A stretch of DNA of 64,000 nucleotides from assembly GCA_025526915.1 (NCBI GenBank), contig JAHLKH010000066.1, forward strand, positions 1 to 64,000, written 5' to 3'. The notes below the pieces were generated by a model, which did no database searches, was not told the DNA's origin, and saw only the letters and a list, made by a program, of their open reading frames with translations. A program made the translations under genes and the position numbers. This document shows, piece after piece, positions 1 through 64,000 of this stretch; position 1 is the first letter of the stretch; each line of letters opens with the position of its first letter. The DNA comes from Entophlyctis helioformis (taxonomy: Eukaryota > Chytridiomycota > Chytridiomycetes > Chytridiales > Chytriomycetaceae).

Positions 1-71
1 CTCGGTCGTGCGCGGCGAGAGGTTGTCAATGTACATCATGTTGCCGGCCGATGAGCTGTTGATCGATCGCG

Positions 72-110
<39 letters not shown>

Positions 111-2588
111 CAGACACGGGATGGTTGCATCGTACTTGTTGATGACCTTGTACTCGGAGATGTCGGGTTTGTCGGCCGTCGGTTCCTTGGGCACTGCTGG
201 CTCAGGAGCTTTGGCAGCCTTGGCAGCCTTGGCGCGTTTACTGGGCGGTGCATCGGCATCCTCCTGCCTCGCGCCGCGCTTCTTTGACTCTCGCTCAGTA
301 GGCTCATCGACAGAACCCGACTGCTGCAACTGCTGTGACTGCTGTGGCTGTTGCTGTGGTTGGACGAGCGCCTCGGACACTGGCTGCCCATGGTTGACGC
401 CAAGCGTGCCACGCAGCCGAGCCGTGATGCGCTTGTCAAAGACCTCATACAGGCTGTCCACGTCGCCATGCGTGCGCTCGTACTCTGCCCATTCATCAAA
501 GATGCGCTCGGTGGCCGTGCCCTTGACGAGCGCCTGCCGGTACACCGACCGCACTTTCTTGGCATTCCCAGCAGCTCTAATCCAGCCGTCGCGTCACGTG
601 GTCAGCTCAGCATCGGTACGCAATGACTGCACTCCTCGGTAATAAGAAGCGGGCGGATGCTCACCGTTCCATAGCGGCATACTCGATCCACAGATCCGTG
701 CAAGTCGGTGCAACTTCGATTGCGCGAGTGTAGACTGCACGCGCAGCATCCATGTCCTGGTGCACATATGCCTGGTCCAAGCAGCCATCAGCGTGAGCCA
801 TCCTCATCGTGTTGGCAGCTCCACATCTCAGAACGTACCTCTTCACGAGCCCAGAAGCGGTAGAGTCTGGCGTCAGGATCGCTGCCATGCGCACTGTCGA
901 GCATGGCGGCCGACTCCTCAAAGGCCGCGCGCAGCGTCTCGCGTGTCGTGTTTTCTGCTCAACAGAAAAGTCAGTGCATCGTCATTCATGCTTCTGTGGA
1001 TGGAGGGGTCCATCTCACCAGCGTCCCGCGACATCATGCGCTTCTCAATCTCGCAGCGACAGACGGCAAGCGGGAGCAGCAATTGCGCATCGCCCATTGA
1101 CGACACGAACCCAACAGCACGCGCATAGTCCTCTGCAACACGGCCACGGTCAGTCCAGTCAGTCAGTCAGTCAGTCAGTCAGTCAGTCAGTCAGTCAGTC
1201 AGTCAGTCAGTCAGCCAGTCCTCACCCAGGAGGGCATCCTTCGGTCGCCGGAACGTCTCCTTGACACGCAAGTAATGACACCAAACGCCCGCCGACGTCA
1301 TACAGTTGCGTACCGCGCGTCCAACGATCCGCGACAGCTTGCCCGCATCCTTATCGCGCACCATCACAAACGCAATATACGATTCCCACACGCGCTCGTC
1401 CAGACAACAGTGGCCAACGGCACGCTCGTACAGGGTCTGGATACGCAGCACATCACCGCCCTTGGGCTGCGACTTTTCGAATACGAGGTAGGCCATGTAG
1501 GCGTCGAGCGAGAAGCCCGCGTCGGCAAGCCGGCGCTCGTGGGCCTCGCGCAGCGTGATCTCTGAACGCGATTTGGCAACCATGGAGGTGGCGGCCTTGA
1601 GGCGGGACTCGTAGGCGTCGGGGTCATGCGCGCTCTCGAGCGGCGAGTAGTCTTGCAGCGTCTGGTCAATCTGCGCGTGTGGGGTCTTGAGACGCGTCAT
1701 GAACATGGCGCGCACACGACGCACGTCCTCGGGTCTGTTGTTGTGATGGTTGTGGTGCACACGCGTGTGTGTGTGTGAGCGTTTGCGTGCGGACAGCGGT
1801 GAGTGGCAGACCCTGTCAAGATCGTCGTCTTACGTGGGGTTCTTTTCGAGCATCGCCATCTCAAAGTCCTTGAGCACGTTCCAGACGAGATGGCTCTGTA
1901 AATGCGTGTAAGAAGAAGAAGGCGTGCGGCTGGACAGACAAGACGCCCCGCTCACCTCTGCAAAGTGCAGCCCGACCGACGCAAGGGCGGCAGCGCCAAT
2001 AGCGCGCACCTTGGCAGCATCGATCCAGGGGGCACCGTCCTCGATGCCCGTGTCGTGCTCGTCGACGGCAAACTGCAGGTACGCCTGCCACACGGGCACC
2101 GACACGTAGTCGGCGAGCGCGCGGTCAAACAGGTCGAGCACGCCCTGCTTCTCGGCCGGATCGGTCGCCAGCCGCTTCTCGTCGTCGATCCAGGCGAGCC
2201 ACATCTCTGCCGTGCATGAGTGTGAGCGAGTGTGAGTGAGGAGTGGTAGGCAGCCAAGATGGAGCACCACGTACCAGGCGTGAGCGGAAAGACGGACGCC
2301 ATGGACTCGCGCGCCTGGCGCAGCAGGGCGTAGTCGCCCAGCGGCCGCAGCGCAGCCACGAGCCCGACGTGCGCATCGTAGTCGTAGACGTTGGCCGACA
2401 CCTGCGTGTTGGTGTTGGTGGTTGTGTCAGTGGTTGTCGTTGTCGTTGTCGTCGTCGCTGAGTGCAGCAGCGATGCAACGCACCCGCTCAAGCAGCGCAG
2501 CCAGCTGCTCGTGTGCAGCATCGCCGCCGTCGCCGTCGCCGTCGCCACCAGCACCAGCACCAGCACCAGCACCAGCACCAGCGTCCAT
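1..2588 (-). CDS. SART3: SART3/Prp24-like U4/U6 recycling factor (HAT repeats then RRM), 3' partial
   Basis: Ten exons are visible, reading leftward: 2588-2484, 2401-2275, 2206-1956, 1895-1834, 1734-1226, 1132-1019, 954-839, 771-665, 576-118 and 55 to the window edge. All nine junctions have GT-AG borders and matching phases, giving about 635 residues. The N-terminus is Gly/Asp-rich. It is followed by half-a-TPR (HAT) helices such as LYRFWAREE and DAARAVYTRAIEVAP, then a charged Gln/Lys linker, then the first strand of an RRM (MYIDNLSPRTTE) that runs off the window. HAT repeats followed by RRMs are the architecture of SART3/Prp24, which anneals U4 and U6 snRNA during spliceosome recycling. 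The start at 2588 opens the exon-1 frame and lies about 100 bp from the divergent SET gene. Crooked-neck/Clf1 also has HAT repeats but no RRM. Confidence 0.85.
75..104. repeat. (GT)n microsatellite inside the last visible SART3 intron
   Basis: An uninterrupted GT/CA tract fills much of the 62-nt intron 56-117. On the coding (minus) strand it reads as (CA)n just upstream of the CAG acceptor. Confidence 0.9.
1156..1214. repeat. (CAGT)n tetranucleotide repeat in a SART3 intron
   Basis: About fourteen near-perfect CAGT units lie inside the 93-nt intron 1133-1225 of the minus-strand SART3-like gene, so most of this intron is microsatellite. The borders remain canonical: donor GTGAGG, acceptor TTGCAG. 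Confidence 0.9.
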
Positions 2589-2688
2589 GTCCGTGTCCGA
2601 GTCCGATCCGAGTCCGACATGCTGCGGTCGCTGCCAGGCCCGTGCATCGCTTCGACTTCGTTTGCCGTTGATCGTCAAACAGACGCCA

Positions 2689-4927
2689 ATGGCCCGCCCG
2701 ACCAAGAAGGCCCGCCATGCCGCCAGCGCTGGTGCACAGGCGACTGCGACAGCGACAGCAACAGCATCCACTGCTGCAACAACAACAGCGACAAAGGCGC
2801 ACAGCAAGACGCCCGCACAGCTTGCGCACGAGCTGCTCGAGTGGGGCCGGGCCCACGGTGCCCGAGTGTCGCTGCTCGACATTGCCGAAAACACCTCAAC
2901 CACGACGACCACCACAACCAACGACAACAACGACAACGACGCAGACAGCCGCAGCCTGCACCGAGGCGTGCTGGCCGCGTCCGCCATATCGGCGGGCACA
3001 GAGATCTGCTTCATCCCCGAGCGGCTGCTGCTCTCGGAGACGGTCGTGCGTGCGTCAGCCATCGGCGCCGCAGTGCTGTCGTACATTGCCGCCACGCCAG
3101 CGGACAATGCGTTGGTGAACGACAGTGCACGGCACCCGCACGCCGGGACGCTGCTGGCCATGGCGGCGTTCATGGTGCACGAGAGCGCGCACGAGGGGTC
3201 GCACTGGCAGCCGTATTTGGCATCGCTGCCGGCAGGCTATGCGTTGCCGATCGCCTGGCCGGCTGGGCGCGTGGCGAACCTGCTGGGCGGCACGCCGCTG
3301 GAGCATTTGGTGCGCGAGCGGTGGGTGTGGGTCGACCATGGCGTGGGTGTGGTGCAGCGCGCGTGTGGGGAGTCGTTCCCGCCTGGTCTGTTGACGCGAG
3401 AGCGGCTGCTGTGGGCGGCGTCGGCGGTGTGGAGCCGCGCGTTTCCAAAGGCACGGCCCGACAAGAGCCAGGCTGGGCAGGACTGGACCTCGCTGTACGA
3501 GATCTGCATGTACCCGATTCTGGATATGGTGCGTGTGGCTGCATGGCCGGTCGCTGCCCTGTCGTCGTATCATGTGGTTCTGACACACGCAATCGCATGG
3601 CATGGCATGGCATGGCATGGCATGGCATGGCATGGTGGCAGCTCAACCATAAACGCGGTCATCGCATCGAGTGGAAGATGAGCGACGAGGGCGTGTCGTT
3701 TGTCGCCGTCGACGGCACAGCCAAAGGCGCAGAGCTGTTCAACAACTACGGCCCCAAGGGCAACGAGGTACGTGCATCGCACACGCCGACTCGTCCCTCT
3801 CATTTTCTCACCTCCCCTCTCTGACACGCACGCACGCACACAGAACCTGTTCAGCAACTACGGCTTTGTGCTGGAAGACAATCCCGAAGACTACTTCAAG
3901 GTGTTTCTGAACATCAGAGAGTCGGACGCGCTGCGTGATGACAAGATGTTGTACCTGCAACGCGTCGGCGCATGCAACGGTCTGGTGCATCTCGTGTTCC
4001 GCGACGAGGGCCTGCCAGCGGACCTTGTGTCTGTCACACGGGTGCTCGTTGCCAGCCGCGGCGATCTCGCGGCTCTCAACAGCAGGCTACCGGGTGCTGA
4101 TGACAAGAACGATGGTCATGGCGATGCAGTGCCACACAGCAAGCCAGTGTCGCTGCGCAATGAGATGACGGCCATGTCGACGTTGAACGGGCTGTTTCGG
4201 GCCAAGCTGGGGGCGCTCGTGGGGCAGACACCAGACTATGCAGCCGACGAAGCATCGTATCCCGACGACGCCGTGCCGCGCGATCTGGCACGCATCTACC
4301 GCGACGGGCAGCAGCGGATCCTCGAAAGCGCCATACAGGCCACGCGGCAGGTTGGCGGCACGAGCGTGACGACCGGCTGGCTCGACGACGTGACCATCCA
4401 TACCAGCAACGCGCGTCTGCACACGTCGTCTGCCGAGCTCGTTGACGTGGCTGCCAGTGCCGAGGAGATGGACCCCGAGCCCCTGCTCGCGCTCGTGGTG
4501 GTCAACGAAGCTAAGCTGGGTGCGCAGTCGGCGTGGCACGAGCCGCTGCAGACGCTGTGGACCACTGCGCAGCCAGCCGACCCCTCGCCGTACGTCCCCT
4601 TTGATCATCCCGTGGCTCTTTTGGTTGACAACTGTGATCGCATGGCTGAACGTGCTGACACCCATCATGGCCGATAGGGAGATGATGGAGGATCTCAAGG
4701 AGCTGTTTGACGAGGTGGTGCAGGGATTCTTGGACAGCGTGCGCGACACGGACGAGGCCATGGCTGAGCGGCTAAGCGACTATGACGCGTTTGTGCGCGC
4801 GATGCTGCTGGTCGAGACCGAGGCCGTGGACGTGCCTGCGGGCTGGGTCGGTGCGCACGACGGTGGCGCCAGCGACGTGAGCGACGAGAGCGACCCGCTC
4901 GTGGCGTTTGTCGTTGGAGCATTGTGA
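2689..4927 (+). CDS. SET-domain protein methyltransferase (SETD3/RKM/Rubisco-LSMT class)
   Basis: Four exons: 2689-3528, 3642-3767, 3844-4589 and 4678-4927, with matching phases; about 653 residues. After a low-complexity N-terminus (about 90 residues), the protein shows hallmarks of the split-SET LSMT/SETD3/RKM family: an early segment GTEICFIPERLLLSETVV, the motif YPILDMLNH across intron 1, and FNNYGPKGNENLFSNYGFVL spanning exons 2-3. These form the SAM- and lysine/histidine-binding SET core. The helical C-terminal half matches the substrate-binding domain of that family. Members methylate ribosomal proteins, elongation factors or actin; the substrate here cannot be told. The last exon is needed because reading on from exon 3 gives an early stop, while splicing 4590-4677 continues an acidic helical tail. 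AATAAA lies at 4944. Confidence 0.85.
3597..3634 (+). repeat. (GGCAT)n pentanucleotide repeat in SET gene intron 1
   Basis: About seven tandem CATGG/GGCAT units occupy the 3' part of intron 3529-3641, ending just before the acceptor GGTGGCAG. Confidence 0.9.
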
Positions 4928-4943
4928 TCGATGCTTGCGGCGA

Positions 4944-4949
4944 AATAAA
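4944..4949 (+). terminator. Poly(A) signal AATAAA, SET gene
   Basis: Canonical AATAAA 17 nt after the TGA stop and only 33 nt before the next start codon (4982). The two plus-strand genes are almost abutting. Confidence 0.7.
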
Positions 4950-4981
4950 GGCGATGTTAACCAGGCGTTTGCATCGGCGCG

Positions 4982-6128
4982 ATGGCGGCAGCTGGCGATG
5001 GCAGCGAGGCCGGCGATGGCAGCGAGGCCAGCACACAGACAGCGGCAACGGCGACGGCAACGGCCACAGGCAGCCAGACGGCATGGAACCTGCTGTTCTC
5101 GTCGACAGCGGCCCTCGTCTCGCGCACGCTCACGCACCCTCTGGACACGCTCAAGACCCGCATCCAGTTCAGCCGCTCGACCACAACAACGACGACGACA
5201 ACACTGCCCGCCAAGCCGGCCACGCTCACGTCCATCTTCACGACGCTGCTGCGCACCGACCCGGCGGCGCTGTACCGCGGGCTGGGCGTGACGCTGCTGT
5301 TCTCGGTGCCGGGCACCGCCGTGTACCTCACAGCATACGACGACGTCAAGCGGCGGGTGGGCGGCGACGGGCTGCTCGCGCATGCCGTGGCGGGTGCAGG
5401 CGCCGAGGCCGTATCGGGGCTCTTCTGGACGCCGATGGAGGTGCTCAAGATGAAGCTGCAGATGGGGAGCAGTGGTGGGAGTGGTGGGAGCGGTGCGAGT
5501 GGTGGTGCACACAATAGCACAGTCGCGCTGGCACGGCATGTGTATGCGACACACGGTCTACGCGGCTTCTATCGCGGGTACCTGTTGTCGCAGGCTGTTT
5601 TTATACCCTACACGGTGCGTTGAGTCGTGTGTGTGAGCGGTGTTCTGTCCACCTTGCTCTTCACCACCAACGTATGTACACGGCTGACACACGGATCGTC
5701 GGCGTCAGGTTGTGTATTTCGTCACGTACGAGCGGCTTAAACGCGGCTGGGCATGGGCATTCATCGCCAACCGGGGAGGGCAGCCGACCAGCAGCAACAG
5801 CCACAGCAACCACAACCACAACCAACAGCAACGACAACAGCAACTGCCATTCACGGGGTACCTGGTTTGCTCATCGGCAGCCGGCGCACTGGCAGGAGCA
5901 GTGTCCAACATCCTGGATGTGGTCAAGACACGCGTGCAGGTGTCGTCGGCGCGATCGACATGGGCCGTTGTGCGCGAGCTGTGGATGCACGAGGGCGGGC
6001 CGCTCGCGTTCACGCGCGGCATGCTGGCGCGGATCGTGTGGGTCACGCCGTCCATGGCCATCAGCGTGTCCGTGTACGAGCTGCTCAAGGCGGGTCATGG
6101 CGGTGGTGACGGGGGGTCGGGTGAATAA
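4982..6128 (+). CDS. Mitochondrial carrier family (SLC25) transporter
   Basis: Two exons, 4982-5614 and 5709-6128, phase 0, about 350 residues. Three carrier repeats are visible. Signature 1 is PLDTLKTRIQ, signature 2 is PMEVLKMKLQ, and signature 3 is degenerate, with NILDVVKTRVQ replacing the usual leading Pro. Matrix-side motifs such as YRGLGVTLLFSVPGTAVYLT and FYRGYLLSQAVFIPYT support an inner-membrane solute carrier. The substrate cannot be assigned. Low-complexity inserts (Thr run, Gly/Ser linker, Asn/Gln stretch) lie in the loops. The stop TAA is embedded in the poly(A) signal AATAAA (6124-6129), so the 3' UTR must be very short. Confidence 0.85.
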
Positions 6129-6129
6129 A
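6124..6129 (+). terminator. Poly(A) signal overlapping the stop codon of the carrier gene
   Basis: The sequence GAATAAAG contains stop TAA (6126-6128) inside AATAAA (6124-6129). Confidence 0.75.
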
Positions 6130-6223
6130 GTCTGTGGCCAACCTACCTACCATCCAACCATCCATCCATCCAACCAGCCAGCCATCCATCCATCCACGTC
6201 ACGAGAAAGCGAGCGACTTGGAG

Positions 6224-6229
6224 TTTATT
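6224..6229 (-). terminator. Poly(A) signal of the photolyase gene
   Basis: TTTATT on the plus strand is AATAAA on the minus strand, about 125 nt beyond the photolyase stop (6354-6356). CCAT-rich repeat sequence (about 6150-6200) separates it from the convergent carrier gene. Confidence 0.6.
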
Positions 6230-6353
6230 GCGAAGTTGATGATGGTGGTCGTGATGACGGCAGCTAGGACGAGCGCTTGCCGCCAGCAGAGAACGGTGCT
6301 GGCCACGCGCGACTGTTGGACCCCGGACCGTCCAACATGGCAGCCGTCTCAGG

Positions 6354-8276
6354 TTAACCCGCCAGCACGGCAGCCTTCTTAAACGCCTCGATACACCGCA
6401 GACGCGCAGCAGCATGATCAACAATGGGCCGGGGATAGCCCAGCTTGGCAAACTCGGCGGCACTCAGGACGTCAGCGGGTGCATGAATAGCCGACGGCGG
6501 CAGACCACGGAGCTCGGGCACGAATTCGCGGATATAGTCGCCGGCGCCGTCGAATTTGCGGGACTGGAGGAGCGGGTTGAAGACGCGGAAATAGGGCTGC
6601 GAGTCGGTGCCGGTAGAGGCGGACCACTGCCAACCGCCGTTGTTGGAGGCGAAATCGCCGTCGATGAGGTGCATGGCAAAGTATTTTTCGCCCCAGCGCC
6701 AGTCGATGAGGAGGTCTTTGGTGAGGAACATGGCCTGCGCGAGTCGTCGAGTGTTGTGTCAGTCGTCCCATTCCACACGCGATACACGCGATACACACGA
6801 CACGACACACAAACTCACGGCTATCATGCGGCCGCGGTTGCTCATCCAGCCGGTCGTGTTGAGCTGGCGCATGGCAGCATCGACAATCGGGTATCCCGTC
6901 ATGCCAGCACACCAAGCATCGAACCGGGTCTGATCATAGGACCAAGCGACGTGCTCAGTGTCGAGTTTGAAGGCCTGGCCCTTGCACAAGCGCGGGTATG
7001 CGACGAGAATGTAGCGGTAAAACTCTCGCCAGACGAGCTCGGAGATCCAGTGGACGAGACCGGGGTTGCCCGAGTCGAGGCGGCCGGCATTGGCATCGAC
7101 GGCGTAGCGCACACACATTTTGGTGGAGATGGCGCCAGACACGAGGTAGGTGCTCAGACGCGAGGTGGCGGCGTGCTTGGCCGGGTAGTCGCGGTCGGTC
7201 TTGTAGGCGGAGGAGCGGTGCGCCAGAAAGTCTGTGAGGAGCGATTGTGCAACGTGCTGGCCGGGCGGCCAGTCGGCGAGGGCACGGCGGCGCAGGTCGT
7301 CTCGCAGGACCGAGGTGGGGATGGATGTGTGCTGGGCAGCGTACTCGAGGGCGCGGGGCGAGAGCGGCGATTGCACGGGCGGCGGCACGGGCAAGATGTC
7401 GAGGAGCTGCGGCTCGCTGGCCACGATGGGAATCCACCTGCGGCAGCGAACGCGTCGTGCGGATAAACGTGCAGAGCGTGAGCGTGTGAGCGAGCACAGA
7501 CAGAGTGACACAGCGACAGAGTGACAGGGACACGCACTTGTTCTTGTAGGGCGTAAAGACATGGCAGATCTTGCCGTCGTTGGTGCGGATGCGGTGCGGC
7601 GCAACGACCGACTGGCAGTCGCTGACGGACATGGCGACGCCGTCACGCGCGAGCAAGTCCTGGACATTGCGATCGCGGACGGTCTCGTCGAGCTCGTACT
7701 CGATGTTGCAGAAGAGGGTGTCGGCGTCGAGGGCACGCACGGTGTCGACGACGGTCGCGGGGATGTCGCGGCGGCCGGGAGCGTTGCGGACGACGAGGGG
7801 GATGGACAGGGCGGAGAGGAGCGGGGCGAGGGCGGCGAGGGAGCGGAGAATAAAGTCGATCTTGATGTGGGCTTCGTTGTGCGAGGCCCAGAAGGCGGGA
7901 GCGAGGACAAAGAGGGCGACGACGGGGCGGCCGGTGGCGACGGCGCTGAAGAGGGCGGGGTTGTCCTGGCGGTGTGTGTGTGTGTCTGTGAGTGCGCAGG
8001 CATGGAAACGCAGACACCAAGACAGACATGAAAACACAGGCATGTGAGCAAGCTCACAATGGTGCGCAGGTCGGATCGGAACCACACGACGACGGGGCGG
8101 CTGCCCGGGCCGGACGCAGAGGGGCGTGTCGCCATGGGAGCAGCAGAGGACGAAGCAGCAGACGACAAAGAAGAAGCCGTAGGCCGCGGCGTCTTTGGGG
8201 TGGGAAGCGCGGCGGTCGAGACGGCGGCAAGCAGCGGCCGCTTTGAGCGCGGGACGTACGTGGGCGGCAGCGACAT
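6354..8276 (-). CDS. Class I CPD photolyase (DNA photolyase/cryptochrome family)
   Basis: Four exons, leftward: 8276-8058, 7965-7538, 7437-6819 and 6734-6354; 548 residues with all phases matching. The N-terminal alpha/beta antenna domain begins [14 protein letters not shown], with intron 1 between Ile and Asp. The FAD-binding C-terminal domain carries [19 protein letters not shown], the helix with [21 protein letters not shown], and [10 protein letters not shown] leading to [14 protein letters not shown]. The last motif is diagnostic of class I cyclobutane pyrimidine dimer photolyases and lines the dimer-binding pocket. The enzyme repairs UV dimers using blue light. The start [10 protein letters not shown] is the first plausible Met; the next in-frame Met, MATRPSAS, would remove a Ser/Thr-rich leader that could be a targeting signal. 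Confidence 0.95.
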
Positions 8277-8654
8277 GGACGGCAGGCGGGAGATGCACGC
8301 AGGGGAACCAGGCGGGGATGCGCATCGAGGGGAGAGGGAGAGCCGAGGCTTAAGAAGCACTGCCCCGGCGACTCCTCGGCTGCCCCGATGCGATGGCTGT
8401 GACCAGTGGCCCGAGGAAATGCCATCGATTCGTCGGGTTCGGTGGGCGTGCCACTGCCTCGGTGCCAGACGCGGATGAATGCACAGGTGGATAAACACAC
8501 GGTGAACGGGCACATGCGGCCATGTATTGGCTGGCAACACACGCACACACACAAGCGAGCACAAAGCGAGCACAAAGCGAGCAATCCATCCATCCATCCA
8601 TCCATCCATCCATCCATCCATCAAGCAATCCATCCATCCATCCAGTCAGTCGCG
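8277..8654. other. Intergenic spacer with a CCAT-type microsatellite
   Basis: 378 bp between the photolyase start and the EMC1 stop, both minus-strand. It holds an (ATCC)n tract at about 8581-8645. No convincing coding or RNA feature was seen. Confidence 0.6.
8581..8645. repeat. (ATCC)n microsatellite
   Basis: About fourteen CCAT/ATCC units with one short interruption (AAGCA). Similar CCAT/ATGG tracts recur at about 6150, 15530 and 39945. Confidence 0.9.
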
Positions 8655-11600
8655 CTACTTCCACAGGTCATTGAGTCGCTTGCGGTCCGCCTGTCCCACA
8701 GCATGCACCGAGTCAGCCACAGTCACTCCCACTCCAACCACTCCCACTCCATCCACTTACAAAGTGCTTGGCCGCAAAGATGCCCGCAACGAGCGCGACA
8801 ATTGTGGCAATCAGTCCCGCATAGCTGAAATCCGCAGACAGCATGTCAAACGTCTGCGACGGCATGCGGCGCGTCACAAACACGTCCAGTCCGTAGCTCG
8901 CCACCACAGACGTCGACTCGAGGTTGGTCGCCGCGCTGATAATGTGCTGGATGCCAAACACCTGCAACATGGAGGGGGATGGCGAGTGAGCCCGTCGTCT
9001 CCACAGCATCACAGGAACAGACAACCACGCAAGGCAATGCATGTGTGACTACACAAAACTCACACTGCGCGTGTGCGACGCCACTTCCTTGGTCGCGAAC
9101 CCGAGCGACGGCACGTACGGGTACATGCCCGCCTCCTTGTCCTCGGCGCTCATCTTGCCCGTAGACCGCCGCGGGTCGAGGAACCGCTTGCTCAGTCCGT
9201 ACAGCATGCCCGTGTCAAGGCCGAGGAGCACCTCGCGCGTCGTGATGCCCGCCTTGGTGCGCGTCACCCCCATGGCAGAGATTGGCAGCGGGAAAACGTA
9301 CGCCTGCGTCAGGAAACCTGGTCGCGTGTACGAGTACGACGACACCGTGTCTCTGTTGACAGCATGCATGAGATATGTGTGCACATCGTGTGAGCACTCC
9401 ATGCAAGGCCACCTCCGTCTGCCAACAGGTCACTCACACGTCCACGCGCACATCCGGCGTCGTGTGCTCGTACGCCTCAATGACAACCATCTCGAGGTGC
9501 TTCGAATCCGGCAGCGGGCGGTTCAGCGCAGACTTCTTGACGGCCGCTGCCCTTCTCTTCTTCTTGCGGCTCGTCGCCTTGTCCTTGTTCGCTCCTGCTC
9601 CCGCACTGGCTGCTGCCGCAGCCTTCTTGTCCTTGGCCACAGCCTTGACGCCGGCAGCGGCTCCAGGCCCAGAGGCCACGCCGCCGCCCTCCGTGACAAG
9701 CCCGAGCTGCATCGTCTCTTCAATCGAGTTCCACACCTCCTCGTCAAGACCCTGCGGCCCGTGGTTCCACACCGTGTACGCAAACCAGTTCTCGCACTGC
9801 AGAATGCGGATCGCTGGCACCGCGTCAGAGATCTGGCCCGCCGCGTGGTGCGCTGACCGGTAGTGGATCGCGCCAGACACCGTGTCGATAATGTACACAA
9901 ACGTCGTCACGGCGTCGTCGCTGCCCTTGCGGACAGACGCAAGTCCCAAAAGGTTCGGCCCCATGTACTTGAACAGCACACGGCGGTCGCCGAGCACGCG
10001 GCCGAGCGACGCAACGTCCATGCTGCTCGCGTCTGGCGACGACACGGCAGCAATCGTCTCGCCCTCGGGCAGCTCGAGGCTCCAGATCGGGTGCGTCGCG
10101 TACGAGCGGTCGCTGGGGCTGCGCTCAGAGACACTGTATCCGCGTGCGCCCGTCTGGCCAACAATGCGGTACAGGTGCCACGACGGGCGGATGCGCTCAA
10201 ACGCCTCGTGCGCCGCATCCGTGTCCGGGAACAGCGAGAGCGAGAGCGTCGCGTCCACAAAGCCAAGCACCTGCGTGTACTCGTCCGACTCTTGGACGCC
10301 GACCAGCGACACCTGCGTCTTGCCCTCGCCCAGCACGGAGCGCGCAGGGATCAGGCCCTGCTTGGCAGACACAAAGTCCTGGCCAGAGACTCCGTTGATG
10401 CGCCAGACGACCGTGTTGGCTCCAGAGCGGCCAACGAGCGCAACAACGGGCGGGAACTTGACGCGGGCTGTCCGGAGCACGGTAATGCTCTCAATCTGCA
10501 AATTGTCGTAGAAGCGCGACCAGACGGTCTTGCCCGTGAGCGTGTCGAGAGCATTCACCTTGCCCGTGGTCGAGGCAATGATGAGCAGCTTGCGGAAGCC
10601 ATGGGCATCGCCCAGAACGAGCGTGTCCGCAGTGGCGTTGTTGGAGCCGGATCTGCCGACCGTCTGCTCGCCAGATGCAAGAGCCTGTGTGGCGATGTGT
10701 CAGCAGCAGTTGGTATCAAGCCAGCAGGCAGACAGGCAGACAGAGCCTTACCATGAGCTTGGCAATGTGAGCGTTCCAGCGACGGATGTAGCGGTCCACG
10801 AGACCGATCGAGGCCGAGACGCCGGGCTCCTCGTTGAGCTCGTCAAAGTGCTCCGAGTACGTGGTCGTGCTGGGCAGGTCCAGGAAGGCACCGTCGGCAA
10901 CCTGCGAGAGCGACTCTTCGCGGGTCCAGACAAGGCCCGAGCGCCTAAACAGATGGACGGAGCCGTCCTGGGTCACAGCCAGGAGATTGAACATGAGCGT
11001 GTCCTTGAGGGTCTTGACAGCGAGCGTGGTCTTGACAATGGCGCCAGTGAGGCCGGCGGCCGCGGGGATGTCGATGGTCTGGGCACCCTCGGACGAGTGC
11101 CAGAGATCAAAGACGTGGTTGGAGCCGACAAGGTCGGAGCGGATGACGGCAAAGTTGTCCTCTAATGGGAGCGACGCGGCAAAGACGGCACGCGACGACG
11201 TCTTGCCAAAGTCGTAGACGACCTTGGAGACGCCTGTGGCGCCGTCGAGCCGCACGAGGGCAGCGCTGGACTTTGATCTCGCGAGGAACTCTGGACGCTG
11301 CGACGCGTCAAAGAGCGGCTCGCAGCGGACCGACGCGCCGTTGACGCGGATCTCAAAGGGCGTCGGCTGGTCGCCAGCGTCGAGCGAGGCGGCAAAGGAC
11401 GCGCCGGCAGAGGACCAGACGGCGTGGGCGGTCTTGTCCGAGGCAGCGGCGATGAAGAGGGCGTCGTCGGGGGTGAGCGAGACCGAGGCGATCTTTGCCT
11501 CTGCGACCAGCGAGCCGTCCTTGAGGCTGAGGGTGCGGCTCACGAGGGTCTTGGACGCCTCCGACCACGACAGCGTGCGGAGCGACGAGGCCGAGACGAG

Positions 11601-12529
11601 GACGCGGGTGAGCGACTCGAGGTGTCTGGAAGCCGGGACGGACCAGAGCAGCTTGCCGGTGGACGAGACGGCGGCGAGGTCGCAGGTGGGCAGGAGGGCC
11701 ACGACGGTGCTGCCCTGGTGGGCGACGACGGGGGCCGTGGTGCACTGCAGGTTGGCGGACGAGGCGGGCAGGGCCACGTCCCAGAGCAGCGAGCCCGAGT
11801 CCTTGGAGACGGCGCGCAGGCTGAACGACGGGAGCGGGGCGTGGGCGTGTGCGTCGTCGTGGCGAGCAGAGGCGGGGGCAGGGGCAGGGCCAGAGAGGAC
11901 GTAGAGCGAGTCCGAGTGGTCAGCGGTGAGGGCGTAGACGAGCGAGTCTGCGGGCGAGGCTTGCTGACCGTGCGAGGCAGCGCGTGAGACGGCGAGCGAG
12001 GGCGAGGCGGGCAGGGCCTTGCGCCAGAGAATGTCGCCGTCCTTTTGGGCGAGCGACGCCACGGCGCCGTGGCTGGTGGCCACGTAGATGGGGCCCTGGC
12101 GCACGGCGGTCTCGAAGGCGGCGGCGGTCGGGCGGCCGAGGAGGCGGGTGTGCCTAGTGGTTGTATGCGAGTGTGAGTGTGAGACACCGCAGAGAGTGTG
12201 TGTGAGACACAACAGTGTGAGACACGCATGATCCAGGCAGCGTCGAGGCAGCCAGGCGAGGCAGGCGAGAGACACTCGGCAGGCTGGACAGAGCGGCCGT
12301 CTGCACATACAGACAGCGACAGACACGGCAGACAGGACAGTCATAGGCAGACAGACACACACAGACACAACCACAAGAGACACACACAGTCACAGACACA
12401 GACACACGCACCAGTCGTAGGTGCCGGCCTCTTCGCGGTACAGCGCAGACACGGGCGCGGCAACAGCGCAAGCAGCGCAAGCAGGGCAGGCCAGAGCGGC
12501 CAGAGGAGGGCCGGCAGGGGAGAGCGCAT
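8655..12529 (-). CDS. EMC1: ER membrane protein complex subunit 1 (EMC1)
   Basis: Exons, leftward: 12529-12412 (first, problematic), 12153-10752, 10684-9438, 9352-9064, 8961-8761 and 8690-8655; about 1,095 residues. Conserved features are [10 protein letters not shown] at the mature N-terminus, a PQQ-like beta-propeller ([26 protein letters not shown]), the C-terminal DUF1620 region ([20 protein letters not shown] then [21 protein letters not shown]), [17 protein letters not shown], and one TM helix before the tail [13 protein letters not shown]1 is the large lumenal scaffold of the ER membrane insertase. The ATG at 12529 starts a good signal peptide ([20 protein letters not shown]), but that frame differs from the one encoding [10 protein letters not shown]. 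One extra base in the CCCC run would join them. It is divergent from OST48, with 185 bp between the two starts. Confidence 0.93.
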
Positions 12530-12714
12530 CTGTCTGTGCGTGAGACAGTGAGACAGCGTGAGACAGACAGTCAGTCAGGTGAGACACCCAAGAGACACTT
12601 TGAGACACACACCGAAGGAGAGAGACAGAGAGTAAGCGTGAGACAAGCTGCGATCTGCACTTAAACCGACTCTCGCCTGAACACGCACACACGCACACAA
12701 ACACACACGCAGCC
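12530..12714. promoter_or_regulatory. Putative bidirectional promoter shared by EMC1 and OST48
   Basis: Only 185 bp separates the start codons of two divergent ER genes. The interval is rich in TGTCTC/GAGACA and TG/CA repeats. No TATA or CCAAT element was identified. Assignment rests on gene geometry only. Confidence 0.45.
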
Positions 12715-13946
12715 ATGGCCCGGTCGCTGCTCTCGCCGCTCTCGCTCTGGCAGACGCTGTGCCTGTGCCTGTCCCTCTGCGTGTCGCTGTGCACGCTGCC
12801 GCCCACGGCCTCGGCCCGCCCCGTCGGCGGTGCGCGCACGCTCGTGCTGCTCGACAACCCGGCCACGGACGAGCTGCGCTACTCGCGCTTCCTGGCCGGT
12901 CTGGCTGGTGCGTGCGTGCGTGGGCTGTCTCGAGTGTCTCGTGCTGTCTGTCTGTCTGTGTGGCTGTCTCACACACTCACTCACTCTGTCTGTCTGCCTG
13001 TCTCACACACACATCCCCTCTGGCACAGACCGCGGCCACTCGCTCACGCTGCACGCCGCTGCCCAGGCCCCGTCCCGCCCGCTCATTGTGTTTGAGGAGC
13101 TGGCCTACGACCACGTCGTGGTGCTGGCGCCCCGCATTCCCTGTGCGTGCAGAGCAGAGTGTCTCTCTCTCTGTCTGGAGTGTCTCACATCTGTCCACAC
13201 ACACACATCTGTCTCACACACACACTGCAGCCTTTGGCGGCGCCCTCAAGATCGCCGGCCTCATCGACTTTGTCAACGCGGGCGGCAATGTGCTCGTGGC
13301 GGCCTCGCCCGAGCTCTCCGAGACGCTGCGCGACTTTGCCTACGAGTTCCTGGTCGACTTTGACGAGCCGCGCACCGCCGTCTTTGACGCCTTCTCCACG
13401 CTCAAGTCCCTCAACGCTTCCACCACCACCAGTGCACCGGCCGTTCTCGCCGGGCCCGGCCGCGAGCACACGTCCCGCCACGTGCTCTCGGACGCCGTGC
13501 GCTCGGGCCCGGCCGTTGTCTTTGCTGGCATCGCCCACAAGGTGTCGCCCAAGAACCCGCTCGCGTTCCCCGTGCTGGCGGCCGCAGACTCGGCGTACGC
13601 GTACGATGTGGCCGACCGCCAGCCGCTCACGGGCGGCCCGCTCGTGGGCTCGGCCATCTCGCTCGCGTCGGCCTTCCAGGCCCGCAACAATGCGCGCGTC
13701 GTCTTTGTCGGCAGCACGGCCCTCTTTTCCGACGAGTGCGTCATTGGAGTAGTGGATGATGCCATTGATGTTGGAGTAGTGGATGTAGATAAGCACTTGG
13801 AGTAGATTAGATGTAGATATGCAGTTGGAGTGGCTGTGCACTCGTAGACTGACTTGTCGACTGACGCATGAACTGATGCATCGCCGCGCGCAGGTTCTTT
13901 GACCTCGACGTTCCCCACAGGGGCAAGACGTGCGTGTTTCTCTCTT

Positions 13947-13999
<53 letters not shown>

Positions 14000-14672
14000 G
14001 TGTCTTTCTCTTTCTCTTCTTCTCTTTCTCTTTCTTGTCGTGCCACAAACTAACATGCTTCCCTCTCTCTCGATCTCTCTCTCCTCTCTCCTCTCCTCTC
14101 TCCGATCTCTCTCGGACAGGGCCAAGGCCGGCAACGAGGCCTTTGCCGCCGACCTGAGCGCCTGGGCCTTCCAGGAGCGGTCCGTGCTCAAGCTGGCCCA
14201 CGTGGCCCACCACCGCGTCGGCGAGTCGCGCCAGCACGGCATCTACCGCATCAAGGACGCCCTGCAGTACTCGGCCCGCATCCTCGAGTGGTCCGGCTCC
14301 GCCTGGGTCCCCTTCGCCGCCCCCGACGTGCAGTTCGAGGCCGCCATGCTCGACCCCTACATCCGCACCACCATGGCCCCGTCGCCAAAGACCGGCCTGT
14401 TCACGACCACCTTTGTGCTGCCCGACCAGTACGGCGTCTTCACCTTCCGCCTCGACTACAAGCGCCACGGCCTGTCCTACCTGCACGCCGCAGAGACCGT
14501 GCAGGTGCGGCCGTACCGCCACGACCAGTACCCGCGCTTCCTCGTCGTCGCGTACCCGTACTACGCCAACATCTTCAGCATGATGGCCGCCTTTTTCGTC
14601 TTTTCCCTGCTGTTCCTGTACAACAAGGACGCGGGCGGCGCAAGCTCAAAGACCAAGATCAAGACGCTCTAG
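12715..14672 (+). CDS. WBP1: Oligosaccharyltransferase 48-kDa subunit (OST48/Wbp1)
   Basis: Five exons: 12715-12907, 13029-13142, 13231-13735, 13894-13929 and 14120-14672; 466 residues, phases all consistent. A signal peptide (about residues 1-40) is followed by the lumenal GIFT-like domain: RTLVLLDNPATDELRYSRFL, FGGALKIAGLIDFVNAGGNVL, and ARVVFVGSTALFSDEFFD split by intron 3. Next comes the conserved second half, with YRIKDALQYSARILEWSG and VFTFRLDYKRHGLSYLHAAE. A single C-terminal TM helix (NIFSMMAAFFVFSLLFLYN) and a short Lys-rich cytosolic tail follow. The protein is a core non-catalytic subunit of the ER oligosaccharyltransferase. Intron 4 holds a long CT tract. The donor for intron 3 is GA|GTGCGT. 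Confidence 0.95.
13950..13996 (+). repeat. (CT)n polypyrimidine tract in OST48 intron 4
   Basis: A near-pure CT run of almost 50 nt, followed by further CT-rich sequence to 14115, fills the 190-nt intron 13930-14119. Confidence 0.9.
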
Positions 14673-14987
14673 TCGTGGCTGTCTATGTCTGTCTGTGTGT
14701 CTACGTGCATCTGCATCTACGTGCACACGCAATGAAGCCGCGCTCTGCTGTGCACGCTTGAACCGGCCCGATATTCATACAATTACCAAGCGTTTTGGAA
14801 TTAAATTCGTCGAAAGAGGCGACGAATGCAAGCCAGCATGTCACACGATGGAAGGTTCGAGTCAGCAACGAGCATGCGACGACAGGGGGATATGCACATC
14901 CACAGCATGAGGGTCTTACCTTCTATTGAAGTGACCCGTTAGGTCGATCGGGAGGTCCCCGATTCAAAGTTGTAGTGGTGGTGCAAG
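14673..14987. other. 315-bp spacer between OST48 and the Fanzor-like gene
   Basis: Lower GC than the flanks. It holds a perfect inverted repeat (14806-14826) and otherwise no supported gene. It is the 3' flank of the Fanzor-like gene, the position where a guide RNA would be expected in TnpB/Fanzor systems. A T-loop-like stretch near 14955-14970 has no pairing partners for a tRNA. Confidence 0.5.
14806..14826. other. Perfect hairpin-forming inverted repeat, TTCGTCG/CGACGAA
   Basis: A seven-base-pair perfect stem (14806-14812 with 14820-14826) and a seven-base loop (AAAGAGG), about 160 bp beyond the stop codon of the Fanzor-like gene. It could be a transcription or processing signal or part of a guide-RNA scaffold. 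Sequence alone does not show which, and a stem this short can arise by chance. Confidence 0.5.
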
Positions 14988-17184
14988 TCAGAGCGCCAAA
15001 GGCTTGTCACGTGGAGTGGCACGTGACTTGCTGGCACGCTGTGACTTGCTGACGCGCTGTGACTGTGTTGGACGCAGCTTGTCGACACGTCTTGCACGAT
15101 CCTGGACGACAGGCCGATCGGGTGGTGTTGGAGGCTGCTGGATGACGGGCGGATCGGGTGGTGCCAGAGGCTGCTGGTCGACAGGCGGAGCACGTATTGC
15201 ACGCAGCTGGATGGAGATATGCATTGCCGCGATGCTGTTGAGGTGCGCTTGCGTGGCTGGATTGCTGTCGGCTTTGGTGTGCGTCAAGTAGAGCGGCCGG
15301 TGTCCAAAGAGCAGATGCCACAGTGCGACCATCCCGATGTTGGTGGCTCCAAGCACGTCTCGGTGGTAGACGGTCGTGCATGCTGTGCACTCGTAGCGTC
15401 GCAGGTTGGTGCGGTTCTTGTCTGGGATCCGCTGCTTGCACTGCGGGCACATCTGGCTGGTCAGGTTCTCGTTGCAGCGGTAGATCTGTGTGTGTGTGTG
15501 TGTGTGTGTGGTCAGTTGGTGCACAGATGGATGGATGGATGGATGGATGGATGGCATATCCAGACGCACATAGGCATATCCAGACGACCGCAGATGCCTG
15601 ATGAGAAACTTCTCAAACACAGCATGCCGACCACCTTGGCCTGTAAAGTCGATGCCAAATGCCCAGACAACGGGAATGTCTTCTCTGTTGGCTTGTCACA
15701 GGCGGCCTTGAGATGCAGCAGATGCGCGCTTTCCAGTGGTCAATCCTGCCAGCTTCATGATGCCCTCAAGAGCGTTTCCGCGATCAGACATGCTGTTGCT
15801 GCACATGGTGAACCGCTTGGCCTTGACCTTCTGTGGAATGCCATGCCATGCCAAGCGGTCCAGTGTGATCAGCAGGCAATCAAGCAGCATGGCGGTCATA
15901 TCAATGGGCATCCAGAAACAGAGAAAGCATACCCGTGCATTCAGGAATGGCGAGCAGTATGCATGGCAGCGCAGATCCCAAAAGGCTCTCTCGCCTGCTT
16001 GGCGTTTGGATCAGCATGCTTTGCTGTCTTGAAGGCAATGGCTCGTGGACGTCGGCTGCCTTGGCATATCGATCAGCAAACCTGGCGCAAGAGGCAGGCA
16101 CTGTGAGTTGATCTGGTCAAGAGTGCGCGTGGCAGAGTCATTGCATGCATACCACCGCTGAAAGTCACGCTCAGCTTGAAACATGCCAGAGGAGAGCACG
16201 TAGTTGGCCTCGAGTTATACGAAAAGTCTCTGAGATCAACCAAGATACTGGACGCGCCAAACAGGTACCGCTGGCCCCAGTCAAAGCTGACAACACGAAC
16301 AGTCTGGTAGCCTTGTTGGTGAACAGCTTGTTGGCGTTGACAATGTTGGGCAGCCACTGGGATGCATTAAAGTTGCGCTGGGCCTGTCGTGCCATGGCAT
16401 GAGTGAGGAATGTGCAACGCATGTGCACTAATGCGCGAGGTTAGCATGCAAGTGGCTTACAGGATTGGGCGCTTTTGGCTTGGTGGCTGATGGGTCGGCA
16501 GGATCGGCGGCTGTGGATGGCATGTCAGTCGGTGTGGACAACAAGTGTGCGTCTGGATTGGCACAGCAACTCACATGTGCCATCCAAGTGATCATGCCCG
16601 TCATTGGCCTCATCATCATGAGCATCACCAGCAAGACTGAGCTGCTGGGCTGGAGAAGCCGCATTGGGATCTGCAGAGCAAGGCAGTGTCAGAACCATGT
16701 GTGCACCATGCATTCAAGCACGCCACATACTGCGAGGCGACTCTGGACGGTCTGTGCGAAGTCCAGAGTCAGCTGAGAGACGCTGTATCCATCGGTCTTG
16801 ATGCTGCCTAGTCTGACAGCCTTGGTTGGTCGCGCTGGGGGCAGGGCTTTGATCGCAGCCTGGATGTAATCCTCGCGCTCCTTGCCATCCAGACTCTGCT
16901 TGTTGGCCTCTTGCGTCGCCTTGGCTGTGGCCGCATTCTTTGCCTTGGCGTTGGCCGCGTCCATATCTGCTTGGGCCTCTGCCGGCGTTTGATACCGTCG
17001 CTTGTCCGAGGTGAGTCCAGGAAGCAGGATGTCCATGACACACAGCTCATGGCTTGAGCTGAACGCGCGCTTGATCTCACTGTTGGATGACTCGAGTGTC
17101 AAGGCCTGTGAGCCAGGCTCTTTGAGAAGAGTGGTTTGTAAGTATCTCATCATGTAAGCATGGCATAAACAAGTGCGACCTACT
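14988..17184 (-). mobile_element. Fanzor/TnpB-like (OMEGA-type) nuclease module
   Basis: Family landmarks appear in order. A TDG-type strand (SIKTDGYSVSQLTLDF, about 16770) comes first. RuvC-I follows with its Asp in VVSFDWGQRYLFGASS (about 16270-16310). Next is LSSGMFQAERDFQRWY (about 16180). The block VVWAFGIDFTGQGGRHAVFE and FLIRHLRSSGYAY (about 15570-15670) leads across intron 15486-15569 to RuvC-II with its Glu in RCNENLTSQMCPQC. A Zn ribbon CPQC...CTAC then precedes RuvC-III with its Asp in HRDVLGATNI. All three acidic residues and four Zn cysteines are present. In characterised Fanzor proteins these drive RNA-guided DNA cleavage, so activity here is inference. A Pro-rich tail of about 70 residues ends at the TGA 14990-14988. 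No terminal inverted repeats or target-site duplication were found, so mobility is unproven. Confidence 0.7.
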
Positions 17185-20100
17185 GCTGATCGCAGCCAAG
17201 AGACGCTTTTGCAAAGCCTGCAATGCCGCGTTGTTCTTGGTTGGCTTGCGATCCTTTGGGTTCCCTATCACCGACCAAAACAGAATGGTCTCGGTGATAT
17301 GACAAACGGGTCCCGATTCGCCGCCTCAGGGCATAACTTGATCACTGTTTCGCCGGCCAGCTTGCGCAGCCGGTAGAACTTGCCTATTTCCGACAGCGAC
17401 TTGTTGAGCAAGATCGCCGCAAGCCTGACCAGCTGTGGGGGATCCCAGAAATGGCTATGCCCTCCGTGTCTGAAGGTGTGCTGGATGCCGCGTCTGTGGT
17501 GGCCTCGTCCCTCTCGCCACATGGCTTCTTGGTCGCGGTGCAATCGGTGGGCGACGAAGAGCTAGACAGGGCCCTCTTGCGACCTGTTGCAGGAGGTGCA
17601 GCATCCAGAGTGGCTTGTGGTGCAGCGTCAAGATCGGCCGGCGATGGGGTATCCTCAGCGACCATTGGCATGGCGTCCTCAGCGACCAGTGGTGTGGCAT
17701 CCTCGGCGGCCAGTGGCGTGGCATCCTCAATGGCTTTGGTCATGGCCGCGACTGATGCCACGACCTCCTCCTTTGATGCGCCGGGCATCAGCTGGTGGGC
17801 AGCAGCAAGCATGAGCATCGACTGGTTAGAGATGACATGCACTGCCAGCATGGTGCAGATATCTCGGGCCAAGTAGCTGTAGATGTCATTGGCGCTTTCC
17901 CACACAGACCAACAGCCAGCTTGCATGGCAGGACTGCCTTGTCCAAATCTGTCTGGATCGCGCTTGTCTGGATCGCGTCCATCTTGTCAGCATCCATCAT
18001 ATCCATGCCCATCATGTCAGCATCAGCCATGTCTGCACGCACCTTGCCTGCATTGGCGTGCACCATGCGCCGCGTCCAGTTACGGTGAACAATCAGTTGC
18101 ATGACGGTGACCAACCATGCGTTGGTGGTGTCCATATATGATCGCGGCTTTGCCATGCGACCATTGCCAACAATCATGACAATGTGGCGTAGGAGACATG
18201 CCACAGACGTCTCGCCGCCGGATCTGCTGCTGGTCAGTGCTGTGAGGAGTTGATTGGCAGTTGGAATGACTGCTGCTGCTTCTGCTTCTGCTTGCTGCTC
18301 GTGCTGCTCATGCTGCTCGTCATCCTCGTAATCCTCATGATCGTCATCGTCCTCGTGGTCATCATGATCATCATCATCCTCGTGGTCGCAATCGTCCTCA
18401 TGGCTGTCAGGACCGTCAGGGTCATTGGGGCCATTGGGCTGCTTGGGCTTCTTGACGCGTCCGAGCAAACAGAGCTCAAGCACTGTGCCCTTTGAGAGGA
18501 TCACAGAATCCCCATAGAAAGGGATTTTGCCCTTGCGACCATGCGGACCAACGCCATACATAAACCGGACCATGGTGTCCTTTTCCAGCACACAGTATCC
18601 TGCCAAGAGCGCAGCCTCTGTCTTGCGGTCAAGTTTCTCGCGATCAAGAAAGCAGTAGTTGGTCTTTCCATCGCGGGTCCACTTGAAAACGCGATAATCG
18701 AGTGGCAGCGGCTCATCTGACTCGAGCTTGAGCAGTACTTCGAGAACAGCGCCGAGCATCACAATCCCGACATGCCGAGCGCCGACAATGAACGTGTAAA
18801 CCTTGGAAATGCAGGCTAGGACGACCATGGCGACAGTTTGCTCTGCTGAAAGTGGTTTGGCTGGAGGGCCCAACAACTTTGCGCTTGCTGGATTGTCTGA
18901 AACCATCTCCTGCACACCTGTCAGCACACACAAAGCCGAGCATGCAGAGCAGCATCGCGATCAACTCCCATACCTTCAGATCCACGATCATATTGGGGCG
19001 ATGTTGCTGGTGTTTGTCTGAGCCTTTGGTGCTTTGGGATGCTGCTGTGCCTCCTGCTCGCGCTCGTCTCCTCCTTCTCCTTGTCTTTCTCCGTGCCCTC
19101 CTCTGTTGGTGCTTTGAAATTGGCGGCTGCAGGAAGAGTCTGGCAGGCCCCTTGTTGGAAGTCGCCCATCCGGACAAGCTCATTGTGCCAGGCGCGTCTT
19201 GCATGAAATGCGTATCTGCCAGCAGAATGCATGTCAGCAAGCACAATCAAGGCATGCAACATGCCATATGCCACTCACGTGCCCGTCTTGTCACCAGTTT
19301 TGTCCTTTCGGGCATCCAGACCTCCCTCCTTCTTGTTCTCCTTGACGATCTCATCTGCCTTGGCCTTCTCTGCACGCTCTGCCCTCTCCTTCTCACGTGC
19401 AGCCAGCATGGCCGGCGTGCAATGGCGTGGCTCCTGCCGCGGTTGGATCCAGTATCAGGTGTCCATTCTGCGTGCACAAGATGCTCACAATCACAAGCCT
19501 GCAGTTCCACTCACAGTTGTCTTTGTGTCATCAAACACACCAAGAGGGAATCTCTTAAGGCATGCTTGGTTGGCGCGATCATTCTCAGATGACCTGGGCA
19601 GCTTTTCTGGCGGTGGAGGAGGGCCAGCCTGTCAAGCAAAAGGATGAGCAATCGTGCCAAATCACTGCGGCACACACAGACAATGGAAGATGAGACGCAC
19701 TGCAGCTTGCTCGATGACTTTCTGCAGCAGAGTAATGGCCTTTAGACGCTGATTGACGAGTGTGATTGAATTGCCCCTGCCCTTGCCCTTGCCCATGCTG
19801 ATGCGCCGATTCTTGAGACCGTTCAGGGCGTCCAGCAGGTCTGTGGCCTCCGCATGGATAACTTCAAACGTGTCTGCCGGTGCCACTCTTGTACTGATCC
19901 GTCTGCGGTGCTTGATCGGCTGTGTGTCTTGCTGCGTTTGTGGATCTGCAATAATGCGTTCCACAATGATGGCATTGTGAGTGGATGATATCAAGTCATC
20001 GCAAAGCAAGCAGCACATACTGGGAGTGGAGACATTGCAGAATGGGGCGCGTTTGGGATGCGTGATCTTGTACAGCCGATCGCGCATTCTTGGAGCAACA

Positions 20101-22127
20101 GTCTGTGCAGGAGCAATGGATCGAGTCAGTCACATTCAAGATCAACAACCACACATGGTGCAAGAGCAACAGCATGCATCCAAGCCATGCAGCAACTTAC
20201 AAAGGCGTGCAAAATGAGCTTATCTTGTTTGCTGAGACCTGCGTACTCATCCGGCTCAATAGATTGCTCCCTGACGGTCTGCAGAAGCTGGGTACTAGCC
20301 GTCCTGCAAATGGCAGAGAGGATATTACGGCGTGTGACGGCATTGTAGTTGTCGGCAAGGAGCTCAACCGCATGCCTGTTGATGGCACCCATCGCCACGC
20401 GGCATCCCTTGACTTCCCTGAATGCAGCGTCCAGCTGCCCACTGATGACAATAGTGATGGCAAGCTGCTCAACAGCACTGCGCGTAAGATGAACAGCTGC
20501 AGGGATAGGCTCGCCATTCTTTGCCTTGGGATGATTCAAGCAGCATCCAGGCGACAAGCACCTGGAGAATGATCAGAGAATGGCATCAACACAGACAGGC
20601 GATGTCAGTTTTTCCAGAAACGCCACAGATGGCATGCATGCATACTTGGTCTCAGCTGAGGCAGCCGTGTCAACATCCATGCTGTTGGCACTGCCTGATT
20701 GATGCTCAGAACTGGCAAGGCATTCAAACGGGTCAATGCCAGTATGTCTGCAACCGCACTTAATCAAGAAGCTTGCCTGGTTGCAATCACGCCAGTTGGT
20801 GCACTGGGTTCAGTCTGGTTGACAAAGATGTCAAACGCATTCTGGAATGAGTGCACAAGGCTCCCATCGCCAATCTCAGCCAACTCCTTGATGTACGCGT
20901 CCTTGACAGCGTGCATGAATATTCTGGCCTCAAATGGAGTTTGAAGGATGGCACAGAGCTCAGATTTCTCGATCCCCAGCTCGACAGCCTTGGCGTTGAA
21001 CTGCGTGTTGGTAAATTCAGCGGCGGCCGCGATTCCTGGCAGGGAATGCAAGCAGAATCGTGCACAAAGACAAAGAATGGTGTGAGTGATGACAGATACA
21101 ACAAAACAGGCGCGGCAACTCACCGTAGCCATGGCGGGCAAAGAAATCTGTATGAGAAAGTGAAGCAATCAGCTTGCACACACCAAAAAATCCACACCCA
21201 AAGGCGGATGCCATGGTGGCAATCCCACCATGGTTGTAGGATCGCATTGGCGCGATCCGCCCATGCTGCATGTGTGTCAAAATGACAGCACAATGCCCAG
21301 CAGCATGGGCAACAAGGTCGGAGTCATTTCCAATGATGAGCATTGGCTTTGGACTGCCACTCAGTGCATATTGTGAGCCATCAACTAGAACAGAAGAACG
21401 CCACAATGATCTCTTACCTTGACTTGCAAACATGGCGGGCGATGCAACAGTCTGCCTCGTAGTTGCAATGGCAGACTGTGAATCCATCCATCGATCGAGC
21501 CAGCTCCTTGAGCGCCTCAAAGATATGCTTCTTGTCAATGTTGGTCAGGCAGAAGAACCTCTTGAGGGCGTGTTTCTCTTCCCTGATCGCCAGAAGCAGA
21601 AGGTGGTTAGTATGGCAGCCACACAATTCAGAGCAGCGACCTTACTTGGTCATTGACCCCGCCTGCTTGTATTCTTGACGCTGGTAGATGTGCTGCTGGA
21701 CTGTGGCGGCTGCTTCGAGCATCTTGAGTGTGCGGCTGTGGTGGACCAGCTTGACCTCCGAGTCACCGAGACGCCCGTCAACATGGAACCAGACGTCGTG
21801 GCCGTTGCCAAGCGACGCCATAAAGACTTCCAAGGCCGGCTGGATAATGGCCTTCCAGCCGGCCTTGGAGTCTGGCTGGCTGATGGCTGCTGTTGCAACC
21901 AAGGCTGAAAAGAATACGCTGAGAAAGTCGACATGTATAGTGCTGCTGATGAAGCTGCTGGCGGCTGTTGCTGTTGCTGTTGTTGCTGGTCGCTGTTGCT
22001 GCAGCGGCTGTTGCGGCAGTGTGCTATGGAGCACAACCTGCACGACCTGGCCCAGGGCCCAGGCAGCGGTGTGGACAAGGACGGCGCCGTGCGTCTCGGC
22101 CACTTTCAGCAGGCCTACGAAAGTCAT
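14988..22127 (-). CDS. XPG/FEN-type nuclease exons joined to a Fanzor/TnpB-like RuvC nuclease; multi-exon, frame-broken in the 3' half
   Basis: Exons, leftward: 22127-21646, 21582-21418, 21353-21124, 21035-20777, 20711-20646, 20561-20201, 20102-20021, 19945-19701, 19628-19515, 19433-19279, 19215-18974, 18917-18043, 17962-17184, 17119-16731, 16670-16575, 16510-16461, 16383-15933, 15830-15570 and 15485-14988; about 1,900 codons. The first twelve exons keep phase perfectly. The N-terminus resembles XPG/FEN1: MTFVGLLKVAETHG, HVDFLSVFF, FHVDGRLGDSEVKLVHHSR, then NYEADCCIA, IIGNDSDLVAHAAG and a turn ending in GYG. Middle exons (18043-18917 and others) are unrecognised, with an Asp/His-rich stretch. 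The C-terminal part is Fanzor-like (see separate entry). From exon 13 on, frame changes without introns occur near 17440, 17310, 16730, 16320 and 16215, plus several between 15.6 and 16.1 kb, nearly all fitting one lost base. Intron 4 appears to be GC-AG. Two adjacent genes rather than one fusion cannot be excluded. Confidence 0.62.
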
Positions 22128-23580
22128 GTTGGTGCTGCTGCTGCTGTGTGGTGTGTGGTGCTGCGTACTGGTGCGTGCTGCTGCTGCGTCTGTATCTGTG
22201 TTTACGAGAAAAGAATCGGAGCGTCTGGCGGAGTTTCAGTGTTTATTGCATGAAAACAGAGAGCGAGTGGATAGAGAGCGAGCAGTCTGGCACTCGCCGC
22301 CCACTGCCCGACAACCATCAAGGGAGCAGCGAGCAGCGAGCACAGCCAACAGCCAGGCGTTCAAGATGCGGTCATGCGTTGCTGGCACAGTCATTGATGA
22401 GATGCCACTCAGTGCGCAGCTTGACATGCACCGTGCAGCATCACTTTGCATGTCATGAGCTGCATTGCAGCGAGCCTCTCTCCAAGTGTCGTCTTCTCAG
22501 TCAATGTCCCCACTGCATCCAACAATCATCCTGATATGCATCTGCATTGTGACCCAGTGCGATGCAGTTGGTGTTGCCTGACTGGCCAGCTGGTCCATGG
22601 ACAGGTTGGTCGTTGGCGCACTGCCTGCATCGCCCCTCTGCTCTGGATCGTCCTTGTCAACACGCACAGTGCATGCAAGACTGCGGTCGTCAGGACCGTC
22701 GCCATCATCATCATTGTTGTGGTTGTTGAATGAATGGAGGATGCATGGTCTGTCTGTTTGGCCACTCCAGTTGCTGCTCAGTGGATCGCATCCAAGATGC
22801 CATCGCACCAAGTGCAATGTGGCCAGACACGCCTGCCAGCACTCGCGTCCTCCTCACCAATCTCGTCTGGATCAGTGTAGTCGAGTGTGACGCTCATCGA
22901 GTGTGCTGCCACTGCCGAGTTTGGCATCCAAGTCGGCATGCCAATCCAGCTGTCCAGCAAGCAGTTCCTGCAGCCAACTCCAAGGATTGGCCCTTCGAGC
23001 ACGTCTCAGTGGCTGCTCATCGTTGCTGCTGCATCCCATGTCGCAGTCGGAAAGCACCAGGCAGCTCGGTCCTGCGATGCCAATGCTCTCGCTGTCCTCT
23101 TGAACAACAACCAGCTCGCCCTGCTCACAGCCGTCTTGCTGACGTCCCTTGCTGTTTGGACCCATCAGACATGCACACAGTCAGTGCCAAGACAACACAG
23201 ACACAGCCGTCAGACTGCTGTGCCGTCGTCGTTGATGGGCAATGGAGCATGCCTGGACAGACAGCGAGTCAACGCACCCGCTTGCCTGTCTGCAGCCTGC
23301 CTTCTGTCCGCCCGCCTTGTTGGGCACGCCTCTCAGACGGCCACGACCACGCTGCTCTGCTGGACTGCCTGTTGTATGGCCTGCAGCATGCCACCTTGAG
23401 CAGTGAGCCTCGCCGTGCCCCCTGAAGGACTCGTCCAGCAAGCGAGTGTTGTCCCATATCCGTGCTGTCGCCTGCGTTGCCGTCGTCGTCGTTTGGCTCG
23501 TTGTTGTTTGTGTGCAGTTGGGCGGCAAGTGCAGCAGCGTCTGGATCTGGCATGGCGCGTTGCTGCTGTGCTCGCATCGC
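22128..23580. other. Accessory spacer upstream of the XPG-Fanzor gene; weak minus-strand coding signals only
   Basis: About 1.45 kb. Minus-strand stretches with protein-like, acidic composition occur at 23577-23270, 23140-22870 and 22770-22520 (for example SSNDEQPLRRARRANPWSWL and RVDKDDPEQRGDAG). They do not join into one frame and match no family I recognise. They could be a degraded gene, or 5' exons of the gene at 22127. No gene is called here. Confidence 0.4.
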
Positions 23581-23618
23581 GCAGTGTCAGCACCGTGCAA
23601 GGGCTCTCTAGATTCGGA

Positions 23619-23705
23619 CCAATCACAGCGATTCCACCAGGATCGACCAATCACAGCGATTCCACCAGGATCGACCAATCACGGATTCCACCAGGATCGA
23701 CCAAT
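23619..23705 (+). promoter_or_regulatory. Array of four CCAAT boxes in 28/28/26-bp direct repeats
   Basis: CCAAT occurs at 23619, 23647, 23675 and 23701, mostly as GACCAATCA, separated by the repeated spacer GATTCCACCAGGATCGA. The array ends about 115 bp before the NBAS start codon. CCAAT is the recognition core of the NF-Y/HAP complex. Its regular spacing and promoter position suggest an upstream activating element for the plus-strand NBAS gene. Confidence 0.6.
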
Positions 23706-23818
23706 CAGGAATAGTCCACCAGGGGTAATGGTATGAGAACCGGGCACTTGAACCGCCTGCTGTTCCACGTTGGCACTTTGCGTTGATCTTGCGCGCGTGT
23801 GCCCAACCAAGCCAAGCC

Positions 23819-24498
23819 ATGGCTGGCAGCAACGACGTCGACGGCGACAACAGCAACAACAAGCTGCACACAGAGGCGCTGCGGGTCGCCCACTGGTCGG
23901 GCCTGCCTTCTGCGCCTGCGCCGCCTGCACCGCACGTGCCCGCCCGCCACCCGCTCTCGCCGTCCGTGCCCGCCCACCTGCTGCGCGCCGTGGCCGTGGC
24001 CGCGGCTGCTGCGTCGCCCTGCCCGCTGCCGCTGGCCGTGTCGCCGTGCGGCTCCGTGGCCGCCACCGTGCTGCCCGACGGCTGGCTCGACGTGCGTCCA
24101 ACTACAGCTACGACTACGACCACAACAACCACAACAACCACCACCAGCCACCGCCTCATCCCGATCCCCGTCGACCCGCACCCGGCGTACGTCCGGCTGG
24201 CCTGGTCGCCCGACGCCGCCGTGCTGGCCGTGTGCCTCAGCAGCGGCGCTCTCCTGCTGCTCGACCTCGCTCGCGGCGACACGCTCGCCGCGTCCACTTC
24301 TACGGCCACTTCCACGTCCACCACTTCTACAACCAACAGCGCCGTCTGCGGCACAGATCCAGAGTCGCTGCGTGTGGCGGGCTCGCTTATACGGCCCGCC
24401 TGCGCGCTCGCCTTCACCGCATCGCCCTCGTCGCAGATCTACTCCCTCGTCACGCTGTCCTTCGATGCCGAGTGTGTCGTCTACCGTCTATCTCGCTC

Positions 24499-24529
<31 letters not shown>

Positions 24530-27500
24530 GCCACTACCACCAGCGGTGGCGGTGTCCTGGCCGTCACCGCCACCTGGTCCGCCAGCTTGCGGCCCGTCGT
24601 GTCGATCGCAACCGCCGCTCACTGGGTCGCACCCCAACGTGTGCTCGTCGTGGGCGGCACACACGCCAGCTCGCCGTCCTGCTCCCTCTCGGTATGGTCC
24701 ATGGCCGAGTCAGACGCCGACGACGGCCTGATGCTGACCGACACGGCCCGGCACTCTATCTCGCTCGTGCGCAACCGCCCGCCTGCGCCATCATCATCAT
24801 CGTCAGAGGTGGTAGCCGTGCTGCGCTCTTGGACGGCCGCGTCGCGGCTGCTGACCAGTTGCGCGTCCGTGCTTGGCTTGCCCACGCCCGCAGGCGACTT
24901 GTCCGTGCCGCGCGCCATCCACACATCGCGGCAACGAAGCAACGAGGCCGTGGTGCTGGACTGGACCGGCGCTATCCGCCTCGTGCGGCTGACCGACGCG
25001 ACCACCACGCGCTCGTGGCCCGCCGGCTACTACACAGATGCCAGCCTGACGAGCGTCGCCTTCTGGGCCGACGGTCTGCTGCTGTGCACCGCTGACGGCT
25101 CCCTGCTCCGTGTGCCGCCCGAGCGGCTGGCCCTGCCGCCCATCGAGGGCACTTTGTCCGAGCCCGGTGCCAGCGCCACAGACGTCGCGTGGGTCGGTCC
25201 TGGCGCTGCCCTCGACGTGCCAGCCAGCGAGTCGCGCGTCGCCTACGTTCTCTGCCCCGCGGCCGACACGCTCGACCTCGTGGCGCTGGTGACCGTGACA
25301 CCCCTGCAGCACGCGATCAAGACCCTTGAGGCAGACCCGTCGGTCGAGGTCGCCGCCCTGTGCAGCGATCTGCGTCTCCATCCCGACGACGTGCTCAAGC
25401 ACCTGTGGACAACGGGTGCCAAGACGCCGGCGCGTGTGCGCGACGTGCTGGCCCGCGTCACGGACACGCCGTGGGTCGTCGCCCAGTGTCTGGCCGACCC
25501 GCCGGACCTCGACACGGCGCGACACTTGCTCATGACGCTCGTGGAGCGGACGAGCGGGCTCGACTACACCGCCGTCGAGCGCGAGATCCTGGACGCTGTG
25601 GACGGGCTCGACGGCGAGACTGGCGGGACAAGCTCCGGCCATGCAGTCGACCAGTGTCTGGCGCGTGCCAAGGCACTCGCATGGCTCGACCGCCTCGACT
25701 CGTACGAAGCCGTCCAGGCCGCGCAGACGCTCCCCGCGAGCCTGGCCGGATACATGGAGTTTCGTGCTGCCGACATGGTCGCGACGGCCGCCGAGCTCGC
25801 AGCCGCCGGTGCCGTGGACGCACTGGACGTCTTGCTGACACGCGAGGCACCGGCCGTGCTGCCGTTCCGGCTGGATCTGCTGGACCTCTTGCCTGAATTG
25901 CTGGCCCCTGCTGCGTACGCGCGGTTGCTGCCGGTTGTCGGTGCCGATGGCGTCGAGACGGATCGCAGGATGCTGCCGTGGCGCAAGAGCGACTGGACGG
26001 CGGCGCCGGCGACGCGCGAGCTGATGCAGCTCGTGCTGGGCGATGACGAGGACGACGGCGGTCTTGGTGGCAGTGGGCATGGCGCGGGTGTGGCGTACCC
26101 GGCGGATAAGCACACGGTCGAGCAGTGGTACATCCGACGCGTGTCGCGCATCGAGGCGTTTACAGGGACGCCGACGCTTGCGCTAGCGCTTGCACGCCTC
26201 GGTGTCGACAAGGGTGTTGCCGCGCTGGATGGGCTTGTGCACCGACTTGTGCTGCTCGACAAGCTGGCTGCGCGGCAAGCACTCCGCGCTGACGACAACA
26301 ACAACAGCACCAGCAGTGACGTGCCGGGCGAGTGTCTGACCCTCGACACGCTGCCCACGGTGGCCATGGCCGATGTCCTGTGGATGCTGCTTAGAGACTC
26401 GACGGCCGCAGGCATCTGCGACGATATCCGCCATGTGGTCGTGCCGCTGCTCGCCCTGCCCGATATCCGCAGTCTAGACAGCATGGCCGACGCGGTCGAT
26501 ATGGACAGCATGGCCGGCACCGTCGGCCAGTGGCACCTACTTTGCCGTGTCCTTGCGCGCGTGGCAGCCACCAACGCGGCCGCCGTCCTGGCTGTCTTCC
26601 AGGCATCGAAACCAGATGTGCCCGTAGACGCGCGCGTGATGCCGTCGGTGCAGTTGCTCGCCCGCACACTGACGGACGCGTGCTACCACTACTTTGACGC
26701 GGCAGCGCTCGGTGTGTACCAAGACATGCTGGCGTGTCTGCCCAAGACGGTCGGCGGCACATGGGCCGGCAGCGTTGCCCAGCCGACACCGCCGCCGGCC
26801 GCAGCGCAGTGGCCGCGCGACCTTGCACACCGGCTGCAGCAGCTGCGCATCCACCTCAAGGCCGTGCGGCTCATGGCGGCGTTGTCCGCCCCTGCATCGC
26901 CGGCCGACATGGCTGCCCTGCACACCTCGGCCGCCGCCCAGCGCCGTTTCGTCGACCGCGTGCCGCGGCTGCTGTTTGGCGCGGCGCGCGACGAGGGCAG
27001 CGTGGTCAGCGACGACGCGTTCTGGACCCTCGTGCGCGAGGTGTTTGCCCTGCACACTCTGGGTCTCGTCGGCAGCGTCAGCACCGATACCGTCTTTACA
27101 GCCTTCCTCGGTGTGGCGATGAGCAATGGATGTACGTCTCCACGCGTGCGTGCGTACAGCTCCTGTTGTTCAAGGCGACTAACAGCACATGGGGGCATGC
27201 ACAGTGTTCTCGGTCGTCAAGACGGCGCTCCATGGCCAGCCGCTGGGCGACACGGGGCCCCGGCCGTGCGTGTCGCTGTGCCAGAGCATCGCCATCGACA
27301 CGGCGCGCGAGCTGATCGACAATGCCGAGACGGGCAGCAAGAGCAGCGGGCTGATGCGGCAGGCCGTGCAGGTGCTGACGCACGTGCCGGCGAGCGCAGC
27401 AACAAGCGCCGAGCTCGACCTGATTGCCGGCATCGACACGCTCCTCGGGACGTACCGGCTGGCTGACGACGACACTGGCGCGCCGGTGCTGCCGGTGCAG

Positions 27501-30500
27501 GTGCGGCACGCGACGGACCGGCTCGTGTATGTGCAGCGCGTGCTGCGCGTGACACCCACGTTGCACACTGGCGCCGGACACGGTGCTGGAGCTCGTGCGG
27601 CAGCTGTTGGGTGACGCGGCGGCGCAGAGCGCGGCTGTCAAGGTGCGGCTGCGCGTGTACCTTGCCCATGCGGCCATGGAGACGGGCGACTGGGACGTGG
27701 CGGCACACTACTGCACCGAGCTGATGCGTCTGGCGTTTGACGACGACAGCAGCAGCCATACCCATAGCAGTAGTAGTAGCAGTGGTGACGGAAGCGATGG
27801 TGCCGAGATGTGGGCCGTGTTCATGCGGCTGGTCGAGTCGACGCACATGACCGACGTGCGCACCAAACGCGATCTCGTCTCGCACGCGCTGCGCGTCTGT
27901 CCAGATGACCGTGTCCGCGCTCTGGTGGCTCTGTGGCGCCACGTCGAGATGGAAGCGGTGGCTGCCCGATGGGCTACCGCGCGCGGAGTCAGCGGTCTCG
28001 TGGACACGCGCACGCAAGTCAGTGCCGTCATGGACGGTCTTGCCGAGCGTGTTCAGCGCGATGTGGGCCGCACGACCGGCACGGCGATGTGCGTCCCCGA
28101 TTTCTATGCCCAGCCGGGCAGTGGGCACCACTCGTCGTTCTATGACCTGGCGGAACCGCCGGCGACCGGGTTGCCGACTCACGCGGCCGCCGACCTGCTG
28201 CGGTGCCAGGAGGTCCTTGGCGGCGGCGACGGGCCTCGCGACGCGACGAGCCTGCTGTTCGATTACGCGGTCACGGTGATCGGCGATGATGTTGTGGCTG
28301 CCATGGCTGCGCTCGCCGCCACACGGGACAAGACACTGTACAAGACGTATTTCGAGACGCGTGTGGCGGAGGTGTCCGGAACAGGCACAGGGACGGGGGC
28401 GCAAGCCAGCGACCTTGCCATGCGCTTCTTTGCAACAGCCGCACTACTAGAGACTGGCACGGCGATCAACAGTTGCGGGGACGTGCTTGAGATGGCGACG
28501 GCGGCTGTGCGTGACATGGCGGCGGCCGGCACGCGCATCGACAAGGCGTCGGCGTATCTCGAGGCGGCGGTCGCGTACCGGGCGATGGGACGCGCGTCGG
28601 CCGCGGCGTCTGTGACCAGCGGGCTGGTGGCACGGCTGCCCCATCTCGACGTGGCGCGCTTCGAGAGCGATGCGGCGTACCGCACGAGCTCGCTGGTCGA
28701 CATGGCGTGTACTCTTGAACACGACAGCGTAGATGCCGCTCTGCGTTTTGCGGATGCGGTCGGCGTGCAGCGACAGGATGTGTGGGTCGGGCATCTGCGG
28801 TGGGCCTTGACGGATCCGTCGGTGAGCGGCCGGCAGGCACAGCAGCATCTGCAGCGCTACGCGAGCCTGGCGGTCGAGCATGCTGGCGCCACGCTCGCCA
28901 TGCTCGTCGACGTGTACGCCAATGTGGGCGAGATGCGGCTTGACAAGGTGCACGCCTATTACCGTGTGCTGGGCACCGTCCTGGATACTCTCGGCACGCA
29001 CAGCGAGTCGGCAGCCGTCGTGTCTGCGCGCGTCGCGCTCATCGAGACGGTTATTGCCATGCCGGCCCTCGCCGGGCTCTCCCTCACCGATCTCCTTGCA
29101 GCCGCACGTGATGACCGGTCTGGGTTGCTGCGGCTCTGGCAGGCGTCGCCGAGCGCCGACCGGCTGCACTCGCTTATCGACATTGCGCCGACGCTGCATG
29201 CGCTTGTCGATGCCGTGCCCGTGCTGGGCGATCGTCCATGTACCGTCGAGCCCGGGTACCGGCATGCTGTGAGCGCCGTGAACGCGGCACACTTTGCGCG
29301 CGTGCTGGACGATGCCCAAGCGGTCTGGGCCAACGTGGACACCGCGACACGTGCTCACGTTGTCAACGACGTGATTGCGGCCGTCAACAGCGGTCGGCTG
29401 GTTGACCCCGATACCCTGCCCATCGTGTCGCGGCTTGTCGTTGGGCCGCTTGCAAGAGCACTGCCGCTTGCCACGCGGACCGCTGTTCTGGACGCCGTCG
29501 ATGGACGTGTCGGGGTCGATGCGCGTGGCGATGTCGAGGCGATGCGCCGGCATCTGCTGTTGATGGACGGCTTGGCACGCATTGATGTCGAGTTTGACGA
29601 CGCGGGCGGGCTTCCCTCTGCGTTTATCGCCGAGATGGACGCGGCGTGCGGCGATCATCACATGGTGGGTCTCTCCTCTCCTCTTCTACTTCCATTCCTC
29701 TCGTCTCACATTCGTCCATGCCGACTGGCACGCACTGACATGTCTGATGGGGAATGACAGGTCACGCTGGCGTTGTTGGCACTCATCCGCAACGCCGTGA
29801 ACCCCGCAATCGTGGTGCGCACGGCAGCGCTAGCGACACGCGTGGTAGCGGCAGGGTCGGCGGGCGACACGGACTGGACGTTTGGCACGCTGGCCACGCG
29901 CGCGGTATCGGATGCTTTGGCTGATGTCCGCGGGTATGTGTCGCCGGACGATGAGACGGTGGCGCGTATCGAGGTCGTGGCCGGGACGGTTCTCGAGTAC
30001 CTCGATACAGTGGGCAGTAGTGGTGGTGGGTGGTGGTGGTGGCGTGTCCCCGCCAGCAGCTGGTGTCAACGCCGACGAGCAGACCGACACGTCAGGGTGG
30101 GACCTTGACGCCGACTTCCTTGACGGCATCCCCGACGACACCCCCGACGACGACGTCGCGGTCCCTGCGGCTGCTGGCGACGCGATCGATGCCAGTGACG
30201 CCAAGACGCATCTGCGGCGGTTGTTGTCGCAGTGTATCGAGGACGGCTCGCCGTTTGCCGTGTCGGTGCGCATGGCCGCGCTGCGGCTGCTCCACAGGCA
30301 TTTCGCCGACTCGGATGGTGACGGGGCCGGTGGCGCCGTGTCGCTCGTCGGCGCGCGGCTGACTGCCATGATCCAGGGCGTCTGGGACATCCAGGTGAGT
30401 CTTATGTGTGACTGCGGGATAGTCGACGCTGTCTAACACGTGCGTGTATGGTGCACAGGTCAATACGGCCGACGTCACGGAGACGGACAAGTGGGAACCG

Positions 30501-31439
30501 CTGTTCGACCGCCTGCTGTCCATCTCATCGACACGCGACCACGCAGTGCGCGTGCTGCAGCTGCTGCTTGAATGGTTCCCGCCGGCCGCCGAGCCGCAGC
30601 CCCAGCTCGCACAGCACCTGTGGACGCGGCTCCTTGTGTGGATGCTCGATGCCGGCATGGACGAAGTGGTGTTTGCAGCCATGGTCGTGGCGCGCGACCG
30701 GTACGTCGTGGACGACGCCGCGTTCCTGGACGCCGTGCGCGAGCGCCGGGATCTGGTCGACGGCTACCGGTTCACGCTTGTCTCGCTCGGCGGCGGCGGC
30801 GGCGGCGGGGGGACGGCCGAGCAGTGCATGGACGAGCTCATCGAGAGCCTAAGACAGTCGGCCGACTTTGAGCAGGTGCTGCTGGCCAGCCGGTCGATCC
30901 TGCTTCTCGTCTTCGCCCGCCGATGCGCGGCTCGCGTGGCGGCCCTGCGTGTCGACTGGCCGCGTCTGTGCGACCTGTTCCTGCGTGTGCCCGCCCCCGC
31001 GTCGGGGCACGCGTCGGGGCACGCGACCCACCAGCCTGATCTCGCCCTCCATCGCCTGCTGGTCGCTGTCGTTTTGGCCGACCTGGTTGTCGCGCGGCTG
31101 CCGTTCCGCGCATCGCGACTTGCGGTCATGTATACAGGCGGCAGCGTCGCAGCGCACACCGACCTGCGCACACAGATTGTAGTGCTGCGTCGTGTGCTGA
31201 ACGCGTTTGTGCGTGACGTGCCCCGTGCACCGCTTGCGTCTGCGGAGAATGAGCCCGCGCGTGTGGCTGACCGCGTGCTGGCGTATGCGTCGAGTGCACT
31301 TGGTCTCGAGACGGCGATCCTGGAAAGCGTGTTGACGCGCGGTGGTGGCGGTGGTGGTGGTGCGGATGGCGCAGATGGCTTGGATGTCAGCGGCCATGTT
31401 GCGACTGCGCTCGCCATTCTGGATGCCGAGTACCCATGA
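23819..31439 (+). CDS. NBAS: NBAS/Sec39-like subunit of the Dsl1/NRZ tethering complex
   Basis: Exons: 23819-27131, 27205-27548, 27604-29664, 29761-30394 and 30459-31439; about 2,440 residues, close to animal NBAS. The N-terminal quarter is a WD-like propeller (PAYVRLAWSPDAAVLAVCLS; NEAVVLDWTGAIRLVRL). The Sec39 domain follows, with HTVEQWYIRRVSRIEAFTG, LALALARLGVDKG and LPFRLDLLDLLPELL. The remainder is alpha-solenoid. NBAS/Sec39 tethers COPI vesicles at the ER through Dsl1/ZW10 and SNAREs, and animal NBAS also acts in nonsense-mediated decay. A 55-nt intron (27549-27603) resolves one apparent frame change. A second change lies in a GGT repeat near 30020-30045, where one surplus G would restore a poly-Gly loop; the total length then becomes divisible by three. 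Poly-Gly and Thr/Ser loops are frequent. AATAAA is at 31462. Confidence 0.88.
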
Positions 31440-31461
31440 ACAAGCAGCACAAGCGAACACC

Positions 31462-31467
31462 AATAAA
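31462..31467 (+). terminator. Poly(A) signal AATAAA, NBAS gene
   Basis: Located 22 nt after the TGA stop and 45 nt before the stop of the convergent coiled-coil gene, so the transcripts likely overlap at their ends. Confidence 0.7.
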
Positions 31468-31511
31468 CAGATGAACGGATGAAGGGATGGTAACTTGGTG
31501 CTTTCATTGTG

Positions 31512-34500
31512 TCAGTATTCGGTTGGTGGCGATGGCAGACGACGGAGGTTTCCCGGCAGGCTGGGTTGGACGGGCGGCGACTGTGAGCGCGACTGTGACT
31601 GCGACTGCGATGTGGGGCCAGGATCAGCCGGAGGCGGGGAACCGGCTCGTGCAAGCATCGGCTGGCTCTTGGTCGACGAGCCCGACGCCGGCCACGGCGG
31701 TGGCGACGCGGTGCCGTCCAGCACACGCTGGCTATACGTCCTCAACACGGGTTTATAAAAGCTGCTTTGCGGCTGTTGTGGTGGTGGCTGTGGTGGTGGC
31801 GGGCTATCCCTCACAACAGCATGGTCACGACCACGGTGCGGTGACGGCGAGCGCACACGCAACCGCAGGCGTTCCATGTCGCTGCGGAGGTCAGCAATGT
31901 CAGCCGCGAGCCGACCGAGCCGATCGTCGAGCGCGCGGACGGTGCTGACAACACCGGTGATAGCGGCTGTATCGGTATCGCCGCCACGTCGGTCATCGAG
32001 CCGCTGCACCTGTTTCGCGAGTTCGTGGAGACCGAGGGCCGTGTCGCGGGTGTCGGTCGTGCAGCGACGCGTTTCGGCGCGGCAGTCGTCGAGCACGCGG
32101 GGGATGTCGTCGAGCACGCGGGTTTCGAGGTCCGACAAGCGGGCACCGAGGGTCTCGCGCACGCCCTTGAGGGCATCCATGGCGTCGGCCGTGCTGCGTG
32201 TCTGCGAGTCCAGCACGGCCTGCCAGCGCTGTTTGGCGACGGCCTCGTTGTCGCCGAGACGCAGCCGCACCTGGTCGATGGCGAGCATGCTGATCTCTTG
32301 CTTGGCTGCCAGCTTGTCGGCCTGTTGCTGGGCCTCGGATTTGTAGCGGTCGTGGTCGGACGCGGTTAGCTTTGTCGCCACGGTCTTGCGGAGGTCGGCT
32401 ATGGACTTGTCCGTTGCGGCGGTGTGGGCTGTTATGGACTGTGAGACGGATGACAGGATGCCGTCGGCCTTGGTGTCGAGACGCGCGATTTCAGGCGTGA
32501 TGTCGTCGAGGCGGAGCGAGAGGCTCGAGACCTGCGCGTGCAGCAGGTCCTTGAGTGTTGACACGATCTCCTTGTGCTGCGCGTCGCGGTCGGCAGAAAG
32601 CGTTGCGTGCTCGGCCAGCCGCTCTGTGACGGCAGCGCATTCACGCCACTTCCGCTGCCAGCGCATCGAGCCTGGTTTCGGTTTCCTTGAGCGTGCCTCG
32701 GTGCTGTCCAGCCGCGTGTCGAGCGTCTCAGTCAGCCGCTGCAGCCCCGTGTCTACATCGCGGTGCACCTGGTCGGCTGTTCGCTGGCACGGGCACTCGC
32801 CGCCTCGACCTGGTCGCCAGCACAGCGAGCTGCGTCTCCATGTCCTTGACCACCTTGGCCATCTCGTCACGGGTCGGCCGGCCAGCCACGCTTTCGCGGA
32901 CACCAGCAACAGCGCCACCAACATCCTGAGCCGCCTTGAGTGCCTCGCGCACCGTGCCGCTCATCCGTTCCTCCAGACTATCCAGGCTCGTTTTGGTGGC
33001 GCGGTCGCCGAGATCCAGCCGGACGCGCTCAACGACCGGCCGCATCTCCGCATCGCGCTCCTGGCCTTGTGCAACACCGCCTTGGCGCGTTCCTCGGCGT
33101 CTGCAAGGTCGGCTCTCGACACATGACTCGCAACCGTCTCGCTCATGGCAATCAAGCGGTCCTCGACATGCACCGCCTTGGCAACCGCAGCCGCAACCGA
33201 GCTCTTGAGTCCAAGCTCCATCTCGGTCATCTGCGACCGCGAGACGAGCGTGTCGCGCGCATCCTTGATGACACCGATCTGTGCCTGGAGCGCCGACACC
33301 GATTCGCGCAGGGTGGACAGCTGCTGCTCAGACGCGCGCTGCATGTCGTCGAGCTCCCCGCGGCTGGGGCGGCCCATGAGCTCGGTCTTGAAGGCGTCCA
33401 TGGTGGCATCCATCTGCACAGTCTTGAGATTCAGCCGGTCGTCGACCTGTGTGCGCGTTTCCTGGCACTGCAGCCGCGTTTCCTGGATGCGGAGATCAGA
33501 CTCGCCAAGCGCTGCCCGGAGCGTGTCCACTTGCTTCTCTAGCTGCGTCTGAGTGTCCTGGATGCCGGCGTGGAACTCGGTCTCGAGCGCGCTGATGCTG
33601 GCTGTGATGTCCTTGAGCTTGTCGCGCACCAGTGTGAGGGCATCGGATGTCTTGGCCGTGACGGTCTGGATCTGTGAGTCCAGGTCATCCGACAGCCGCG
33701 ACCGGGTGACAGCGAGCTGCTGCGCGGTGGCTTTGATGTCACGGTCGAGAGCATCCTGCTCGCGACGCACCTCGGTCAGCGTCTCTTCCAGCCGGGACAG
33801 CCCGCGTTTCTCGACAAGATCGAGCTTGGCCCAACGTCTTCGGCCATGTTGGCCACGGCCGTGTCCGTCTCCATGCGCGACTTGATCTCTGCGCGCAGCA
33901 CGTCTTCGATGGCGGCGAGCTTCTGGTCCGACGTCTTTTCAATGAGCACAATGGATTCCTGCAGCGACTTGACGGCCAGTGTCATGCTCGACCGCAGCTC
34001 GCTCTGCTGCTGGGCCATCTCGTCCGTCCTCCGCGTGACCGCCTGTTGAACAATCTTGAATCCCTCCTCAACAGCCGCCTGCACCTGCGTCTCGAGCGTC
34101 TTGCGTGCCTGGCGCTCCTCGCCCAGCACGGCATTCGCAGCAAGCAGCTGCTGCGACACGCGCTCGACCATGGCCGACATGGACTCGCGCATTGTCCGCT
34201 CGACGCCACGGATCTGGTCGCCCAGTGCTGCCAAGCCGCGGTCACGGTCGACGCGGTCACGGTCGCACACGGCCGACACCGCGCCACGCACACCCTCGAT
34301 GCGATCGACCATGTCGCGTTCCTGGCTCTGCATCGCCTTGCACACCTCGCCATACAGCCCGCGCACATGGTCTTCAAACTGCGCGCGCACGCGTGCGTCG
34401 GCGTCCATGCGTGCCGAATGTCGCTGACCGATATCTCGAGCCGGCGGCCAAGCGTCTCGCTCGACCCTTCAACGGCCGTACTCAGGCTGGCCAACGCGTG

Positions 34501-35880
34501 CTCGTGCTCCTTGATCGCGCGGAGGGCGTCGGCCCCACGGCGAACCTCGCCGTCCCAGTCCTTGCTCTTGGCATAAAAGTCGTTGCCGACCTGGTTGGCT
34601 TTCAGCAGCGTGCTCTCGAGCTTGTACCGCAGCTGCGTGATGGCCTCGGAAGTCGCGCGGTACATCTCGTCATAGTCTTGTCGCGCGCGGTCGTCGGCTT
34701 GGTGGCGGCCCACGGCATCGGCGACGAGCTGGTGCAGACGCACCGAGTCGCGGTCGAGGCGTGCTGCGAGCTGCTGCGTGGCTTCTTGTGCGCGCTTGTC
34801 CGACTCGGCCAGGAGGCGTGATAGCGCTTGCGATGGGACGCTTCGGCCGAGGATTGCTCCTGCAGCTTGTCGACGCGGGCCGAGAGAGAGGCAAGCAAGG
34901 ACTTGCCGGCCTGCAGCTCAGACTCGACCCATGCACGCGATCTGCGTTCTTGCTGCAGCTGGTCCTCTGTGAACCGCAGTCGCACCAGCAGCTCTTCTGC
35001 GATGCCAGGTTGGCTGCTTCCGCCCGCAGTGGCGCTGCTGAATGCTGTTGTCGGTGATGGCATGCCGATGGATGCAGACACGGCTGATACGGGCGATGGC
35101 GTGTACGATGATGCTGGCAGCAGCGAGGATGGCATCGACGATCCGCCGTTGTTGAGCGATCCCACGCTCGCATTGAACGGCGCCATAGCCGACGCATTGA
35201 TGCCACCACCCGGCTGGCTTGCATACGAGTAGCTGCTGGATTGGCCAGCGCTGCTCATGGCCGATGGCATCTGCGATTGGCGTTGCGGTTGAGGGGCGAC
35301 TGCTGGACGGCCATACGAGGCGTTGCTGGTCGACTGTGTCCGGCATGGTTTTGCCGGCACCTGCCATGGACAACTGTATCGGCTGCCGTGATCAGTACGC
35401 GCGGCCAGCAGCCATCCACAGCTGTGCCACAACCGACTCACATAGCTGAACATGTCCGAATGGCCGCCCGGCGGTGCCTGTCATGGCAATCGAGATACGC
35501 ATCAGTGCTCGTAATGCAGTGCGATCCAAAGACCACGAACCGAGCTCACAGTGGCATTTGGTGTGTGCTGCAGGGGAGGGCCATTGCCACGCGGCTGCTG
35601 CTGCTGCGGCTGTTGTTGTTGCTGCTGCGGCTGTGGTGCGCCGTACAGCCGCTGAAACTCTTGCACCTCGTTGAGTTTCTCGAGAGCCTTTCTGCGGACG
35701 CCAAACACAGCGTGGTCAACAACAGGCCGCAGAGTCGACTGCGACAGATCAGAGGACGGCGATGGGATCTCACCGCTGCTTGATCTCTTCGTTTTGCGAC
35801 TTGAGGAAATCCTTGAGCGCCTTGGCCTGCTCCTTCTTGTCCCTCTCCCGCTCCTCGATGGCTGCCCAGCTGACCGACAT
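31512..35880 (-). CDS. Long coiled-coil protein with Pro/Ser-rich C-terminus; reading frame repeatedly broken
   Basis: Small 5' exons 35880-35774, 35691-35550 and 35477-35442 join in phase to a large exon 35360-31512. The N-terminus (MSVSWAAIEERERDKKEQAK) is charged and helical, followed by a Gln-rich segment and a Ser/Gly/Ala linker. About 900 residues of heptad-like coiled coil come next (ERAKAVLHKA, VVKDMETQLAVLATR, KQEISMLAIDQVRLRL), then an SPSPHRG/SQSQSRSQS tail. No enzymatic domain was seen; a structural or cytoskeletal/basal-body role is only a guess. The coil changes frame near 34835, 34410, 33805, 33070, 32800, 32770 and 32660. Nearly all cases fit one base lost from a short run (CCC, GGG, CC), with no substitution stops in the intended frame. 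Confidence 0.7.
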
Positions 35881-36101
35881 GTGTTGCCAATGTCTGCCCG
35901 TATCTATGTGACTGACTGTCCGATTAGCGGAAATCAAAACGCGTGGCGTCCACTCGCGAGCGCGATCCAAAAGCAGCAACCGTGGAGATGCCGCGACATT
36001 GTCTGCTCACATAATGCGAGGCCACCGCCCGCTCGACTCAAAAAGCAGATATCCACGCCCACCTTTGCCCATCAATCCCACACAGACCAGGAGCAGCATT
36101 C

Positions 36102-36662
36102 ATGTCGTCATCGATCCCCAACTCGCCACGCACATCGCCCGTGCGCGTGTCCGTCGCACGCACAGCTGCAGGCAAGACGACCAGCCCGACGTCGCAGCTG
36201 CAGCAGATGCAGCAGGTGCCGCGGGATGCGAGCAAGACGGCGCAGGTGCAGGGCCAGGTCGACGAGGTCATTGGGATCATGCAGAACAATATCGAAAAGG
36301 TCATGGCCAGGGGCGAGAAGCTCGACAGTCTGCAGACCAAGACCGAGGAGCTGTCGAGCGGTGCACTGCAATTCAAGAAGAACACCAACAGCCTCAAGAA
36401 CGAAATGTGGGTCCTGCCCGGCTCTTCTGTTCCCTTGGCTCGATGGCATGTGTCGTCTGCCTTGCACGCCTGACATGTGCTCGTGCGCTCGTGTGGTCCG
36501 TGTAGGTGGTGGAAGGATTTCAAGCTCAGAATCATCATTGCCGTCATTGTGGTGTCGATTATCGGTGTGGGCATTGGCCTGACGGTCGGGTACCCCAAGG
36601 CCGCTCCGGGCGGCAGCGAGACGGCAGCCAACCCAGCCACGCCGCCATCAGCAGCCAAGTGA
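36102..36662 (+). CDS. Synaptobrevin/VAMP-family R-SNARE
   Basis: Two exons, 36102-36406 and 36506-36662; the intron splits the Met codon AT|G. The protein is 153 residues. A Ser/Thr/Pro-rich N-terminus is followed by the R-SNARE motif (about residues 45-105), with the zero-layer Arg in NIEKVMARGEKLDSLQ. The WWKDFK juxtamembrane motif and one C-terminal anchor (IIIAVIVVSIIGVGIGLTV) then follow. This is the canonical vesicle v-SNARE layout; fungal orthologues act in Golgi-to-plasma-membrane and endosomal fusion. Exon 2 ends in a short lumenal Ala/Pro tail. It is convergent with PDCD2, with 105 bp between stops. Confidence 0.95.
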
Positions 36663-36767
36663 AGCGCTTTCACCCGCCAGCTCGTTTGTTCGCGTCGCTC
36701 CTCTCTCTCAGACAAACCCTCTCCAACCCACTTACACCAATACAGCTGATAAAGCCACGACTTGCTT

Positions 36768-38327
36768 TCATTGCTCATCGTCTTCTTCGATGGGCTCGCC
36801 GGCAGCCTTGGCGGCGGCACGCTGCTCGAGTGCCTGGCGGATCGAGTCGCCCAGCCCAGCCTCGCTGAAATCCTGTGTGTACACGGTCTCCTGAATGTAC
36901 CGCAGACCCTCGGGCTGGCAGTTGGACGCGCACGTGAATGCGAGCACCGTGCCCCAGTCGAGCGCGTTGCGGTCAAAGTTGTCGACGCCAAGATGGTTGA
37001 GCAGCTGCGGCATGATCTGTTGGCGCTTAGGGTTAGCCGCTGGATAGGGACGGATGGGTGAGATGGGCAAGATGAGCATACCTGGAACTCAAACGACACC
37101 TCGCCATTGCAGTGGCTGCAGACAGGGACGCCGTTGGGTGCAAACGGCACATCGCTCACAACAAGTGGTGCAGGTGCCGGCGCGCCAATCTCGTCCACGC
37201 GCGCGTATCTGCCGTGTCATGTCAGCACGGAGCGGGCAGCGTCGTGCACAGTGAGCTAGTGACGCACCTCAAGACTTGCTCGGGGGACAGAGCAACACGC
37301 TGCTGGAACTTGAGGAACGCGCTGTCGACATCCACGTGCGAGTCTTCCAGCGCTTCGTCAGCAGCAGGCTCCTCGATGGGAATGCCCTGGAGCGTCTCGG
37401 CAAGCTTGTCTACATCAGCACCAGCATCGCGGATGGCGTCCGAGTCTCCCGATCCGACAGGCTTCAGAGGCGGCTCGTCCTCCGACACGACCTCAAACTC
37501 GGGGAACGTTGCAGCGCTGCGAACCTTGGCCGCATCAGCATCGGACGAAGCCGAGCCGGAAGCGCCGCAGGTGGCTTTGTGATTGCCGGTGCTCCAGTCA
37601 AGCACGGCGTGTGCTTTGGAGCAGTAGCGGACGGCCTTGCATTGCGTGCACCGCAGCGATCCCTTGAGACCGCAGACGCGGCACAGATCGCTGGCATCAA
37701 AGTCGCTGTCCTTGAGCACGCCGTCTGGCGTGTACACGGCGTTCTCCTGCGGCATCTGTGTGCGGAAGAGCTTGAAGCTGCACGGACATGCACAGGTCAG
37801 CCTGCCTGCACGATCAGGCGACAGGAGGACACAGCAGATCCGTTGGCCAACTTGCCATTTCGTGGAAGCATCGGGCTGTCTATGGCACGGGCCGTTCTTG
37901 CAGCAGAAGAGCATAACGACACGGTGGAATGCCTGCGGCGCAGCATTCTCGGGCGTGTACAGCTGGCACAGCAGCGCCATGGGCTGGCTGCACATGCTGC
38001 ACTCGACATCCTTGGCCGTCAGCGGGTTGGACGGATCGAGCCAAACCTGCCCCCCACACATGCACATGCACACACACGATCAAGAGTGTCAGCAGCTGGC
38101 GGATGCCATGAACCACGGCGCCGCATTCCATCCGAATGGCAAGCACGCACAGGCAGGCCGCCGACTTTGTTGGGAAAGTTGTCAATGTCGGACGCAAGCA
38201 GCGGCAGCGGCTCGATCGGGCCGGCATCGTCGCCGTCGTTGTCGCCGTCGCCGTTGACGATGAAACCAAGCTGGACCGGCAGCCCAGTCGCAGCGGCATT
38301 GGTGTCGTCGTCGAGCTCGTCGTCCAT
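36768..38327 (-). CDS. PDCD2: PDCD2/Tsr4-like ribosome assembly chaperone with MYND zinc finger
   Basis: Five exons, leftward: 38327-38151, 38046-37856, 37777-37268, 37208-37082 and 37016-36768; 417 residues. The N-terminal half has VQLGFIVNGDGDN, NKVGGLPVWLDP and CSMCSQPMALLCQLYTP. The MYND finger reads CRVCGLKGSLRCTQC then YCSKAHAVLDW. The PDCD2_C domain has LSPEQVLRYARVDEIGAPA, PVCSHCNGEVSFEFQIMPQ and DWGTVLAFTCASNC. PDCD2/Tsr4 co-translationally chaperones uS5 (Rps2) for 40S assembly. Intron 2 (37778-37855) is best read as GC-AG (TG|GCAAGT); it is 78 nt, so retention would stay in frame but would insert 26 atypical residues between CHRQPDASTK and FKLFRTQMP. Confidence 0.93.
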
Positions 38328-38741
38328 GTGGTCGTCTTGCGTGCGCAGTTCCTGTTCAGGGCCAATCGAGCCGGTCAGCGGGTCCGTCCATCCATGCGTC
38401 CATCCATGCGTCCGTCCTCTATGCACCAGCAGCAGCAGCAGCAGCTGTACACACCTCGACAACAGCCATCGTCTCTTGGCGGTCCGTCTAAAACAACTTT
38501 TTGTGGGCATTTCGAGAGCCATGGTTGGTCACGTGACCCGGCTGCTGTTCCGAAATTGCGCGGCGACGCTCGCTTGGGCCAAGCAACACAGAAGCCGTGC
38601 GAGTCCCGTATCTGTGCGTGGCTTGCGCTGGCTGGCTTTGGCTGCCTGTGGCTGGCTATTGGCCTGGCTGACTGACTGACTGACTGGCTGGCCCTCTGAC
38701 TGACTGGCTGCCCTGCCCTGTGCCACGCAGACGCACCCAAG

Positions 38742-40603
38742 ATGCCTGGCGGTGCGTGTCCCTGTGCCATTGTGGCCGTCCAAGTGGCTCGCTGGCAGCG
38801 CCTGCATCGGTGGCAACAACAGCGCCGTGCTTGCGGTGCTTGCCGTGCCTGCTGGGCTTGCTGTGCGGCTTGTGCCCAAACCAGCCAGCGAGCCACTACG
38901 ACGACAACAACGACAACAACAACGACGACTACTGACACACTTGCCTCGCACACACCTCTGCACCACCAACCGCCGCCCACTGCCTCGTCTCGCAGGCCCT
39001 GACGAGTGGCTCGAGACGATCCGGCAATGCCAATACTTGCCCGAGCCCGACATCAAGAAGCTCTGCGACATGGTGTGTGCCTCTGCCCCCTCTGCCCACG
39101 CCGCCTGCTGCCTGTGGCTGCCTGTCTGGCCTGCCTGTCTGGCCCGTCTGCTTGCTGCCCGCCTGCCCACGTCCGTCAGCACCAGCCGCTTATCGCCTGC
39201 ACACTATTGCGTCATCCTGCACCAACCCTGGCTCAGCCTCCTTTCAACATCGAGCTTGGACTGACGCCTGCAACTGCCGTGTGTCCGCACTGCGCGGCCG
39301 ATCGTGCGAGCAGGTCAAGGAGCTGCTGGTCGAGGAATCCAACATCCAGCCTGTGCCGTCTCCTGTAACTATATGTGGCGATATTCACGGGCAGTTTTAC
39401 GATCTGCTCGAGCTGTTCCGCGTGGGTGGCGAGATTCCTACCACAAGCTACATCTTCATGGTGCGTGTGTCTCTGTCGGCCACCACGTTCAACGGCACCA
39501 TGCCATGGGCTATGCTGATGTTGACGTGTCTGCGCAGGGCGACTTTGTGGATCGCGGCTACTACAGTCTCGAGACATTCTCACTCTTGCTGGTCCTCAAA
39601 GCAAGGCAAGTTCGGCTGCGTCCGCTTTCGCTTGCTGGGCACAACATTGTGTTGCTGACAGCCTCGATGCTGCGAGTGCAGGTATCCGGACAAGATCACG
39701 CTCTTGCGTGGCAACCACGAGAGCAGACAGATCACGCAAGTCTATGGATTCTATGGTGCGCGTCGCGATTTGTTGCGCCTTGCTGCATTGCTGTGGTGCA
39801 TCGGCGCTGACCACGGGTGGCATCCGCAGATGAATGCCAAACCAAATACGGCAATGCAAACGTGTGGAAATACTGCTGCTCGGTGTTTGACTACTTGACT
39901 CTGGCTGCTGTAAGAAGGATGCCGCTGTTCTCTCTATGTGGCTGGATGGATGGATGGATGGATGGCTGACATTGCGGTGTAGGTTGTCGATGGTCGCGTG
40001 CTGTGTGTGCACGGTGGGCTGTCTCCCGATGTGCGAACGCTCGACCAGATTAGAACCATACAGCGCTGCCAGGAGATTCCGCATGAGGGTGCATTCTGCG
40101 GTACGGAAACAGACAAAGCTTTGACAGTCGTCGCATTGGCAGTGGTTGTGCTCACTCTCTCTGCTGCTGCTGCCGTGGCAGATCTGATGTGGTCTGATCC
40201 CGAGGACCTTGAAACCTGGGCTGTCAGCCCACGTGGTGCTGGCTGGCTGTTTGGCCGAAAAGTCACAACAGAGGTACCCTTTACTCGCCAGTGTGCCAAC
40301 GCTCGATGCCTTTGCTAACCACGCAGTTCTTGGCTCGGACAGTTTTGCCAAGTCAATGGCCTCACGCTCATTGCCCGCGCTCACCAACTGGTGCAAGAAG
40401 GCTACAAGTACATGTTCCCCGACGATAATCTGGTCACGGTCTGGTCGGCACCAAACTACTGCTACCGCTGCGGCAACGTGGCGTCCATCATGACCGTGAA
40501 CGAGTCTCTGGACATTGACGAGTCGTCCTTTAAGATCTTCAGTGCAGTGCCCGACAACCAGCGCGTCATACCAGCCAAACAAAACACGCCGTACTTTTTG
40601 TAA
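38742..40603 (+). CDS. PPP6C: PP6/Sit4-type serine/threonine phosphatase catalytic subunit
   Basis: Nine exons: 38742-38751, 38996-39072, 39314-39460, 39538-39605, 39682-39755, 39830-39909, 39983-40100, 40182-40273 and 40343-40603; 308 residues, all in frame. Metal-binding and catalytic motifs are intact: [45 protein letters not shown] and the C-terminal YFL methylation signal. [29 protein letters not shown] matches PP6/Sit4 more closely than PP2A or PP4. The enzyme acts with SAPS subunits in cell-cycle and TOR signalling. Exon 1 is only 10 nt (MPG plus one base), spliced into [15 protein letters not shown]. Intron 4 is GC-AG (AG|GCAAGT). Family conservation leaves no alternative there. Confidence 0.97.
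39940..39966. repeat. (GGAT)n microsatellite in PP6 intron 6
   Basis: About six GGAT units lie inside the intron 39910-39982, before the GGTGTAG acceptor. Confidence 0.9.
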
Positions 40604-40717
40604 TCACCACCTCCACCGCTACCTCCACCAACACCACCTGCTCCCCCCTTCTCAGCCGGCCATGCTTCACACCCTTCCAACACCTCTCGCTGGCCTCTTT
40701 TCTGCAATGAATGGGCA

Positions 40718-41166
40718 TCATGTTAGCCAATGCTGGTTGCACAGATCTGCGCGGGGCACTCCTCGCGGCGGCGGAAGCCTGCTTGTTCGTGCACCAGCAG
40801 GTCGTTGGCTTTCGACGAGATTGTTGAGGCGAGCAGCGACGATCTTGGCCACAGCCTTGTGGCCGGTGTTGATCAGCGAGATGCCGCAGTGGTCGTCGCG
40901 GCGAGTGGACTGCCTTTCTTGGGAATGGAGACGATGGTGGAGGATGTACAACGGTCGGGGATCTTTGCCTGCATGAAGATGGCATTGCACACACGGAGCA
41001 AGGCTGCAGCAGCAGGATTGGGGGGAGGGTCAGGTGGTGGCCGCTGCTGGACCATGAGTTGGATCAGTTGGCTGTCGTCGACGCAGCGCCGGGTTGTTCG
41101 TACAGCACATGCGGAGTTCGCCTGCCGACCGTCCGCTGTGACCGACTGGCTGACTGCTAGCATCAC
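40718..41166 (-). pseudogene. LINE-type reverse transcriptase fragment
   Basis: On the minus strand, CNAIFMQAKIPDRCTSSTIV and SIPKKG, followed after a one-base frame change by DDHCGISLINTGHKAVAKIV and AARLNNLVE, reproduce the N-terminal non-LTR retrotransposon RT block (IPKKGD...YRPISLLN..YK...KILA.RL). No catalytic FADD box, endonuclease or tail was found, and the frame ends at 40718. It is read as a truncated relic inserted between PP6 and the LRR gene. The fragment is short, so clade assignment is not possible. Confidence 0.6.
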
Positions 41167-41413
41167 AGGGCTGCACTCGCCGTTTTGATGGCGATGATGA
41201 CGTGCAGCAGCAGTCTACCACTGGAACGCGTTGGCGGTGCACAAGGACACTGCTGCGCACACCAGCAGCCTGACGTCCAACCAGCAGCTGGCGGCTGCAT
41301 GTCATCAAGGGACGCCATACATCAGAGACAGCAGGCTTTGCCAGCGACGGCAGCCTGTGTATGTCAAAGGCGTCCGCTGGCCAGTCCATCCAGAACCAGC
41401 AGAGCAAGGATGG

Positions 41414-41433
41414 ATTGGCGGTGCACCGCCAAT
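41414..41433. other. Perfect 20-bp palindrome with CCAAT/ATTGG arms
   Basis: ATTGGCGGTGCACCGCCAAT equals its own reverse complement and presents a CCAAT pentamer on each strand. It lies in noncoding sequence, about 750 bp upstream of the LRR gene. It could be a dimeric factor site or a cruciform; function is unknown. Confidence 0.6.
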
Positions 41434-42189
41434 GGCGTTTCGAAATCGCCTCGAAGTGCGAGGTTGGCTGGCTGGGCGGGTGGAGTGTTCAGCAGACAGA
41501 CTGCATGCAGCAGGCCACAATGTGCTGAGCATGCTGCTGCTCAGTCGTCTTGTGTCGCTGCCACCTGCCTGCCTGTCTGCCTGCCTATCTGTCTGCCTGC
41601 CTGTCTGACAGCTTGGCTGTGCGACGCCTTGACCTGCTGTTCAGGCTCGGGCACGGCTGGGCCTGCAGAGGGCTGATTGTGTCGCACATACACACGAGCG
41701 TCGCCTGAATGGCGCAATCTCGTCACAGTCTCAGCCACGTGGTCCATGCGCGTGGTCCATGCACATGGTCCTGGCCACACGTGGCGTGTGCAAAGGCCGC
41801 GTGTTTGGCGGTCTCGCTGAAAACCTGCGCTTGACTTCACAGGAACGCTGGCAGCAGCAGCGACGAGCGAGCAACCTCAATGTAATGCTCTCGAGCACAT
41901 GCCGACAGAGCGCAGCTTTCCAGCAAGCCCAAACACGCCCATGTGCGTGCACGCCGCCTGCTGTCGGCAGCCTTGAACGTCCATCTGAATCTGTCCATAT
42001 TTGGATGATTGCAGACGCGCGTCAGACACAAACCTAAAAATGTTGCGTTGGCTGTGCAGGGTTGCAGAGGCTCGTGGTTGCGTCTCCTTGCGGGCCCGTT
42101 TTCCTTCAAAAGGCGAGTTGCCCCGCGCTCGCCGCTCGTCCCCATCCACTCCAAGAACCAAGAAACCCCCCTAGAATCCCCTCGACGCC

Positions 42190-44344
42190 ATGTCCAACAC
42201 TACGCTTTTGCAGCAAGACTGCGCCGTTCTGCGGAACCTGTGGCCAGCCATGTTCCCTGCAGACAAGGACTGCTGCGACTTTACCGACAAGCGTGCGCAG
42301 TGCACCAAAACCCGCATTGCTGCTATGTAGGTCGCTGCTTTACTCCTGACCAACACGGTGTTGTGTGCCACATCAAGCCAGCTGACGCAGCCGCACCCTG
42401 CCTTCCATGCTCTGCTCTCTTGCCTGCTCTCTCCGTCTCTCGCTGTGTCCACGTCGTGGCGCCTGCCGCCGTCTGCCCTTGCTGGCTTGGCAACCACTTT
42501 GTCCACACAAACACCCGGCATTCACAACCAAAGCTCTGCGACTGATGGCAATGGCACGACCGTCGACAACGCTTTCCCCGTGCAGCTCACTGCCCTGACC
42601 GGCCTCCAGAACATGTACGATCCAATGTCTGCAAGCCACACTTGATGGCATCCTTGCTCACCATTCAAGACGTACACACCTCGAAACAGCTTCCTTAACA
42701 ACAACAGCTACACTTCGATCCCGGACAACATCTTTGCAAACTTTACCAATCTGGCAGTTGTGTATGTACCGCTCTGGTCGCTTTGACATTGCTTTTGGAT
42801 TGTGCTAACATGCACCATCGTCCCATTGTGTTCTGCTATACAAAAGCAACCTTGATGACAACAAGTTTACTGGCCTGCCCATCCCCTCATCGTTGATCAA
42901 CAAGCCAAGACTGAAGTTTTTGTAGGTCGCAGTGCGTGCATGTCTCCAACGACTCGGATCACTCACTGACCCGTATCCATGACTTCCCATTCGTGGCACA
43001 CATACACCTGTCGCTGTGGTGGATATGACACCATAGGTCATTCTCAAACAACGGCATGGTTGGTGAGATCCCCAACTTCGAGAACTCCAAGAATCTTACC
43101 TACTTGTACGTATTTCTGCATAGCTCATTGCGCTTGAACTCGCACAATGCCCTGCACTGCTGACACCCCTTTTGAATGCAGCTACGTCGATAGAAACAAC
43201 CTCTCGGGCACGGTTCCCTCGTGGTTCAGCAACATGAAGTGGAAGGACCTGTAAGTTTGGTCACAGTGGCCGCCGGCGTTCCAGTTTGCATTCGACTGAC
43301 ACGCTCTTGCCCACCTTGCTTTTTTGCCAGCTATTTCTACAACAACGCTGAGCTGAGCGGGCCGTTCCCTGATATTGATTCGACGGACGCCAAGTTCCAG
43401 TGCGAAGGCAGAAACACCAAGGTTTGCATCCCAGCAGGACACATTGGCAGCAGCTGCAACATCAAGAACGCCTGTGAGTTTCTGCTGCCGTCGCGTTGAC
43501 GTGATCGTGACTGTGCACTAACGGCTCAACCTCGTGACTATCGTGATGCACCTCAGGCCCTCCTGTTACTGCAACCAGTGCATCCTCGACTTTGACTGCC
43601 TCCGCCACTGTCGTTCCCGGCTCGTCTGCCACTGCTGCTCCCGGCTCGTCTGCCACTGCTGCTCCTGGCTCGTCTGCCACTGTTGTGCCTGGATCGTCTG
43701 CCACCGTAGTTCCTGGCTCGTCCGCCACTGCTGCTCCTGGATCGTCCGCCACTGTTGTGCCTGGATCTTCTGCCACCGTCGTCTCCGGCTCGTCTGCCAC
43801 TGCTGCTCCCGGCTCGTCTGCCACTGCTGCTCCTGGCTCGTCTGCTACCGTCGTTCCTGGATCGTCCGCCACTGCTGCTCCTGGATCGTCTGCCACTGTT
43901 GTGCCTGGATCGTCTGCCACCGTCGTTCCTGGATCGTCTGCCACTGCTGCTCCTGGCTCGTCTGCCACCGTCGTCTCCGGATCGTCTGCCACCGTCGTTC
44001 CTGGATCGTCCGCCACCGTCGTTCCCGGCTCGTCTGCTACAGCTGTCCCAGCCGCCAAGTCTACCACGACCGTCGCGCCTGTCGTTGCTCCCATCACGGT
44101 CTCTGTTCCAGTTGTGGTTGCTGCGACGACCGTTGCTGCTTCTAACGGCCAGCCGTCCGCTGCCCCCAACGGCGGCTACTCTGTCTATGGCAATGGCAAC
44201 GGTGACCTGCCTACTGGCGAGATCTACACCAAGCACCCGCTGCCTGGCGGTGGCGACGAGCCCATCCTCAGCGGTGCTGCTGCCATGGCTGCCTCGCTCG
44301 TGTCGGTCGTTGCTGCTCTCCTTGCCCCTCTCGCCCTCTTCTGA
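42190..44344 (+). CDS. LRR surface protein with Ser/Pro repeat stalk and GPI-type C-terminus
   Basis: Eight exons: 42190-42326, 42534-42614, 42690-42761, 42847-42921, 43037-43105, 43182-43250, 43331-43473 and 43557-44344; 477 residues. A Cys-rich cap (DCAVLRNLWPAMFPADKDCC) leads into plant-type LRRs: LTALTGLQNIFLNNNSYTSI, FTNLAVVNLDDNKFTGLPIP, LKFLSFSNNGMVGEIP and RNNLSGTVPSWFSNM. Exons 3-6 are 72, 75, 69 and 69 nt, all phase 2, so roughly one repeat is encoded per exon. A Cys-bearing cap ends the LRRs. A stalk of 18 copies of an eight-residue ATVVPGSS/ATAAPGSS unit follows. The protein ends in a hydrophobic segment (AASLVSVVAALLAPLALF) typical of GPI attachment. No signal peptide follows the ATG at 42190, so an upstream exon may be missing. 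Poly(A) signal at 44567. Confidence 0.85.
43610..44041 (+). repeat. 24-bp coding minisatellite (18 copies) in the LRR-GPI gene
   Basis: Units encode VVPGSSAT, AAPGSSAT or VVSGSSAT. Copies differ mostly by synonymous changes and by VV/AA alternation, and the length stays a multiple of 24. The antisense strand is also open across the array, a by-product of the repeat. Confidence 0.9.
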
Positions 44345-44398
44345 TCTGCTTTGTGATGCATCTGCAAAGTGCGATCTGTCCGCCTCCTTTCTTCTCAT

Positions 44399-44525
44399 GC
44401 TCTCATCCACCACCAACCAAGCCACACAAGATGGCACTCTCATCCACCACCAACCAAGCCACACAAGATGGCACTCTCATCCACCACCAACCAAGCCACA
44501 CAAGATGGCACTCTCATCCACCAAG
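44399..44525 (+). repeat. 37-bp tandem repeat, about 3.4 copies, in the LRR-GPI 3' UTR
   Basis: The unit begins CTCTCATCCACCACCAACCA and ends AAGATGGCA. It lies between the stop (44344) and the poly(A) signal (44567), so it is probably transcribed. Confidence 0.85.
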
Positions 44526-44566
44526 ACTGCAACAACAGCAGCTACAACAAGACTGATACAACAGCC

Positions 44567-44572
44567 AATAAA
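44567..44572 (+). terminator. Poly(A) signal AATAAA, LRR-GPI gene
   Basis: First canonical hexamer after the stop, directly beyond the 37-bp repeats. Confidence 0.6.
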
Positions 44573-44874
44573 CCCCGGATGGTCTCCATCCACAAAACCC
44601 AACCACCGACTTGCTTCTGGGTCTCGCAGCCCCCACCCCACAAGCGATCCCTCAATGTCTCGCTCACCAGCACCTTGTCCTTGCAACGCGCCATCTCAAG
44701 ATTGTTCACGAGGCCGCGAGCGTCGTCCGTGCTGTTCTTGCCGCCGCTGTGAGGCTCTGGTGCTGCCAGTGCCAACAAGGACAACAGCAAAGAGCAGACC
44801 CAGGGCCGTCCAGATAGGGCTGTGAGTGGCAGGAATGTCCCGAGATGCAAAACGAATGCCCAGCAGGGCAAAAT
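44573..44874. other. Spacer between the LRR-GPI poly(A) signal and tRNA-Val; nothing supported
   Basis: About 300 bp without a supported gene or repeat. It ends in the AAAA tract (44870-44873) that serves as the Pol III terminator on the minus strand. Confidence 0.5.
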
Positions 44875-44947
44875 GGTTTCATCCGGGATCGAACCGGAGA
44901 CCTCCTGTGTGTTAAACAGGTGTGATAACCGACTACACCATGAAACC
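44875..44947 (-). tRNA. tRNA-Val (anticodon AAC)
   Basis: A 73-nt cloverleaf on the minus strand. The acceptor pairs GGTTTCA with TGAAACC. The anticodon stem is CCTGT/ACAGG with loop TTAACAC, giving anticodon AAC. The T arm is TCCGG-TTCGATC-CCGGA, which includes the B box GGTTCGATCC. There is no intron. A run of four T (44873-44870) lies one base past the 3' end, a Pol III terminator. Confidence 0.97.
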
Positions 44948-45118
44948 ACCTTCCATGACCAAAATCTTTGCAAATTAAACATATACTTTATGTATACAAA
45001 TGCAAAGGATTGCCAAGTTACTCTTGAATCGCCCGACAACACGGCCGGTGTGCCATGTAACAAGCTGAGTATTACCGTCAGGCTCTCATTTTCATTGGCA
45101 GACAACTAGAATGAGAGA

Positions 45119-48052
45119 TCAAAGAGCAAGGTGATCGGCAGCCAACTGGATCTGGTAGGCAACAACATCAATGGCCTTGAGAGTGCCATCGGCATCCTGC
45201 TTGCGAATGGCTTCGTGGATGGCAGGAAACATCTCGGCCGCGTAGCCTGTCCATTCGCCTGGTGCATACACCACATGGCGGTACCAAGGTCGTCCTGGGA
45301 TGCCGTTGGGGTCGAGGAACTTTCGCTCTGCAAAGGCAAGCTTGTCGTTGATCTCGCGGACAGAGGGCTTCTTGTGCTTCTTGCCCTTGGTGATGGTGGC
45401 GTCCTCGGCATGCACCACGCCAGACATCATCGCGTCGCCATCGTCGGATCCCTGCATCACCAGCACGGACCCCACATCAGCATCAGCATCAGCATCAGCA
45501 TCAGCGTCCCGCTTCTCGAACGCAGCCACTGGATCGTCTCCCAGGATGCTGCTGAGCGTGTCGTCGTTGTTGTCGCTGCTGGCAGACGCAGCACGCGTCT
45601 CCTTGTCAAGCTTGTGTGCGGCCTTGGTGAATGCATCGACGGCCTTGACAAGCGGCGTTCCCCACGCCTGCGGCTGGTTGGCCGCATCGAGTGCCTTGGT
45701 CACATCGCGCGTGTACAAAGCAAGCTCGTCTGCATACGACGAAAACTCAAACGGCAGCACCTCGAGATGCGCGAGGGACAGCACAAGGCGTCCGGCGATC
45801 TTTGCCATTGTCTTGTGGTACTCCCACTTGGGATCGCCGTGCTTTTCCATCCAGTGGAAGCTGTCGTAGTTGGAGTGGTACACGCCGTAGTTGCCACCAA
45901 AACTCATGTCTGTTGCAGCAACGCCGACGTGCTGCAGGAACGAAACAAAGTCGGACCCAAAGCCGAGTGGCGAGACTGGTGGAGGCTTGGTGGTCGACTT
46001 GCCGTTTGACGATCTGCGTGCCCACTCCTTGTACACGCTCTTTCCAGACTCGGGTCGCGCACTCCCTTGGTCACGTCGCGGATGAGGTTGGCGAGAGACG
46101 GGCTGGCACTCGCCGAGAAGCGGTTGCCCGAGACGCCTGAGTCGAGGTTCATGTACGCGACCGCCGTCATGTTGAGGATCTCAACGTGATCCTTTGAATG
46201 GAAGCATGGCACAAACAGTGCAGAGTCGAGATGCAAGGCGTCAGTCGGACGTGCTGGCCAGGGCAAACAGCCCAAGACACACGCGCTGGGCAGGGCGAGG
46301 ATCAACGCACCTCGACCCATTCAGTCGATCCAAGAAGCCCGTACTCTTCGCCGTCCCAGCTGGCAAGCACAATGGTGCGATCAGGACGCCATCCCTTCTG
46401 GTACATCCTGCCGAGTGCAACGCCAGTCTCAAGGAGAACAGAAGCACCAGAGCACGGGTCGACAGCGCCGTAGACCCAGGCATCGCGATGGCCGCCAAAG
46501 ACAATGGACCGATCGGGCTCCTTGGCACCCTCGATGATCGTCAGCACGTTCCAGATTGGCTTGACTTTGAAGTCGTTGTCAATGTGCAGATGGGCCTTTC
46601 CGGCAGGGCTGGTTGGAGGCGTGCCAGCCAAGGTGATGCATCCAGGTGTCAGTGTGTCGCAAGCAGGACAATGCAGTGCGCTGATCGGCATGCCATACCC
46701 CGTCCAGTATTGGAGATCGAGACCGCCCTGCCACTTGGGGTCGATGGTGCTTGCCTGCACTCCCTTGCCCTCGAGAGCAGCAAGCAGCTGGGGAGCAATC
46801 AAGCAGAGGATGGATTGGTCAGCAACACGGCAGTTCAAGTGGGTCGGTGCTACCGCCACGGTCGCGCCATGCAGCACTTACAGGCTTGGCATCGGCATAG
46901 CTGATGGGGAGAGCGGGGATCTTGGGGATGTTTGCCTGCTCGATGGGGATGCGCAGAGCGTCTTCGGTGGCAGCCACAAAGGGCGTGAGAGGGTCGCCCG
47001 AGTAGAAGTTGGGATACTGGATGGATCCACGCTGGACGGCATGGGGAGGCCGCCAAGGGCCGTCTGAGCACAGCGATTGCCGCAAGACGACCGACGCAGT
47101 GTGAGCATGCAAGGCAGCAGCTGAAGCGGCGGCGACGGCAGACAGATCACGGCGCAGACACACCAGGATACACAGGGCCACGCACGAAGCCGTCTTCCTT
47201 GGGGTCCGAGTAGATCAGGACAGCCGCGGCACCAGCGAGCTCGGCAGCACGGACCTTGAGGCCGCGGAATGCACCGCCATAGCGAACGAGCACGATCTTG
47301 CCCTTGACGTCGATGCCGCGGCTGGCCAGTGCCTCAAAGTCGGTGGGATCGCCAAAGTTGGCATACACCAGCTCTGTGGAGGGGGGTGTCAGCCGACGAG
47401 GGTACGGCAGCGACACGGCAGGCAGCACAGCACAGCACAGCCGTACCCGCAGTCACATTGCCAGACGGGGAGTAGCCAAGGAAGGTGGGCACGGCGTTCT
47501 CATCGTGGCTTGTGCCGTCCTCGCCAATGGCCGGCTCGGTGAGCGACGCTTCGAAGCGAGCCGGTTCCAGCAGCGTGAGCGAGCGAGAGATGGGATAGTT
47601 GAGCAGCGGGTAGTACGGCTTGATGTGCACGTTGGGCAGGCCGGCCGCCTCCCACGTCGCGCGGGTGAACTCGGCAGCGTCCTCGTCGCCCTTGGTGCCG
47701 GCGACGTGCGGCTGCGAGGTGTATGTGCGGAGAGCCTCTCGCAGGCGGGTCTTGGACAACGAAGCTTCAAAGGCATCGACCGAGCGGCGCAGCGACCACG
47801 GCTTGGGCTTGCCCACGCTGCTGCTGCTGTGACAGAGGCAGGCGGATGCGAGAGCAGACCGCTGGCACCGTGGCCACCGCCAGACGAGGCAGCAGCAGCA
47901 GCAGCAGAGACACAGACAGAGACGCAGACGGCAGCCGACGCAAGCAGAGGCAGCGGCAGGAGCATCGGAGCAGCAGGTGCAGAGAGCGCGGCGAAACAGT
48001 CTTGGGCAGCCCGCAGGCTGTTGAACGCGCGCAGCCACCCAGACCACGCCAT
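45119..48052 (-). CDS. M28-family metallopeptidase of the glutamate carboxypeptidase II type
   Basis: Exons, leftward: 48052-47447, 47373-47164, 47063-46882, 46787-46311 and 46191-45119. A short N-terminus and one hydrophobic segment (about residues 30-55) suggest a type II membrane protein. The protease-associated region has YSPSGNVTAELVYANFGDP and VQRGSIQYPNFYSGDPLTP. The zinc-binding core is intact: GGHRDAWVYGAVDP (His, Asp), SWDGEEYGLLGSTEW (catalytic Glu and Glu ligand), MNLDSGVSGN (Asp) and HSNYDSFHWMEKHGDP (His). The dimerisation domain ends the protein (RHVVYAPGEWTGYAAEMFP). It is expected to cleave acidic C-terminal residues from peptides at the cell surface or vacuole. A one-base frame change near 46052 (CGGGT run) separates DVTKGVRDP from ESGKSVYKEW, and the frame joining the TM leader to SVGKPKPWSL (about 47830) is also unclear. 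Confidence 0.88.
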
Positions 48053-48305
48053 GGCCACTGCCACCCAGATCGCGATGCGGTGGCTTTGCCGCTGGCTGCT
48101 GCTCGCTGCCCAGCGTGTCTGAGTGTGTCTGAGTGTGTCTGAGTGTGGCCATGAGCAGACGGCGGCAGCATGCAAAGCGACGGTGCGGCTGCCTGCTGTA
48201 CTTACAGTCGCCCTCACAGGCGCTTGTTCCACGATTTCCATAATTTTTTTTTTTGGCCCAAGCCAGCCCAAACGGCACACTTTCAGACAGCCGCCGCCGT
48301 CGAGC

Positions 48306-48380
48306 ATGACAGACGACACCAAGACGGCGCCAGCCGCACAGGCATCGCCTGCCAAGACCGCCGCAAAGACCAGCACCACG

Positions 48381-48414
<34 letters not shown>

Positions 48415-51400
48415 CAGCCGAGCCCGACTCTGCCGTGTCGAAAAAAACTCTGTTTGTGTCGACGCTGCCCTTCACCGCAACATCCGCCGACCTCGAGGTC
48501 TTCTTCTCGCAAATCGGCCCCGTGCGCTCGTCGTTCATCGTCACCGACAAGGCCACGGGCAAGTCGGCTGGATGCGGCTACGTCCACTTTGCGCTGCCCG
48601 AGGATGCCCAGCGGGCCCTGACCGAGCTCAAGAAGACGCCCTTCCAGGGCCTGCGCACGCTCAAGATGAAGCTTGCTCTGCGCAAGAGTGTCGTCATTCA
48701 GCGCAAGAAGGGTTCGTCGTGTGTCGTCTCGTCGTCTGGCGCTGCATAGAGACTAACCGGCTGGATCTTTCCACAGATGGCCTGCCGTTGGACCCAGCGG
48801 CGATCGCCAAGATGGAGAAGAAGGCCCGCGACGATCTGGAGCGCATGAAGCGCAAGCTCAAGGTCGTCAAGAGCGATGCTGCAGACGGTGCCGACGCCTC
48901 GACGGCTGCCGCCAAGCCCCGATCTCCCTCAAAGCCATCGGCATCGGGGCCTTTGCCGACAACCATTGAGCTCTCTGGTCTGCCCGCCGGGCTCACCAAG
49001 AAGCAGCTGTACAAGCGTGTCCGCAAGCTGGGCGACATTGAAGAAGTGCACTTTCCTTTGGATGACACGCCTGAGAAGCAGAGTGAGTGCGGACAATCCC
49101 CGCTTGTACCTCGATGCCATGCTAACTTTCTTGCTCGCCTTGGCAACCTTGTTCTTGCCTCAGACTGCGCCCAGGTCGTCTACAAGTCTGGCACTGATGC
49201 AAAGTACGCGCACGAGCATCTTGACGGCCACCAGTTCAAGGGCTCCGTCATGAAGGCTGTTCTTGTCAAGGCCGATCTCGCCTCCAAGCGCGCCCGCCTC
49301 ATTGTCCGGAACCTCGCCTTCAACTGCAACCCAGGCAATCTGATCAGCGTCTTTTCGTCCTTTGGAGCCATAAAGGATTGCACCGTACCACACAAGCCTG
49401 ACGGAAAGGCGCGCGGCTTTGGATTCGTCGAGTTTGAGAAGCACGAGGACGCCGAGCGGGCCATCAGTGGCGTCAATGGATCCAAGATTTTGAATCGTCC
49501 CGTTGCAGTCGACTGGGCTCTTGCCAAGGCCACGTACGAGCGTCTGGCCTCGGCTCCTGAAGAGCAAGACGAAGACAACGAGGGCACAGATGCCGAGACT
49601 GACGCCGACCAGGACGCCACGGCTGCCACGTCGGATGCACACGACGATTCTGCTGCTGAAAGCGGCGACGATGCAGACGCCATGGCCGTTGACGAGGACG
49701 AGGAAGCCGAGGATGACGAAGAAGATGAGGATGGCGAAGAAGATGAGGATGACGAGGATGATGACGAGGATGATGACGGCATGGATGGCATGGATGTGGA
49801 CGACAGCGACGACTACAGCAACAGTGACATGGACGACGACCACAGTGACTCGGACAGCGAGGACGGTCGCTCTCAGACGGGTAGCGCTGCCAAGCCAGCC
49901 CAGCCACACAAGCTGCCCGACCCTGACAACTCCAACTGCACTCTTTTTGTGCGCAACCTCTCGTTCGAGACGACCGAGAAGGAGCTCTTTGACGCGTATG
50001 TTACTCTGATGGGTGCTGCCACATGCCTCGCCATGCCCCCACTAACATGTGACAATGTTGCATATCCGTACGCATTCCGACAACCAGTTTCCTGGTCTAT
50101 GGCAAGCTGCGCTACGCAAGGATCACAAAGGACAAGACGACAGGCATGTCGCGCGGAACGGGCTTTGTCTGCTACTTCACCGACGAGTCTGCAAATGCGT
50201 GTCTTGAGGCGTATGCACAGGCGTCGTCGTCTGCGGCGTTGGCTCTTGACCAAGACGGGATCCCCTCGTCCATCAGCGGCCGTCCTGCTGCCGGTTCCAA
50301 CAGGTACGGCAACGTTGTTGGCTCGCAAAAGGGAAAGGACAGCCACCACAAGTCTATTCTTGCACCCGAAGTTCCCCTGGCTGCGAGCGAGGCAACGCCT
50401 GCCTTTGTGCTTGGCGGCCGGTTCATCAACGTCACGCTCGCTGTGACCAAGAAGCTGGCCACAGAGCTCACCCAGAGCAGCAAGCTCCGCCGCCGGGCCC
50501 TGGACAAGCGCAACCTGTACCTGATGCGCGAGGGTGTCATCTTCCCTGATTCGGAGGCGGCCAAGAGCCTGACTCCGGCGGAGCTGTCCAAGCGCCAGAC
50601 CAGCTTTGCAGAGCGCAAGCGCATCTTGGCGACCAACCCCAACCTGTTCATCTCGCGCACGCGTCTTTCGGTCCGCAACCTCGGCCCCAAAGTAGACGAC
50701 GCGGAGCTGCGCAAGGTCGCCAAGCTTGCCATCAGCAAGTTTTGGCGAGAGGTCGAGATGGGCGAGCGCGAGACGCTCGAGCCCGAGGTTGTCGAGGAAG
50801 AGATCCAAGAGGGGCGTGCTCCGCCAAGTGGCAATCGCCGCCACACACTCAAGCAGGTGCGTCTCTTTGATTAGCGTGCTGTGCTGTACGAGCCACGTTA
50901 AAGATGGCGTGAGGCGTTGCTTGATCTCGGCCTTGGCTGACGCTCATCTGCTCTTGATGTGCACGTCTGCAGGCCAAGATCCTTCGCGACAAGGACAGAA
51001 TCGACCCAGTCACCAAGAAGCCTCGCTCCAAGGGCTATGCTTTCATTGAGTTTGAGTCGCATGCAGACGCTCTTGCGTGTCTCCGCTGGCTCAACAACAA
51101 CCCGCGCGCCTTTGCCCCCAAGCCTGTGGCAGCGGGTGCCGAGGCCGAAGCAGCCGCAGCAGCCGCAGCCGCAGCCGCAGCGGCCGTTCCCGTTGCGAAA
51201 AAGGGCAAATCCAAGAAGGGTGCTGCCGCTGCCGAGCCAGCTGCTGCCCAAGAGGTCAAGGCCAAGCGGCCCATTGTCGAGTTTGCGGTTGAGAACCGCC
51301 TTGTGCTCAAGCAGCGCGATGAGCGCAACAAGATGATCCAAGCCAAGCAGCAGCACCAGGCCGAAAAGGACGGAGAGGTGCACGTCAAGGGCAACCGTCG

Positions 51401-51938
51401 CGACCGCAAGGAACGTAAGGACCGCAAAGAGGCCGCCATGGGCGGCAAGGACGGCAAGGACGGAAAGAAGACTGATCGTGCCCGTGGCGGTAAGGACGCT
51501 ACCAACGCGAGAAGCAGCAGTGAGCCGCTTGGCGGCAAGAGCTACGCCGCAGGTGGCCGCAACTTCAATGGCAAGCAGCAGGGCCAGCAGAAGCCAGCCG
51601 CGCCAGGCCAGCTCAAGCGTGGCCGTGACGCTGAGCACGACAAGGCTGGAGCTGCAGCAACGGCAGCGTCCTCGTCGGCTGATCAGGGCCTGAGCAGAAA
51701 GAAGGCACGTCACTCAGACGCCAAGCCAGCCGGCCCCAAGGGCAAGACCGCTGGCGCGTCGTCTGCGGACAAGCAGCCGCTGTCCAAGCGCCAGTTCAAG
51801 CAGCAGCGCCAGCAAAAGGACGAGGCCGACTTTGACTTGTTGGTGTCCAAGTACCGCAAGCAGTACGTGCCCGGCAATGCTGCCGGCGACGCCAGCACCG
51901 GCGGCAAGAGCAACAACATCTCCAAGTGGTTCGAGTAA
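48306..51938 (+). CDS. NOP4: Nop4/RBM28-like nucleolar multi-RRM ribosome biogenesis factor
   Basis: Five exons: 48306-48711, 48777-49082, 49164-49995, 50088-50856 and 50973-51938; 1,092 residues, fully in frame. Four RRMs are visible: KTLFVSTLPFTATSADLEVF, RLIVRNLAFNCNPGNLISVF with ARGFGFVEFEKHEDAERA, CTLFVRNLSFETTEKELFDA (RNP1 SRGTGFVCYF), and LSVRNLGPKVDDAELRK with RSKGYAFIEFESH. A long Asp/Glu block separates RRM2 and RRM3. The C-terminus is Lys/Arg-rich and ends SKYRKQYVPGN...ISKWFE, the usual Nop4/RBM28 end. The protein is needed for 27S pre-rRNA processing and 60S assembly. The stop TAA overlaps AATAAA (51937-51942). Confidence 0.92.
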
Positions 51939-51942
51939 TAAA
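51937..51942 (+). terminator. Poly(A) signal overlapping the Nop4/RBM28 stop codon
   Basis: GAGTAATAAAG: stop TAA at 51936-51938 shares two bases with AATAAA. The next start codon follows only 233 bp later. Confidence 0.75.
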
Positions 51943-52174
51943 GTATCTGTGCCCTGTTCTCATACTATCAGATCTCTGGCGTTGCAGCGACGCGAGAGCA
52001 CAACACGCGCAGCTGCGACCCTGCACTGATGGCATACATGGCCAAGAAGGCAGCGACAGCGGCGATCTGCTGGCCAGAAACAAGGCGCTGCACGATCTGC
52101 CTGGCACGCCACACCTCCAAGCCGCGCATCGACAGCCAATCTTGACCAACGACAACCAACGACAACCAACGGCA

Positions 52175-54292
52175 ATGTTTGTGGTCCAGAGCGCCGTCGG
52201 CACGCTCGAGAAGCTGTCCGAGATGGCCGCACCTCCCGTCACGGTCGTGCCGCTGCCGCAGGGCATCGCAACCGACCTCCACATCGCCATTCCTCTGCGG
52301 GACGGAGCCCGCCTGCGCGCCAATGTCTACCGCCCCGTGTCGGCCCTGGCGTCGGTGCAGCCAGCGTCAGACACGCCGCCACAGACGCATCGCTCGGCCG
52401 TCGTTGCCGGCGCAGTCGTCGCCGTCGGTGCCGTGGGCGCCGCAGCAAACTCGGCAGCCGGCGCCGTGCAGGATGCTGTGCAGGGCCTGGTGGCATCGAC
52501 GGCAACGGCGGCCTCGTCGGCTGTCAACAGCGCCGTCACCGCCACCAAGGATGCGCTCAGCTTTGTGTCGTATGTCGCCACCAAGTCGCGCTCTCGCACA
52601 GCGTCGGCGACCACATCGGCATCGTCGCTGTCACAGGCTGCATCCGAATCTGCCCTGCCAACTGCCGCCCCTGCCCCTGCCGAGGCACCTGTCCAGGCGT
52701 CTGTCGAGGCACCGCCGGCCGATCTCGATCCCGCCGCACCAAAGCCAACCTTCCCCGTCGTTCTCTGCATCCATCCGTATGGCAAGGACAACCTGCCGGC
52801 ACTTCGGCTCGGCATCAAGTCCATTCCTATCCAGTATCGCCTCATCCGACAGTCGTCGCCCGTGTCCATCTCAACGGGCACGACATGGGAGTCGCCCGAT
52901 CCAGCACACTGGGTCCCCAACGGATACGTTCTTGTGAACGTGGATCTGCGCGGGTTCGGCACATCCGACGCGGCGCACAGCCCGGCAGATCCAGTCAAGG
53001 CGTTCTCCGATGAAGAGGCACAGGATGTGTACGACGCGATCGAGTGGGCAGCCGCACAGCCGTGGTCGAACGGCAACGTCGGCTTGGCCGGCGTCTCCTA
53101 TCTCGCTGCTGTGCAGTACAAGGTCGCTGCACTGGCGCCGCCGCACCTCAAAGCCATCTGCCCGTGGGAAGGCTTCTCGGATCTGTACCGCGACTTTGCA
53201 CGGCCGGGCGGTATCCGCGCAGACGGGTTTATTGAGATCTGGTCGTCGGATACATGCAAGGATCCTAAAAACAGTCTGCGGTCTGAGCAGCTTGCGCGCA
53301 CAAAGCGCGACGACTGGTACAAGGCATCGTGCGCCAACCTGGGCAGCATTCGCGTGCCGACGCTCGTGTGCATGAGCTTCTCGGATCAGGGTCTCAACAC
53401 GGCCGGCTCGTTCCGCGTGTTCCGCGACATTGCATCAGAGCACAAGTGGATGTACACGCACCGTGGCGGCAAGTGGGCCGAATTCTACGGCACCGATGCA
53501 CGGGAGGTGCAGACACGGTTCTTTGGCCAGTTCCTCAAGGGCACTGATACGGGCATGCTCTCGATGCCGCGTGTGCGGCTCGAGGTCCGCAGTTCACAGA
53601 CGACCATCGAGAACGTGTCGTGGCAGAATGACTTTCCGCTGCCCAACACGGACTGGCAGACGCTTCATCTGAATCTGCGCAACTCCAAGCTCGAGACGGC
53701 ACCGCTGCCGGTCGAGACCGAAACCATCATCTCGTCGCAGACGGGATCGCTGCGGCTGTACCACGCCTTTGAGCGCGACACGACGCTGGCCGGGCCCATG
53801 AAGCTGCAGGTGTGGGTCTCGTCGCCCAACTGCTCCGACATCCACCTGTTTGCAGGCGTGCGCAAGTTTGTGAATGGCGTCGAGATCCCGTTCGAGGGCA
53901 TGCTCGGCTGGCCACACGATCTCGTCACTCGCGGCATGCACCGCGTCGCGTTCAGAGATGTCCTCACCACACACCCATCCACCGGCCGGCCGCTCGAGCC
54001 ATGGGAAGTCGAGTACGCGTACGAGACGGAAACACCGCTCGTGCCTGGCGACCGCGTTTGTGTGCAGATCCAGCTCCTGCCGTCTGCCACGGTTTTCCCT
54101 TCGGGCAGCCGCCTCGAGCTGCATATCCAAGGCCATTGGTTCTTTGAACGCAATGCTCTCAACTCGCTCATGAACCTTGTCGGCTACGATCGGTCTCCTG
54201 TTGCGGGCGAAGTGCATTTCCATTCGGGGGGTCCTGCACACGACAGTTTTCTGCTGGTCCCCATTGTCCACATTGAGCAGCCTGCATCTTGA
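52175..54292 (+). CDS. CocE/NonD-family serine hydrolase (X-Pro dipeptidyl-peptidase-like), intronless
   Basis: A single uninterrupted 705-codon frame. The alpha/beta-hydrolase core starts LHIAIPLRDGARLRANVYRP. It is interrupted by about 120 residues of Ala/Ser/Thr-rich insert (52380-52740) and resumes with FPVVLCIHPYGKDN. GYVLVNVDLRGFGTSD is the oxyanion-side strand. VGLAGVSYLAAVQYKVAAL holds the nucleophile Ser in a GxSY elbow. The C-terminal jelly-roll domain (PMKLQVWVSSPNCSDIHLFA; ELHIQGHWFF) is the PepX_C fold of this family. Members hydrolyse esters, amides or acyl-peptides; the substrate is unknown. The ATG at 52175 precedes the first conserved strand. Lack of introns sets it apart from every other long gene here and allows, but does not prove, bacterial origin. 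Confidence 0.9.
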   Translation: MFVVQSAVGTLEKLSEMAAPPVTVVPLPQGIATDLHIAIPLRDGARLRANVYRPVSALASVQPASDTPPQTHRSAVVAGAVVAVGAVGAAANSAAGAVQDAVQGLVASTATAASSAVNSAVTATKDALSFVSYVATKSRSRTASATTSASSLSQAASESALPTAAPAPAEAPVQASVEAPPADLDPAAPKPTFPVVLCIHPYGKDNLPALRLGIKSIPIQYRLIRQSSPVSISTGTTWESPDPAHWVPNGYVLVNVDLRGFGTSDAAHSPADPVKAFSDEEAQDVYDAIEWAAAQPWSNGNVGLAGVSYLAAVQYKVAALAPPHLKAICPWEGFSDLYRDFARPGGIRADGFIEIWSSDTCKDPKNSLRSEQLARTKRDDWYKASCANLGSIRVPTLVCMSFSDQGLNTAGSFRVFRDIASEHKWMYTHRGGKWAEFYGTDAREVQTRFFGQFLKGTDTGMLSMPRVRLEVRSSQTTIENVSWQNDFPLPNTDWQTLHLNLRNSKLETAPLPVETETIISSQTGSLRLYHAFERDTTLAGPMKLQVWVSSPNCSDIHLFAGVRKFVNGVEIPFEGMLGWPHDLVTRGMHRVAFRDVLTTHPSTGRPLEPWEVEYAYETETPLVPGDRVCVQIQLLPSATVFPSGSRLELHIQGHWFFERNALNSLMNLVGYDRSPVAGEVHFHSGGPAHDSFLLVPIVHIEQPAS

Positions 54293-54341
54293 TCGCATCC
54301 ACAACAATACATTGCATTTTCCTTCAACAAAGACATCCCCA

Positions 54342-54846
54342 ATGGAGCCGGAGGGCGGTAATCCGTGGACATCCGAGTCGATGCTGGCTGGCCGCAAGAC
54401 GAGCGAATCGCAGGCAGCGAGCAGCGGCATGCCTGTGCCGTCTGTCGCCCCCAACACGATTGATGCGGCGCATGTACCGCGGACCGCCATTCCCATGTCA
54501 ATGGATGCGGCCGACGATCGCGAGCGCTCGGCTCTCATCAGGTAAACATGCAGCATGCAACATGCCGCCCCGATGTCCTGTGGAACTGACACGAACAGCC
54601 GGCCACAGCCAAGCGCTGGATCTGCAAGAAGCACTGCTGAGTAAGTGATGCACACACGCACACACTGCTGGATACATGCATGTGTGACTCACACTGCAGT
54701 GGACAGCTGCTATCCAGCGCGTCGACAAGAGCCGAACAGAGTACAACAAGCTCCGCGGCGAGAACCAGATGCTGCTCGAGTACATCAACAACCTCATGTC
54801 GGCCACGAATGCGACCACGCCGTCGTCAGCCAGTGCACCGAAATAA
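54342..54846 (+). CDS. SCOC: SCOC-like short coiled-coil protein
   Basis: Three exons: 54342-54541, 54609-54640 and 54707-54846; 123 residues. After a disordered N-terminus (about 65 residues), splicing yields SALISQALDLQEALLTAIQR and VDKSRTEYNKLRGENQMLLE followed by YINNLMSATN. This closely matches the dimeric coiled coil of SCOC/Slo1, an Arl1/Arl3-binding Golgi protein linked to autophagy and trafficking. The acceptors CCACAG (54608) and GGACAG (54706) were chosen because they alone keep the coiled coil in frame. Exon 2 is only 32 nt. The stop TAA is embedded in AATAAA (54842-54847). Confidence 0.85.
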
Positions 54847-54847
54847 A
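54842..54847 (+). terminator. Poly(A) signal containing the SCOC-like gene stop codon
   Basis: AAATAAAC: stop TAA (54844-54846) lies wholly inside AATAAA (54842-54847). Confidence 0.75.
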
Positions 54848-54934
54848 CATTCGTTGCAAGTCGACACGTGTATTGGCAGTCACAAGAAACAAAAAGAAGG
54901 AGCAAGGGGAGCCAGTGAGAGGAGAGGGGAGGGA

Positions 54935-57553
54935 TCATGTGATGGCGACAGGATGGTTGACGAGATCAGACGTCGTGTCAGGCTCGTCAACGACCAGCGT
55001 TGCAGAGGAAGATTGCGGTGTGACGGCAGGCGTGCAGGCGAGCGAGACAGGCAGCGGTCGCGGAGGCGGGGCGGTGATGAGAACTTGGGGCAGACCGCCA
55101 GGCACGCGGCTGAGGATAGGTGGCAGGTGGACAACGGGGAACTCGGATCGGCATCCTGGGAACTGGATGAGGCGGAGTTTGGCGAGCCGGGCAAGAGACG
55201 AGGCGGACCACGGCACCATCCGTGTCCAGGCGTACATGCGCTCGAGGTTCTCGTCCGAGTGTGTCTTGATGATCAGATTGAAGCCGGCGTGCTTGAGCTC
55301 AGACGATCGCGGACGGGGTGTGCCGGCAAGATTGAACACGAGCGTCTGACTGTCATGGGCAATGAGTCCGCGGACCTGCTCGCCAGTGATGCGGTGTATG
55401 TATGACGCGATGTTCTCGAGCAGACGGCTGCCGGTGTGGTTGAAGCCAAGAGCAAGGCTACGCAGCATGCCGGCACGGCGCTTGCGGTACAATCGAATCA
55501 GATCCGTTTCAGCAATGTGGCAGCCGGCAATGTCGAGATACTCGAGACGGTCGCAGTTGTCGGCAAGCAGCATGACAGTGAACGTGTCGAGATGGAGGGC
55601 AGAGTCAAAGTCGGCATCGAGGTGGTTGAGAATGACGGTGCGCAGATCGGTGCATTCGTAGAACACGCAGGCGAGGCCGTGCGAGGATATGCCGGGGCAG
55701 TTTGACGCTTGCAAGTACTGGAGCCGATGGCAGGTATCCGACACGGCGTGAAGGGCATCGTCGCCAAAGCACATGCCCAAACTGTCGAGGTGGAGATACA
55801 GCAGGCTGTTGGCTGCAATGGCCGATGCGGTGATGACGGGACGCGAAGTGGCGAGCGCGCAGTCGGCAATGGTCAGATGCGTCAGATTTGGCGTGTATGT
55901 CAAGATGGACGACAGGATCTTGTCTGTCACAAGCAACTGCGTGTCCAAGTGTCAGTCGTGTGTTGGCTGCCACAAGAAGTCAAATGATCACAGCAGGCTG
56001 GATACCTTGACAAAACTCAGTTGGGCAATAAGCGATCCGAGATCACCGCTGTGTGGCGCAGCCCATGGCTGTGGTTTGTGAAACGATCCCATGTCGCGCC
56101 GTTGGTGTTTGCAGGTCAGCTTGAAGATGGATGCTGCATTCTGCCGGTCTGCCTTGAGCCGCGCAGCAGTCTCGTTGTCTGGTGGTGAACGCGGGTAGGT
56201 TTCAGCCAAAAGAAGGTTCGTAAAGTCGTGTGCATAGTCCTTGTCGTCGTTGGTTGCCGCCAGTGCGGTCCCCGCAGATCCTGCTGCTGGAATGCACGCC
56301 GGCGCATTTGTAGTTGAAGACGAAGGAGTCAACGATTCCAGAGACCCAGCAACGGCACGCTTGACCCAGGCGATTGGCGACCAAGCATCCCACAGACTCT
56401 TTCCGGCGTCCTTGGTGTCCTGCAGGGCATTTTGCAAAGTCTCGTGAACGCCACGCAACGCAGCCATGTTGGAGTAGTATTCGACCATGCCCTGCACCCG
56501 CGACCGGATCTTGTCATACACGATCCCCGCCTGCGACTGCCGCATGAGACTCACACGCCGAACACAGGTCGTACGGTACCGTGCCAGAGGATCAACAGCG
56601 TCTCGCAGCTTCCGGCACTGGATATCAGTGGCCAGACCCGTCGACTCGAGCTTGATGCAGCGGTACACGCGCGGCGTGGCGAGCAGCGACCATACGCGGC
56701 AGACAGGCGACACGCGGGCGAGGTCGGCCGGGCCAAGGTAATCGAACACGCGACTCACAATTTCAGGCACGCGCAGGGCATCGCGGCCAAGAATGCGGTT
56801 GGACACGACCGAGGCGAGCATGGCCTGGGATGCAGCCAAGCGTGTCTGGACCTCGTATGCTTCGGCTGCAGCGAAAGCAGCCGCGATGGCTGCGTCGCGT
56901 GCCTGGCGCTTGGCACAAAGGATTCGGTCGGCGGCTGTGGCGGGGAGTTTGATGCGCTCTGGCGATGCGGTCCGCGGCTGGCTGGACAAGCTGTCGTCCG
57001 ACTCTGCGTCCGTGTCATAGTCACTCGCGTCGCTGCTCGAACACGTCGGGTCCGCGTCGGAGATTGGCTGGTTGTCCGCAGACGGCGATGCGCCACTTGT
57101 ACCTGTCCGAGTCTTTGGCAGGATCCCGCTTTGGTCGTCGGCTGCTGAGATGTCATCGCGGGCTGTCTTGTGCGACGTTTGGCCATCGCCCTGCTCGATC
57201 ATATCGCTGCTTGACCCAGCATCGGCAGTCTCGCTTGCGTTCGTGTCGTTATCGCGCATCTTGCTCGTGCCGCTCGTTGGCGCTGAAAGGCGGCGATGAC
57301 GGTGGGTCTGGTTCTCATCACGAGCATGGCCTGCATGCCTATGCCGGCCGTGATGGCGATGCTTTCTGCGGCGTGTGAGCGCTGCCTCGGCTTCGGCCAG
57401 TGACTCGGCGGCAGCAGCGATCTGGTCCTCAAAGTCCGAGTCGGCCTTGTACTCGGCAAAGTCGGCCTGCGTGTACTTCCAGCCGGCCAGGGACTGGGCA
57501 GCGCGTTGGACAAAGTTTGGCACTGCGCGGCCAAAGGACGGCATGCCAAACAT
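54935..57553 (-). CDS. F-box protein with C-terminal leucine-rich repeats
   Basis: Two exons, 57553-56007 and 55937-54935, phase 0; 849 residues. The N-terminus (about 230 residues) is polar, His/Arg- and Ser/Asp-rich. The F-box is ALRVPEIVSRVFDYLGPADL then ARVSPVCRVWSLLA (about residues 255-295), the Skp1-binding motif. Helices follow, then LRRs of the amn1/FBXL type after the intron: LTHLTIADCALATS, LHLDSLGMCFGDDALHAV, LQYLQASNCPGISSHGLACV and LEYLDIAGCHIAETDLIRLY. The protein is probably the substrate receptor of an SCF ubiquitin ligase; the target is unknown. The start gives MFGMPSFGRAVPNFVQRAAQ. It is convergent with SCOC, with 88 bp between stops. Confidence 0.85.
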
Positions 57554-57753
57554 GCTGCTGTGTTGTAACGGATCGCTTTCAGCCGTGTGTTTCCCCCTGC
57601 TCGTGTGCTTCTGTATGCCAGTTGCAATCTCACGACTACAGTTGCCGTTTTGAGTGGGAACTTTTTGTGTCTGAGTCAGTCTCTAAAGGGGAGCTTCGAA
57701 AGGGGAGCTTGGAATGACATCACGCATCGGATTATCGGGTGTTATTGGAAAAC

Positions 57754-59013
57754 TCATGACGACATGAATCGCATCGTGACTTCGTAAACAGTGAATGTGG
57801 CAGCTGTAAAGCAACACGCCCGTGTCAGATACAAGCCACGCCGGGAACCGCAGATGCAGAGCAACTCACCGGCAGATGGAATAGAGCGCGCCAGACTCGT
57901 CGCGTATCCCTTGAACCATCCGCGCCATCCAGCCTCGCGATAGATGACACCAAGAGCCTTGAAGATATTGGCAGACACCTCGCCTCTATTGGATCTCTGG
58001 ATGCGCGACTTGGCCACGTCGAGCGGGTAGCACGCTGTCCAGTACGAGAGACCGCCAATGGCACCAGCAAACATGAGCTGGTGGACAGGCAGGTCTGTTG
58101 GCGATTCGTTTGGCGTGCCCGACAGCCACCGCTTCACTGCTTCAAAGCCGACGTAGTATCCTGCATATGCCTGCCATGCAGCTCAGCCATTGCCGATCGA
58201 ACGGAGCGCAAAGCCGGCCGTGCTCTTACAGGAATCTCCTTGATGATGGTGGAGGTTGTGCCACGGAACAGGCCGTGCCGGATACCGTGATCGCGCACAA
58301 GCTGCCGCACAACATCCAGCGGCCCGCCGTACTGCGCAGCGGCACCCTTGCCTGCTCTCTGCATCTGCAACCGGATCTTGAGCAGCTCGATCGGGCCGGC
58401 AACAAACGACTGGATGATGCCTCCGCCAGCACCGGCCAGAGCGATCTGGCTCAGACTGAGCTGATGCACCGTCTGCGAATCAGCCGTCTGGATGTTGCGA
58501 CACCAGCCGTATGCGGAGAACAGGACTGCGTTGACAAAAGCCACGCCGACGAGGGGTGCGGCCATGCCCTTGTAGAGACCCAGGATGCCCTCGTGCCTTG
58601 CCGTCTTGACGATGCAGTCCATCGGACCTGTTGGTGGAGACGATCGATTGCGTCAGATGCCGGCCCGATGGTGCCATTGCACGTGCGGTACATGAGCGGT
58701 ACATGAGCAGGGCAAGAGTGCACGAGCGCCGTGTGCACAGCGGCACACATGCACGGTGGGTGTGCCATGCATGCTCTGCAGCAGACGCACGCTGCCCACG
58801 CTGCCGGGCGACACCGCAGCAGGGCCGTGTGGCTGATGGTGCGGATGAACCTCACACACCTTTGAACTCGGCGCCGCCCAGCTGCAGACGGGTCTTGACC
58901 GTGTCGAGCGGATGGCCCACAAGCACCTGCGCAACGCCTGCCAGGCCGCCAGCAATGAACTGGTCGACCGACGGGATCGGGATCGCAACGGCCGTTGTCT
59001 TCGCTGCTGGCAT
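57754..59013 (-). CDS. Mitochondrial carrier, carnitine/acylcarnitine-like (SLC25A20/29 group)
   Basis: Four exons, leftward: 59013-58860, 58627-58230, 58170-57869 and 57803-57754; 300 residues, the usual carrier length. All three signatures are complete: GHPLDTVKTRLQ, AGPIELLKIRLQ and CYPLDVAKSRIQ. Each is followed by its matrix motif (EGILGLYKGMAAPL, GIRHGLFRGTTSTI, GWRGWFKGYATSL). The spacing and the second-repeat PIELLKIRLQMQ resemble carnitine/acylcarnitine and basic amino-acid carriers (SLC25A20/29, yeast Crc1/Ymc1). Substrate assignment is tentative. The acceptor at 58171 was chosen so that the translation runs IPAYAGYYVGFEAVKRWLSG. Confidence 0.92.
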
Positions 59014-59180
59014 GTCGTCGTTGTCGTCGGTCCGATGCCATTGCCGCTGTCGTTGTTGTTGTTGTCGGCAATGCTCAGACCCGGCCCACGATTTTGTTTT
59101 TTGAAGATGACTTTTGTGGGCGAAGGAGAGGCAGAGGCCGGCATGCGGCCATCGTCTACACCAGCAACAGCATCTGTAGC

Positions 59181-59213
<33 letters not shown>

Positions 59214-59434
59214 CAGCCTCGCCGCCGTCATCGCCCATCGCCGACCAGCTGAGCGCAGGCCTGCGCCGTGCATCGCTGATCCTTCGCAACCTGTCGTCGT
59301 CTTCGCTTTCGTCGCAGACGTCCAACGTCGACGAGGAGCAGCCGAACCACCCGCCGCTCAGAGCCGCAGCCGCTCCTTCCTCGCCCATCCGACACGCCAG
59401 ACCCTCTTCGTCGTCGCAGTCGCTCTCGTCCGCC
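59014..59434. other. Divergent promoter/leader region between carrier and uridine-kinase-like genes
   Basis: 421 bp containing (GCA)n at about 59177-59211. The plus-strand frame leading into 59435 is open from just after a TAG at about 59173 and reads as a plausible Ser/Pro-rich extension, but it has no ATG. An ATG at 59107 opens a different frame that would join only if one base were removed after the GCA run. Confidence 0.5.
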
Positions 59435-60636
59435 ATGACCACGCTGCTGCGCTTCCCGTTCCGCCCCACCAACGCCGGCGTCGAGGCTGCGTCTGCGCAG
59501 ACGTCCATGCTCGACATCCCCGAGCTGCCCGACGTGCCGGCGAGGCGTCGTGGCCAGCACGGCCCCTTCATCATCGGCGTTGCTGGCGGCAGCGCTGCGG
59601 GCAAGGCCCAGGTGTGCCAGAAGATTATGGACTCGCTCGAGAAGGCCGGCGCCCTTGCCGCCCACACAAAGGTCTCGTACATTAGGTGCGTGTGCGCTCG
59701 CATTGCCGCTTGCCGCTTGCCGCTTCTCGCTGCCGTCCTCGCCATCCTGCTGTCCGCCCCGTCCTTGTGCCCACGTCCCATTCGCGTGACTTGCACACAC
59801 TGCCCCTTCCCATGCTCCAACGCGATGTGCCCTGCGGCTGACACCGAATGCGACCAACCAACAACTCCGACACGGCCACCGCCCGGGCAGACTCGAAGAC
59901 TTTTACAAGCCGCTCAGCGCAGAGGACGTCGAGCTCGCCAACCGCGGCGACTACAACTTTGACCACCCAGATGCCGTCGACATCAAGCTGCTCGAGTCGT
60001 GTCTGCAAACCATCTCCGAATGCAAGCCCGTCGATCTGCCGCGCTACGACTTCCAGAACAAGCAGCGGCTTGCCGAGGCCCAGCACATTGACCACCCCGA
60101 CGTGGTCATTGTGTCGGCATCCACTTGTTCTACAGACGCAAGCTGCGCGACCTGATCACCATGAAGGTGTTTGTGGACGTGGACGCAGACGTCCGTCTCG
60201 CAAGGCAGGTCATCCGCGACACCGAGGAGCGGTACCGGCTGTCGCTCGACCAGGTGCTGCAGCGCTACGTCAAGTTTGTCAAGCCCTCGTATGAAGAGTT
60301 TATCCAGCCGGTGAGTTTGAACGCACGGACGAGCAGCGTCTTGGCGGTGCACACGGCTGACCCATGAGCCCACGCTGGCGCGCGCACCTGCCCATGGCGC
60401 GACAGACCAAGAAGTTTGCAGACGTCATCATTCCGCGCGGCGAGACCAACACGGTCGCTGTGGAGCTGCTCACGCAGCACATTATCGACATTCTCAAGGA
60501 GTATGCCATGTCCGAGACCGAGACCGTTGGCGGGCTGGGCATCACTGTGCAGGACAAGATCCGGTCCATGGCAGAAGGCAGCAGCATCCAGCGCGATGCT
60601 GGCGAGACGTCAGAGTTTACGGCCGTGCCCAACTGA
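59435..60636 (+). CDS. Uridine/cytidine kinase-like P-loop protein
   Basis: Three exons: 59435-59685, 59891-60310 and 60406-60636; about 300 residues. The P-loop region reads [40 protein letters not shown] and [10 protein letters not shown] then match the uridine kinase substrate lid, and [20 protein letters not shown] is also typical. The C-terminal [20 protein letters not shown] is strongly UCK/Urk1-like (pyrimidine salvage, NTP-dependent phosphorylation of uridine and cytidine). Two oddities stand out. The Walker A ends GKA instead of GK[ST]. Exon 2 also needs one extra base near 60113-60116, where the expected VILEGI is broken to VVIV then [16 protein letters not shown] is at 60706. It could be a true kinase with a consensus error, or a degenerate paralogue. 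Confidence 0.83.
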
Positions 60637-60705
60637 GCAGGCGGCGAGATGCATTCGGGGAGCACCCGGAGGTTTTTGGAGAGCGAGATGCTTTTGGTTG
60701 TGCTG

Positions 60706-60711
60706 AATAAA
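60706..60711 (+). terminator. Poly(A) signal AATAAA, uridine-kinase-like gene
   Basis: 70 nt after the TGA stop and 74 nt before the next start codon. Confidence 0.7.
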
Positions 60712-60728
60712 GCCGGTCTGGCCGTTAC

Positions 60729-60783
60729 TCGCTTGCCTTGCCTTGCCTTGCCTTGCTTGACTTGCTTGACTTGCCTGCTTGCC
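60729..60783 (+). repeat. (CTTGC)n/(CTTGA)n pentanucleotide repeat abutting a start codon
   Basis: Roughly ten CTTGC/CTTGA units end directly at GCCGATGACG, the start of the next gene, so the repeat probably forms its 5' UTR or core promoter. Confidence 0.85.
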
Positions 60784-60784
60784 G

Positions 60785-61982
60785 ATGACGGTGCAGATCG
60801 ACAACACGCGCAAGGTGGTTGAGCAGCAGGTGGCGGCAAAGGAGGCTGCGAACGACGAGATGTCGGAGGCTGCCAAGGAGGCCAGGCGCAGAGAAAAGGG
60901 CAAGGCCCCAGGTACGCATGCTTGCCCGTGCCGCTGCTGCTGCTGCCGTCTCGCCGCATTGCCACCTCAACAGTCTGTCTGTCTCATGCCCACGCCACGC
61001 ATTCACAGTTCGTGAACATGATCCAGCCGTGCCACAGCCGCCAGCGACCAAGGCGCCAGTGCCTGCCGCCGCCACGAGCGCCTACGGCTTCACGAGCCTG
61101 TTAGAGAGGTGCAGCGATGCATGTGTTGGATGCACGGCCTCGGCGTGGCGTCTCACCTGCGTGTGTCTGGCAGGGCAACGTTCAACGTCACGCTCGGCCT
61201 CAACAAGGCGGCCGTGCATGGCTTTGGCTGGATGACGGGCATTGCCTGGTACAACCGGTGCGTTCCCATGGTTACCATCCGCGCCACTCACGACACTGAT
61301 GGGCACGCTCATGCAATGCACACGCAATGCAATGTCCGCGCGGACACGGGCTCGATCTGTGCAGCATTGACGAATGCTTGCTCGTGGGTGCGCTGCCCGA
61401 CGACGCGCGCATCATCCACGATCTGGCAGGCAAGGTACCAGCGCCGACTGCAGTAGACCCTCCCCGAAACCCTGCCCGTCTGCATCCCCTGACACTCGAG
61501 TGCTCGACAGGAGGACGTCACTGGTGTGGTCAATGCCTGCGCAGAGTTCAATGGCCTGACAGACGTCTACAACGAGCTTGGCATTTCCCATCTGCGCGTG
61601 CCCGTGTCTGACTTTACAACGCCGACCCTCTCGGACCTTGTCACGGCCACCACTGTAAGCGATGCTGTCCGCCTTGCCAGCCATCTCTTCTGTGTGTGAC
61701 TGACACCCCGATCGACAGTGGATCCACCGCCATGTGTACAATGCGCGACTGACCAACCCGCACGCGTCCGTCTACGTGCACTGCAAGGCCGGCAAGGGAC
61801 GCAGCGTGGCTCTCGCGCTCGCGTATCTCATTTCCAAGTACGAGCTGACGCCGCTCGAGGCACAGGCCATTCTGCTCGAGAAGCGGCCGCAGGTGGATGT
61901 GGATGTCTACGAGTCGGATCCCATCACAACGTTCTACTCGTGGGTGCTGGACAATGGCCAGAAGCGCATTCCGTTCGTGTGA
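60785..61982 (+). CDS. Dual-specificity phosphatase of the PTPMT1 (phosphatidylglycerophosphatase) type
   Basis: Six exons: 60785-60911, 61009-61108, 61174-61257, 61365-61434, 61511-61654 and 61719-61982; 262 residues, phases consistent. A charged helix and a Pro/Ala linker precede the catalytic domain. RIDECLLVGALPDDARIIHD is the substrate-recognition start, VNACAEFNGL and LRVPVSDFTTPTLSDL follow, and the signature loop is VYVHCKAGKGRS (CX5R) with catalytic Cys and Arg. SVALALAYLISKYELTPLEA completes the fold. HCKAGxxRS loops are typical of PTPMT1, which dephosphorylates PGP to phosphatidylglycerol in cardiolipin synthesis. General acid is likely the Asp of SDF. The stop TGA overlaps AATAAA (61982-61987). 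Confidence 0.88.
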
Positions 61983-61987
61983 ATAAA
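61982..61987 (+). terminator. Poly(A) signal sharing one base with the PTPMT1-like stop codon
   Basis: TGAATAAACC: stop TGA (61980-61982) and AATAAA (61982-61987). Confidence 0.75.
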
Positions 61988-62073
61988 CCATCGCGGGGCG
62001 GTTTCATTCCATCGCATGCTGCTTTGCCATCCGTGTCAAGGTGAGAGCGGGCTGGCGAGTGTTCTCCACAGGA

Positions 62074-64000
62074 CTATGCAGGCTTGGCAGACTCGGTGAT
62101 GGCTTCCAGGCCCTGCGAGCCGTTCTGCGAGCCAGACGCGGGTCGGCCTCGCCAAGATTGCTTTTGCTGCCCGTAGCCGCCATGTTGGCCGGGATCCAGC
62201 GCTCCCAGGCTTGGCCAGGGCGGTCTTTGATCCGAGATTTGCTTTGGATCCCGCCAGTGCCGGCTTGCTTGACACCAGATTGGCCGTGCTGGCGCCAGTA
62301 CGTTTGGTTGCAGCGGATCCAGCACGCGAGAGTGGCTTGCCACCCAGCGCTGACGCGGATGCCGTGCGGGACAGCGTTGGCTTGGACCCGGCCGACGGTG
62401 CGCGCTGAGACGCCGTGCGAGAAATCGGCGGCGGCCGCTCGGCTTTGGTCTCCTCTTGTGCCGGTGCCGGTGGCGGCGGCGACACGGATTTGGGTGACGA
62501 TGCACCAGCAAGCGCGGATACCGATCCCGACGGTGCTGGAGCCGCTGGCGGGTACAGTGTCAACGCATAGTCAGTGCCAAAGACGACGCCGATTTCGCGG
62601 GCGGCAGATGGCAGCGAGTCTGAGCCGTGCACCGCGTTTTCTGAGCCGTCTTTGCCGTACAAGGCACGGATGCTGCGGCCATGGACGCCAAGTCGGCTCT
62701 GTCAGTCGTGGACAGATGCCATCGAGGACAGACGGCAGACTCACCTTTCGGGAGACGTCTCGCGTGCTTTTTCGGAATTCGTTGGACCGGCGAGCGCGCG
62801 CCATCCCTTGATACCGTCAACCTTTTCAAGCACCATGGCATAAATCGGCGCACTATCCACAACCGCCCAGTCAGCATCGCCAGGTTCCAGTGGCCCATCA
62901 GCCGAGCCACGCACCTGCTCATCCACGCTACAAGCGTCTCATAGAACGGCTTGCCGAGGTGCTCTTTGTAGAACTCGCCAGCCATCTCGGCCGTAAACGT
63001 GATTTCGGCCTCTTTGACGATGCTGAATCCATCCTTGACAATGCGGTCGCAGATATCGGCTTTCTTGCCAGCACCATAGGCGTCCGGCTTGATGAGCGCC
63101 AGCGTGTACTCGAGGGGCTCGGGAATGCTGCTGACTTCTGTGCCAAACACAACGCCGATCTCGCGCGTCGCGGATGCCGGCGAGTCTGATCCGTGCACAG
63201 CGTTCTGCGTGCCGTCGGTGCCGTGCAGTGCGCGGATACTCGTCGGAGCATTTCGCGTGCCTTGTTCGAGTTGGTCGGTCCGGCTAGCTGACGCCATGCG
63301 CCAATACCATTCTGTTTCTCAAGCACAATGGCGTAGATCGGCGCGCTGCAGTCCAAGAGGGCTTGTGAGCCGCCTCTCCAGCATGCACAGACGTGTGTGT
63401 GTTTTTGAATGGGGATGCATACCTCGACATCCAGGTTGTGAGCTCGCCGTAAAAGGGCTTTTCGGCATGCTCCTTGTAGAACTCTTGAGCTTTGGCCAGG
63501 TCGAACTGGACTTCGGATTCCTTGACAACTCGGAATCCTTCGTCGCGGATACGGGCCATGATCTCGTCCTTTTTGGCAGGATACGCGTCGGGCTTGATGA
63601 GTGCCAGCGTACGCTCCAGACGCGAATGGATCTCGGACTGTGTTTGGGGAAGCGGCGCCGATGTTGACGGGCGAGCTGAAATGTTCGACATGGAGCGCGT
63701 GAGCACGTGCGGGAAGATCATGTGGATGTTGGCGACGGCGTCGTCTGACGTTGGCGAGCCGTGCACGCCGTTCTTGACGGCGTCGGTGCCATACAACGCA
63801 CGAAGACTGGGACCGGCTGTTGGGTCAGTGCAGCGTATAGACGCGTGGGCCGATCAGAGCGTTGGTTTACCTCATTGGAAGCGTCTCCTTGGCAACGGCA
63901 GGGTCGGACGGGCCGCACATTTCAAGCCATCCACTGACGACACTGTCGCCCTTGAGCACCAGCGCCACAACCGGCGCACTGCCCTCCACAAAACCGCCTG
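62074..64000 (-). CDS. Tandem nucleoside-diphosphate-kinase-domain protein (NME8/TXNDC3-like), 5' partial
   Basis: Exons, leftward: from the window edge 64000-63871, then 63806-63423, 63345-62915, 62852-62745 and 62672-62074. At least three NDK domains are seen. The first is partial (PVVALVLKGDSVVSGWLEM; SLRALYGTDAVKNGVHGS). The second starts LERTLALIKPDAYPAKKDEI and ends SIRALHGTDGTQNAVHGSD. The third starts EYTLALIKPDAYGAGKKADI and ends SIRALYGKDGSENAVHGSD. Each retains the KPDAY strand and the NAVHGSD/NGVHGS active-site segment with the catalytic-type His. A Ser/Pro/Ala-rich tail follows. Tandem NDK arrays of this kind occur in axonemal proteins (NME8/TXNDC3, p72/IC1-type), so flagellar function is likely. 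One base is missing near 63250 (CTCCG). The last stretch has two candidate stops (62074 or 62036) in different frames. Confidence 0.83.

Follow-up and report, generated by a model that had tools for sequence, protein, structure and literature searches.

A TIR transposon of Entophlyctis helioformis with a predicted single gene joining a remote FEN/XPG-like domain to a TnpB/Fanzor-like RuvC nuclease

TnpB and Fanzor enzymes are known both with and without partner transposases. An XPG-type protein is carried by another group of DNA transposons, Academ, which has target-site duplications (TSDs) of 3–4 bp and a DDE transposase. Among the papers listed for Academ, XPG and transposase, none concerns such an element by title or abstract, and searches of an open-access library found no paper in which Fanzor or DNA transposons are paired with an XPG or flap endonuclease. 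According to the available parts of two papers (PMC3627910, PMC10711439), Fanzor1-carrying DNA transposons are eukaryotic elements with terminal inverted repeats (TIRs) and TSDs, encode a TnpB-family RuvC with a C4 ribbon and an alternative glutamate position, and in some cases encode no transposase; XPG is not mentioned in the available text of PMC3627910. The element described here shares these features, and differs from Fanzor1-carrying transposons by an added FEN/XPG-like domain and a long middle part, by a protein of about 1,800 aa encoded in 18–19 exons, and by a DWG instead of a DPG motif. The TnpB proteins of IS200/IS605 and IS607 likewise have the RuvC triad, the zinc ribbon and a D-hydrophobic-G motif at RuvC-I, whereas this element is eukaryotic and spliced, is bounded by TIRs and TSDs, and has a FEN-like N-terminus and the alternative glutamate.

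The window analysed is a stretch of 64,000 nucleotides from the chytrid fungus E. helioformis, and the locus within it is one copy of a high-copy TIR DNA transposon. Its features, all on the minus strand, are as follows.

14765..23746 (−), full extent of the transposon copy (about 8.98 kb), delimited by TIRs and flanking duplication; copy alignments end at 14765 and about 23745
23747..23754 (−), left TSD, GGTTCAAG
23724..23746 (−), left TIR; first base T in the window copy, G in most copies
22128..23723 (−), 5′ region, apparently non-coding, 90–94% identity between copies
20777..22127 (−), FEN/XPG-like domain, exons 1–4, about aa 1–375; seven invariant acids, sub-threshold XPG_I_2 match
18043..22127 (−), exons 1–12 as first read
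17184..18917 (−), exon that in the relatives bridges the middle and the TnpB-like half; frameshift-broken in the window copy
14988..17183 (−), several further exons that complete the TnpB/Fanzor-like half, with frameshifts in the window copy
16280..16282 (−), putative RuvC-I Asp codon (SFDWG)
15696..15698 (−), in-frame stop in the degenerate C-half
15468..15470 (−), putative RuvC-II Glu codon at the alternative position (NENLTSQMC)
15357..15359 (−), putative RuvC-III Asp codon (HRDVLGATNI)
14765..14968 (−), 3′ region, conserved and hairpin-bearing; putative scaffold of a guide RNA
14918..14919 (−), splice donor GT (AAG/GTAAG), no acceptor inside the element
14861..14868 (−), branch-site-like TTGCTGAC
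14765..14787 (−), right TIR
14757..14764 (−), right TSD, GGTTCAAG

The TIRs are imperfect and 23 bp long, and the target duplication of 8 bp was found with at most one mismatch in 12 of the 19 copies checked; the remaining seven comprised one with a perfect 11-bp repeat, one with an 11-bp repeat and two mismatches, one with an 8-bp repeat and two mismatches, and four with none. Genome matches to the left and right transposon ends numbered 96 and 170, respectively, and those to the control 0. The element thus has TIRs and a TSD of fixed length in many copies, as in TIR cut-and-paste DNA transposons. This setting of the locus had escaped the earlier note, made from the letters of the window. Deletion derivatives of 988, 1,051 and 2,168 bp were also found.

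Only one gene was detected in the transposon, a large one on the minus strand, with the parts in the order FEN/XPG-like N-terminus, middle part lacking an assigned domain, and TnpB/Fanzor-like RuvC with zinc ribbon. The possibility that the 5′ region codes for another protein was rejected, since 110 of 128 indels there were not multiples of three and none of the eight longest open reading frames was kept in more than eight of the 16 loci compared (one of which, L005, is the window copy itself).

In the window copy, splicing of exons 1–12 stays in phase and gives 1,092 aa with no stop (22127..18043) over 11 introns of 56–98 bp, one of them GC-AG, in agreement with the earlier note. That reading did not hold for the later exons, where two spliced alignments revealed 7 to 9 frameshifts and one stop. 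The count of seven was obtained with a hybrid query, leaving out an artefact frameshift at query position 386, and the count of nine leaves out frameshifts at query 1731–1751, which correspond to an intron that the L090 copy reads through; a repeat count was made without the 1731–1751 artefact. A tenth frameshift, in the N-half, appeared with a distant query only and was absent when the query came from the same copy. By these alignments the high-copy transposon is represented in the window by a copy in decay. Between close copies the dN/dS ratio was 0.12–0.67 in the regions tested, and since the RuvC/zinc-ribbon region has the higher values (0.46–0.68), it may be under weaker constraint.

The loss of frame after 18043 in the window copy would fit two tandem genes in one element, XPG-like and TnpB-like, with separate transcripts. 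Two divergent relatives have instead a spliced frame unbroken through both halves: L090, with 18 exons and 1,844 aa (including about 24 residues that are intron in other copies), and L047, with 19 exons and at least 1,818 aa, counted to the last aligned residue. The exon end first placed at 18043 proved mistaken, as no splice site is present there in the relatives. In L096, whose sequence at this point is 90% identical to that of the window, the frame runs straight through in a long exon open for 674 codons. The same bridging exon is open for 616–617 codons in L090 and L091, 732 in L098 and 599 in L047, that is, in five copies. With the presumed junction internal to a single exon and frames unbroken in two relatives, two tandem genes are highly improbable and were rejected in favour of the single polypeptide that the earlier note had proposed.

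Homologues with the halves always in separate genes, which would have spoken for the tandem arrangement, were not the pattern observed: all 13 loci aligned end to end carry both halves within one gene model. Among the matches listed, 65 of 150 C-end loci had a same-strand N-half match at most 20 kb upstream, as compared with two downstream and three on the other strand as controls; co-occurrence in this order and orientation exceeds chance. Seven C-end loci, none with an N-half match at first, were examined as possible standalone TnpB genes. The N-half was present after all in four (L096, L098, L120, L121), one (L122) is a C-terminal fragment, and two (L097, L099) have a middle and a C-half preceded by retrotransposon-like open reading frames that are unrelated; on contig C69, where L097 lies, an N-half match occurs further out. 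The N-half is also present in L123, which was examined at its 5′ end.

The XPG/FEN-type motifs quoted in the earlier note are present in the N-terminal domain, and seven acids (D67, D117, E203, D205, D226, D228 and D285), invariant in six sequences and then in nine, follow the order and spacing of catalytic acids in the FEN/XPG superfamily. Their spacing is 50, 86, 2, 21, 2 and 57, as compared with 53, 72, 2, 19, 2 and 52 in the host FEN1, and FEN1 shares the GIG-like turn seen after the last Asp. No FEN/XPG family model scored above its cut-off; the best was XPG_I_2 (PF12813) with E 3e-4 and 20.8 bits against 24.2, so that the family identity given by the earlier note stands on motifs and sub-threshold HMM matches. 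XPG_I_2 was the best Pfam match in six of the N-domains scanned (L047, L048, L090, L098, L120 and L123), at sub-threshold E values from 0.0003 to 0.37. Unlike FEN1, XPG and Asteroid-type nucleases, which it resembles in the acids, the domain is too divergent for the Pfam cut-off and is part of a transposon protein.

Could the domain be another fold with acids in FEN order by chance, or an inactive PIN-like domain? In keeping with such a reading, Pfam matches were all below cut-off, a profile of the domain against the PDB gave one unrelated chain only (E 0.64), hhalign against 60 FEN1 sequences gave a probability of about 0.2%, and the AlphaFold2 model of the region, built from six near-identical subfamily-D rows, had no usable fold (mean pLDDT 40). 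The order, near-FEN spacing and invariance of the acids, the GIG-like turn and the recurrence of XPG_I_2 as top match argue against it, and we regard it as decidedly unlikely. Motifs and sub-threshold HMM matches point to a remote XPG/FEN relationship. In the protein database, no relative of N-half residues 1–560 was found at E 1e-3 among the 7,995 candidates listed.

In the C-half, the TnpB/Fanzor motifs of the earlier note were likewise recovered, and the C-terminal open reading frame 14988–15695 matched Pfam Cas12f1-like_TNB with E 5.2e-10 and 39.8 bits (cut-off 26.3). The L090 protein, with the RuvC D, E and D and the C4 ribbon, matches the Fanzor pattern of Bao and Jurka, D-X(125,275)-[TS]-[TS]-X-X-C4 finger-X(5,50)-RD, with a D-to-TS gap of 215 residues in a frame that runs through the roughly 24 residues spliced out as intron in other copies, and the Fanzor alternative glutamate, E-x6-CxxC, is found as E-NLTSQM-CPQC in the window copy and relatives. 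The Fanzor assignment holds in these respects and fails at RuvC-I, where DPG is the Fanzor fingerprint in the available part of PMC10711439 and DWG was found in the window copy, L090, L045, L047, L046, L048, L089 and L091. Despite the Fanzor-type glutamate, the C-half is therefore not a canonical Fanzor. The guided_TnpB model stayed below its cut-off (E 4e-7 for the last 46 matched residues). For a C-half profile the TnpB-type chains began no better than E 0.26, intermixed with unrelated chains; the single L090 sequence performed better (TnpB-like L79, E 0.023; TnpB, E 0.09). The AlphaFold2 model of the bridging exon (seven rows) had a mean pLDDT of 39. Nine relatives of the C-half were found in the protein database, all from E. 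helioformis, 168–332 aa long and with no Pfam domain; no relative of either half was found in viral contigs.

What the comparison of copies establishes is a transposon with a single predicted gene, a reading frame fused in the relatives, both sets of putative catalytic residues and purifying selection. The explanation we consider fairly probable is a decayed TIR transposon whose single protein, about 1,800 aa long and made up of FEN, middle and TnpB/Fanzor RuvC parts, serves the spread or upkeep of the element. We infer RNA guidance, both nuclease activities and this role, for which aiding the element's own spread or upkeep is most likely. The RuvC half would take up RNA made from the conserved 3′ end and would cut a matching site, for example an allele that lacks the element or the donor site that it has left; the FEN half would trim flaps or branched intermediates at the break, and repair would restore or add a transposon copy. 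The 3′ region is conserved and bears hairpins; its RNA fold had no covariation support, and the one Rfam match (E 0.38) was far below the gathering score. The activity that staggers the joints at the TIR ends by 8 bp could come from the middle part of the fused protein or from a DDE transposase in trans. If the architecture works as read, one protein would make a programmed break and process its ends, which bears on the question of how Fanzors benefit their transposons. The fusion is open to testing, since the element is present in many copies and several subfamilies, some copies having unbroken frames.

Alternatively, a DDE transposase from elsewhere, such as KDZ/Zisupton, may move the element through its TIRs while the fused protein adds nothing to movement and acts at most in biased copy retention or defence. 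A Pfam scan of the L090 protein gave no transposase family, and the deletion derivatives make movement in trans likely. Fanzor elements with known TIRs and no transposase have been published (PMC3627910, available part), and Zisupton, according to the available part of PMC12730594, makes TSDs of 8 bp as seen here. KDZ matches over the cut-off occur at three other loci of the E. helioformis genome, whereas no KDZ domain was found in the element or, by the Pfam scan, in the L090 protein. Against a passenger, the KDZ copies look fragmentary, the 1.6–2.0 kb around them contain no TIR of the transposon (a stretch too short for exclusion), and MULE gave no match; hAT gave none either, a negative that carries no weight because the control of that search gave none. 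Purifying selection across deep subfamilies is also more than a pure passenger needs, and we judge this alternative rather unlikely next to a fused protein that serves its element.

It was also considered that the fused FEN–TnpB protein may itself act as transposase, in which case the elements would form a new TIR superfamily, with a guide RNA finished by the spliceosome; we regard this as unlikely. The 3′ donor and branch-like site would strip the TIR and TSD off the transcript, and the hairpin scaffold would either be spliced onto flanking host sequence serving as the guide or be ended by the first splicing step alone. As a second lead, a conserved donor lacking its acceptor may free a guide RNA of the transposon ends; all 25 aligned copies have the donor and the branch-like site but lack a YAG acceptor within the element.

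The first twelve exons, joined in phase in the earlier note, were confirmed as a stop-free frame of 1,092 aa running from 22127 to 18043 on the minus strand and interrupted by eleven introns of 56–98 bp each. Gene models of relatives were obtained with a spliced aligner written for this analysis. The N-half of L090, a distant paralogue (372 of 1,006 N-half residues identical), aligned over twelve exons with no frameshifts and no stops, and the complete L090 gene was modelled in 18 exons as a 1,844-aa protein that begins with MGITGFGQ and terminates at a stop past the zinc ribbon, about 24 of its residues being intron in other copies. L047, a copy from a different subfamily (letters A–G denote a grouping by identity made in this analysis), gave 19 stop-free exons and at least 1,818 aa, counted to the aligned end. 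The exon end placed at 18043 was not reproduced in the relatives, because five copies read through the supposed junction within a single open exon (open codons: L096, 674; L090, 616; L091, 617; L098, 732; L047, 599). With the junction inside an open exon and unbroken frames in L090 and L047, the alternative of two tandem genes is not supported, and the spliced models indicate that the element carries one gene rather than two.

Among the matches listed, 65 of the 150 listed C-end loci had a same-strand N-half match no more than 20 kb upstream (59 at 3.5–9.5 kb); the controls gave 2 downstream and 3 on the opposite strand. The remaining 85 comprised 22 whose contig extends for under 8 kb upstream, as counted on plus-strand rows only, and 63 without a listed N-half match. 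Seven C-end loci lacking an N-half match in the first listing were examined; four carry the N-half, one is itself a fragment, and the other two (L097 and L099) carry the middle region and the C-half, with the following ORFs upstream of the middle region:
L097, 2-2650 (oriented): long retrotransposon-like ORF, labelled by eye
L099, 3106-4284 (oriented): long retrotransposon-like ORF, labelled by eye

The later exons do not join in frame in the window copy, whose C-half contains 7 to 9 frameshifts and one stop. Its N-half was free of lesions when aligned with its own query; with this and a C-half query, all lesions fell in the C-half at 15696–17909, and 18043–22127 was clean. Against a single query, lesions across 13 loci ranged from 0 (L090, L047) up to 11 in the window copy, one of the latter probably being due to the distant query. 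The restriction of lesions to the C-half perhaps reflects halves of different age brought together through recombination. L096 (G000:C22:158600-166500) is chimeric, its N-half resembling L098 (95% DNA identity) and the rest the window copy (90% over 4,454 bp). Between subfamilies the N part was near synonymous saturation and the RuvC/Zn part showed a dS of about 0.22–0.25; the 5′ region was 90–94% identical between copies. This mosaic pattern was likely caused by recombination between copies. Between close copies, dN/dS was 0.12–0.67 in the regions tested.

Seven acidic residues of the N-terminal domain (D67, D117, E203, D205, D226, D228 and D285, window numbering) were invariant in six, then nine sequences. 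Their counterparts in the host FEN1, the catalytic residues D34, D87, E159, E161, D180, D182 and D234 of that enzyme, follow one another in the same order, with spacings of 50, 86, 2, 21, 2 and 57 versus 53, 72, 2, 19, 2 and 52 in FEN1. XPG_I_2 was the top Pfam match in L098 (E 3e-4), L123 (5.6e-4), L120 (2.2e-3), L047 (4e-3), L048 (0.017) and L090 (0.37), and came second (0.12) to 5_3_exonuc_N (0.027) in the window copy; the Pfam scan gave no XPG_I_2 match in L045. PDB and FEN1 profile comparisons returned no match to the domain, and structure prediction gave no usable model. The XPG/FEN identity proposed for the N-terminus is favoured by acid order and invariance; every Pfam match was below cut-off.

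The last ORF (14988–15695) matched the TnpB zinc-ribbon model with 39.8 bits (cut-off 26.3), and Guided_TnpB matched the end of the C-half with E 4e-7, below the model cut-off. The closest solved chains to a single-sequence query were TnpB-like L79 (E 0.023) and TnpB (E 0.09); TnpB-type chains matched more weakly with a C-half profile. The C-half contains the RuvC triad D, E, D and a C4 ribbon, and conforms to the Bao-Jurka pattern. According to PMC10711439, DPG and E-x6-CxxC are Fanzor fingerprints; the latter is common to Fanzors and the C-half, whereas the C-half has DWG in place of DPG. The Fanzor assignment holds in part, for the triad, the ribbon, E-x6-CxxC and the Bao-Jurka pattern but not for DPG; by its motifs the layout is TnpB/Fanzor-like with one defining Fanzor fingerprint missing.

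Search of the 29.57-Mb assembly gave at least 167 exon matches for the N-half and 152 matches for the C-end. Copy-to-copy alignments end at 14765 and about 23745 in the window, where the 23-bp repeats GGCCCGGTTCTCATACCATTACC and GGCCCGATATTCATACAATTACC form an imperfect inverted pair, with GGTTCAAG flanking on either side. In 12 of 19 left–right end pairs the flanks carry an 8-bp duplication that is perfect or has one mismatch; outside this class, the C219 pair had a perfect 11-bp repeat, C193 an 11-bp repeat with two mismatches and C22 an 8-bp repeat with two mismatches, and four of the 19 pairs examined (C141, C10, C342 and C60) had no flanking duplication. With up to three mismatches allowed, the end sequences occurred 96 and 170 times in the genome, and the reversed control patterns 0 times. 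A right end was listed within 25 kb for 40 of the 75 typed left ends, at a spacing of 7.2–9.8 kb in 27 and longer in 10; the other three are short TIR-bounded derivatives:
C35:164492-165479, 988 bp
C436:7861-8911, 1,051 bp
C199:20581-22748, 2,168 bp
Judged by its ends and copies, the locus is a transposon. Three copies (L071, L080 and L081, on contigs C60, C122 and C36) share one right flank, a pattern like that of a segmental duplication or nested insertion. An open frame at 13872–14672 (plus strand) ends 93 bp short of the element and resembles the terminal part of an oligosaccharyltransferase subunit encoded by the host.

Alignment of 25 right ends revealed the following feature:
14861-14922 in the window: splice donor and branch-like TTGCTGAC
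All 25 copies have AAG|GTRAG followed 50–56 nt on by TTGCTGAC, and none has a YAG in the 94–97 nt from there to the element end, where a single AG occurs in one copy; since the copies are related, these ends are not independent trials. CTRAY was found in the last 60 nt of 70 of 105 introns of the gene family versus 14% of exon 60-mers, at a median of 23 nt (maximum 57 nt) from the acceptor. AG-free 96-mers made up 0.4% of exon positions and 2.1% of window-element positions. One hairpin upstream of the donor was invariant in the 25 copies, and a second had lost one outer pair in one copy. The third, directly before the donor, varies in length and sequence and folds alone in 23 of the 25 copies, several of them weakly, but not in L027 and L046. 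No compensatory change was seen at any hairpin pair in this alignment. We propose that the conserved 3′ region may serve as a guide-RNA scaffold whose end is the splice donor.

The transposon, its single detected gene, the frame in relatives, the residues and selection were established at the sequence level. The RuvC half would perform RNA-guided cutting and the FEN half flap or branch processing, and the fused protein may act in retention or spread of the element. The part of the open-access literature that was searched yielded no paper pairing Fanzor with XPG, on a flap endonuclease and a DNA transposon with terminal inverted repeats in fungi, or on XPG in a DNA transposon superfamily with target site duplications. 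KDZ, a DDE transposase type that might move the element in trans, matched at three genome loci:
L124, contig C334: KDZ-type transposase fragment
L125, contig C271: KDZ-type transposase fragment
L126, contig C396: KDZ-type transposase fragment
The TIRs of the element were absent from the 1.6–2.0 kb around these loci, a stretch too short to exclude them. L124 and L126 share about 98% identity.
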